A stretch of DNA of 41,699 bases from Candidatus Binatia bacterium (lineage in GTDB: Bacteria > Desulfobacterota > Binatia > UBA9968 > JAJDTQ01). Below are positions 1 to 41,699 of the stretch, in pieces (positions within the stretch are counted from its first letter, which is position 1; each line of letters starts with the position of its first letter). The translations under genes were made by a program, and so were the position numbers. Location: positions 1 to 41,699 of the forward strand of contig JAJDXX010000048.1 in NCBI GenBank assembly GCA_022823055.1. Reading direction: 5' to 3'. The notes below the pieces were generated by a model. The model worked only from the letters and a program-made list of their open reading frames with translations. It was not told where the DNA came from and ran no database searches.

Positions 1-216
1 GCCCGCACTCCGCCTTGGGGGGCTCCACCCCGGCCGAGGCCTATGAAAAGGGAATGCTGACACACAGGCCGGCCCAGCGCCGCAGCTCACCCGCCTCTCT
101 GCCGGCTCTACCGGAACAGCAGAACATGTTAAACAGGACCCTGGCGGCATGATCGATGACTTCGGAATACACCTTATTTCTGCCGCCAAACTGTCCTACG
201 AACCGGGACCACCTCA
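1..216 (+). mobile_element. Right end of a truncated IS3-like insertion sequence
   Basis: The first 216 bases look like the 3' end of an IS3-family element: the C-terminus of an integrase-type transposase, then a short non-coding tail ending in a plausible terminal inverted repeat. Read inward from base 216 on the minus strand, that end begins TGAGGTGGTCCCGG, with the TG start and GGTCCC-like core recalled for such ends. The left end lies outside the window, so the inverted-repeat match and target duplication cannot be verified. The rhodanese gene stops 31 bases beyond this boundary on the opposite strand. Confidence 0.45.
3..152 (+). CDS. IS3-type transposase, C-terminal fragment (5' end off window)
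   Basis: Frame 3 is open from the window edge to a TGA at 150-152 and encodes about 49 residues. It begins PHSALGGSTPAEAYEKG, matching the characteristic end of the rve integrase core in IS3-family OrfB proteins (pattern RPHsaLggrTPaeay). The upstream DDE residues lie outside the window. The roughly 30 residues after the motif are low-complexity and not diagnostic. The identification rests on this short motif plus the terminal-repeat-like sequence at about 191-216. Confidence 0.5.
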   Translation, partial: PHSALGGSTPAEAYEKGMLTHRPAQRRSSPASLPALPEQQNMLNRTLAA

Positions 217-247
217 AGGTAAAGTTTGGGGAATTATATAGAAAACT

Positions 248-1144
248 CTAATCCGCCCCCACCCGCCGGCTCCATTCCATCCAAGAGCCATCATAAAGGT
301 GCAATCTCTCAACCGGGAACCCCATCAGGTAGAGCGTGAAGAGCGGCGTGGCGGCACGCACACCGGAGTGGCAATAGAAAATGTGATCGTGTCCGGGTTC
401 GAACCCGGCCTGCCGTAGCAGGGCGTCGACCTCGGCGGCGGTCCGGAATTCCGACGGCCGGCCTTGGTCCACTCTGCGGAAAGCCCGCCAACCGATGTAG
501 CGAGCCCAGGCGATGCGTCCGGCCGGCAGACCACCGACCCGCACCGACCCGTTCCATTCCCTCGCATCGCGAGCGTCCCAGACGCGAGTTCCCGGATGCG
601 AGCGCCCTTGGGCCACGTCGGCCATATTGGCCGTCCAGCCGGCGACGGCGGGAGTTGCGACGAAATTTCCGGTTTTCGGAGCCGAACGTCCGCGACCGCG
701 CTCAACGTCGTGCCCTGCCTCTTTCCACGCGGTCAGGCCGCCGTCCAGCATCCTGACATCGGATTTTCCGTACAGGCGGAAGAGCCACCAGAGCCGCGCG
801 GCGGCGTAAGCTTCGTCGTAAACGACGATTGTGGAGTCGCGGTCGATACCGAGCCCGCGTGCGAATTCCTGGAAGCGCTCGCGGCTCACTGCCACGCCGG
901 CTTGGCCGGTGTAGGCGCGGTGCGAGGCATGGAGGGCGCCGGGAATATGCCCGAGCAGCCAGGAGGCCCGCCGGACCGCGGCCAGCACGATCGGTTTCGA
1001 GCCGGGTCCGTCCAGCATCGATTTGAGCTCGGTAGCGGTAACCAGGGCATGCCCGCGCGGGAAGCCCTTGTACGGCTCGGCCTGCGCCGTGGCGCACAGG
1101 AACAGGAGGACGAGCGGCACGAGAAGGGCGTGGAAAGCGGTCAT
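248..1144 (-). CDS. Exported sulfurtransferase with two rhodanese domains
   Basis: A 298-residue thiosulfate/3-mercaptopyruvate sulfurtransferase-like protein. It transfers sulfane sulfur to a nucleophilic acceptor via a cysteine persulfide. An N-terminal signal peptide with a hydrophobic core and an AQA cleavage site near residue 22 predicts export to the periplasm. Two rhodanese domains follow, at about 30-150 and 170-295. The first has no cysteine at its active-site position, which is usual. The second has the loop CHSGVRA with the catalytic Cys near residue 258. The ATG at 1144 is preferred because GGAGGAG lies 12 bases upstream; an in-frame GTG seven codons earlier (1165) lies inside that purine tract. 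Substrate is unknown. The gene converges on the IS end. Confidence 0.85.
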   Translation of the reverse strand: MTAFHALLVPLVLLFLCATAQAEPYKGFPRGHALVTATELKSMLDGPGSKPIVLAAVRRASWLLGHIPGALHASHRAYTGQAGVAVSRERFQEFARGLGIDRDSTIVVYDEAYAAARLWWLFRLYGKSDVRMLDGGLTAWKEAGHDVERGRGRSAPKTGNFVATPAVAGWTANMADVAQGRSHPGTRVWDARDAREWNGSVRVGGLPAGRIAWARYIGWRAFRRVDQGRPSEFRTAAEVDALLRQAGFEPGHDHIFYCHSGVRAATPLFTLYLMGFPVERLHLYDGSWMEWSRRVGAD

Positions 1145-1170
1145 GCGAGTCAAGGTCTCCTCCACCGACC

Positions 1171-1286
1171 GGTACGTAAATCGACTGTGTTCCGCTCGGC
1201 AAGTTGGAATTTCAGCTCCGGCTCCAGCGTCTCCTCCACGTGGACGTGAACTCAGCTTTAGGCACGCCTTCGATGAAGTCTCTCAT
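1171..1286 (-). pseudogene. add: Adenosine deaminase N-terminal remnant, frameshifted and truncated
   Basis: On the minus strand the ATG at 1286 opens MRDFIEGVPKAE, the typical adenosine deaminase start (usually continuing LHLHLEGTLEPEL). At 1249-1251 the frame breaks: GAGTTCAC stands where GAGCTTCAC would encode E-L-H. After a -1 shift the other frame continues HVHVEETLEPELKFQLAERN to about 1171, where similarity ends just upstream of the rhodanese gene. The zinc ligands of the HxH motif are thus visible but out of frame, and the remaining 300 or so residues are missing. This is a dead gene end. The frameshift alone could be an assembly error, but the truncation could not. Confidence 0.65.
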
Positions 1287-1321
1287 GTCTTTAATTCTAT
1301 TCGAGCCCCTCCCGAGTTCAA

Positions 1322-2464
1322 TCAGCCCTGTTCTTCGGTAACAAGCTCGTAACTGGTGCTGCGGCCGCCGGCCTGGCTCCGCACCAGGATGCCACGATCC
1401 ATCAGATCGCGGATGTCCCGATTGGCCGTGTCCTGCGAGCAACGGTTCATCGTGGCCCACTTCGACGAGGTGAGCTTCCCTTCGAAACCGTCCAGGAGCC
1501 GGGTCAGGATCTTGACTTGGCGCTGGTTCAGCGTCCTGGAGGAGTGCGCTTGCCAGAAGCGGGTCTTGGTCAGGACGGTAGCCAGGGTATTCCGAGCGTT
1601 TTCGATGGTGTGCGCGAGACATTCGAGAAACCAGGTCTGCCAATCGGTGATATCCAGGCCACCCTGTTGAGTTCGTTCGAGCATGTCGTAGTAGGCCCTG
1701 CGCTCCAGGCGGATCTGAGCGGACATGCTGTAGAAGCGCTCGGGGCTCTCCTCCGACCGGGCCAACGCCATGTCCGCGATTGTCCGCGCGATACGGCCGT
1801 TGCCGTCCTCGAAGGGATGAATGGTGACGAACCAGAGATGGGCGACGCCGGCGGCGAGCACGGGCTCCATCGACTGCGTGTCTTCGAACCATTCCAGGAA
1901 CCGGGAGATCTCGGCCCCAAGGCGCTCCGCTGGAGGAGCGGTATAGTGGACGCGTTGGCGCCCGATCGGGCCTGATACGACTTCCATTGGCCCGTCCGCG
2001 TCATCGCGCCATTGGCCGACGCGAATCCGGCGCATGCCGCTACGGCCGGTCGGGAAAAGGGCGGCGTGCCACGAAAACAGCCGTTCTTCCGTCAGGGGCG
2101 CGGTGTAGTTCCGCGTGGCGTCGAGGACCATCTCGACGGCACCGTCCACGTTTCGATCCGCCGCCGGCAGGCCGCCGATATCAAGACCGAGGCGGTTTGC
2201 AACCGACGAACGCACTTGGTCGGGAGCGAGGAACTCCCCCTCGATCTCGCTTGTCTTCACGACATCCTCGGTGAGTGTCCGCAAGATGGCCTCGCTGCGC
2301 ATCTCGAAACCAAGGGCCGCCATGCGGCCGAGCAACTTTCCCTGGATGTGGCGTGTATGCGCGAGATGCTTGGCGAGCCGGGCCGTATCCTGCTGGAACT
2401 GCGGCCATTCCGGGCGTTGCCAAATGTATGCAGGATATTCTCCAGAATATTCTCCGTACAACAT
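1322..2464 (-). CDS. Fic family protein (predicted AMP transferase) with C-terminal winged helix
   Basis: A 380-residue Fic protein, predicted to transfer AMP from ATP to a protein hydroxyl. The N-terminus has the YIWQ...WP.F signature of the DUF4172-type domain. An inhibitory-helix motif TSEIEG lies at about 71-76, so this is the self-inhibited class with the (S/T)xxxE(G/N) motif before the Fic core. The catalytic loop HPFEDGNGR is intact at about 216-224. The last 70 residues form a winged helix (SSKWATMNRCSQDTANRDI). The frame is open upstream to 2581, but the ATG at 2464 matches the family start and sits 6 bases after a good -10 box, suggesting leaderless translation. It is divergent from the AbiEi-like gene across a repeat-rich gap. 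Confidence 0.9.
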   Translation of the reverse strand: MLYGEYSGEYPAYIWQRPEWPQFQQDTARLAKHLAHTRHIQGKLLGRMAALGFEMRSEAILRTLTEDVVKTSEIEGEFLAPDQVRSSVANRLGLDIGGLPAADRNVDGAVEMVLDATRNYTAPLTEERLFSWHAALFPTGRSGMRRIRVGQWRDDADGPMEVVSGPIGRQRVHYTAPPAERLGAEISRFLEWFEDTQSMEPVLAAGVAHLWFVTIHPFEDGNGRIARTIADMALARSEESPERFYSMSAQIRLERRAYYDMLERTQQGGLDITDWQTWFLECLAHTIENARNTLATVLTKTRFWQAHSSRTLNQRQVKILTRLLDGFEGKLTSSKWATMNRCSQDTANRDIRDLMDRGILVRSQAGGRSTSYELVTEEQG

Positions 2465-2546
2465 GCGGTGAATATAACATCCATTCTCCGCATGAGCAAG
2501 TTTATCTCCGCTTAGTCTGCGGAGATAAAGAGTCCATTCTCCGCAT
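2435..2546. promoter_or_regulatory. Cluster of TTCTCCGC half-sites and palindromes between fic1 and the AbiEi-like gene
   Basis: Several copies of one motif lie here. ATATTCTCC occurs at 2435-2443 and 2447-2455. The 13-mer CCATTCTCCGCAT occurs at 2481-2493 and 2534-2546. Between those two lies a perfect 11-bp inverted repeat, TTTATCTCCGC (2501-2511) and its complement (2519-2529), with a 7-base spacer. A second inverted repeat, ATATTCTCCG / CGGTGAATAT (2447-2475, one mismatch), overlaps the fic1 start codon. One 13-mer occupies the spacer of the predicted fic1 promoter. The arrangement suggests a multi-site operator; the bound protein could be the AbiEi-like winged helix or the winged helix of Fic itself. 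Confidence 0.7.
2471..2499 (-). promoter_or_regulatory. Predicted fic1 promoter, leaderless
   Basis: On the minus strand TTGCTC (2499-2494) and TATATT (2476-2471) are separated by 17 bases. The ATG of fic1 follows the -10 box by six bases (CACCGC), so transcription would start at or next to the start codon. No Shine-Dalgarno sequence is present. Confidence 0.6.
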
Positions 2547-2632
2547 CCGTCCCGCATCTGTGCCGGGTTGTTGGCGGCCATGCTCTGATGGCCTCCTGAG
2601 GACAGCTTCTGTGGTCGATTGGGACTGGATCA

Positions 2633-2659
2633 TTGAACGGTCAGTTCTTTCACTATATT
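2633..2659 (+). promoter_or_regulatory. Predicted promoter of the AbiEi-like gene, probably leaderless
   Basis: TTGAAC (2633-2638) and TATATT (2654-2659) are spaced by 15 bases, slightly short. The ATG at 2668 lies eight bases after the -10 box with no purine-rich ribosome site between. This promoter lies about 90 bases from the TTCTCCGC palindromes, so repression through them would need looping or a different start site. Confidence 0.45.
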
Positions 2660-2667
2660 TCTGACAC

Positions 2668-3264
2668 ATGGCCAGCCTATCCAACCGAATAGTAGAGCAC
2701 GCTAGCTCACTCCCCGAGGGCACTCCCATCTGTGCCGGCGCGCTGCTTCATCTCGGGAGCCGCGCAGCGGTCGATCAGGCGCTCTCGCGCCTCGCGCGCT
2801 CCGGGAGGCTGATGCGGATCTGCCGAGGGATCTACATGAAACCCGTCGAAACCCGGTTCGGGCGTTGTGCGCCCAGCATCGGCAAGGCGATTCAGGCACT
2901 GGCGACCTTGTGGGGCGAGACAATCGCCCCCTCCGGCGGTGCCGCAGCGCATGCTCTGGGCCTCACGACCCAGGTCCCCATACGGTCGGTCTATCTCACA
3001 TCCGGTCCTGATCGCCGCTTGCGGTTCGGCAACCTGGAAGTCGAGTTGCGCCATGCACCGCGCTGGCAACTCACGGCTCCGCACCGTAAGGCAGGCGATG
3101 TCATCCGTGCCCTGGCCTGGATCGGCCCGGACGAGATCCAAGACGTGCTACAAGCTGTTCTGCCAAGCCTTTCTCGCGAAGATATCGACGAGCTTGCCGC
3201 GGCGCGGGCTATCATGCCGCATTGGATGGCGGAGCCGGTGAGCGCCCTTGTTCCGCGTGGCTGA
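2668..3264 (+). CDS. DUF6088/AbiEi-like antitoxin-type transcriptional regulator, orphan
   Basis: A 198-residue protein resembling DUF6088, related to the AbiEi antitoxins of type IV toxin-antitoxin systems. The N-terminal 60 residues form a winged helix (AVDQALSRLARSGRLMRICRGIYMKP). The remainder has features typical of the family: a GGAAAHALGL segment, a VYLTSGPDRRLRFGN segment, and a C-terminal helical part. In classic AbiE loci an AbiEii nucleotidyltransferase toxin follows immediately. Here the next gene is a convergent permease 18 bases away, and no nucleotidyltransferase is visible in the window. The divergent neighbour is a Fic protein, so the regulator may control fic instead; that pairing is inference. 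Confidence 0.7.
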   Translation: MASLSNRIVEHASSLPEGTPICAGALLHLGSRAAVDQALSRLARSGRLMRICRGIYMKPVETRFGRCAPSIGKAIQALATLWGETIAPSGGAAAHALGLTTQVPIRSVYLTSGPDRRLRFGNLEVELRHAPRWQLTAPHRKAGDVIRALAWIGPDEIQDVLQAVLPSLSREDIDELAAARAIMPHWMAEPVSALVPRG

Positions 3265-3282
3265 GTTGCTGTCCCATAGCGT

Positions 3283-4323
3283 TCATCCCATCAACGCCCC
3301 GAACCCCACCCCGCTCAAGATCGCGCCCGTGACGCCGAATCCCACGTAGGCGGCGAACACCTGCCAGCGTACCAGCGACCACACGGCGACCATGGACGGG
3401 ACGCAGGTCACGGCGCCGGAAACCATGAAGGCCAGGGCGGCGCCGGCGCTCATGCCTTGTTCCATGAGACCGGCGACGAGGGCGGGCGCGGCATAGCCGT
3501 TGAGGTAGGCGGGCGTACCCACCAGGGCGCCGATCACGATGGGGCCGGCCCCGGGTCCGCCGACCAGGCCCGCGATCAACGCGGCCGGCACGTAGGTAAC
3601 GAGCAGGGCCTGGATCAGGTAGGCGAACGCCAGCCACTTGACCAGGAACCGCGCGTTCTCCAGCGCTTCGGAACGGAAGGTGGCCGCCCGCAACGGCTCG
3701 CGCCAGAATCGCCAGACGATTTCGCCCGTCTCGAGGGTGCTGCCGCAGGCGCCGCAACCGCCGGCCACGTCTTCGCGCAGAGGGGCGGCGAACGCATGGC
3801 GCCGGACGAGAAGGCGCACGCCGAACCCGCCGAAGAGGCCGATGGCGACGGCTGCTGCCGCCTTCCCGAACGCGAAGTCCCAGCCGAGGGCGGCGGCGGT
3901 GATGAGCGCGGCGGGAGGGTCGATGACGGGGGAGGACAGCCAGAAGGCCATGATGGCGGAGAGGGGCGCGCCGATCGCCAGCAGCGCCGCGATGAAGGGG
4001 ATGACCTCGCAGGAGCAGAAGGGGGCGAGGCCGCCGACAAGCGCCGCCAGGAAGATCATGCGCGTCTCGCGCCCCTCGAAGGTACGCGCCACGAGGGCCG
4101 TGGTTCCCGTCGCCTTGAGATACGCGATGAGCAGCACCGCCGCGGCGATGAAGGGCACCGTTCCCGCAAACGCCGCCAAGGCGATCTCCAGGATGTCCGG
4201 CAACCGGGCGGCGTCGAGCGTCGCCACGGCGAGCGGGATCGCAAGCATGAGGCCCCAGACCGACGCCATGCCCCGGACTCCCATGCGCAGCCCGTTGAAT
4301 CCGTTCAGGGCCAGTTCCGTCAT
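3283..4323 (-). CDS. DUF318-family permease (ArsP/SO_0444-like metal or arsenical efflux)
   Basis: A 346-residue polytopic inner-membrane protein of the YraQ/DUF318 permease family. Hydrophobic segments fill the first 160 and last 140 residues. The conserved PFCSCEVIPF motif lies in the second conserved block, and a cytosolic loop carries CGACG, which could bind metal. Family members include ArsP (trivalent organoarsenical efflux) and SO_0444-type Cu/Zn exporters. The start at 4323 overlaps the arsR stop in an ATGA junction, so the two are translationally coupled. The frame is open upstream but that part overlaps arsR and is not real. The arsenical substrate is suggested only by the linked regulator. 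Confidence 0.8.
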   Translation of the reverse strand: MTELALNGFNGLRMGVRGMASVWGLMLAIPLAVATLDAARLPDILEIALAAFAGTVPFIAAAVLLIAYLKATGTTALVARTFEGRETRMIFLAALVGGLAPFCSCEVIPFIAALLAIGAPLSAIMAFWLSSPVIDPPAALITAAALGWDFAFGKAAAAVAIGLFGGFGVRLLVRRHAFAAPLREDVAGGCGACGSTLETGEIVWRFWREPLRAATFRSEALENARFLVKWLAFAYLIQALLVTYVPAALIAGLVGGPGAGPIVIGALVGTPAYLNGYAAPALVAGLMEQGMSAGAALAFMVSGAVTCVPSMVAVWSLVRWQVFAAYVGFGVTGAILSGVGFGALMG

Positions 4324-4703
4324 GACGGCTCCGTCGTGAGCGCCGCCCGCGCCGCACGGGCCTGCAGCGATGGGCGGGCATCGGCGCAACACTCTTCGAG
4401 CAGAAACGCGGCAAGCGCCTCGAGACGGCCGTAGGCGGCACGGTTGATCACGGCGCGGCCCCGGCGCTCCTGCTCGACCAGCCCGCCCGCCGCAAGGAAG
4501 CCGAGATGATGGGCGAGCGTCGAAGCCGGCAAGCCCGAGCGCTCCTGGACCTCGCCTACCGTGAGCCCCTTGCTGCCGGCGCGCACGAGCAGGCGAAGCA
4601 CCGCGAGCCTCGGCTCGGAGCCGCACGCGGCAAACGCCTTCGCCGCTTCCTCGAGTGCCGGCGTGGGAACTGTCAGGGTCTTGGGATGGGTTATTATATC
4701 CAT
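4320..4703 (-). CDS. arsR: ArsR/SmtB family regulator with vicinal cysteines
   Basis: A 127-residue winged-helix metalloregulator, expected to repress its own operon until metal binds. The recognition region is VGEVQERSGLPASTLAHHLG (49-68), followed by the wing at about 77-88. Vicinal cysteines at 105-106 (EECCAD) sit in the C-terminal helix, resembling the Cys-Cys pair used for As(III)/Sb(III) sensing in Acidithiobacillus and Corynebacterium ArsR; a third ligand is not obvious. The gene overlaps the permease by four bases. Its ATG immediately follows a strong promoter, so the message is probably leaderless. Family is clear; the inducer is inferred. Confidence 0.85.
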   Translation of the reverse strand: MDIITHPKTLTVPTPALEEAAKAFAACGSEPRLAVLRLLVRAGSKGLTVGEVQERSGLPASTLAHHLGFLAAGGLVEQERRGRAVINRAAYGRLEALAAFLLEECCADARPSLQARAARAALTTEPS

Positions 4704-4709
4704 ATAACT

Positions 4710-4737
4710 AGATTAATAGTTTTATCTGAAATGTCAA
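4710..4737 (-). promoter_or_regulatory. Predicted arsR promoter, leaderless
   Basis: On the minus strand a perfect TTGACA (4737-4732) precedes TAATCT (4715-4710) with a 16-base spacer. The expected start point, about seven bases downstream, coincides with the arsR ATG at 4703. The AT-rich stretch 4685-4730 contains dyad-like ATATGGATATAA and TTAATCTAG sequences that could be the ArsR operator overlapping the promoter. Confidence 0.6.
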
Positions 4738-4769
4738 TCCCCGCGGAAACGGAAGTCTTCGTTACTTGG

Positions 4770-5996
4770 TCACTCAGGGTTTTCAGGAAACAAACCGGGC
4801 ATCCAACGAGAGGCATGCCTTGCCGGGAAGGCCAACCGAAGAGGTGCACGCGAACTTTCCGATACCAAGATCTCGCCCTCCATCAGTGCGGCGGTCACTC
4901 GGCGTGCCTGTCGTTCTCCGGTTCCCAGGAGTGCAGCGACATCGCCACGCGGCAGTTCCCCCCTGAATAGAACCGCTTCCAGTACGGCGCCAGACCTTGG
5001 CGGCAAGGCGCCGACGCGCACTTCTTCTTCGACCCAGATCAGGATCCGGGTCCGCAGCCGGTCGGGGACCATCAAGCGCTCCATGAATTTCACCTGATCG
5101 ATGCACACGCCTAGAAAGAACCGAGTGAATTCCGCCATCGCCTCTTCGCTCAAATCGCCCCGCCCATCGAGGTCGTTGCGGCGAGTCGCGTCGCAAGCAG
5201 CGAGCAACATCTTGTAGTTATCGACGTTGCGCGCGAGACCCCGGGCGATGGACCAGACGCCGCCGGTAGTCAGGGCGTCCCGCAGCATGGCGTAGGACAT
5301 CAGGCGAGCCACACGCCCGTTGCCGTCCAGGAACGGGTGAATCCACAGCAAACGGTGATGGGCGGCAGCGGAAGCCAGGATCGTATCGGCCGTGCCAAGA
5401 TTGCTGTAGACGGCTTCGAAACGGTCCAGGAAACGTGGTACCGCGCCCGGACTCACCGGGATGTGTCGTCCAACCCGCACATGTCGTTCGCGAAGCGCGC
5501 CGGCGTCGACTCGAAGGCGCTCTCCTGTGTCCGGTTCTTCGACCCACAGCAGCTCTTCGGGGAGCCGTTCACAGAATCGGCGGTGTATTTCCATCAGACC
5601 GTCGGCGGTAGCCGCGCGGCCCTCTATTCCGCCACCGTCGATCCATTCCTGGACCGCCATGTGAGCCTCGGCCTCAAGTTGGAGACTGCGCTTTTCCGGT
5701 TCGGTGCTGTAGTCGCCCTTTAGCGCGCGCTCGATATCGACAGGGTGAGTGTCGTGTCCCTCGATCAGGTTGCTATAGTAGCAGTTCATCGCGCGGACCA
5801 TCGTCCCAAGCGCGGATTGTACACCTGGTGGCAGGCTGCGAGTGAAGCCTGCGGATCGCGCCGCCAGTTCAACGGCGAAGTCGGTTAACCCGGTGCGATG
5901 CCTTGAGCCCTCCGCGATTAGCAGAGGTTCCATCAGGGCTATGGTTTCCCCTCGGTCCCCTGCTTTGCGTGAGGCCGCCGATATGACCGTTTTCAT
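4770..5996 (-). CDS. Second Fic family protein
   Basis: A 408-residue Fic protein of a different subfamily from the one at 1322-2464, lacking the YIWQ-type start. The inhibitory-helix motif SNLIEG lies at about 75-80. The catalytic loop HPFLDGNGRVARL (about 220-232) is intact, so AMP-transferase activity is plausible. The C-terminal 70 residues look like a winged helix (LPRGDVAALLGTGERQARRVTAALMEGEIL). The ATG at 5996 is chosen because GGAAAGGGAC precedes it; ATGs at 6008 and 6074 lie upstream in frame without ribosome sites. Upstream DNA is AT-rich. A copy of the fic1 repeat element lies 150 bases upstream. The end of the gene adjoins the arsR promoter. Confidence 0.88.
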   Translation of the reverse strand: MKTVISAASRKAGDRGETIALMEPLLIAEGSRHRTGLTDFAVELAARSAGFTRSLPPGVQSALGTMVRAMNCYYSNLIEGHDTHPVDIERALKGDYSTEPEKRSLQLEAEAHMAVQEWIDGGGIEGRAATADGLMEIHRRFCERLPEELLWVEEPDTGERLRVDAGALRERHVRVGRHIPVSPGAVPRFLDRFEAVYSNLGTADTILASAAAHHRLLWIHPFLDGNGRVARLMSYAMLRDALTTGGVWSIARGLARNVDNYKMLLAACDATRRNDLDGRGDLSEEAMAEFTRFFLGVCIDQVKFMERLMVPDRLRTRILIWVEEEVRVGALPPRSGAVLEAVLFRGELPRGDVAALLGTGERQARRVTAALMEGEILVSESSRAPLRLAFPARHASRWMPGLFPENPE

Positions 5997-6147
5997 GTCC
6001 CTTTCCATATCATCTATAACGTAACAATAACAAAAAGTTATATTGCTAACCAGTGAGTATCGGACCTGTATCATGACCGTTTGTTGAGCCGATTGGATTT
6101 CCTTCCCAGCTCAGGGCACGCCGATCTGGGCGGGCGCAAAGTGAATG

Positions 6148-6178
6148 CTGCGGAGATAATCAGCTTCTTTCTCCGCAG
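6148..6178. promoter_or_regulatory. CTGCGGAGA/TCTCCGCAG inverted repeat, shared with the fic1 region
   Basis: A perfect 9-bp inverted repeat (6148-6156, 6170-6178) with a 13-base spacer. Read on the plus strand it is CTGCGGAGATAA, nine bases, TTCTCCGCA. The same bipartite element, with an 8-base spacer, lies at 2517-2545 upstream of fic1 in the same orientation relative to the downstream fic gene. There is no T-run on either side, so it is unlikely to be only a terminator for the dehydrogenase gene ending at 6211. Confidence 0.55.
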
Positions 6179-6210
6179 CCGTTCGACAGCGCCTTCAACG
6201 AATGTGCCGG

Positions 6211-7248
6211 CTAGGAGTCAGGCACGAGCACCGGCTTGAGAGCCTCCCCGTCCCGGATGAGCTGAAATCCGCGGGTTGCTTCGGACAGCGGCAGTACGTG
6301 GCTGCGGACCGGGGCCAGATCGACGGCGCCTGCCGCCAGCAGCTCGGTGGCCCGCTGCCAGGTCTGCCAGATCAGCCGTCCGTGGATGTTGTGCATCACC
6401 GGGCATTTGAGCAGCCAGTAGGTGAAGTCCACGGGGATGGCCGACGGCGGTGCGCCCACCAGCCGGAAGTCGCCGCCCTTGGCGAGAGCGGCGAAGACGG
6501 CGTTGAAACCGGCCTCGGTGCCCGAGAGCTCCACGCCCACATCGGCACCGGTGCCGCCGGTCATGTCGCCCACCACGCTCGCCAGCCCCTCCTTGCCGGC
6601 GTCCACCGCCTGGTCGGCGCCCATGGTTTCGGCCGCCCGGAGCCGAAGCGGGTTGATGTCGCAGGCGATGACCCTGGCGGCGCCCAGGGCGCGCGCCGCC
6701 GCCACCGCCATGAGTCCGATGGGGCCGCAACCGTTCACCAGCACGGACAGCCCCGAAACGCCCGTGCCCGCGAGACAGGCGTGGACGGCGATGCCGAAGG
6801 GCTCGAGCATGGCCGCGGCCTCGTGCGGAACGCCGGGCGGGTTCACCCATGCGATGGAAGCGGGCACCGTCAGGTACTCGGCGAAGGCGCCGTCGATATC
6901 GATGCCGGGGTAGCGGGTGTTCTCGCAAAGATGGGCACGCCCGAGCCGGCAGGAGCGGCAACTCCCACAGAATATGTGGCTTTCGAGGCTGACCCGGTCG
7001 CCGGCCGCGAGCCCCTCGACCCCAAGCCCGGCGGTCTCGACCGTGCCCGAGACCTCATGCCCCAGGACCCGCGGCAGGACCATCCGGCGCGCCATGCGCG
7101 GCGCCCAGTTGTAGATCTGCATGTCGGTGCCGCAGATCCCCGCGGCGCCGACCCGGATCAGTATCTCGCCGGGACCGGGATCGCGCGGCTCCATCTCGCG
7201 AACCGCGATGCCTCCCACCTCGGGAGCGATCTTCTGAAGGCTCAGCAA
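6211..7248 (-). CDS. Zinc-dependent dehydrogenase, threonine 3-dehydrogenase-like
   Basis: A 345-residue medium-chain dehydrogenase/reductase, close in length and pattern to L-threonine 3-dehydrogenase. Catalytic zinc ligands are Cys39 (ICGTD), His64 and Glu65 (GHE). Structural zinc ligands are Cys94, 97, 100 and 108. The IYNW segment after the first cysteine is typical of TDH. The NAD(P)-binding turn is GCGPIG. Translation starts at TTG 7248 (MLSLQKI), which aligns with the TDH N-terminus; no later in-frame ATG fits. It is the third gene after the Rieske dioxygenase subunits, separated by 18 bases, so it probably oxidises a diol or alcohol in that pathway rather than threonine. That role is inference. 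Confidence 0.82.
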   Translation of the reverse strand: MLSLQKIAPEVGGIAVREMEPRDPGPGEILIRVGAAGICGTDMQIYNWAPRMARRMVLPRVLGHEVSGTVETAGLGVEGLAAGDRVSLESHIFCGSCRSCRLGRAHLCENTRYPGIDIDGAFAEYLTVPASIAWVNPPGVPHEAAAMLEPFGIAVHACLAGTGVSGLSVLVNGCGPIGLMAVAAARALGAARVIACDINPLRLRAAETMGADQAVDAGKEGLASVVGDMTGGTGADVGVELSGTEAGFNAVFAALAKGGDFRLVGAPPSAIPVDFTYWLLKCPVMHNIHGRLIWQTWQRATELLAAGAVDLAPVRSHVLPLSEATRGFQLIRDGEALKPVLVPDS

Positions 7249-7266
7249 GGGGCTCTCTACAGGTCT

Positions 7267-7773
7267 TTACAGGTGGTAGATGTCCACCGGCCCTTCGAGC
7301 CGGTCGTCGATGAAGGTGATCTTCTTGCGCGCGATCTTGAGCGCGCCGTCGATCCGCTTGAACGCGAAGTCGTAGCGGCTGCCGCGGGTCTGAGCCCCTT
7401 TCTTGCCGTAGACGTGCACGATGCAGTTGGCGGTGGCCTCGACCGCGTCTCCTTCCGCGCGCTCCACCAGCACGTTGCCGATGACGTGCACCGTGCGGTC
7501 GAGGGGAAGCGAGGCCCAGGACTGGCGCGACTCGATGCGGAACACGCGGTCTTCGAGCCGGCCGCGGTCCTTGAGATAGAGCAGGTTGAGTTGTGTCTCG
7601 GGGTCGGTGGTGGTCTCTTCCTCGCTGGCCCAGGCCGGAGCCCAGTACACGGCATCCTCGGCATAGAGGTCGAGCCACTCGTTCCAGCGGCGCCGGTCCA
7701 GCAGCATGGCCTCGCGGTTGATGAGCGCGGTCACCTCGCGCTCCAGGCCGGCGTCGATGCCGTTGGCGCTCAT
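7267..7773 (-). CDS. Aromatic-ring-hydroxylating dioxygenase, small (beta) subunit
   Basis: A 168-residue protein of the ring-hydroxylating dioxygenase beta-subunit family (SnoaL-like fold). Family features are the N-terminal INREAMLLDRRRWNEWLDLY segment and the AEDAVYWAPAW motif, followed by the conserved beta-sheet region around TVHVIGNVLVE. It has no catalytic residues; it builds the alpha3-beta3 hexamer with the Rieske subunit. Its ATG overlaps the alpha-subunit stop by four bases, which fits stoichiometric coupled translation. The length is normal for BenB/XylY-type subunits. Confidence 0.9.
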   Translation of the reverse strand: MSANGIDAGLEREVTALINREAMLLDRRRWNEWLDLYAEDAVYWAPAWASEEETTTDPETQLNLLYLKDRGRLEDRVFRIESRQSWASLPLDRTVHVIGNVLVERAEGDAVEATANCIVHVYGKKGAQTRGSRYDFAFKRIDGALKIARKKITFIDDRLEGPVDIYHL

Positions 7774-9176
7774 CTAGTGTCCTGTCCGGTCAAGGTGTCC
7801 TGTCCGGTCAATTCGCGCTCCGCTCCGTTCTCCAGCCGATTCAGCCAGGCGCGGTAGAAGCCGTGAAACATTCCCTCGTGCTCCCAGTCCGGGCAGGACG
7901 CCACCGCCTTGAAGCCCAGTTCACGGGCGTCCTGGTCGGGGCCGGGGACCATGACGTCCATGCCGCGGGTCATGTCGTTCCACTGGCTCGGCGGTCCCAG
8001 AGCGCCATCCTGGATGGCTTCCAGCGCGGCGGCGTCGTCCGACGTCGCCATCCCGGCCGTCAGGTAGAAATCCTCGAACTTCCTGAGCCGCGCGGCCCGC
8101 GCCGTGCGGCTCTCTCCTTTCGGTGCGATGCAGTAGACCGTGACCTCGGTCAATCGGGTCGAGACCGGCTTCACCAACCGGATCTGCGTCGACGGGTTGT
8201 CCATCAGCATCACGTTGGGAAACAGGTAGAGGTTTCGGCCGCGGTTGAGTATCCAGTCCACCTCCGCCGGCTTGAGGTTCTTTTCGAGCCACGCCCGCGC
8301 CTCGTAGATCGGGCGGACATGCGGCGTGGTGTGCAGCGCCCAAAGCCCCATGTGCCCGTTGCCCAGGTCGTAGGTGCCGCTGGGCACCTTGCCCTTGATG
8401 CGCCCGAACTCGGTCCGGCGCATGCCGGCCGTGGCGTCACGGGCGTCGCGCTGGGCCACGGTGGAGGCGAACACGCTGTGGAGGGTGGTCACGTGGTAGC
8501 CGTCGACGCTGTTCTCGGCCTGCAGCTTCCAGTTGCCGTGGACTACGTAGGTGGAGCACCCGGGCACCACCTCCAGCCCGTCCCGTCCCTGATCGGCCAA
8601 CAGGTCGATCCAGCGTGCCGCCGCCCCCAGATGGTCCCGGAGCGCGGGCACGTCGCTTCTCAGGCTCCCGAACACGAACCCCTTGTAGGAGTCGAGGGCG
8701 CCGATCCGCTGGAGGTTGAAGCGCTCGCGCGCGCCTTCGGTCACCGGGTAGCCCGCCTCCTCGTTCTTGATCTTGATGCAGCGGCCGCCGCGGTCGTACA
8801 CCCAGCCGTGGAAACGGCAAGTCAGAACATTGGCGTTTCCCCGCTTAAGCGGCGTCAGCACCGCGCCCCGATGGGAGCAGACGTTGATGAAGCAGCCAAG
8901 CGACCCGTCCGTCTGGCGCATCACATAGACCGGCTGCCGGCCGATTTCGGTCGACCAGTAGTCGCCCGGCCTCTCCACCTGGCTTTCGTGGCAGAGAAAG
9001 ACCCAGCCGCCCTCGAAGATGCGCTCGATTTCCGCCTCGAAGACCGCCTCGTCGGTATAGACTGCCCGGTCGACGCGGTAGACTCCCTCGTCGACCCGGT
9101 CATCCACCAAGTGGCGGAACCCGCCGTTTCCCGTCCCACGGTTCATCCCATCGCTTGTCCGTTCATACCGCATCAT
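7770..9176 (-). CDS. Rieske aromatic-ring-hydroxylating dioxygenase, large (alpha) subunit (BenA/AntA-like)
   Basis: A 468-residue oxygenase alpha subunit resembling benzoate/toluate/anthranilate 1,2-dioxygenases. The Rieske [2Fe-2S] ligands are Cys100, His102, Cys120 and His123. The mononuclear iron site has His228 and His233 in ENSVDGYHVTTLH, where the Asp carries electrons between subunits; a later Asp in the TSDDAAALEAIQDG region is the third ligand. FEGGWVFLCHESQ and YKGFVFGS also match the family. Starts at 9176, 9173 or 9146 are all possible; 9176 follows AAGGCA. The frame stays open upstream to 9707, but that part overlaps the next gene and is a shadow. No reductase or ferredoxin gene is nearby, so electrons must come from a partner encoded elsewhere. 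Confidence 0.9.
   Translation of the reverse strand: MMRYERTSDGMNRGTGNGGFRHLVDDRVDEGVYRVDRAVYTDEAVFEAEIERIFEGGWVFLCHESQVERPGDYWSTEIGRQPVYVMRQTDGSLGCFINVCSHRGAVLTPLKRGNANVLTCRFHGWVYDRGGRCIKIKNEEAGYPVTEGARERFNLQRIGALDSYKGFVFGSLRSDVPALRDHLGAAARWIDLLADQGRDGLEVVPGCSTYVVHGNWKLQAENSVDGYHVTTLHSVFASTVAQRDARDATAGMRRTEFGRIKGKVPSGTYDLGNGHMGLWALHTTPHVRPIYEARAWLEKNLKPAEVDWILNRGRNLYLFPNVMLMDNPSTQIRLVKPVSTRLTEVTVYCIAPKGESRTARAARLRKFEDFYLTAGMATSDDAAALEAIQDGALGPPSQWNDMTRGMDVMVPGPDQDARELGFKAVASCPDWEHEGMFHGFYRAWLNRLENGAERELTGQDTLTGQDTR
7777..7811. repeat. Tandem 18-bp duplication at the 3' end of the alpha-subunit gene
   Basis: GTGTCCTGTCCGGTCAA occurs at 7777-7793 and again at 7795-7811. The copies encode LTGQDT twice at the extreme C-terminus of the Rieske subunit, immediately before its stop codon and the overlapping beta-subunit start. 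Being in frame, the duplication only adds six residues. Confidence 0.85.
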
Positions 9177-9366
9177 TGCCTTGCTTCGCCGGGTGGGTGC
9201 CGTCTCGGTGCACAAGTCCGCGAATTGCAGTAAACTGCCTCGAACGCTGTCCGTCATGGCCCAACGACACGCTTCTCCCCGAAAATACAGGAAGTTTGCC
9301 GGACGGATCAAGGACGGACGCGCCGCGAACGTGCGTTGGCGAATCGACCAGGCTGGAATTGATTGA
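9177..9366. other. Divergent intergenic region, dioxygenase operon / SbcD-like gene
   Basis: This 190-base gap must hold the promoters of two divergent operons, but no convincing -35/-10 pair is visible on either strand. A short dyad, GCAGT-AA-ACTGC, lies at 9227-9238 and could be a regulator site. Small open frames here show no family features. Confidence 0.3.
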
Positions 9367-10707
9367 ATGACGGAACGCGTTTCCATTCTCGCGATCGGTG
9401 ACGTGCACCTGGGCGCAGCCTGTTCGGGAGTGCCCGAGGGGATGGCGGACCGCGGCGTCGACCCGCGTGAGTTGACGCCCGAGGCCGCCCTTGCCCGCTG
9501 CGTGGACCTGGCGGTGGCGGAGCGTGTCGACGCCGTGCTCTTCGCCGGCGACGTCGTGGAGAGCACCAACGCCAGATTCGAGGCCATGGTGCCGCTCGAG
9601 GAAAGCGTTCGCCGGCTGGTCGATGGTGGGATCGAGGTCATCGCGGTTGCCGGCAACCACGACGTCGAGGCCTTGCCGCGCCTTGCGGCCTTGATCGACG
9701 GTTTCACCTTGCTGGGCGCCGGCGGCCGGTGGGAGGCGCGGACGATACCGAAGGACCAATCCCCCGTTGTTCAGGTGGTGGGCTGGTCCTTCGGTGAAGA
9801 GCGCGTGCGCCACAGCCCGGCGGCGGAACTTCTGAAACAGCCGCCGGCGCCGCCCTCGCCGCCGGTTCCCAGGATCGGTCTGCTGCACGCGGACCTGGAC
9901 GCGTCCGGCGGATACTACGCACCCGTCCGGCAGGCGGAGCTGGACGATACCGGCTACGGCGCCTGGCTTCTGGGGCACATCCACAAGCCCTCGATCGAGG
10001 GGCTGTCCGCGACCGGGACCCGCCCGTGCGGTTACCTCGGTTCGCTCGTGGGCCTCGACTTCTCGGAGACGGGTCCTCATGGCCCGTGGCTCGTCGAGGT
10101 GTCCCGCGAGGGCGACATCGCATGCAGACAGATTCCCCTGGCGCCCCTGCGATGGGAGCGCGTGACGGTGCGGGTGGACGGGCTCGAGCATGTCGACGAC
10201 GTGCACGACCGTTTGATGAGCGAGGCCGAGAGCCTCGTGCGCCGGCTCGGGGAAGTGGGCTTCCTCCCCCGGGCCATCGGTTTGCGTGTGCACCTCACCG
10301 GGACGGCCGGCTGTTACGACGGACTGCGGCGCTGGATCGAGGGCGAAGCGTGGCGCTCCATGGGCCGGGTGGTCGACGGCACCGGCGTGTTTTTCTGCGA
10401 AGTCGTCGACGCCATGGCCCCGCCTTTGGACCTGGAGGCCATTGCCTCGGGAGACGATCCCGCCGCGCTGGTGGCGCAACGGCTCCTGATGCTCGAGCGC
10501 GGCGATGACCGGTCGAGGATACTCCTCGCCGAGGCTCGCGCGGAGTTGAACGGAACCGCTGGCGAGCTTCTCTGGCAGCCCGTTCAGGAACACCGCCATG
10601 CCGCGGACCCCCTGTCGGACGGTGCCCTGCGCGACGTGCTCCTGCGGGCGGGAAGGGCGGTTCTCAGCGCCATGATCGCCGGCCGCGAGCAAGGCGATTC
10701 GACGTGA
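9367..10707 (+). CDS. SbcD/Mre11/YhaO-like DNA exonuclease (metallophosphoesterase)
   Basis: A 446-residue calcineurin-fold phosphoesterase. The two-metal site is complete: Asp12 and His14 (IGDVHLG), Asp in GDVVES (61-66), Asn-His-Asp in GNHD (96-99), a His in GLLHADLD (about 180), and GHIH at 203-206. The C-terminal 180 residues are like the capping domain of YhaO/SbcD proteins. By family it is an Mn-dependent DNA nuclease that works with a coiled-coil ATPase, and its stop overlaps the GTG start of such an ATPase. The ATG at 9367 is preceded by only weak purines. Length and partner favour the YhaO branch over canonical SbcD. Confidence 0.88.
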   Translation: MTERVSILAIGDVHLGAACSGVPEGMADRGVDPRELTPEAALARCVDLAVAERVDAVLFAGDVVESTNARFEAMVPLEESVRRLVDGGIEVIAVAGNHDVEALPRLAALIDGFTLLGAGGRWEARTIPKDQSPVVQVVGWSFGEERVRHSPAAELLKQPPAPPSPPVPRIGLLHADLDASGGYYAPVRQAELDDTGYGAWLLGHIHKPSIEGLSATGTRPCGYLGSLVGLDFSETGPHGPWLVEVSREGDIACRQIPLAPLRWERVTVRVDGLEHVDDVHDRLMSEAESLVRRLGEVGFLPRAIGLRVHLTGTAGCYDGLRRWIEGEAWRSMGRVVDGTGVFFCEVVDAMAPPLDLEAIASGDDPAALVAQRLLMLERGDDRSRILLAEARAELNGTAGELLWQPVQEHRHAADPLSDGALRDVLLRAGRAVLSAMIAGREQGDST

Positions 10708-13700
10708 AGCTGAAGCGGCTGGCCATCAATCGGCTCCGGGGCATCAGCCAGCCCTTCGAGATCGAAGCGGCCGGGGCGGGCTTCCACGTCGTATTCGGAC
10801 CCAACGGGATCGGCAAGTCGAGCATCTGTCGCGCCGTGGAAGGGTTGTACTGGGAAGACCGCCATCCTTCGCCGCTCACGTCGGTAACCGGGGAGTTCGA
10901 ATGGGACGGTGAATCGTGGTGGGGACACCGCGACGGAACGCGCGTCACCTGGCAACGCAACGGCACGGGCAGTGTTTCTCCGAGTCTTCCCTCGTCGCAC
11001 CATGAGCGTTGCTTCTTCCTGCGCCTGCGGGACCTGATCGAACCGTCCCGGGACGGCGCCGCCGACATCGCGTTGGAGATACGGCGCCAGATGTCCGGCG
11101 GATTCGACCTGGACGAGATTTCCTCCGGCCTCTTCCCCGCCGCGAACCGCGGCCGGCGCCAACGCGACAGCTTCAACAGGGCCTCGGAAGAGGTGGAGAA
11201 GGCCTTGGTACGGCAGGCCGACCTCCAGCGGCGCGCGGATCAGCTCGGAAGGTTGAAGACCCTCCTCGCGGAATCGGAAGCCGCCGCCCGCCGGCGCGCT
11301 TTCGTGGAACGCGCCGTCGGGCTCACGCGCCGCCGGAAGGAACTGGCCCGTGTCATGGAGCAGATCGCGGCTCTGCCCGCGCCGCTGGCCAGGCTCACCG
11401 GCAAGGAGGCCGACGAGGTCCGGCGGTACCAGGACCAGGCGGACACGTTCACCGAGCGGGTGCGTTCCCTGGAACAGGGCTTGCATCGGGCGCGCGAGAC
11501 CCGGCGGGAGACCGCGCTCGACGGTCCCATCGAACGGGCCGAGCTTGCGGTGTTGCGCCGGAAGGCGGAGGAGCTGCGCCGTGTCGAACAGGATCTCGAT
11601 GCGGCGCGCGGCGAACGCGGGGCCACCCGGAGAGAGCTTGTTTCGGCCTTGTCGGCCATCGGCGGCGCGGACGTCGACAAGGCATCGTTCACGCTGTCCG
11701 AACACCGGGAGCTGTTCGACTTCCTGCGTTCCAGCCAGGCTCACGGCACCCGCGCGGGCGCCATTCGGGAACGGCTGCGTCTCATCGAGCGTATCGATGT
11801 ACCGGAAGGCGCCGAGCAACGACTCGCGACGTACCGGGAGGCAATGGAGGCCCTGCATTCGTGGCTGCGCGTGCCCGAGCCGGATGGTTTTGTCCGCCGG
11901 GTTCGCAACCGTTGGCCCTGGTTCCTGCTTGCTCTCACGCTGGTGCTGGCCGGCGTCGGACTGGCCGCCCTGGCCGATCCGGGCGCCGACTTCACCGGCT
12001 CTGTCGTCGGCGATCTCGCCCGGCGCCTGCCCTCCGGGTCCGTTTCCCTTCCCGCGCTGCTTCTGGGGCTCGGCGGCGGAGTGGCAGTGTCCGTGCTCTT
12101 GATGGGCGATCAGCCGCGTTCCAAGGCCGCCAGAAAGGCCGCGCGGGAGGCATTCGAAAGATCGACCGTCGACGGCCCCGACAAGTGGGAGCTTTCGTCG
12201 GTGGCGGCGCTCGCGCGTCAACTGGAGCGCCAGACCGCGGCGGCCGAGTCCTGGTTGCAGCGGGCGCGTGACCGCGACGTGGAACGCCAGGCCCTCGAAA
12301 CCGAGCTGGAGGGTTTGTCCGGACAGGAGGCCGCCCTCGCGGCCCGCCGGGAAGAACTGCAGGTCGGACTGGGCATGGATGCGTTTCCACACGACGCGGA
12401 ACTCGTGGACTTTGCCCGCGCCCTGGACCAGCTCCGCCAGGCCCGCGCCAGGGACGAAGCCGCGGCGGGCAAGGTGGGAGGCCTTGAACAACAGCACGCG
12501 GGCCTCCTGGCGGAACTGGCCGCGGTCCTGGAGCAGCAAGGGGAGCCGGCGCCCGGAGACGCCGCCACGGCCGAAGCGCGTATCCACGACCTCGCGGACC
12601 GCAACACGTGGTTGGAGAACGCGATCTCCGAGGAACGCAACGTGGCCGTTCAACTCGACGAGAATGCCGCCAACCTGGAAGCAGCCCTCGCCGTCATCCG
12701 GCGAATCTACTCCGAGGCCTCCTTGAACGAAGGTGATTTCGACGGCCTCCTGACGCTTCTCGGCTCGCTGCAGCGTTATCACGACTTGGTGGGGGAGAGG
12801 ACTCGCCTTGAGGGCCAGATCGGCCTCGACCGCGCGGAGCTCGACAAGGCCGGGGAATCCGCCTTGGCCGAATGCGACGAGCCGACCCTTGATGAGATCA
12901 AGGAGGAACTATCGGACCAGGAGTCCGGCGCGAGCGAGTTGAGGACCGAAATCGCCGAGATCACCGCCGAGATGAACGCGGCCAGGCGCGGCAACGGGAT
13001 GCGCGAACTTCTCGCCGCCCGTGAAGCCGCCCGCGCCGGGTTGCGGGACCTCCGCGACCGGGCGCTGTACGCGAAGGCGGGGAGATTCTTCATCCACGCG
13101 GTCGAAGCGGAGTATGAGCACAACCGGTTGCCGCGCGTCTTCGAACGCGCCCGCAACCACTTCTCCGAATTCACTCACTACAATTTCCAACTGGAGCTGG
13201 ATAAGGGCGGCGAGACTCCCCGGCTGTTCGCGCGCGAATCGCGCAGCGGGGAAGTGCGGGAACTGGATGAGCTGTCGGACGGCACGCGCGCCCAATTGCT
13301 GTTGGCGGCGCGCATCGCGTACGCCGAGGAGGTGGAGCAGGGAAAGGTCCTGCCGCTGTTTCTCGATGAGGCGCTGGACCAGAGCGACCCCCAGCGGTTC
13401 GAGGCCATCGTGCGCGGTCTCGGGCGCGTGGCCAGGGAACAGGACCGTCAGATCTTCTATCTCACCAGCGACCCTCTGGACGTCGACCGCATCCGGGACG
13501 CCCTTGGCAAGGAGGATTGTTGCATTGCCTCGGCCATCGACCTGGGCCGGATACGAACGAAGACCGCGAGCGTGAGCGGAGCGGATGCGCTCCGCGTCGA
13601 TCCGGGACCGGCGGTTCCGGCGCCCGATCAGCTTTCCCTCGAGGAGTACGGCGCGGCGCTCGCCGTGCCGGAGTTCCGTCCGGAACGCGGCTGCACGGGT

Positions 13701-14264
13701 CAACATTTCTACTATGTGCTGTGGGACGACTTGAACCTGCTGCACGATTTCTTGTCGAACGGCATCGAGCGGGCGGGACAGTGGCAGACGGTTCACGGCA
13801 CGCCCCTCGCCGAGAGTCTGGGGTCCCGTTCCATCACTCCCGCGGAGATCACCTCGCGGCTGGAGCTGCTCGAGGTCTTTTGCGAGTTGTGGACGCAGGG
13901 AAGGAACCGGCCCGTCGACCGTGACGCGCTGGAAGAGAGCGGCGTCCTGACCGACCGCTACCTGGAGGACGTGGTGGACATCGCGCGGGAGCTGGACGGC
14001 GATCCCGTGAGGCTCCTCGCCGCCCTCGACGAAACCCGGGACCCGCGGTTGCGCGGTTTCCGCCAGACGAGCGTCGAACGGCTGCGGCGTTACCTGGCCG
14101 ACACCGGCTACCTCGACGAACGCCCCGTCCTCACCGGGTCCGAACTGGTGCTGCGCGCCCGCACCACCCCCGTCGCCGCCCGACTGCCGGACCGCGTCGC
14201 CAACGACTGCCTCAAGCGCTGGTGGGGATGGGCGCGGAACTCGTCCGAATCCGGATCACGATGA
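10704..14264 (+). CDS. YhaN/SbcC-like coiled-coil ATPase with membrane segments and a C-terminal extension
   Basis: A 1186-residue SMC/Rad50-like ATPase. Walker A is GPNGIGKSS (32-40). A signature-like segment, LSDGTRAQLLLAARIA, lies near 857, and Walker B LPLFLDEALDQSD near 882-894. Between them are long charged coiled coils interrupted by two hydrophobic segments at about 404-424 and 448-468, as in Bacillus YhaN, which suggests membrane anchoring. After the ATPase core, from about 945, a 240-residue extension does not resemble SbcC or YhaN; its end looks alpha-helical and winged-helix-like (LRRYLADTGYLDERPVLTGSEL). The GTG start overlaps the nuclease stop by four bases. Together they should form a nuclease-ATPase complex for DNA end processing or repair, possibly defence. 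Confidence 0.85.
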   Translation: MKLKRLAINRLRGISQPFEIEAAGAGFHVVFGPNGIGKSSICRAVEGLYWEDRHPSPLTSVTGEFEWDGESWWGHRDGTRVTWQRNGTGSVSPSLPSSHHERCFFLRLRDLIEPSRDGAADIALEIRRQMSGGFDLDEISSGLFPAANRGRRQRDSFNRASEEVEKALVRQADLQRRADQLGRLKTLLAESEAAARRRAFVERAVGLTRRRKELARVMEQIAALPAPLARLTGKEADEVRRYQDQADTFTERVRSLEQGLHRARETRRETALDGPIERAELAVLRRKAEELRRVEQDLDAARGERGATRRELVSALSAIGGADVDKASFTLSEHRELFDFLRSSQAHGTRAGAIRERLRLIERIDVPEGAEQRLATYREAMEALHSWLRVPEPDGFVRRVRNRWPWFLLALTLVLAGVGLAALADPGADFTGSVVGDLARRLPSGSVSLPALLLGLGGGVAVSVLLMGDQPRSKAARKAAREAFERSTVDGPDKWELSSVAALARQLERQTAAAESWLQRARDRDVERQALETELEGLSGQEAALAARREELQVGLGMDAFPHDAELVDFARALDQLRQARARDEAAAGKVGGLEQQHAGLLAELAAVLEQQGEPAPGDAATAEARIHDLADRNTWLENAISEERNVAVQLDENAANLEAALAVIRRIYSEASLNEGDFDGLLTLLGSLQRYHDLVGERTRLEGQIGLDRAELDKAGESALAECDEPTLDEIKEELSDQESGASELRTEIAEITAEMNAARRGNGMRELLAAREAARAGLRDLRDRALYAKAGRFFIHAVEAEYEHNRLPRVFERARNHFSEFTHYNFQLELDKGGETPRLFARESRSGEVRELDELSDGTRAQLLLAARIAYAEEVEQGKVLPLFLDEALDQSDPQRFEAIVRGLGRVAREQDRQIFYLTSDPLDVDRIRDALGKEDCCIASAIDLGRIRTKTASVSGADALRVDPGPAVPAPDQLSLEEYGAALAVPEFRPERGCTGQHFYYVLWDDLNLLHDFLSNGIERAGQWQTVHGTPLAESLGSRSITPAEITSRLELLEVFCELWTQGRNRPVDRDALEESGVLTDRYLEDVVDIARELDGDPVRLLAALDETRDPRLRGFRQTSVERLRRYLADTGYLDERPVLTGSELVLRARTTPVAARLPDRVANDCLKRWWGWARNSSESGSR

Positions 14265-14349
14265 CGTCGCCGCGGCGAGGCCGTTCCGGTCTGCTTGCAC
14301 AAGCGTGACGAACGCGACGTTGCATGCTGAGCGCTGTCCGGGCTTTGGC

Positions 14350-15522
14350 TCATCCGGCGCCGTATGTTCCCTCGATCGCAGCGAGCGCCTCCTCCACCGC
14401 CACGTCCGCTCCCTCTTCCCGCAGGATCTGCCCAAGCGCCTCGACCAGGGCGACGACGTTCTCTTTCCGGCTCGACTCGCCCATGAGGCCGATGCGCCAG
14501 GTCTTGCCGGCGAGGGCGCCGAGGCCGCCGCCGATCTCGATGTTGAAGTCGAGGAGCAGGCGCTTGCGGATGGCGCCGTCGTTGGCGCCCTCGGGGATCC
14601 TGACGCTGTTGAGCATCCACAGGCGGTGGCCTTCCTGGGAGGCGAGGGGGATGCCGAGGGCCTCCAGGCCGGCGACGAGGGCGCGGTGGTTCAGCTCGTG
14701 GCGCGCGAAGCGGGCTTCCAGGCCTTCGCGCTCGATCTCGCTCAGGGCGGCGTGGAGGCCGTAGTTCATGGAGATGGGGGCGGTGTGGTGATAGACGCGC
14801 TCCTCGCCCCAGTAGCGCTCGATCATGGTGAAGTCGAGGTACCAGCTCTTGACCTTGCTCTTGCGCCGCGCCAGCTTGTCGCGCGCGGCTTGACCGAAGG
14901 ACACCGGCGACAGCCCGGGAGGACAGCTCAGGCATTTCTGCGTGCCGCTGTAGGCGGTGTCGACGTTCCAGGCGTCGAGGGTCACGGGGCATCCCCCAAG
15001 CGAGGTCACGGTGTCCAGCACCAGCAGGGCGCCGGCGTCGTGGGCGAGCCGGGAGATCTCTTCCACCGGCTGCAGCACGCCGGTGGAGGTCTCGGCGTGC
15101 ACCAGGGTGACAATGTCGACCTTGTGCTCCTTCAGGGCCTGCTCCACCTGCTCGGGCCGGATGATCTCGCCCCACGGAGCCTCCACCTTGACGAGGTTCC
15201 CGCCCAGGCGCTCGACGATGTCCGCCATGCGGGTGCCGAACACGCCGTTGACGCACACGAGCACCGTGTCCCCCTCCTCGATGAGGTTCACGAGGCAGGC
15301 CTCCATGCCCGCGCTGCCGGTGCCCGACACCGGAAAGGTCAGTTCGTTCCCGGTGTGGAACAGCCAGCGCAGCATGGCCTTGTTCTCTTCCATGATCTTG
15401 AAGAACTCCGGGTCCAGGTGGCCCACCACCGGGGCCGACAGCGCCTCCAGCACCGTCGGGTGGGGGTTGCTGGGGCCGGGTCCGAGGAGGATTCTCTTGG
15501 GCGGATTGAGTGGTGAGGCCAT
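14350..15522 (-). CDS. Alanine/serine-glyoxylate aminotransferase family protein (class V, PLP)
   Basis: A 390-residue class V aminotransferase. GPGPSNPHPTVLEAL at the N-terminus and SGTGSAGMEA (about 66-75) are typical of serine/alanine-glyoxylate transaminases. The PLP-binding Asp lies in LVLDTVTSLGG, and the Schiff-base lysine is Lys196 in YSGTQKCLS. The C-terminal domain ends with GEIGGG-like and WRIGLMG segments. It probably moves amino groups between serine or alanine and glyoxylate, but phosphonate or hydrogenase-linked relatives cannot be excluded. The start at 15522 follows AGGAG. It faces the YhaN-like gene convergently and is divergent from tilS. Confidence 0.88.
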   Translation of the reverse strand: MASPLNPPKRILLGPGPSNPHPTVLEALSAPVVGHLDPEFFKIMEENKAMLRWLFHTGNELTFPVSGTGSAGMEACLVNLIEEGDTVLVCVNGVFGTRMADIVERLGGNLVKVEAPWGEIIRPEQVEQALKEHKVDIVTLVHAETSTGVLQPVEEISRLAHDAGALLVLDTVTSLGGCPVTLDAWNVDTAYSGTQKCLSCPPGLSPVSFGQAARDKLARRKSKVKSWYLDFTMIERYWGEERVYHHTAPISMNYGLHAALSEIEREGLEARFARHELNHRALVAGLEALGIPLASQEGHRLWMLNSVRIPEGANDGAIRKRLLLDFNIEIGGGLGALAGKTWRIGLMGESSRKENVVALVEALGQILREEGADVAVEEALAAIEGTYGAG

Positions 15523-15691
15523 GCGCGTGCTCCTGTGGGTTGTTGGGGAACGGCTCGGTTGTGAGCAGTGCCGGGTGCGGTGTATTCTGCCAAGTAGCTT
15601 GTCACGGTACGCTATAACAACCGTGTACCGCGCCATCAACACAATCAGGAGCAACGGCCCGCCCCCTCCAACACGCTCCCGCCCCGCTTGA

Positions 15692-17212
15692 ATGGAACTC
15701 CACCAAAAACTCGCGGAAACCTTGATCAGGGACGGCCTCGTGGCTACCGGCGACGCGGTGCTCGCAGGCGTGTCCGGCGGTCCGGATTCCGTGGCGCTGC
15801 TCCACCTTCTGACCGAGGTCGCGCCGCCCCTCTCACTGGCGCTGGAAGTGGCCCACGTGGAACACGGAATTCGCGGAGCCCGGAGCCGGGAGGACGCGGA
15901 GTTCGTCCGGCGCCTGGCCGAAGGCCTGTCGCTGCCGTTCCATCTCGCCCGACTGGACTTGCACGACGCCGCATCCGGCCGTGCCGGGAACCTGGAAGCC
16001 CGCGCGCGCACGGAACGCTACCGGTTCTTCGCGCGGGTGGCGGCGGAGCGGCGCCTCGGCAAGGTCGCGGTGGGACACAACCGCGGCGACCAGGTGGAGA
16101 CCATGCTCATGTGGCTGCTCCGCGGCTGCGGTCCCGAAGGGCTCGCGGGCATGCCGGCGGCGCGGCCTCTGGACCGGGCCGCGGCCGGCGCCTCGGGTCC
16201 GATGCTGGTCCGCCCGTTGCTGGATGTATCCCGCGAAGAGATCCTGGAATACCTGGCGAGCCGGAATCTGGAGTACCGGGACGACCACACCAACCGCGAC
16301 ACCCGTTACCTGCGGAACTGGATCCGCCAGACCCTGCTGCCGCGTTTGCGGGAACGGACGGACGCCGGGCTGGAGCACCGCCTTGCCCGGCTGGGCGGCA
16401 TGCTGCGCTCCGACAATGCGCTGCTGGAGCGGCGGCTGGCCGAGGCCTGCCGGCGGATCATCCGCGGGGACGTGCTGGACCGGGCCGCCTTCCTGGGACT
16501 CGAGCCCGAGCTTCGTCCCCGGATGGTGCGATTCTGGCTGGCCCGGGTCACCGGGACGCTCCGGCGCTTCGACTACGCCCACGTGGATGCCGTCCTCGAT
16601 CTCATCGCCGGAAGCCGCCCTCACGCCCGCGTATCCCTCCCCGGCGCATGGACCGTGGCGCGGGAGTACGAGTCCATCCGGCTGGTTTCCTCCGTCGAAG
16701 CGGCATCGGCGAACGCCCCTGCGGAAACGGTTCCTTCGCCGAGGGGCGCAAGGACTCCCGGGATTGCGGGCGAAGAACGCGTCGGCGGACAGGTCGACGG
16801 GGAGTATTCCTACCCGCTCCCGCTCGAAGGCGAGCTCTTCCTGCCCGAGGCCGGGTTAAAGATCACCGCTTGGCGCTCGGACAGCCTGGACCTGCCGGCA
16901 AGCCCCCACGAGGCCGCCTTCGACCTCCGCGCCGTGGAGCGGGTCGAGGGTGCCCTGCAAGTGCGGAACTTTCGCCCGGGCGACCGTTTCCAGCCTCTGG
17001 GCATGGCCGGGCACAAGAAGCTCAAGGACCTGTTCATCGAGAAGAAGCTGCCGCGCTCCCGTCGCCGCACGCTGCCGCTGGTCCTGGCGGAGGAGGAGAT
17101 CGTGTGGGTCCCCGGATGCGCGCGCGGCGACTTTGCCAGGCTGGAGGCGGACAGCCGCGCGGCGTGGCGGGTCAAGGTCGGTCCCTTCGCCGCGGGCGGG
17201 GTGCGCGGTTGA
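15692..17212 (+). CDS. tilS: tRNA(Ile)-lysidine synthetase TilS
   Basis: A 506-residue N-type ATP pyrophosphatase. It attaches lysine to C34 of tRNA-Ile(CAU) so that the tRNA reads AUA instead of AUG. The PP-loop SGGPDS lies at 28-33, and HVEHGIRGARSREDAEFV and GHNRGDQVETMLMWLLRG are the conserved substrate-binding blocks. The last 100 residues form the TilS C-terminal domain (VRNFRPGDRFQPLGMAGHKKLKDLFIEKK). A variable linker around 340-370 is rich in Ala, Glu and Arg. The gene heads the housekeeping block and is followed by ftsH, as in many bacteria. Confidence 0.95.
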   Translation: MELHQKLAETLIRDGLVATGDAVLAGVSGGPDSVALLHLLTEVAPPLSLALEVAHVEHGIRGARSREDAEFVRRLAEGLSLPFHLARLDLHDAASGRAGNLEARARTERYRFFARVAAERRLGKVAVGHNRGDQVETMLMWLLRGCGPEGLAGMPAARPLDRAAAGASGPMLVRPLLDVSREEILEYLASRNLEYRDDHTNRDTRYLRNWIRQTLLPRLRERTDAGLEHRLARLGGMLRSDNALLERRLAEACRRIIRGDVLDRAAFLGLEPELRPRMVRFWLARVTGTLRRFDYAHVDAVLDLIAGSRPHARVSLPGAWTVAREYESIRLVSSVEAASANAPAETVPSPRGARTPGIAGEERVGGQVDGEYSYPLPLEGELFLPEAGLKITAWRSDSLDLPASPHEAAFDLRAVERVEGALQVRNFRPGDRFQPLGMAGHKKLKDLFIEKKLPRSRRRTLPLVLAEEEIVWVPGCARGDFARLEADSRAAWRVKVGPFAAGGVRG

Positions 17213-17305
17213 CTTGGCCGCTCCCCGTTCTTATTGAAGAAGAGGTACCCGTATGTTAACGTTTTCCTGGTGCGATAGGGGCGGAAAAGGCTGGAGAGAC
17301 CCTCT

Positions 17306-19144
17306 TTGAACCAAGCGACAAAAAACCTTGCTCTGTGGCTCGTGCTCGGGCTGATGTTCCTGCTGCTCTTCAACGTCTTCACGCGGCAGCAGGGCCGGGA
17401 CCCGGAGATCATCTACAGCGACTTCTGGTCGGCGGTGGAGCGCGGCGATGTGCAGGAAGTGACGATTCAGGGCCGCTACGTCCACGGCAAGTACCAGAGC
17501 GGCGAGCGGTTCCGGACCTTCTCGCCGAATGATCCGGGGTTGGTGACGACGCTGCGGGAAAAGAACATCCGCATCGCCGCCAAGCCAGAGGAAGATTCCC
17601 CCTGGTACTTCGTGCTGCTGGTGAACTGGTTCCCGATGCTGCTGCTGGTGGGGGTGTGGATCTTCTTCATGCGGCAGATGCAGGTCGGGGGCGGCAAGGC
17701 CATGTCCTTCGGCAAGAGCCGCGCGCGCCTGTTGAACGAAAACCAGGCGCGGGTGACGTTCAGCGACGTGGCCGGGGTGGACGAGGCCAAGGACGAGCTG
17801 CAGGAAGTCATCGCGTTCCTGAAGGACCCGAAGAAGTTCACGCGCCTGGGCGGGCGCATCCCCAAGGGCTGCCTGCTGGTGGGGCCTCCGGGCACGGGCA
17901 AGACGCTCCTGGCGCGGGCCATCGCCGGTGAGGCGGGCGTGCCCTTCTTCAGCATCAGCGGATCGGACTTCGTCGAGATGTTCGTGGGCGTGGGCGCGTC
18001 GCGGGTGCGCGACCTGTTCGTCCAGGCCAAGAAGCAGGCGCCGTGCATCGTCTTCGTGGATGAGATCGACGCGGTCGGACGCCAGCGCGGCGCCGGCCTC
18101 GGCGGCGGCCACGACGAGCGCGAGCAGACCCTCAACCAGTTGCTGGTGGAGATGGACGGTTTCGAGGCCAATGACGGCGTCATCCTCATCGCCGCCACCA
18201 ACCGGCCGGACGTGCTCGATCCCGCGTTGCTGCGGCCCGGACGGTTCGACCGCCGGGTGGTGGTGCCGCCGCCCGACGTCAAGGGGCGCGAGGGCATCCT
18301 CGCGGTGCACGCGGGCCGGGTGCCGCTGGAAAGCGACGTGGACATCCGGGTGCTGGCGCGCGGGACTCCGGGCTTCGCCGGCGCGGATCTCGAGAACCTT
18401 GTCAACGAGGCGGCGCTGCTGGCGGCGCGACACGACAAGGAAAAGGTCAACATGAATGACTTTGAGCTGGCCAAGGACAAAGTCATGATGGGGACCGAGC
18501 GCAAGAGCATGATCATCAGCGACGAGGAGAAGCGCAACACGGCCTATCACGAGTCCGGCCACGCGCTGGTGGCGAAGCTCCTGCCGGGCGCCGACCCGGT
18601 GCACAAGGTGACCATCATCCCGCGTGGCATGGCCCTGGGCCTGACCCAGCAGCTCCCCATGGACGAGCGCCACAGCCAGGACAAGGAGCACCTCCTCAAC
18701 AGCATGACCATCCTCTTCGGCGGACGCGTGGCCGAGGAGCTGGTGCTCGACCACATGACCACCGGCGCCGGCAACGACATCGAGCGCGCCACCGAGCTGG
18801 CCCACCGCATGGTGTGCGAGTGGGGCATGAGCGAGAAGCTGGGACCCATGACCTTCGGCAAGAAGGAAGAGCAGATCTTTCTCGGGCGCGACTTCACCCA
18901 ACAGCAGGACTACTCCGAGAGCACCGCGGTGGAGATCGACATGGAGGTCCGGCGCATCATCCAGGACTGCTACGGCCGGGCGAAGGACCTTCTGACCACG
19001 AATATCGGTCTGCTGCACGAGGTCGCCAAGGAGTTGCTGGAGAAGGAAGTGCTGGACGGTGCGGAGATCGACGCCATCGTCAAGGAATACATGGGAGACA
19101 GCGGTCCCGACCAGCCCACGACATCCGTTCCCGCCGGCGACTGA
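17306..19144 (+). CDS. ftsH: ATP-dependent zinc metalloprotease FtsH
   Basis: A 612-residue membrane-bound AAA+ protease that degrades damaged membrane proteins and regulatory substrates. The first transmembrane segment is at 8-25 and the second at about 101-121, bracketing a small periplasmic domain. Walker A GPPGTGKT lies at 193-200 and Walker B is IVFVDEID. The second region of homology follows, ending in [10 protein letters not shown]. The zinc site is HESGH at 415-419, with the distal Asp in the [10 protein letters not shown] region. Translation begins at TTG 17306, with GGAGAG ten bases upstream; no ATG fits. The C-terminal tail is short and ends in acidic and Pro/Thr residues. Confidence 0.97.
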
Positions 19145-19195
19145 CCGGACCGGCATCCCCGACACAGTCCAACTCCGTGTGATATTCACGGAAGG

Positions 19196-20152
19196 GTGCG
19201 TGTCAAACTTCCGCCCGGATACGAAATGCCAGTGACGCCCGCAAACGTCATCGCCGAGGCGCCGGTGTCCGAGGACCTGCCCGCGCAAATGGTTCCGGTA
19301 CTGGAAACGCGCCACGGCGTGGTGGACATGCGCCGGCGCACGGCGGTGATGGGGGTCCTGAACGTGACCCCGGACTCCTTTTCCGACGGCGGCCGCTACA
19401 CGGACGTCGACGCCGCGCTGGCCCACGGCGTTGAGATGGAGCGCGAGGGCGCGTGCATCGTGGACGTGGGTGGGGAATCGACGCGTCCGGGCGCGGGCGC
19501 GGTCCCGCTGGAGGAAGAGCTGGAGCGGGTGATCCCGGTGATTCGCGGGTTGCGTGCGCGGGTCGCCGTGCCCATCAGCATCGATACGTACAAGGAGGCG
19601 GTGGCCCGGCGCGCGCTGGAGGCCGGTGCGGACATGGTCAACGACATCAGCGCCCTCCGGTTCGATCCCGCCATGGCGGGCCTGGTGGCGACGGAAGACG
19701 TTCCGGTGGTACTCATGCACATGCAGGGACGGCCGCGCACCATGCAGCGCGCGCCGCACTACGTCGACGTCGTGCGGGAGGTGGCCGCCTTCCTCCGGGA
19801 GCGCGTGGCCTTTGCCGTGGAGCGCGGAGTGGCCGCCCACCGCATCGTGGTGGACCCTGGCATCGGCTTCGGCAAGGACACGGGCCACAACCTGGAGTTG
19901 CTGCGGCGCCTGGACGCCTTGGTGTCCCTGGGACAGCCGGTGCTCGTGGGGCTTTCCCGCAAGGCGTTTCTCGGCCGCCTGCTGGACGAGGGGACGCCGG
20001 ACGCGCGCCTCGAGGGCAGCCTGGCGGGGGCGGTCGCGGCGGTGCTGGCCGGCGCCCGCATGGTCCGCGCCCACGACGTGGCGGCAACATGCCGGGCCGT
20101 GCGCGTGGCGGAGGCCATCCGCGCGGGCGCGCCGGCGGGTTCGCGCGGGTGA
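19196..20152 (+). CDS. folP: Dihydropteroate synthase FolP
   Basis: Condenses dihydropterin pyrophosphate with p-aminobenzoate in folate synthesis; target of sulfonamides. The TIM-barrel signatures are intact: [48 protein letters not shown] and [13 protein letters not shown]. The start is uncertain. GTG 19196 gives 318 residues, but its purines lie directly against the codon. ATG 19226 or ATG 19289 give 308 or 287 residues, the last closest to the usual family length. A small dyad, TCCGTG-N7-CACGGA, at 19175-19193 precedes the gene. Confidence 0.95.
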
Positions 20153-20183
20153 GTCCGGACGCCGATTTTCCGGAAGGGAGCCT

Positions 20184-21617
20184 ATGACCTCGGACAGACC
20201 ACAGGGAGTGGCGGGCCGGCGCCGCCTGTTCGGCACCGACGGCATCCGCGGCATCGCCAACCAGGAGCCCATGACCTCGGAGACGGCCCTGAGGCTGGGT
20301 CGGGCCATCGCCCACGTGGTCGGCGGTCACGGCGGCGGGACGGAGGCGCGCGGCGCCCTGGGGCGGAAGCGTACGCGCCGGCGGCGCATCCTCATCGGCA
20401 AGGATACGCGTTTGTCGGGCTACATGTTCGAGACCGCCCTGGCCTCAGGCATTTGCTCCATGGGGGCGGACGTTCTCCTGGTGGGGCCGCTGCCGACGCC
20501 GGCCGTGGCCTTCCTCACCCGGAGCATGCGCGCGGACGCCGGGGTGGTGATCTCGGCGTCGCACAACCCTTACCAGGACAACGGCATCAAGTTCTTCTCA
20601 CGGGACGGCTTCAAGCTGCCGGACGCCTGGGAGCGGCGCATGGAGGCGCTGGTCTGGGAGGGTGAGTACGGCGCGAACCGTCCCGCGGCCACGGACGTAG
20701 GCAAGGCGGCCCGCGTCGATGACGCCGTCGGCAGGACCGTGGACTTCCTCAAGGGCGCGTTTCCGGGCCGGTTGACCCTCGAAGGCCTCAAGATCGTCGT
20801 GGACTGCGCCAACGGCGCCGCCTACCGGGTGGGGCCGGAGGTGCTGACGGAACTGGGCGCCGAGGTGATTCCGGTGGCGGTGGACCCGGACGGCACCAAC
20901 ATCAACCGGGAGTGCGGCTCGGTGTACCCGGGGACTGCCCGGGCGGCGCTGCTGGAGCACGGCGCGGATCTGGCCATGTGCCTCGACGGCGACGCGGACA
21001 GGGCGCTGTTCATCGACGACAAGGGCGCGCTGGTGGACGGCGACGAGGTGCTGGCCATGTGCGCCATCGCGCTGCGGGAGGCCGGGCGGCTGCCCACGGG
21101 TGCGGTGGTGGCCACGGTGATGAGCAACATGGGGCTCGACGTCTCCCTGCGCGGGCACGGCATCGAGGTCCTGCGCACCGCCATCGGCGACCGCTACGTG
21201 GTGGAGGAAATGCGCCGCGGCGGCCACAACCTGGGCGGCGAGCAGTCGGGCCACCTGGTGTTCCTGGACCACAACACCACCGGCGACGGCTGCCTGACCG
21301 CGCTCCAGGTGCTGGCCCTCATGGTGGAGCAGGAGAAGCCCCTGAGCGAGCTGCGCCGGATCATGGGCAAGCTGCCGCAGGTGATCGTCAACGTGCCGGT
21401 GCGCGAGAAGCGCCCGCTCTCCGAGATGGACCAGGTGCAGGCACGCATCAGCGAGAGCGAGAGCCTGCTCGACGGCCGCGGCCGCGTGCTGGTGCGCTAC
21501 TCCGGCACCGAGCCGCTGGCCCGGGTGATGATCGAGGGCGAGTCGGAGGACGAGATCAGGCGGCTGGCGCAGGGCATCGCCGACGCAATCCACTCCGGCA
21601 GCGGCTCCGAAGGATAG
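20184..21617 (+). CDS. glmM: Phosphoglucosamine mutase GlmM
   Basis: A 477-residue phosphohexomutase converting glucosamine-6-phosphate to glucosamine-1-phosphate for UDP-GlcNAc and the cell envelope. LFGTDGIRG lies at the N-terminus. The phosphoserine is Ser126 in SASHNP, the magnesium loop is DGDADR, the sugar loop is GEQSGH, and the phosphate loop is [15 protein letters not shown] 20184 follows GGAAGGGAG; the longer upstream frame overlaps folP and is not real. It is about 25-30 residues longer than usual because of a Gly/Arg-rich insert near 47-68 ([22 protein letters not shown]). In many related clusters cdaA and ybbR lie between folP and glmM; here only 31 bases do. Confidence 0.96.
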
Positions 21618-21627
21618 GGGTTCCGGC

Positions 21628-22359
21628 ATGATTCGTCTCGGAGTCAACGTCGATCACGTGGCCACCGTGCGCCAGGCGCGGATGATCGACATCCCGGACC
21701 CGGTGGAGGCGGCGCTCCTGGCCGAGCGGGGTGGCGCCGACCTGATCACCGTGCACCTGCGCGAAGACCGCCGGCACATCCAGGAGCACGACGTGGCCCG
21801 GCTGCGGGAGCGGCTGAGCGCGGGCCTCAACCTGGAGATGGCCGGGACCGGGGAGATGGTTCGGCACGCGCTCGCCTTCCGGCCGGACGACGCCTGCCTG
21901 GTGCCGGAACGGCGCGAGGAGCTGACCACCGAGGGCGGCCTCGACGTGGTCTCCCACGCGGACCCGCTCCGCGAGGTGGTGGCGCGCCTGCGCGGCGCCG
22001 GCATCCGGGTGAGTCTTTTCGTGGACCCCGATGCGCGACAGCTCGAAGCCAGCCGGGATCTGGGCGCCGACGCCGTGGAGCTCCACACGGGCACCTACTG
22101 CGACGCCGCTGCGGACCGGGTGGAGCGCGAGCTCGAGGCGGTGCGCCGCGCCGCGACCGTGGCCGCGGACCTGGGCCTGGAGGTGCACGGCGGGCACGGC
22201 CTCAATGCCGGGAACGTGGCGCCCATCGCCGCCATCGCGGAGATCGTGGAGCTCAACATCGGACACAGCATCGTCGCCCGGGCCGTCATGGTGGGCATGG
22301 TCGAGGCGGTGCGGGAGATGAAGGCCCTCATCGCGAGGGCGGAAACGGCGGGTGACTGA
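21628..22359 (+). CDS. pdxJ: Pyridoxine 5'-phosphate synthase PdxJ
   Basis: A 243-residue TIM-barrel enzyme that condenses 1-deoxyxylulose-5-phosphate with 3-amino-2-oxopropyl phosphate, the ring-closing step of the DXP-dependent vitamin B6 pathway. [15 protein letters not shown] at the N-terminus, [30 protein letters not shown] and HGGHGLN are all family signatures. Length is standard. It lies 10 bases after glmM and 3 bases before the NAD(P)HX-repair gene, so it is part of the same operon. acpS, often the next gene in this cluster, is missing. Confidence 0.96.
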
Positions 22360-22362
22360 CTC

Positions 22363-23931
22363 ATGCACGTGGTGACCGCGGCGGAGATGCGCCGCATGGA
22401 CCAGCTCACCATTCAGGCTCACGGCGTCCCCAGCCTGCGGCTCATGGAGCGCGCCGGCCAGGGCGTGGTGGACGTGATCCTCCAGCGCTGGACGCAACTG
22501 GCCAAGCGCGGCGCGCTGGTGGTGGCGGGCAAGGGCAACAACGGCGGCGACGGGCTCGTGGTGGCGCGGCTGCTGCACCAGCGGGAGTTCCCGTGCGAAG
22601 TGGCGTGCGTGGCGCGGGCGGACGAGCTGTCGCCGGACGCGGCCACCAATCTCCAGCGCTACCGTACCGCGGGGGGCCGGTTCACGGAGATTCCCGACGG
22701 CGACCTCGACGCACTCCGCGACCGTTTCGGGGACAAGGGTCTCTTGGTGGACGCCCTCCTGGGCACCGGCCTGCGCGCGCCGGTGAAGGGGTTCCTGGCC
22801 GACGTGGTGGAGCTCATGAACGCCTCGGGGCTGCCCATCATCGCGGTGGACACCCCGTCGGGGCTGGATGCCGACAAGGGCGGCCCGTTGGGCTCGACCA
22901 TTCAGGCCGACGTGACGGTGGCCCTTGGGTATCCCAAGACCGGCCAGGTGGTCTATCCCGGGGTCACCTACTGCGGCGATCTGGTGGTGGCCGACATCGG
23001 CCTCTGGGACCAGGCCGTGGCCGAGGTGGCGCCGGCGGCGGAGCTGCTGGATTCCGCCGAGTTGGTGTGGCTCTTGCCGCGTCGGTTGGAAGACTCGCAC
23101 AAGGGCAGCTACGGCCACCTGCTGGTGATGGCCGGCTCCCGCGGCAAGACCGGCGCGGCGGTGCTCTGTTGCCGCGGCGCCATGCGGGTAGGCACCGGGC
23201 TCGTGACCCTGGCCGCGCCGCGCGGGCTCAACGACATCCTCGCCGGCGCGCTGGTGGAGCCCATGACCGAGACCTTGGGGGAGCCGGGCGCGGAGCAGTG
23301 GCCGGCGCTGGGCGCGGGCGACTGGGAGGGTTTGGCGGAGCGCAGGAACGCGGTCCTGTTCGGCCCGGGCGTAGGCGTCCACGAAGATGCCGGACGCACG
23401 CTGGAGACGCTGCTGGGGCATTGCGGCCTGCCGTGGCTCATCGACGCCGACGGGCTCAACAACCTGGCGGCGGACACGAGCCGGTTGAAGGAGGCGCGGG
23501 TCCCGCCCATGCTGACGCCGCACCCCGGCGAGATGGGCCGCCTCGCCGGCGTGGAGACCGCGGAGGTCAACGCCGACCGCATCGGCATCGCCCGAGCGTT
23601 TGCCGCGGAGCACCGCTGCTACCTGGTGCTCAAGGGGGCGCGCACGGTCATGGCCACGCCCGAGGGCCGGGTCTCCATCAACCCTACGGGCAATGCCGGC
23701 ATGGCCACCGGCGGCATGGGCGACGTCCTGGCGGGGATCATCGCCGGGTTTCTCGCACAGGGATTTCGCCCGGAGGACGCCATGCGCCTTGGGGTTTACC
23801 TCCACGGCCGCGCCGGCGACCGCGTTGCGGACCAACGCGGCGAGGTGGGGCTGATCGCGTCGGACCTGGTCGACGAGTTGCCGCCGACCATCAAGGAGCT
23901 GATGCAGATTCGGGATCTGGTGCAGGGATGA
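22363..23931 (+). CDS. nnr: Bifunctional NAD(P)HX epimerase/dehydratase
   Basis: A 522-residue fusion that repairs hydrated NADH and NADPH. Residues 1 to about 215 form the YjeF_N epimerase domain (NnrE), with AGKGNNGGDGLVVARLL and VDALLGTGLRAPVKG. From about 225 the ribokinase-like NnrD dehydratase follows, with KGSYGHLLVMAGSRGKTGAA, the adenine-nucleotide and substrate loops LTPHPGEMGRL and NPTGNAGMATGGMGDVLAG. Both halves look intact. Its stop overlaps the tsaE start (ATGA). The ATG at 22363 begins MHVVTAAEMRRMD, the normal family start. Confidence 0.95.
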   Translation: MHVVTAAEMRRMDQLTIQAHGVPSLRLMERAGQGVVDVILQRWTQLAKRGALVVAGKGNNGGDGLVVARLLHQREFPCEVACVARADELSPDAATNLQRYRTAGGRFTEIPDGDLDALRDRFGDKGLLVDALLGTGLRAPVKGFLADVVELMNASGLPIIAVDTPSGLDADKGGPLGSTIQADVTVALGYPKTGQVVYPGVTYCGDLVVADIGLWDQAVAEVAPAAELLDSAELVWLLPRRLEDSHKGSYGHLLVMAGSRGKTGAAVLCCRGAMRVGTGLVTLAAPRGLNDILAGALVEPMTETLGEPGAEQWPALGAGDWEGLAERRNAVLFGPGVGVHEDAGRTLETLLGHCGLPWLIDADGLNNLAADTSRLKEARVPPMLTPHPGEMGRLAGVETAEVNADRIGIARAFAAEHRCYLVLKGARTVMATPEGRVSINPTGNAGMATGGMGDVLAGIIAGFLAQGFRPEDAMRLGVYLHGRAGDRVADQRGEVGLIASDLVDELPPTIKELMQIRDLVQG

Positions 23932-24488
23932 CGGCGAACGCGTTTCAGATCACGACGGGCTCGCAGGAGGCCACCCGGGCGCTGGGGCGCACCCTCGGCG
24001 GCCTCCTGGCGGGCGGCGAGATCCTGGGCCTCACGGGCGACCTCGGGAGCGGCAAGACCTGCTTCGTCCACGGCCTCGCCGAGGGGCTTGAGGTGGGCCG
24101 GAACAGTTGGGTGCGGAGCCCCACCTTCACGCTCATAAACGAGTATGACGGCCGGGTGCCGCTGGTCCACGTGGACCTCTTCCGCGTGGCCCAGGGCGCG
24201 GAGATGGAAGACCTGCACCTGGAGGAGTACTTCGCGTCCGGCAGCGTCTGCGTCATCGAGTGGTTCGAACGCTTGGACGCGGTGGGCGTGGACGAGTTCC
24301 TCGCCGTGGCCTTCCGCTACGTGGACGAGGACCGGCGGGAGCTGCGCTTCGCCGCCCACGGCCCGCGGTACGACGAACTGGTGGCCGCATTGCGGCAAGA
24401 CGATGGCGCGGCGAGAGACATTGCCGCTACCGAGCCCGTCGGTCCTGAGCCCTTCGACAAGGCTCAGGACGGGCGTGGCGAGGCGTAG
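23928..24488 (+). CDS. tsaE: tRNA threonylcarbamoyladenosine biosynthesis ATPase TsaE
   Basis: A 186-residue P-loop ATPase that works with TsaB and TsaD to form t6A37 in ANN-decoding tRNAs. Walker A GDLGSGKT lies at 37-44. The conserved [10 protein letters not shown] and HVDLFRV blocks follow, and CVIEWFERL is the TsaE switch-like region. Normal family length is 150-160 residues. The extra C-terminal part ([17 protein letters not shown]) is not TsaE sequence; it is translated from an inserted PFDKAQD-type palindromic repeat, which also supplies the stop codon. The start overlaps the previous gene by four bases. Confidence 0.95.
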
Positions 24489-24505
24489 GCGAGCGAAGTC
24501 GAAGG
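24442..24505. repeat. PFDKAQD-type palindromic repeat at the tsaE/lysC junction
   Basis: GTCCTGAGCC (24442-24451) and its perfect complement GGCTCAGGAC (24461-24470) flank CTTCGACAA. The following GGCGAGCGAAGTCGAAGG, up to the lysC ATG, is the other part commonly seen in this repeat type. In one frame the unit reads PFDKAQD, a peptide known as a spurious repeat-derived tail in many bacterial proteins. It fills the whole tsaE-lysC gap and overlaps the end of tsaE. Confidence 0.75.
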
Positions 24506-25729
24506 ATGGCGCTGATCGTGCAGAAATACGGCGGCACCTCCGTCGGCATGGTGGAACGCATCCGCAACGTCGCCAGGCGCGTGGCGGCGACGCGCGAAGC
24601 GGGGAACGACGTGGTGGTGGTGGTGTCGGCCATGTCCGGCGAGACCAACCGCCTGCTGAACCTGGCCAACCAGGTCTCGGCGCACGTGGACGACCGGGAG
24701 ATCGACGTGCTCCTGGCGTCGGGAGAGCAGGTGTCGTGCGCGCTGCTGGCGCTGGCGCTCAAGGACCTGGGACAGCCGGCGCGCTCGTTTCTCGGGCACC
24801 AGGCGCGTATCGCCACCGACAGCGTGTACGGCCGGGCGCGCATCAAGAGCATCGACGGCACCCGTGTGCTGGAGGCGCTGGAGCGCCGGGAGGTGGTGGT
24901 GGTGGCGGGCTTTCAGGGGGTGGATGAGGACGACAACATCACCACCCTGGGACGCGGGGGCTCGGACACGAGCGCCGTGGCCATGGCCGCCGCCCTGAAC
25001 GCCGCGGTGTGCGAGATCTACACGGACGTGGACGGCATCTACACGGCCGATCCCTTCGTGTGCCCGCGCGCCCGGAAACTGGATCGCATTACCTACGACG
25101 AAATGCTGGAGATGGCCAGCATGGGTGCCCGTGTGCTGCAGATCCGCTCGGTGGAGCTGGCGAAGAAGTTCGGCGTCCCGGTGCACCTGCGTTCGAGCTT
25201 CAACGACGCCGAGGGTACCTGGCTGGTCGAGGAGGAAGAACAGATGGATTCGGTTCTGGTTTCGGCAGTGACCTGCGACAGCGACGAAGCCAAGATCACC
25301 ATTCGCGGGGTGCCGGATCGCGCCGGCCTCGCGGCGCAGATCTTCGGCCCCATCGCGGACGCCAACATCGTCGTGGACATGATCATCCAGAACGCCGGCG
25401 AGGACGGCACCACCGACGTGACCTTCACGGTGCCCAGGAAAGACCATCCCAAGGCCATGGAATTGATTGAAAAAACCGCGCCCTTGATCCAAGCTAAGGG
25501 GGTGGCCTCCGACACCCGCGTGGCCAAGGTGTCGGTGGTGGGCGTGGGGGTGAGAACGAACGCGGGCGTGGCCGCGAAGATGTTCAAGGCGCTGGCCGAC
25601 CAGTCCATCAACATCGAGATGATCTCGACCTCCGAGATCAAGGTGTCGGTGGTGGTGAACGAGGAGGACAGCCACAGGGCCGTGGATTCGCTGCACGCTT
25701 CGCTGATCGAAGGGCAGGTGAGGGCATGA
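24506..25729 (+). CDS. lysC: Aspartate kinase LysC
   Basis: A 407-residue aspartokinase, the first step of lysine, threonine and methionine synthesis. The kinase domain starts [13 protein letters not shown] and contains [21 protein letters not shown] and [18 protein letters not shown]. From about 250 two ACT domains ([26 protein letters not shown] and [19 protein letters not shown]) provide feedback control, as in the alpha subunit of Bacillus or Corynebacterium enzymes. The start codon directly abuts an AAGG at the end of the inserted repeat, so the ribosome site is unusually close. The stop overlaps cimA by four bases. Confidence 0.96.
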
Positions 25730-27357
25730 GTAATTTGTTGTTGTACGATACCACCCTGCGCGACGGGTGCCAGAGCGAGGATGTCTCCTTCAGCCTGACG
25801 GACAAGCTGCGCATCGCCGAGAGCCTGGCGGAGCTGGGCATTCACTACATCGAGGGGGGCTATCCCGGCTCCAACCCGCGCGACGCCGAGTTCTTCAAGG
25901 AGGTGCCGAAGCTGGACCTCAGGAAGACCCGGGTCGCGGCCTTCGGCACCACTCGGCGGCCGTCGGTGAAACCCTCCCAGGACGCCAGCCTGAAGCTCTT
26001 GCTGGCGGCCAAGACCCCGGTGGTGACGCTGGTGGGCAAGACTTGGGACCTGCACGTGCGCGACGACCTGCGCATCAGTCAGAAGGCCAACCTGGAGGTG
26101 ATCGCCGATTCCATCGCCTACATGAAGAAGCACGTCGACGAGGTGATGTTCGACGCCGAGCACTTCTTCGACGGCTACCGCAACAATCCCAAGTTCGCGC
26201 TGGAGTGCCTGCAGGCGGCCGCGGAGGGCGGCGCCGACTGGATCGTCCTGTGCGATACCAACGGCGGCGGCCTGCCCGCCGACATCGGTGTGGCGGTGGC
26301 GCGGGTCAAGGAGGAGGTGAGGACGCCGCTGGGTGTCCATTGTCACAACGACGGCGAGTTGGCGGTGGCCAACACCATGACGGCGGTGGAAAACGGCGTG
26401 CGTCAGATCCAGGGCACCATCAACGGCTTCGGCGAGCGTTGCGGCAACCTGAACCTGTGTTCGGTGCTGCCCAACCTCCAGTTGAAGCAGGGCCACAAGA
26501 TCATCCGGGCGTCGCAGTTGCGCCGCCTGCGGGAGATCTCGCACCTGCTGTACGAGCTGGCCAACGTGGTGCCCAACAAGCGCCAGCCCTACGTGGGCGA
26601 CAGCGCGTTCGCGCACAAGGGCGGCCTTCACGTGGCGGGCATCATCAAGAACCGCGAGACCTACGAGCACATCGAGCCGGAGCTGGTGGGGAGCCGCCAG
26701 CGCGTGCTGGTGTCCGACCTGTCGGGCCGGAGCAACATCGTCTACAAGGCGCGGGAATACGACATCGACCTGAACGGCCAGGACCAGGCCGTGCACCAGA
26801 TCCTCAATCGCATCAAGGAGCTGGAGAGCCAGGGCTACGAGTTCGAGGCCGCGGAGGCTTCCTTCGAGCTGCTGATACAGGAGGCGCTGGGCAAGAAGAA
26901 ACGCAACTTCCGTCTCGACGGGTTCCGGGTCATCGACGAGAAGCGGGTGGAGAGCGAGGCGCCGCTGTCCGAGGCCACGGTCAAGGTGGAGGTGAACGGC
27001 GTGATGGAGCACGCCGCCGCCCTTGGCAACGGTCCGGTGCACGCGCTGGACCAGGCCCTGCGCAAGGCCCTCACCAGCTTCTATCCGTCCCTGGAGGAGG
27101 TGGAACTGCTGGACTACAAAGTCCGGGTGCTGTCGTCGGGGGAGGGCACCAGTGCCGCCATCCGGGTGCTCATCGAGTCGGGTGACGGTCACGGCCACTG
27201 GGGCACGGTGGGTGTTTCCCACAACGTCATCGAGGCGAGCTGGCAGGCGCTGGTCGACAGCATCGACTACAAGCTCTACAAGGACCAAAAGAAGAAGGGC
27301 CGCGCGGGCAAGGGCCGCGCCGGGAAAGTCCAGTCCGCGGCATCGCCCGCGTCCTGA
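25726..27357 (+). CDS. cimA: (R)-citramalate synthase CimA
   Basis: A 543-residue member of the isopropylmalate/citramalate synthase family, condensing acetyl-CoA with pyruvate to give citramalate, a threonine-independent route to 2-oxobutyrate and isoleucine. The TIM barrel opens [18 protein letters not shown]. The metal-binding HCHND motif is present as [15 protein letters not shown], and [11 protein letters not shown] is the GxGERxG block. The C-terminal LeuA-type regulatory domain (about 375-520) contains [16 protein letters not shown]. Length and motifs favour CimA over LeuA or homocitrate synthase. The C-terminal tail is Lys/Arg-rich ([13 protein letters not shown]). Confidence 0.92.
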
Positions 27358-27359
27358 AC

Positions 27360-27393
27360 GGAAGGATCCGCGTCCGTCTCGCCCGGATCTTCC
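27360..27393. other. Hairpin between cimA and cysE
   Basis: GGAAGGATCCG (27360-27370) can pair with CGGATCTTCC (27384-27393), leaving one bulged base and a 13-base loop. There is no T-run, so it is not a standard terminator. It lies just before the cysE ribosome site (GGGAG), where it might affect mRNA processing or translation. Confidence 0.35.
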
Positions 27394-27406
27394 ACGGGAG
27401 CCGCCG

Positions 27407-28120
27407 ATGTGGAGTCTTCTGAAAGAGGACGTGCGCGTCGCCTTCGAGCGCGACCCCGCGGCGCGGAACCTCGGCGAGGTCCTGCTCAGCTATCCGGGCG
27501 TGCACGCGTTGCTGCTCCACCGCGTTGCCCACGGGCTGTGGCACGGCGGCTGGAAGAATCTGGCGCGCTTCGTGAGCCATCTGAGCCGATTCCTCACCGG
27601 CATCGAGATCCATCCGGGCGCCACTGTCGGGAAGAGGTTCTTCATCGATCACGGCATGGGAGTGGTCATCGGCGAAACCGCCGAGATCGGGGATGACGTG
27701 ACGCTGTACCAGGGCGTGACCCTGGGAGGCATCAGCCTGCGCAAGGAGAAGCGCCACCCCACGGTGCGGGACTGCGTCATCATCGGCGCCGGCGCCACCG
27801 TACTGGGCCCCGTGGTGGTGGGACGGAACAGCAAGATCGGCTCGGGCTCGGTGGTGGTGAGGGACGTGCCGCCCAACTCCACGGTGGTGGGTGTGCCGGG
27901 CAAGGTCGTGGAAGGGGACGGCGTGCACCGGGATCCGGTCGAGCACCAGATCGCCCTGGACCACGACCGCTTGCCCGACCCCATGGCCAAGTCCCTGGGC
28001 CAGTTGGCCGACCACATCCGCAAGCTGGAGGAGCGGGTGAACGAGCTGGATGTCAAGCAGGGCGGGCTGGAGGCGCGGCAGCGGGAAGAGGACAAAGAGG
28101 TCCGCCGGTACAAGAACTGA
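27407..28120 (+). CDS. cysE: Serine O-acetyltransferase CysE
   Basis: A 237-residue left-handed beta-helix acyltransferase making O-acetylserine from serine and acetyl-CoA, the first step of cysteine synthesis. Hexapeptide repeats run from about 65 to 165: [22 protein letters not shown], then [11 protein letters not shown], then [15 protein letters not shown]. The catalytic His lies in IDHGMG. An EpsC-like short N-terminus is followed, after the beta-helix, by an unusual charged coiled coil ([15 protein letters not shown] onward). ATG 27407 follows GGGAGCCGCCG; the longer upstream frame overlaps cimA and is not real. It is the last gene of the tilS-to-cysE run, before a repeat-rich gap. Confidence 0.95.
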
Positions 28121-28536
28121 GCCTTCGAGTCGTCATTCCCGCGGAACAGGCTGTGGCAAACCCCACTCGAACAGGAAATGGCACGGCCCCCCGAATCGTC
28201 ATTGATATGAAAATAAACAATTGTTCAATGATTTCAGTTAGTTATGGAATCCCGCTACACCCCAATGAGTCATTCCCGCGGAAGCGGGAATCCAGGCGGG
28301 GTGGGGCCGGGCAATGAGGCCGCCACACCCCCCCACCCCCTGGATTCCCGCTTGCGCGGGAATGACTCATTGGGGGGAGGGCGCCCCATTTTCATCCCCC
28401 CTTGTGTCGGCTGCAAGCCGACATGGGTGATTCCCGCGAAAGCGGGAATGACGTATTCGTAACGTCTCCGCGTGGAGCGTATTGACACACCTGGAAGACG
28501 GAAGTTCTGTCGGCGGGAATGACGGTTCAAGGGTAT
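28121..28536. repeat. Repeat-filled intergenic region between cysE and mnmA
   Basis: This gap of about 415 bases contains no credible gene and is mostly repeat copies. A partial ATTCCCGCGG copy lies near 28131-28150. An AT-rich block with the palindrome AACAATTGTT (28217-28226) follows at about 28203-28248. Then come the large inverted repeat 28260-28375, a hairpin TGTCGGCT-GCA-AGCCGACA (28405-28423), a single GATTCCCGCGAAAGCGGGAATGACG unit (28429-28453), and a partial unit ending GGGAATGACGGTTC (28515-28528). The last one reaches into the open frame upstream of mnmA. Confidence 0.8.
28260..28375. repeat. Large inverted repeat built from two ATTCCCGC units
   Basis: The left arm starts CCCCAATGAGTCATTCCCGC at 28260. 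The right arm, ending at 28375, is its near-perfect reverse complement over about 45 bases, with one G/C mismatch and a small indel in the G/C tract. The central 20 bases, around 28308-28327, would be the loop. Each arm also contains its own short ATTCCCGC/GCGGGAAT hairpin, so the transcript could fold as one long stem or two small ones. Confidence 0.85.
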
Positions 28537-29673
28537 ATGAAGGGTACGGTGACGGCAGCAGCGAACAAGACTGTGGCGGTGGCCATGAGCGGAGGCGTGG
28601 ACAGCTCGGTGGCGGCCGCTCTCCTGCTGGAGCAGGGGTACGGCGTGGTGGGGGTGTCGTTGCGCCTGTGGGAGGGGCGGGATCTTGGGCCGCGCAACTG
28701 CTCGGACCATCGGGGCGCGGAAGAGGTGGCCTCGGTGCTGGGGATTCCCCACACCGTCCTGGACCAGCGCGGCGACTTCCGCGAGGCCGTGGTGAAGCCC
28801 TTTGCCCGAAGCTACCTGGAAGGCGCCACCCCCAATCCCTGCGTCGCGTGCAACCGCGAGTTCAAGATCGAGCGGCTGCTGGCGTGGGCGGAGCCCCGCG
28901 GCATCGACCGCGTGGCCACGGGACACTATGCCCGCGTCGCGCACGGCCGCGGCGGGGCGGAATTGATGCGCGGCGCGGACCGGAACAAGGACCAGTCGTA
29001 CTTTCTCTTCGCGCTCTCGGTGCGTCAGCTCAAGCGCATCGCGTTCCCGTTGGGGATGCTTCACAAGGACGCCGTGCGCGCCAAGGCGCGTGAGCTGGGG
29101 CTGCCGGTGGCCGAACGCCCCGAGAGCCAGGACATCTGCCTCGGGGACCACCGGGCGGTGGTGGCGTCCCTGGCCGGGCCCGGGCAGCTCGGCGCCGGGG
29201 AAATCGTGGACAGCCGCGGCCGGGTGCTCGGCCATCACGACGGCATTCATCGCTTCACCGTGGGCCAGCGAAGGGGTCTCGGCATCGCCGCCCCGCTGCC
29301 GTTGTACGTGTTGCGCATCGACGCGGACGCACGGAGGGTGGTGGTGGGTCCACGCGAAGAGTTGTGCACGGAGGTCTTCACCGCGAGCCGGATCAACTGG
29401 ATCACGCCGCCCCCGGAAGGGGAGACGGCCGCGGAAGTGCAGATCCGCTACCGTTCGCGGCCGGTGCCTTGCACGCTGCGGCCGTTGGACGATCATACGG
29501 TAGAGGTCCGCCCGACCGACCCGCTTCCTTCCGTCAGCCCCGGTCAGGCCGCGGTTTTCTATCGCGGCGACCAGGTGCTCGGCGGCGGCTGGATCGACAA
29601 GGCGGCCGGCCGCGCCGGGATCGATGCAGCGCGGGATGCCCGCGGGACTCTCGTGGACAGCCGATGCGCGTAG
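28537..29673 (+). CDS. mnmA: tRNA-specific 2-thiouridylase MnmA
   Basis: A 378-residue enzyme that thiolates U34 of Lys, Glu and Gln tRNAs using ATP and a persulfide relay. The PP-loop SGGVDSS lies at about 18-24. The two catalytic cysteines are Cys102 (NPCVACNREFK) and Cys201 (SQDICLGD), at the expected spacing. RNKDQSYFLF and HRFTVGQRRGLGI are family blocks, and the C-terminal beta-barrel runs to about 350. ATG 28537 is favoured, with AAGGG just upstream. ATG 28519, six codons earlier, lies inside an ATTCCCGC-family repeat copy. The 3' end overlaps mtaB by 10 bases. Confidence 0.95.
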   Translation: MKGTVTAAANKTVAVAMSGGVDSSVAAALLLEQGYGVVGVSLRLWEGRDLGPRNCSDHRGAEEVASVLGIPHTVLDQRGDFREAVVKPFARSYLEGATPNPCVACNREFKIERLLAWAEPRGIDRVATGHYARVAHGRGGAELMRGADRNKDQSYFLFALSVRQLKRIAFPLGMLHKDAVRAKARELGLPVAERPESQDICLGDHRAVVASLAGPGQLGAGEIVDSRGRVLGHHDGIHRFTVGQRRGLGIAAPLPLYVLRIDADARRVVVGPREELCTEVFTASRINWITPPPEGETAAEVQIRYRSRPVPCTLRPLDDHTVEVRPTDPLPSVSPGQAAVFYRGDQVLGGGWIDKAAGRAGIDAARDARGTLVDSRCA

Positions 29674-30968
29674 CCATCAAGACACTGGGTTGCAAGATCA
29701 ACCAATACGACACCGCGGTGATCCAGGAGCGGCTGGCGCGGGAGTCGTGCGCGGTCGTTCCGTTCGAGGATCCGGCCGACGTGTACGTCGTGAACACCTG
29801 CACGGTCACGGACCGCGCCGACTGGGAGGCGCGCCAGCTTGTGCGCAAGGCCAAGCGGAGCAACCCCGCGGCGCGGGTGGTGGTCACCGGATGCTATGCG
29901 CAGGTGAGCCCCGATGAAGTGTCGCAAGTCCCGGGCGTGGACCGCGTGGTGGGCCTCAACCGTATGGATGAGCTGGTGCGTTGCGTCATCGCCGGCGAGT
30001 CGGTGGCCGGCCCCGCCGTCTCCGTCGGGAATCCCCGCGACGAACGCACCGTCGGCGTCCTGGGCACCCGGCGTTTTTCGGGCCGCACTCGGGCGTTCCT
30101 CAAGGTGCAGGAAGGATGCAACTTCGCGTGCAGCTACTGCATCATCCCCACCGCCCGCGGGCGTAGCCGCAGCGTGCCGCCGGAACGCGTGCTGGAACAG
30201 GTGCGCGGTCTCGCGGAGGCCGGTTTCGCGGAGATCGTGCTCACGGGGATTCATCTCGGCGGCTACGGCTACGACTTGGCGCCGCGGGTTTCGCTGAGCG
30301 AGCTGGTGCGGCGCATCGCCGGCAGCGGGTTGATCCCCCGGCTGCGCCTGAGCTCCCTGGACCCACGGGAGGTCACGGACGAGCTGCTGTCGGTGATGGC
30401 GGAATCGGAAGTGATCTGCCCGCACCTGCACGTGTGCGTACAGGCAGGCGACGACGGCATCCTCAAGCGCATGCGGCGCAACTACGACACCGCCTTCTTC
30501 GCCCGGTTGATGGCGCGGGCGCGCGGCAAGCTGCCCCGGGCCGCCCTCGGCACGGACGTTATCGTGGGATTCCCGGGGGAGAGCGAAGACGCCTTTTCCG
30601 GGTCGCTGGATTTCCTCGCCGGCGTGCCGCTGACCTACTTTCACGTGTTTCCCTATTCGTCCCGCCGGGGCACCCCCGCGGCCGGTATGCCGGACCAGGT
30701 GCCGGCCGCCGAGAAGAAGGAACGCTCGCGCCGCGCGCGGGAGCTGGGGGCGCGCAAGAAGCAGGAGTTCTACCGCGGCCAGGTGGGGAGGCACGTGTCC
30801 GTGCTGGCGGAAGAGCCGGTGCCGGGCGAGCCGGGATGGCTCAAGGGCTACAGCCGCAATTACCTGCCGGTACTGTTTCCCGGCGGTCTCGACCTGCTCC
30901 ATCGTGAGGTCCCCGTTACGCTTCGGGAGTGGTCCCGCGGACGGTTGCGAGGAGAGGCCCGATGCTGA
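29664..30968 (+). CDS. mtaB: tRNA t6A37 methylthiotransferase MtaB
   Basis: A 434-residue radical-SAM methylthiotransferase that converts t6A37 to ms2t6A37 in ANN-reading tRNAs. The N-terminal UPF0004 domain supplies cluster cysteines Cys10 (TLGCKINQYD), Cys46 (NTCTVT) and Cys77 (TGCYAQ). The radical-SAM cluster is Cys152, 156 and 159 (CNFACSYC). A C-terminal TRAM-like region begins about 370. GCKINQYD points to MtaB/YqeV rather than MiaB or RimO. The HLHLPLQSGSD block is diverged here to HLHVCVQAGDD. The product complements t6A made by the TsaE pathway encoded nearby. The gene overlaps mnmA and rnc at its ends. Confidence 0.92.
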   Translation: MRVAIKTLGCKINQYDTAVIQERLARESCAVVPFEDPADVYVVNTCTVTDRADWEARQLVRKAKRSNPAARVVVTGCYAQVSPDEVSQVPGVDRVVGLNRMDELVRCVIAGESVAGPAVSVGNPRDERTVGVLGTRRFSGRTRAFLKVQEGCNFACSYCIIPTARGRSRSVPPERVLEQVRGLAEAGFAEIVLTGIHLGGYGYDLAPRVSLSELVRRIAGSGLIPRLRLSSLDPREVTDELLSVMAESEVICPHLHVCVQAGDDGILKRMRRNYDTAFFARLMARARGKLPRAALGTDVIVGFPGESEDAFSGSLDFLAGVPLTYFHVFPYSSRRGTPAAGMPDQVPAAEKKERSRRARELGARKKQEFYRGQVGRHVSVLAEEPVPGEPGWLKGYSRNYLPVLFPGGLDLLHREVPVTLREWSRGRLRGEARC

Positions 30969-31660
30969 CGGAGGATCGCGCCGACCTGGAGCGCTTCCAG
31001 GACGCTCTAGGCTACCGTTTCCGGGACCCCCTGCTGCTGAACCGCTGCCTGACCCACGTCTCGTGCGGCGGCGGCATGGAAGCGCACAACGAGACCCTGG
31101 AGTTCCTGGGTGACGCCGTCCTGGGGTTGGTGATCAGCGATATGCTCATGCAGCGGTTCCCGGACAAGAGCGAGGGCGACCTCTCGCGCATGCGCGCGTC
31201 TCTGGTGAACCGCAAGGTGCTGGCGGAAAAGGCGCACGCGGTCGACGTCGGCGCCGTGCTCCGGATGGGCAAGGGCGAGGAGCGCACCGGCGGCCGGCGC
31301 AAGGAGTCGATCCTGTCGGCTTCGCTGGAGGCATTGCTGGGCGGCATCTACCGGGAGGCCGGCTACGACGCGGTGAAGCCCGTGGTGGAGCGCCATTTCG
31401 CCGCCGACCTGGACCACACCGGCCTGGGGCTGGACGACTACAAGACTCGTCTCCAGGAAGTCAGCCAGCGGCTCTACCGCGTCCCCCCCACCTACCGGCT
31501 GGTGCGTGAGACCGGCCCGAGCCACGACAAGTGCTTCGAGACGGAGATCCGCGTGGACGGCCACCTCGTGGGCCAAGGGGAGGGCCGGAGCAAGAAGCAG
31601 TCCGAGCAGGAAGCCGCGCGCCGGGCGCTGGAGATGCTGCTGCAAGGGCAGCAGCAGTAG
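30962..31660 (+). CDS. rnc: Ribonuclease III
   Basis: A 232-residue double-stranded RNA endonuclease for rRNA and mRNA maturation. The catalytic signature NETLEFLGDAVL lies at 43-54, and the second acidic cluster lies in ESILSASLEALLGGIY. A C-terminal double-stranded RNA-binding domain (from about 157) ends with GRSKKQSEQEAARRALEML. ATG 30962 is in the ATGCTGA overlap with the mtaB stop; the longer frame from 30929 lies within mtaB. Several long perfect hairpins of the ATTCCCGC family, possible RNase III substrates if transcribed, flank this gene cluster. Confidence 0.95.
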   Translation: MLTEDRADLERFQDALGYRFRDPLLLNRCLTHVSCGGGMEAHNETLEFLGDAVLGLVISDMLMQRFPDKSEGDLSRMRASLVNRKVLAEKAHAVDVGAVLRMGKGEERTGGRRKESILSASLEALLGGIYREAGYDAVKPVVERHFAADLDHTGLGLDDYKTRLQEVSQRLYRVPPTYRLVRETGPSHDKCFETEIRVDGHLVGQGEGRSKKQSEQEAARRALEMLLQGQQQ

Positions 31661-31687
31661 CGCGACGACCCGCGCCTCGACCCGAAT

Positions 31688-31791
31688 CGTCATTCCCGCG
31701 GAAGCGGGAATCTAGGCGGGGTGAGGTGGGGCCAAACGGCCGTAATTCCCTGCCGCACCACCCCTGGATTCCCGCTTCCGCGGGAATGACG
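31688..31791. repeat. Large inverted repeat of two ATTCCCGC units between rnc and purM
   Basis: CGTCATTCCCGCGGAAGCGG begins the left arm at 31688, and the right arm ends at 31791 with the exact complement of the same sequence. Identity extends over about 24 bases before GC-rich tracts (GGCGGGGTGAGG against CCACCCCTGG) diverge. The layout matches the repeat after cysE. Confidence 0.85.
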
Positions 31792-31821
31792 GTACGAGAG
31801 GGCTGCGCCGTTCCTTGTTGA

Positions 31822-31868
31822 GTGGAGTTTTGACACAGCCGCTTCCGCGGGAATGACGATTCGAGGGG
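31822..31868. repeat. Partial ATTCCCGC-family unit upstream of purM
   Basis: A half unit, GCTTCCGCGGGAATGACG, is preceded by GTGGAGTTTTGACACA and followed by ATTCGAGGGG. A similar string (GTGGAGCGTATTGACACA, later GGGAATGACGGTTCAAGGG) lies upstream of mnmA at 28472-28533, so the flank belongs to the same dispersed module. The ATG in GGAATGACG opens a short in-frame extension of purM. Confidence 0.65.
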
Positions 31869-31882
31869 TTAGTTCATCACCC

Positions 31883-32917
31883 ATGGCCAAACTCACCTAC
31901 AAGGACGCCGGCGTCGACATCGAGGGAGCCAACCGGCTGGTGCGGTCCATCGCGTCCGTGGCCCGCAAGACCGCGCGGCCCGGGCTCATGGGCGGCATCG
32001 GCGGGTTCGGCGGGCTCTTCGATCTCTCGCGCGTGCGCGTCCGGCGTCCGGTCCTGGTCTCCTCCACCGACGGGGTAGGCACCAAGCTCAAGATCGCCTT
32101 CATGGCCGACCGTCACGACACCGTCGGCATCGACCTCGTGGCCATGGGCGTCAACGACATCCTCACCCAGGCCGCGGAGCCGCTGTTCTTCCTCGACTAC
32201 TTCGCCACCGGCAAGGTTGAGCCCGCCACCTTCCGGGCGGTGGTGGGCGGGGTGGCGGAAGGCTGCCGGCAGGCCGGCTGTGCGCTTCTGGGCGGCGAGA
32301 CCGCGGAGATGCCGTCCTTCTACGCGGACGGCGAATACGACCTGGCGGGCTTCAGCGTTGGCGTGGTCGAGAAGGACCGCATCCCCGACCCGCGTGCTAT
32401 ACGCGCCGGCGACGTGGTCATCGGCCTTCCGTCCAGCGGGCTCCACAGCAACGGCTACTCGCTGGCGCGCAAGGTCCTGCTGGACACGGCCGGACTCAAG
32501 TTGAAGTCGAGGGTGGCGGACCTGGGGAAATCCCTGGCGGACGAGTTGCTGACGCCGACCCGGATCTATGCGTCGCTGATTCGCGCGCTTGGCGCGAGGC
32601 ACCGCATCAAGGGCATCGCGCACATCACCGGCGGCGGCCTGGTGGAGAACCTCCCGCGCGTCCTGCCGACGGGCCTGCGCGCGTGGCTGCGTCGGGGAAG
32701 CTGGCCCGTGCCGGCGGTCTTCGATCTCGTCGCGCGGCTGGGCCACGTGGAGCAGGCCGAGATGGACCGCACCTTCAACAACGGTATCGGCATGGCCTTG
32801 GTGGTGGGCGCGGAGGACGCGCCCGGCGTGGAGCGCGCGCTACGCCGCCGGCGCGAGGTCTACGCCGTCATCGGCGAGATCCGCAAGGGACGGCGCGGCG
32901 TGTCGTTCATCAAGTAG
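31883..32917 (+). CDS. purM: Phosphoribosylformylglycinamidine cyclo-ligase PurM
   Basis: A 344-residue AIR synthetase, the fifth step of purine synthesis, closing the imidazole ring of FGAM with ATP. The start is LTYKDAGVDIEGAN. SSTDGVGTKLKIAF and the metal/ATP block GIDLVAMGVNDILTQAAEPLFFLDY follow. ALLGGETAEMPSFY and GLPSSGLHSNGYSLAR are characteristic, and GGGLVENLPRVLP closes the C-terminal lobe. ATG 31883 matches the family start; ATG 31853, ten codons earlier, lies in a repeat copy. There is no clear Shine-Dalgarno sequence. purN follows 82 bases later. Confidence 0.95.
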   Translation: MAKLTYKDAGVDIEGANRLVRSIASVARKTARPGLMGGIGGFGGLFDLSRVRVRRPVLVSSTDGVGTKLKIAFMADRHDTVGIDLVAMGVNDILTQAAEPLFFLDYFATGKVEPATFRAVVGGVAEGCRQAGCALLGGETAEMPSFYADGEYDLAGFSVGVVEKDRIPDPRAIRAGDVVIGLPSSGLHSNGYSLARKVLLDTAGLKLKSRVADLGKSLADELLTPTRIYASLIRALGARHRIKGIAHITGGGLVENLPRVLPTGLRAWLRRGSWPVPAVFDLVARLGHVEQAEMDRTFNNGIGMALVVGAEDAPGVERALRRRREVYAVIGEIRKGRRGVSFIK

Positions 32918-32999
32918 CCGGGTCGAAACCGCCGCGTCCCACATGACCGCGGGACCGGGTTCCCAAGTCGTTTTTCGCGGTCGTCAATGAAACAAGAGG

Positions 33000-33677
33000 A
33001 TGAGCCATCCCATGAAGCGACACGTCCCCATAGGGGTACTGCTCTCCGGCGGCGGCACCAATCTCCAGGCCATCATCGACGCGATTGAGCAGGACCGCCT
33101 GGATGCCGAGATACGCACGGTAGTCAGCAACCGGGAAAGCGCATACGGCCTTACCCGCGCCCGCAACCACGACATTCCCACCACGGTCATCGACCATCGC
33201 GGTCACGCCTCACGGGAGGCCTACGACCAGGTTGTAGTGGAGCATCTGCAAAGTCAGGGCGTGGAGCTTGTCGTCCTAGCCGGTTTCATGCGCCTGCTGT
33301 CGCCGTACTTCGTGCAGAGCTTCCCCAACCGCATCATGAACATCCACCCCGCCTTGTCGCCCGCCTTCGCCGGCCTGCACGGCCAGCGCCAGGCCTTCGA
33401 GTACGGCGTGCGCTTCGCCGGCTGCACCGTCCACTTCGTCAGCGAAGGCTGCGACGAAGGCCCCATCATCATCCAGGCCGTGGTCCCCGTCCTCCCCGAC
33501 GACACCGAGGAAACCCTAGCCCAGCGCATTCTCGCGCAGGAGCACCGCATCTATCCGCGCGCCATCCAACTTTACAGCGAAGGCCGGCTCGTCATCGAGG
33601 GCAGGAAGGTGAGGGTGACGGGAGAGGACGGAGATACACGGGGAGAGACTGCTCTGGTGAACCCACCTCTTCCGTGA
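33000..33677 (+). CDS. purN: Phosphoribosylglycinamide formyltransferase PurN
   Basis: A 225-residue formyltetrahydrofolate-dependent GAR transformylase, the third step of purine synthesis. The phosphate loop is LLSGGGTNLQAI. Catalytic residues are visible as Asn and His in MNIHPALSPAF and Asp in CDEGPIIIQA. LVVLAGFMRLLSPYFV is a family block. ATG 33000 abuts AAGAGG; ATG 33012, four codons later, gives the usual MKRHVPIGVLLS start and may be the true one. The last 20 residues after KVRV are not conserved in the family. It runs convergently toward the methyltransferase gene. Confidence 0.94.
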   Translation: MSHPMKRHVPIGVLLSGGGTNLQAIIDAIEQDRLDAEIRTVVSNRESAYGLTRARNHDIPTTVIDHRGHASREAYDQVVVEHLQSQGVELVVLAGFMRLLSPYFVQSFPNRIMNIHPALSPAFAGLHGQRQAFEYGVRFAGCTVHFVSEGCDEGPIIIQAVVPVLPDDTEETLAQRILAQEHRIYPRAIQLYSEGRLVIEGRKVRVTGEDGDTRGETALVNPPLP

Positions 33678-33693
33678 GGGTTCGTGTCCCCCG

Positions 33694-33726
33694 TTGAAGA
33701 TTGCGCACCGGGTGCGCGATTTTCAA
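33694..33726. terminator. Hairpin terminator between convergent purN and methyltransferase genes
   Basis: TTGAAGATTGCGCACC (33694-33709) pairs with GGTGCGCGATTTTCAA (33711-33726), with two mismatched or wobble positions. The innermost bases must open to form the loop. The TTTTCAA on one side and TTGAAGAT on the other give only weak T-tracts. Its position between convergent stops suits a bidirectional terminator. Confidence 0.6.
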
Positions 33727-33757
33727 GGAAGTCACCGCCGTCGATTGAGCCGAGGGG

Positions 33758-34387
33758 CTATTCCTTCTCGTTTGTCCCCACCACCACCGTGTACAGCGAG
33801 AAGCGCGAGAAGCGGTAGGCTCTGCACCCGGTGAAGCCGGTGTCCTTGAGGAACGGCTTGAGCTTGAGGTCGGTGCTCCAGCCGAGGCGGCGGGTGATGG
33901 GGTCGAGGGACTTGGTGATGGGACCCCAGAAGCGGGATTCGGTGGTGAAGTGGTTGACGACGCAGATGGTGCCGCCGGGCCGGCAGACGCGGCGCATCTC
34001 GGCCATCATCCGGATCGGATCGGGCACCACCGTGACCACGTGGAACGCCGTCACGTAGTCGAAGGCGTTGTCGGCGAAGTCTAGGTTCAGGGCGTCCATC
34101 TCCATGACTTCGAGATGGCGCCAGCCGTTCTTGGCGATCTTCTCTCGTGCCTGGGCGAGCATGAGCGGGGCCTGGTCGATGCCGACCACGTGGCAGCCGC
34201 GCGGGTAGGCGGGGAACGAGGCGCCGGTGCCGACGCCCACTTCCAGGATCTCGGCCCCCTTGGGAATGTCCAGGTCCTTGATAACCGTCCGTTCGCGCGC
34301 GTAGAAGAACTTCGCGAACGTCTTGTCGTAGAGCGGGGCAAGATCCGAGTACAGGCGACTCTGGTGTGGTGCTTCAAGCTCGGCCAT
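33758..34387 (-). CDS. Class I SAM-dependent methyltransferase, PmtA-like
   Basis: A 209-residue soluble Rossmann-fold methyltransferase. YSDLAPLYDKTFAKFFYARE at the N-terminus resembles Rhodobacter/Sinorhizobium-type phosphatidylethanolamine N-methyltransferases. SAM motif I is ILEVGVGTGASFP (about 46-58), the acidic residue after beta-2 is in VVGIDQAPLM, and the motif IV/post region is FDYVTAFHVVTVVPDP. If PmtA, it would convert phosphatidylethanolamine toward phosphatidylcholine at the membrane. UbiE-like alternatives cannot be ruled out. It has its own promoter with a very short or no leader. Confidence 0.78.
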   Translation of the reverse strand: MAELEAPHQSRLYSDLAPLYDKTFAKFFYARERTVIKDLDIPKGAEILEVGVGTGASFPAYPRGCHVVGIDQAPLMLAQAREKIAKNGWRHLEVMEMDALNLDFADNAFDYVTAFHVVTVVPDPIRMMAEMRRVCRPGGTICVVNHFTTESRFWGPITKSLDPITRRLGWSTDLKLKPFLKDTGFTGCRAYRFSRFSLYTVVVGTNEKE

Positions 34388-34397
34388 GCTCGAAGTT

Positions 34398-34426
34398 GGA
34401 ATATCAATTCACGGTCATATTGTCAA
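34398..34426 (-). promoter_or_regulatory. Predicted promoter of the PmtA-like gene
   Basis: On the minus strand a perfect TTGACA (34426-34421) and TATTCC (34403-34398) are spaced by 17 bases. The predicted start, near 34391, leaves a leader of only about four bases before the ATG at 34387. Confidence 0.6.
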
Positions 34427-34588
34427 GAATTCCCCGTGAAATCGTCAAGCCAGGACGCCCCCGCGACCGTGAACGCGATTGGCAATCCGTCGACGCGTTG
34501 GCTAAATTGAATCGAACGCCTTTGCGGCGGCCCGCCTACCGCAAGACGTGCAACTAGCCGAATTTTCAGGGAGTCTGCCTCTTTCCAC

Positions 34589-36325
34589 ATGACCGGCATC
34601 GGACGGTTGATCGACTATCTGTGGCGCTACTGGCGCCGTTACCTGGTGGGCGGGGTGTGCCTGATCGGCACCACCAGCCTGCTCATGGTGGTGCCGTGGT
34701 GGGTGCGCGGGGCCATCGACGTCATCGAGCGCGGCGACCCGGACTCGGAACTGGGCGGCTACGTGCTGCTGATCGCCCTGGCCGCGGCGGGCGGCGGGCT
34801 GCTGCGCGGGGTCGCCCGCTCCATCATCTTCAACGCGGGCCGGAACGTCGAGTACGACCTGCGGAACGACCTCTTCGCGCACCTGGAGAAGCTCCCCCTG
34901 GGCTACTACCAGGCCCAGAAGACCGGCGACCTCATGTCCCGGGCAGTCAACGACATCAACGCCGTGCGCATGCTGCTGGGCCCCGGCTTCCTCAACCTGG
35001 TGAACACGCCACTCTACCTGGTCTACGCGGCGGTGTTCATGTTCGCCATGAACTGGCAGTTGACGCTTGCGGTGGGCGCGTGCCTGACGCTCCTGGCGCT
35101 CGTGTTCAAGCAGTTCCGCGGGCGCATCCGGCGGGCGTCGCTGCGGGTGCAGCGGCAGATGTCGCGCATGAGCGCCCACGTGCAGGAGAACCTGAGCGGC
35201 ATGCACGTGGTCAAGGCGTACGTGCAGGCGGAGCCCCAGACCGCCGGCTTCACCGGGATGAACGACGAGTACCAGGTGCGCAGCCTAGACCTCGCCCGTT
35301 GCCGCGGCATGATCAACCCCGTGATGGTGGCGCTGCACGGCCTCACCGTGCTGGTGGTGCTATGGTACGGCGGCTGGCTCATCATGCGCGAGCAGAGCGG
35401 CGTGGCCGACTTGGTGGCGTTCATCCTCTACCTGAACGTGCTGGCGTGGCCCATGGCGGCCTTCGGCTGGATGCTCTCGCTGTTGGAGCGCGGGCGCGCC
35501 GCCATGGACCGGCTCGAAGAGATCTTCGAGGTGGAGCCGGCCATCGCCGACCCCGAGCATCCGGTGCCTTTGCGGGACAAGGAGCGGGGCATCGAGTTCG
35601 ACCGCGTGTCGTTCGGGTACAATGGCGACGCGGTGCTCAAGGACGTCAGCTTTGAGGTGCCGCCGGGCCGCAAGGTGGCCATCGTCGGGCGCACCGGCGC
35701 GGGCAAGAGCACGTTGACGCACCTGATTCCGCGTCTCCACGACGTCACCTCCGGCACCATCCGCATGGGCGGCGTCGATGTCCGGTCGCTCTCCCTGGAA
35801 GATCTGCGCGGCGCCATCGGCTACGCGCCCCAGGACCCGTTCCTCTTCTCCACCTCCATCCAGGACAACCTCAAGTTCGGCGACGCCCATGCCAGCGAGC
35901 AGGAAGTGCGCCGGGTCCTGGACGTGGCCGATCTGGAGAGCGAGGTGGAGGTGTTCCCCGACGGGCTCGACACACGGGTGGGGGAGCGGGGCATCACCCT
36001 GTCCGGCGGCCAGAAGCAGCGGGCAACCCTGGCCCGGGCCATCCTGGCCAATCCCGATTACCTGATCCTGGACGACTGCCTGTCCAGCGTAGACGCGCAC
36101 ACCGAGCAGCGCATCCTCGACAGCTTCGAGAGCGTGCTCAAGGGCAAGACCTGCATCATCATCTCGCACCGCATGGCGGTCATCCAGCAGGCCGACGAGA
36201 TCCTGGTGCTGGATGACGGCCGCATCGTCGAGCGCGGCGACCACGAGTCGCTGTTGCGCGCCGGCGGGCTGTACGCGCGGATGTACCGGCGCCAGCAGAT
36301 GTCGGACGAGCTGGAGGAGCTGTAG
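34589..36325 (+). CDS. ABC exporter half-transporter with degenerate catalytic site (MdlA-like)
   Basis: A 578-residue type I ABC exporter: six-helix membrane domain (about 15-310), then a nucleotide-binding domain. Walker A is GRTGAGKST (367-375), the Q-loop is YAPQDPFLF, the signature is LSGGQKQR from 471, and the switch His is in ISHR. Walker B reads LILDD (492-496), with Asp496 where the catalytic Glu should be, followed by CLSSVD. This substitution is typical of the degenerate half of heterodimeric exporters such as MdlA or TM287. The next gene, four bases on, supplies the canonical half. Substrate is unknown; drugs, lipids or peptides are possible. Confidence 0.9.
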   Translation: MTGIGRLIDYLWRYWRRYLVGGVCLIGTTSLLMVVPWWVRGAIDVIERGDPDSELGGYVLLIALAAAGGGLLRGVARSIIFNAGRNVEYDLRNDLFAHLEKLPLGYYQAQKTGDLMSRAVNDINAVRMLLGPGFLNLVNTPLYLVYAAVFMFAMNWQLTLAVGACLTLLALVFKQFRGRIRRASLRVQRQMSRMSAHVQENLSGMHVVKAYVQAEPQTAGFTGMNDEYQVRSLDLARCRGMINPVMVALHGLTVLVVLWYGGWLIMREQSGVADLVAFILYLNVLAWPMAAFGWMLSLLERGRAAMDRLEEIFEVEPAIADPEHPVPLRDKERGIEFDRVSFGYNGDAVLKDVSFEVPPGRKVAIVGRTGAGKSTLTHLIPRLHDVTSGTIRMGGVDVRSLSLEDLRGAIGYAPQDPFLFSTSIQDNLKFGDAHASEQEVRRVLDVADLESEVEVFPDGLDTRVGERGITLSGGQKQRATLARAILANPDYLILDDCLSSVDAHTEQRILDSFESVLKGKTCIIISHRMAVIQQADEILVLDDGRIVERGDHESLLRAGGLYARMYRRQQMSDELEEL

Positions 36326-36329
36326 GAAC

Positions 36330-38360
36330 ATGCGCGCCGGTGGAGGTTACAGGAACAGGGCGGCCATGAACGCGCCGGAAGAGCAGGAAAGCATCTCCGG
36401 CAAGGCCTACGACCTGAAGCTGGCCTTGCGTCTGTGGCGGTTCCTGCGCCCGCACCGGAAGGTCTTCTTCCTGTCGCTGCTGCTCCTGCCGGTGCACCAG
36501 GGCTTCAACCTGGCCCAGCCGCTGCTGCTCAAGATCGGCATCGACGCGGTCAGCGTCGGCGACGGCCTCACGCTCATGACCACCGGCCTGCTTTTCGCGG
36601 GGGCGCTGGCGGCGGAGGCCGCGGCCTACTTCTTCCAGTACTACCTGTCCATGAAGGTGGCGCAGCGCTGCCTCGCCGACCTGCGCGTCGAGATCTTCTC
36701 CCACGTGCAGCGCCTGCCCATGAGCTACTTCGACCGCAACCCGGTGGGCCGGCTCATGACCCGCATGACCACGGACGTGGAGGTGCTGCAGGAGATGTTC
36801 GCCGCCGGCGCCATGAACCTGGTGGCCGACCTCGTCCTGATCGCGGCCATCGTCGCCATCATGATGTCGCTGCACGTGGAGATGGCGCTGGTGTCGCTGG
36901 CGCTGATCCCGTTCCTGCTGCTGGGTATCAACGTCTTCCGCCTGAAGGCGCGGCAGACCTACCGCCTCATCCGCACGCGCATCGCCCGGGTCAACGCCTA
37001 CCTGGGCGAGGCCATCCCCGGCATGGCCGTGATCCAGCTCTTCAACCGCCAGGCCCGGAGCTTCGAGGAGTTCGACGACCTCAACCGCGCGCACCGAGAC
37101 GCCATCAAGCGCTCCAACATCTACGAGGCGTCGCTGTTCTCCATGGTCGAGGCCGCGGGCTCCCTCAGCATCGCGCTGCTGCTGTGGTACGGCGGCGGCG
37201 AGGTGCTGCAGGGAGTGGTGGGCATCGGCACGTTCGTGGCCTTCAGCGAGTACATCCGCCGGCTGTTCGTGCCGTTGCGCGACTTCAGCAACAAGTACGC
37301 CGTGATCCAGGCGGCCATGACCGCGGCCGAGCGCATCTTCGAGCTGCTGGACACGGCGCCGGAGAAGTCGGGGCGGGATGCCGAACCGGTGGCCGGCACC
37401 GTGCCGACGGCTGTGTCCGCCTCCGCGCAGGAGTCGGGCGTCGCCCCGGCAACCGGTGCGCCCGCCACACAGGCCGCCGACGGTGCGCCCACCGACGCCA
37501 ACCCCGCGTCCACCGCCGCTGCCAACGCCGCGTCCACGGTGATCCCCGGCACCGCGCCCCCCGCCTCCGTCGAAACCACCGATGCCGTCCGCGCCGCCGT
37601 GGAGTTCGACAACGTGTGGTTCAGCTACCGTCCCAACGACCCGGTGCTCAAGGGCGTGTCCTTCAGGATCGAACCGGGCGAGCGGGTGGCGGTCATCGGC
37701 GCCACCGGCTCCGGCAAGACCACCACCATCAAGCTCATGGGCCGGTTCTACGACGTGGACAGCGGGGCGGTGCGGGTGGGCGGCCGGGACGTGCGCGAGT
37801 GGGAGCTGGACGCCCTGCGCCGTCACATGGGAACGGTGCTGCAGGACGTGTTCCTGTTCTCGGGGGACATCCTGTCCAACCTCAAGCTGGGCAACGAGTC
37901 GATTCCCGAGGAACGCGTCCGCGCGGCCGTGCGCAGCGCCAACGCCGAGGGCTTCATCCGGCGCATGCCCGGCGGCCTGCGCGCCGCCGTGCGCGAGCGC
38001 GGCAACAACCTCTCGGCCGGCCAGCGCCAGCTCCTGGCGCTGGTGCGCATGTTCGTCCTCGACCCCGAGATCCTGGTGCTGGACGAAGCCACCTCCAGCG
38101 TCGACACCGAGACCGAGTTCCTGGTGCAGGGCGCCTTCGAGAAGATCATGGCCAACCGCACCTGCCTGGTCATCGCCCACCGCCTGTCCACCATCCGCAA
38201 CGCCGACCGCATCCTGGTCTTCCACCGCGGCGTCATCCGCGAGATGGGCTCCCACGCGGAACTGATGGAAAAGGGCGGCGTGTACTACCGATTGCACCAG
38301 TTGCAGTTTCAGGGGGAGGGGAGCGGAGGAGAGGCGCGGGGTGTGGCCGCGGACCGCTGA
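36330..38360 (+). CDS. ABC exporter half-transporter, canonical partner (MdlB-like), with Ala/Thr-rich linker
   Basis: A 676-residue type I ABC exporter. The six-helix membrane domain ends near 340. Before the nucleotide-binding domain lies an unusual Ala/Pro/Thr-rich linker of about 75 residues (about 345-420). Walker A is GATGSGKTT from 457. The signature is the altered LSAGQRQ from 561, as in MdlB-type partners. Walker B is LVLDE (582-586), with an intact catalytic Glu, and the switch is IAHR. ATG 36330 follows AGGAAC; ATG 36366 is an alternative 12 codons later. The upstream frame extension overlaps the partner gene. With the preceding protein it should form an asymmetric exporter with one active ATP site. 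Confidence 0.9.
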   Translation: MRAGGGYRNRAAMNAPEEQESISGKAYDLKLALRLWRFLRPHRKVFFLSLLLLPVHQGFNLAQPLLLKIGIDAVSVGDGLTLMTTGLLFAGALAAEAAAYFFQYYLSMKVAQRCLADLRVEIFSHVQRLPMSYFDRNPVGRLMTRMTTDVEVLQEMFAAGAMNLVADLVLIAAIVAIMMSLHVEMALVSLALIPFLLLGINVFRLKARQTYRLIRTRIARVNAYLGEAIPGMAVIQLFNRQARSFEEFDDLNRAHRDAIKRSNIYEASLFSMVEAAGSLSIALLLWYGGGEVLQGVVGIGTFVAFSEYIRRLFVPLRDFSNKYAVIQAAMTAAERIFELLDTAPEKSGRDAEPVAGTVPTAVSASAQESGVAPATGAPATQAADGAPTDANPASTAAANAASTVIPGTAPPASVETTDAVRAAVEFDNVWFSYRPNDPVLKGVSFRIEPGERVAVIGATGSGKTTTIKLMGRFYDVDSGAVRVGGRDVREWELDALRRHMGTVLQDVFLFSGDILSNLKLGNESIPEERVRAAVRSANAEGFIRRMPGGLRAAVRERGNNLSAGQRQLLALVRMFVLDPEILVLDEATSSVDTETEFLVQGAFEKIMANRTCLVIAHRLSTIRNADRILVFHRGVIREMGSHAELMEKGGVYYRLHQLQFQGEGSGGEARGVAADR

Positions 38361-38495
38361 CTGCCACCAAGGTTCTTGTTCCCGTGACACATGGCCGATT
38401 TCAGCCGAATGCAGGGGAGCCGACGCGCGCGGACCGGACACCAGGACGCAGGCGATGCGGGTGGACTGTGAGCGGTGCATTCGAGGAGTGACGAC

Positions 38496-39608
38496 ATGGC
38501 GGCTACCTTCACACGGCTCGTAGGGGCCTGCCTGCTGCTGTTTCTCTGCGGCTGCTCGCCGGGATACTACATCCGCGCGGCCTATGAAGAGGGACGCATC
38601 CTGTGGCGCCGGACACCCATCGCTACGGTGCTGGCCGAGGATGGCGTCACGCCGGAGGTGCGGCGCAAGCTCGAGATGGTGCTGGAGTTGCGGGACTTCG
38701 CCGCGACGGACCTGCGGTTGAACGTCGGCGGCAGCTACGCATCCTACTCCCAGGTCGACCGCCCGGTGCTGCTGCACGTGCTCTCCGCCGTGCCCAAGAC
38801 CTCGTTCGAGCCCTACACCTGGTGGTTTCCGTTCGTGGGCCGCATGCCCTACAAGGGCTTCTTCGACGGGAACGCCGCCCGCGAGGAGGCCGGCTCCCTG
38901 GCGGCCCAGGGATACGACACCCACATCCGCCCGGCCGGCGCCTTCAGCACCCTGGGCTGGTTCGACGACCCGCTGCTCGGACGCCTGCTCAAGCTCGATC
39001 GGGTGAGTCTGGCGGACGTGGTGCTGCACGAGCTGCTGCACAACACCCTGTTCGTGCCCGGCTCGGTCGCCTTCAACGAAAGCCTCGCCAACTTCGTCGG
39101 CAAACGCGGCGCCATCGAGTTCTTCACGCGGCGCCAGGGGCCGGAGAGCCCCGAAGCCAGGGCCGCGCGCCGGGAGTGGCGGGAAGAGATCGAGTTCTCC
39201 GGCGCCATGATGGAGCTGACACGCTGCCTGCGGGCACTGTACGCCGAGCCGGTACCCGACGCCGAGAAACTGAGCCGGCGCGAGCAGGTGTTCGCCCAAA
39301 GCCGGCGGCAGTGGGCTGAAACGGTGACGGGGACACCGCAACACCGCTATGCCTCATTCAGCCGGACCAGGCTGAACAACGCCGTGATCCTGCAGAGCCT
39401 GCTCTACGTCACCGACATGGCCCGGTTCGAGGAACTCTACCAGCGGGAAGGCAAGGACCTGCCCCGCGCCATCGAGGCCGTGCGCGCCGCCGCTCCGGAC
39501 GCCGAAGACCCGTTCGACGCGTTGCCGGAACCGGCCGCCGCCGGAACCAGCGGCAATGTTGCCGGCAGCGCCGCAACCCGCTCCTACGAGCTGTGCGAGA
39601 GGCCGTGA
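38496..39608 (+). CDS. Predicted aminopeptidase lipoprotein (PF10023-like)
   Basis: A 370-residue protein with a lipoprotein signal: a hydrophobic stretch, then LCGC with the lipidated Cys at position 20. It matches the putative aminopeptidase family typified by GYYIRAAYEEGRILWRRTPI near the N-terminus. A gluzincin-like zinc site is visible: HELLH at 178-182, then FNESLA about 15 residues on, giving a downstream Glu. It is likely anchored to the membrane facing the periplasm. Peptidase activity is predicted from the motif only. ATG 38496 follows GAGGAG at good spacing; the frame opens seven codons earlier without a better site. Its stop overlaps the DUF983 gene. Confidence 0.83.
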   Translation: MAATFTRLVGACLLLFLCGCSPGYYIRAAYEEGRILWRRTPIATVLAEDGVTPEVRRKLEMVLELRDFAATDLRLNVGGSYASYSQVDRPVLLHVLSAVPKTSFEPYTWWFPFVGRMPYKGFFDGNAAREEAGSLAAQGYDTHIRPAGAFSTLGWFDDPLLGRLLKLDRVSLADVVLHELLHNTLFVPGSVAFNESLANFVGKRGAIEFFTRRQGPESPEARAARREWREEIEFSGAMMELTRCLRALYAEPVPDAEKLSRREQVFAQSRRQWAETVTGTPQHRYASFSRTRLNNAVILQSLLYVTDMARFEELYQREGKDLPRAIEAVRAAAPDAEDPFDALPEPAAAGTSGNVAGSAATRSYELCERP

Positions 39609-39937
39609 ACAAGCTACTCGCCATCATCCGTGAGCGCTGCCCCCGCTGCGCCACGGGCGCCATCTTCGCGCGCCTCTTCAAGATGAACCGCCGGTGCCCC
39701 GTCTGCGGCCTTGAGTTCGAGCGTGAGCAGGGTTACTTTGTCGGCGCCATGTACTTCAGCTACGCATTGGCGATCGCCGCCGTCCTCCCCATCGTCGTCG
39801 CCATGCTGCTCCTCGGCTTCACCGCCGCCTCCATCTATCTCGTCTCATGCCTGTTCCTGGCTGCGGCCTCCCCGTTCCTGTTCCGCTACTCGCGAGTACT
39901 GTGGATCCACCTCGACCAAGTAATCGATCCGAGGTAG
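39605..39937 (+). CDS. DUF983 zinc-ribbon membrane protein
   Basis: A 110-residue DUF983 protein. An N-terminal zinc ribbon has CPRC (12-15) and CPVCG (about 31-35), followed by the family FEREQGYFVGAMY segment and two transmembrane helices (about 55-75 and 78-95). Function is unknown; relatives often accompany cytochrome oxidase or Mut7-C genes. The start is taken as GTG 39605, overlapping the previous stop (GTGA) with GAGAGG upstream; GTG 39593 is four codons earlier. Confidence 0.82.
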   Translation: MNKLLAIIRERCPRCATGAIFARLFKMNRRCPVCGLEFEREQGYFVGAMYFSYALAIAAVLPIVVAMLLLGFTAASIYLVSCLFLAAASPFLFRYSRVLWIHLDQVIDPR

Positions 39938-39987
39938 ACAGGTGGCCGTGACGATCGTGAACGAGACAACGGCGACGACCCCCGTAC

Positions 39988-40022
39988 CGTCATTCCCGCG
40001 GAAGCGGGAATCCAGGGGTGGG
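39988..40022. repeat. Single ATTCCCGC-family unit upstream of the Mut7-C gene
   Basis: CGTCATTCCCGCGGAAGCGG followed by GAATCCAGGGGTGGGG matches one arm of the inverted repeats near 28,260 and 31,688. It contains the internal ATTCCCGC/GCGGGAAT hairpin, but no inverted partner is found in the 115-base gap. Confidence 0.8.
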
Positions 40023-40053
40023 GAGGTGGCGTCACGCGCAATGAGCCGAGACG

Positions 40054-40542
40054 ATGGCTGATGCAGGGCAACAAGAGCTGAAATTCGCCGCCGACAAGAT
40101 GCTCGGGCGGCTGGCCAAGTGGCTGCGCATCATCGGGCAGGACGTCATCTACGGCCAGCACCTGTCCGGCCGCGGGCTTGTGCGCGCGGCTACCCAGGAG
40201 CGCCGGGTCATGCTGACCCGTGACCGCAGGATATCCCGGCACAACCCGGACCGCACCGTCTTCATCCGGGACGACCACTTCCGGGCGCAGTTGAAGCAGG
40301 TGGTGGAAGACTGCGGCCTCGACCCCTTCGCGGGGCTCCTGACCCGGTGTGTCGAGTGTAACGAGCCGCTTCAACCCATCACCAAGGACCAGGTCCGGGA
40401 CACCGTGCCCCCTTACGTCTTCGAGACCCAGGAAGTCTTCTCGGTGTGCCCCGGCTGCCGGAGGGTCTTCTGGCCCGCCACTCATCAACAGCATATGATG
40501 GACGAGCTCAAGCGCCTGGGATTCGCGCCGCCTGGAAATTGA
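40054..40542 (+). CDS. Mut7-C RNase-domain protein
   Basis: A 162-residue protein of the Mut7-C family, a PIN-like predicted RNase domain fused to a zinc ribbon. The N-terminal half has FAADKMLGRLAKWLRIIGQD, with acidic and basic residues of the predicted active site, and later TRDRR. The C-terminal ribbon uses Cys99/Cys102 (CVEC) and Cys132/Cys135 (CPGC), ending with HMMDELKRLGF, typical of the family. Its biological role is not established. It precedes tRNA-Asn by 31 bases; an ATTCCCGC repeat lies just upstream. Confidence 0.85.
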   Translation: MADAGQQELKFAADKMLGRLAKWLRIIGQDVIYGQHLSGRGLVRAATQERRVMLTRDRRISRHNPDRTVFIRDDHFRAQLKQVVEDCGLDPFAGLLTRCVECNEPLQPITKDQVRDTVPPYVFETQEVFSVCPGCRRVFWPATHQQHMMDELKRLGFAPPGN

Positions 40543-40573
40543 GCAGGCCCTGTGCTACGTTTCAGCCAGTCGT

Positions 40574-40649
<76 letters not shown>

Positions 40650-40689
40650 ACTCCAAACGCCAACCCGGCCCTCATTTCGCGTGAAATAT

Positions 40690-41454
40690 ATGGCGGAAAC
40701 AACGGTATTCGGTCCCGGCGGGTATCGGTTCGTGCGCGGGCGGTTCCAGTATTCGGGAGGGGTCTCGGCGGAGCCGGGATTCGTCATCGAACGCGCTCGG
40801 TTCGCGCGCCCCGTGCCGCTTGACCAGGGGTTCCGCCGGATCGAGGCATACCTGCACGCTCTCGGACGGCCGTCCACCGCGCTCTGCGCGTGTGAACTGC
40901 GTTCACCCCGCCAGTTCACCGAGGAAGGCTTCGTTGCCTTCAACCGGGTCTATGTGGGAACGCTCGAACGCTGGGGCATCTTCAAGGACGAGGAGAATCC
41001 CGTTGCGCGGTCCAACGTATGTCCGGAGGTCGATCCTCCGAACGAACCCAGCTTCCATGCGTTCTCGTACACGGTGCCGGCCGAGGCGAGCCATGCGGCG
41101 GGAGTGAAGAGCTTCGTCATAGCGGGCTCCGGCGAAGCCCCCGAAGGATCGGGAGGGTATCGGGACCGGATCATCCGTCTCGGAGACACTTCGCCCGATG
41201 CCATGCGAGAGAAGGCGCGATTCGTCCTCGAAGCGCTGGAGCTGCGCATGGCGGCGTTGGGCCTGACGTGGGCGGACGCCACCACGAGCCAGGTATACGC
41301 GATACATGATTTCCATGGGCTGGTCGCCGACGAGATCGTCCGCCGGGGCGCCGCACCCGACGGCGTCACGTGGACCTACGCCCTGCCGCCGGTCGAAGGA
41401 TTGGCTTTCGAGATGGACGTCCGGAGCGTGCCGGTGGAGCGGGTCATCGGCTGA
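40690..41454 (+). CDS. RidA/YjgF-like protein, possibly CnbZ-type deaminase
   Basis: A 254-residue protein. Its C-terminal half (about 130-250) reads like a YjgF/RidA fold: SFVIAGSGEA, then REKARFVLEALELRMAALGL, TWADATTSQVYAI and FEMDVRSV at the end. The N-terminal half contains CELRSPRQFTEEGFVAFNRV, which also resembles part of that fold, suggesting a diverged tandem. Length and pattern recall the CnbZ family (2-amino-5-chloromuconate deaminase), but this is from memory and unverified. The catalytic Arg of canonical RidA is not clearly present. ATG 40690 is chosen; an in-frame GTG lies at 40681, and neither has a ribosome site. A strong terminator follows. Confidence 0.55.
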   Translation: MAETTVFGPGGYRFVRGRFQYSGGVSAEPGFVIERARFARPVPLDQGFRRIEAYLHALGRPSTALCACELRSPRQFTEEGFVAFNRVYVGTLERWGIFKDEENPVARSNVCPEVDPPNEPSFHAFSYTVPAEASHAAGVKSFVIAGSGEAPEGSGGYRDRIIRLGDTSPDAMREKARFVLEALELRMAALGLTWADATTSQVYAIHDFHGLVADEIVRRGAAPDGVTWTYALPPVEGLAFEMDVRSVPVERVIG

Positions 41455-41508
41455 ATCCAGGGTCCGATAGACCAGATCCGATGGACCGGGCGTTCTTTCC
41501 GGTTGACG

Positions 41509-41541
41509 CAAGACCCCGACGGGGAACCCGTCGGGGTCTTG
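41509..41541. terminator. Strong hairpin terminator between convergent genes
   Basis: CAAGACCCCGACGGG (41509-41523) and CCCGTCGGGGTCTTG (41527-41541) form a perfect 15-bp stem with a GAA loop, followed by TCGTTTGT. It lies between the stop at 41454 (plus strand) and the stop at 41573 (minus strand), so it probably serves both. Confidence 0.8.
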
Positions 41542-41572
41542 TCGTTTGTAACGTCGTGGAACGGGTTTCTCT

Positions 41573-41699
41573 TCAGGACCCCTCGGGCCAAACGAAGTCC
41601 GGGCGCAGCCCTTCATAGACCGGGCGGCCGTCGTCCGGTCGCGGGACGCCCGTGGCCGGATCGTAGACGGCATGATAGGTCGCCGGCATGCTGTCCGGG
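41573..41699 (-). CDS. 3' end of an unrecognised minus-strand gene
   Basis: One minus-strand frame is open from the window edge to a TGA at 41575-41573, about 41 codons. It encodes PDSMPATYHAVYDPATGVPR and continues PDDGRPVYEGLRPDF before the stop. Composition is protein-like (aromatic residues and Pro/Asp turns, no rare-codon run). It ends 31 bases beyond the terminator hairpin, as a real gene end would. The family is not recognised from this fragment. Confidence 0.5.
   Translation of the reverse strand, partial: PDSMPATYHAVYDPATGVPRPDDGRPVYEGLRPDFVWPEGS

Follow-up and report, generated by a model that had tools for sequence, protein, structure and literature searches.

An overlapping nuclease-ATPase pair with a long C-terminal extension

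The window analysed here is the whole stretch of 41,699 nucleotides, which comes from a metagenome-assembled genome of the class Binatia. Its forward strand carries two genes that overlap by 4 bp (10704-10707) and encode a nuclease resembling Mre11, SbcD and YhaO and a large ATPase of the SMC/Rad50/YhaN type (Table 1). A first-pass annotation made from the sequence had described such an overlapping pair with all catalytic motifs kept. The exact coordinates of both genes were confirmed, and the nuclease metal ligands as well as the Walker A, signature and Walker B motifs of the ATPase are intact at the sequence level. All of the Mre11 metal ligands are invariant across the aligned sequences, and the nuclease belongs with the SbcD/Mre11 group of calcineurin-type phosphoesterases. 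Its match to the curated SbcD model (TIGR00619 sbcd; 6.7e-12, 45.7 bits) lies under the cut-off of 77.65. Nuclease and ATPase are adjacent in every complete copy checked.

Table 1. Features of the gene pair and its surroundings in the window.
Feature	Position	Strand	Basis or remark
Fic-domain gene 1	1322-2581	-	PADLOC SoFic, E 7.8e-43
DUF6088/AbiEi-type antitoxin-like gene	2668-3264	+	Pfam
Fic-domain gene 2	4770-6074	-	Pfam
Left flank: Rieske ring-hydroxylating oxygenase alpha subunit, outside the system	7770-9176	-	Pfam; kept at empty sites
Accessory segment	9189-14368		~92-217 bp in its place in three relatives
Mre11/SbcD/YhaO-like calcineurin-family nuclease, 446 aa	9367-10707	+	Pfam Metallophos 1.3e-11, above cut-off
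Nuclease motif I, D12-x-H14	9400-9408	+	invariant, 15 sequences
Nuclease motif II, D62	9550-9552	+	invariant
Nuclease motif III, N97-H98-D99	9655-9663	+	invariant
Nuclease motif IV, H174	9886-9888	+	invariant
Nuclease motif V, H204-x-H206	9976-9984	+	invariant
SMC/Rad50/YhaN-like ATPase, 1186 aa, GTG start, C-terminal extension	10704-14264	+	AAA_27 28.3 bits, cut-off 22
Walker A GPNGIGKS, aa 32-39	10797-10820	+	G32, N34, G37, K38 invariant in alignment A1
Predicted membrane helix 1, aa 406-424	11919-11975	+	hydropathy 2.34; helix in model
Predicted membrane helix 2, aa 449-467	12048-12104	+	hydropathy 2.14; helix in model
ABC signature LSDGTRAQ, aa 857-864	13272-13295	+	motif scan
Walker B PLFLDEA, aa 884-890	13353-13373	+	D888, E889 invariant
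C-terminal extension, aa 945-1186	13536-14261	+	family-conserved; second half helical
Right flank: class-V aminotransferase, outside the system, start approximate	14350-15510	-	Pfam; 9/9 genus genomes

The N-terminal lobe of the ATPase matches a Rad50 sequence in the PDB, and the full-length model shows a long coiled coil, but with a pTM of only 0.28; the alignments behind the structure models were shallow. The central membrane segments noticed at first pass were recovered as two hydrophobic helices, which by hydropathy probably form a membrane hairpin in the middle of the coiled coil. Both helices recur in most ATPase homologues of the class. Haloarchaeal homologues keep a hydrophobic stretch at mid-coil, several of them showing one scan peak only, and the CxxC zinc hook is absent from every family member scanned.

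Beyond the ATPase core the protein continues for ~240 residues. Following Walker B there are 302 residues in the window ATPase and 68 in a same-phylum YhaN-type ATPase. Counted from the signature, the tail measures 329 residues (318-336 in the family; 355 in Halorussus), against 90-105 in four relatives without the extension. No such tail occurs in the YhaN-type ATPases that were measured, be they from the phylum or from plasmids. Its first-pass description as unmatched sequence past the core was borne out, with no Pfam family matched and no convincing match among PDB sequences; a weak GPCR-kinase profile match (0.028) was treated as chance. Structure prediction and remote-homology searches, proposed at the same time, yielded a helical second half and no clear fold or family. 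The model has a pLDDT of 64 and is confident only at about aa 1046-1180, all helical, the first half being poorly modelled. The best Foldseek hits had E values of 1.4 (PDB) and 1.9 (viral), nothing convincing, and the best VIA match (Z 5.8 over 71 residues) falls in a range common for helical models.

Across the family, the net charge of the extension runs from -2 to -35, and the sole invariant charged residue is E1077. Since the extension is acidic and has only this one invariant charged residue, a role in protein contacts seems preferable to catalysis or DNA binding, and an adaptor seems likelier than an enzyme. This evidence is indirect, and acidity is a general trait of haloarchaeal proteins. 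Of the earlier suggestion of a new effector or sensor domain, the novelty holds for the libraries searched, and as regards function an adaptor is the likelier reading. Comparison with four copies of 61-86% extension identity gave an extension dN/dS of 0.16-0.32, similar to that of the remaining protein. With the closest copy (G003) the value was 0.6-1.2, derived from very few changes.

A family of pairs in Binatia and on haloarchaeal plasmids

The source genome contains three paralogous pairs, and six of the nine genomes of the genus carry between one and three copies each. Two near-complete genus genomes, G001 and G004, have no pair anywhere. In one G003 paralogue, stop codons interrupt the ATPase gene (L020 7846-11346) and the nuclease has remained intact. 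A profile of the extension recovered two further copies, in two other families of the class (148 genomes), both next to a related nuclease gene. Applied to a draw of 297 genomes from the phylum, it found no copy beyond the genus. The extension also occurs on nine haloarchaeal plasmids at ~30% identity (E down to 2e-22); haloarchaeal chromosomes and other phyla lay outside the profile search. By sequence comparison, this conservation out to haloarchaeal plasmids lies far beyond chance, and the extension is not unique to the window ATPase; on the same grounds it defines a family of linked nuclease-ATPase pairs. Damage was seen in two of these nine plasmid copies: in Natrinema halophilum the extension occurs in a truncated gene only, and the second Halorussus copy is broken. 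An apparent stand-alone extension gene in Halorussus was rejected, as it is part of this broken second pair on the same plasmid. The viral contigs scanned contained no relative. Among phage records, none matched the window ATPase, and a haloarchaeal ATPase gave short matches to the ATPase core only.

In a tree of 25 nucleases, those paired with extended ATPases cluster together (100/100) and separately from seven whose ATPases were taken to be unextended; the ATPase tail of three of these seven was unmeasured, its signature having been missed by the motif scan. The tree was built without B. subtilis YhaO, and long branches were flagged in it.

In the genus, the pair of the window is an accessory element at a variable, defence-type site. 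In G004, G006 and G002 the site is empty, with the same two flanking genes, Rieske and aminotransferase, on either side: in G004 the matching positions are L047 4956 for window 9188 and L047 5173 for window 14369, and L048 (G006) and L051 (G002) align similarly. G002 lacks the pair at this site and has it elsewhere in its genome. No clear direct or inverted repeats were found at the insertion borders. At the same site, G007 has the pair followed by an AbiEi gene, G005 has the pair followed by a DUF3037 gene corresponding to the PADLOC candidate defence protein PDC-M66B, and G008 has no pair and instead carries HmaA and HmaC of the Hma system, a TmtA-like gene and AbiEi (L049 4124-18057). The fic and abiEi neighbours listed at first pass are indeed present in the window, as two Fic genes and one AbiEi/DUF6088 gene. 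An open reading frame of 551 aa at 6202-7857 (+) was discarded as a companion gene. It lies antisense to two minus-strand genes and merely shadows them; their sequence suggests an alcohol dehydrogenase and a beta subunit of a dioxygenase.

Elsewhere the paralogues mostly adjoin ammonium-transporter genes. Four such pairs were noted (L013, L014, L018, L021; for two, the assignment is from sequence likeness alone), and this locus may be a second insertion site. The transporter-side paralogues showed no defence link, except for a DNA methylase near one of them. Between the transporter and the paralogous pair in L013 lies a 752-aa gene (5812-8070) with a weak PADLOC match to mad2 (4e-8) and no Pfam match.

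All haloarchaeal pairs found are on plasmids, and some have defence-like neighbours. A TmtA-like gene lies just upstream of the pair in Halosimplex, an Avs4-like gene lies downstream in Natrinema caseinilyticum, and in Halorussus an Argonaute-like (PprPIWI) gene directly follows the extended ATPase (L027 15479-17680). The Natronosalvus plasmid encodes helicases resembling several defence helicases, which is weak evidence since helicases cross-match, and the one neighbour queried in Haladaptatus had no defence match. A primase-polymerase-like gene was found directly upstream of the pair on one haloarchaeal plasmid tested, and an equally sized gene occupies that position on two related plasmids; such a neighbour fits plasmid replication or maintenance. 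An apparent association of homologues with defence islands, put forward as a check on the first-pass proposal, was seen for the genus site and for some plasmid neighbours, and not for most transporter-side paralogues.

Relation to known nuclease-ATPase systems

With YhaO/YhaN, the window pair shares a linked SbcD-like nuclease and AAA_27 ATPase, and a Latilactobacillus YhaN-like ATPase likewise has a hydrophobic segment at mid-coil. The pair differs in its additional C-terminal residues, about 235 past the ATPase core, and in what appears to be a separate nuclease group. Two YhaN-type ATPases of the same phylum have neither extension nor hairpin. As these proteins lack the extension and the locus is not fixed, the notion that the extension might be universal in YhaN of this lineage at a fixed core locus was discarded.

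Mre11-Rad50/SbcCD has in common with the pair the nuclease metal ligands and the ABC motifs at both ends of a long coiled coil. Differences are the probable hairpin in place of a CxxC hook, the extension and the SbcD score below cut-off. Given the missing zinc hook and this score, we regard the pair as a variant and not a member of Mre11-Rad50, despite its motif content. Across the source genome, no curated SbcD match was above the cut-off, so the pairs could serve in repair.

Among defence systems, Lamassu shares with the pair a Rad50/SMC-like ATPase and a defence-type location. The LmuB model matches aa 1-46 of the window ATPase only. Furthermore, the partner in the window is an Mre11-like nuclease, no LmuA- or LmuC-type gene was seen, the flanks being the Rieske and aminotransferase genes, and E889 keeps the Walker B glutamate, at which position LmuB generally has glutamine (PMC10586767). 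Wadjet (JetABCD) also combines an SMC-like ATPase with a nuclease against foreign DNA (PMC10586767), whereas the window system has only two genes, one of them Mre11-like, and no further partner genes were seen alongside. No PADLOC model covers most of the pair's length.

A candidate role in restricting incoming DNA

The best reading of these data, to which we give a probability of roughly 0.5, is that the pair constitutes a two-gene accessory module that is held at the membrane and restricts incoming DNA. The argument is one of guilt by association: because the pair comes and goes where relatives carry known anti-phage systems, it is probably an uncharacterised defence system. SMC/Rad50-like complexes act in defence in Lamassu and Wadjet (PMC10586767), and E. 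coli Mre11-Rad50 attacks the hairpin ends of phage N15 (PMC12624138); by analogy with both, defence at the membrane would be plausible. Among the papers searched, none dealt with YhaN in defence. The first-pass annotation had envisaged a membrane-tethered DNA-sensing or defence system. The location is of the defence type, as seen in the empty sites, the Hma genes of G008 and the plasmid neighbours, while the tether is a prediction from hydropathy.

We propose that the Rad50-like heads would dimerise around DNA in an ATP-dependent manner. With the coiled coils ending in a membrane hairpin in place of a zinc hook, the complex would be placed at the inner membrane, the point of DNA entry. ATP-driven closing could then position the Mre11-like nuclease for cutting, and its targets in phage or plasmid DNA might be ends, hairpins or branched intermediates. 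The extension, which follows directly on the second ATPase lobe, would most likely be an adaptor for protein interaction, through which the nuclease is gated or a partner is recruited.

The main rival to defence is a mobile repair or maintenance role, in which the pair moves between genomes and acts on DNA ends left by breakage or stalling, in the service of the host or of a plasmid, and is not immune machinery. The intact SbcD/Mre11 motifs, the source genome without a curated SbcD match above cut-off, and the plasmid-borne haloarchaeal copies, some of them beside primase-like genes, would all suit such a function. We consider it less likely than defence, given that three relatives lack the pair at the site, that G001 and G004 have none at all, and that other defence systems occupy the same site in relatives. 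Considerably less probable is that the genes are simply a YhaN/YhaO peculiar to the lineage, with an ordinary structural tail and a general role in stress or in the envelope. The AAA_27 score above cut-off and the similarly placed hydrophobic segment in Latilactobacillus are in keeping with this explanation; it is at odds with an extension family that reaches from a bacterial class to haloarchaea and is paired with a distinct group of nucleases, and with the two YhaN-type ATPases of the phylum that have neither extension nor hairpin. We give slightly less credence still to abortive infection, in which the ATPase would sense foreign DNA and the extension or nuclease would kill or arrest the cell, as proposed for Lamassu. 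Here the Rad50-like sensor architecture and the defence-type context offer a resemblance, and the points against are that no effector domain was recognised in Pfam or PDB sequences, that the extension has no invariant polar constellation, and that the Walker B glutamate is kept, unlike in LmuB (PMC10586767).

Taking restriction of incoming DNA as the preferred reading, we put forward a bolder and more tentative claim: that the pairs represent a previously undescribed defence family, shared between the class Binatia and plasmids of haloarchaea. Its Mre11-Rad50-like nuclease, anchored in the membrane and controlled by a new adaptor domain, would destroy DNA arriving at the cell envelope. Since the family is defined by sequence, through its nuclease group and extension profile, it can be searched for elsewhere. 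If the claim is true, it would tie the Mre11-Rad50 repair machine to bacterial and archaeal immunity through a dedicated, mobile and membrane-tethered version, and the control of such nucleases by YhaN-type hairpins and head extensions would become directly testable.
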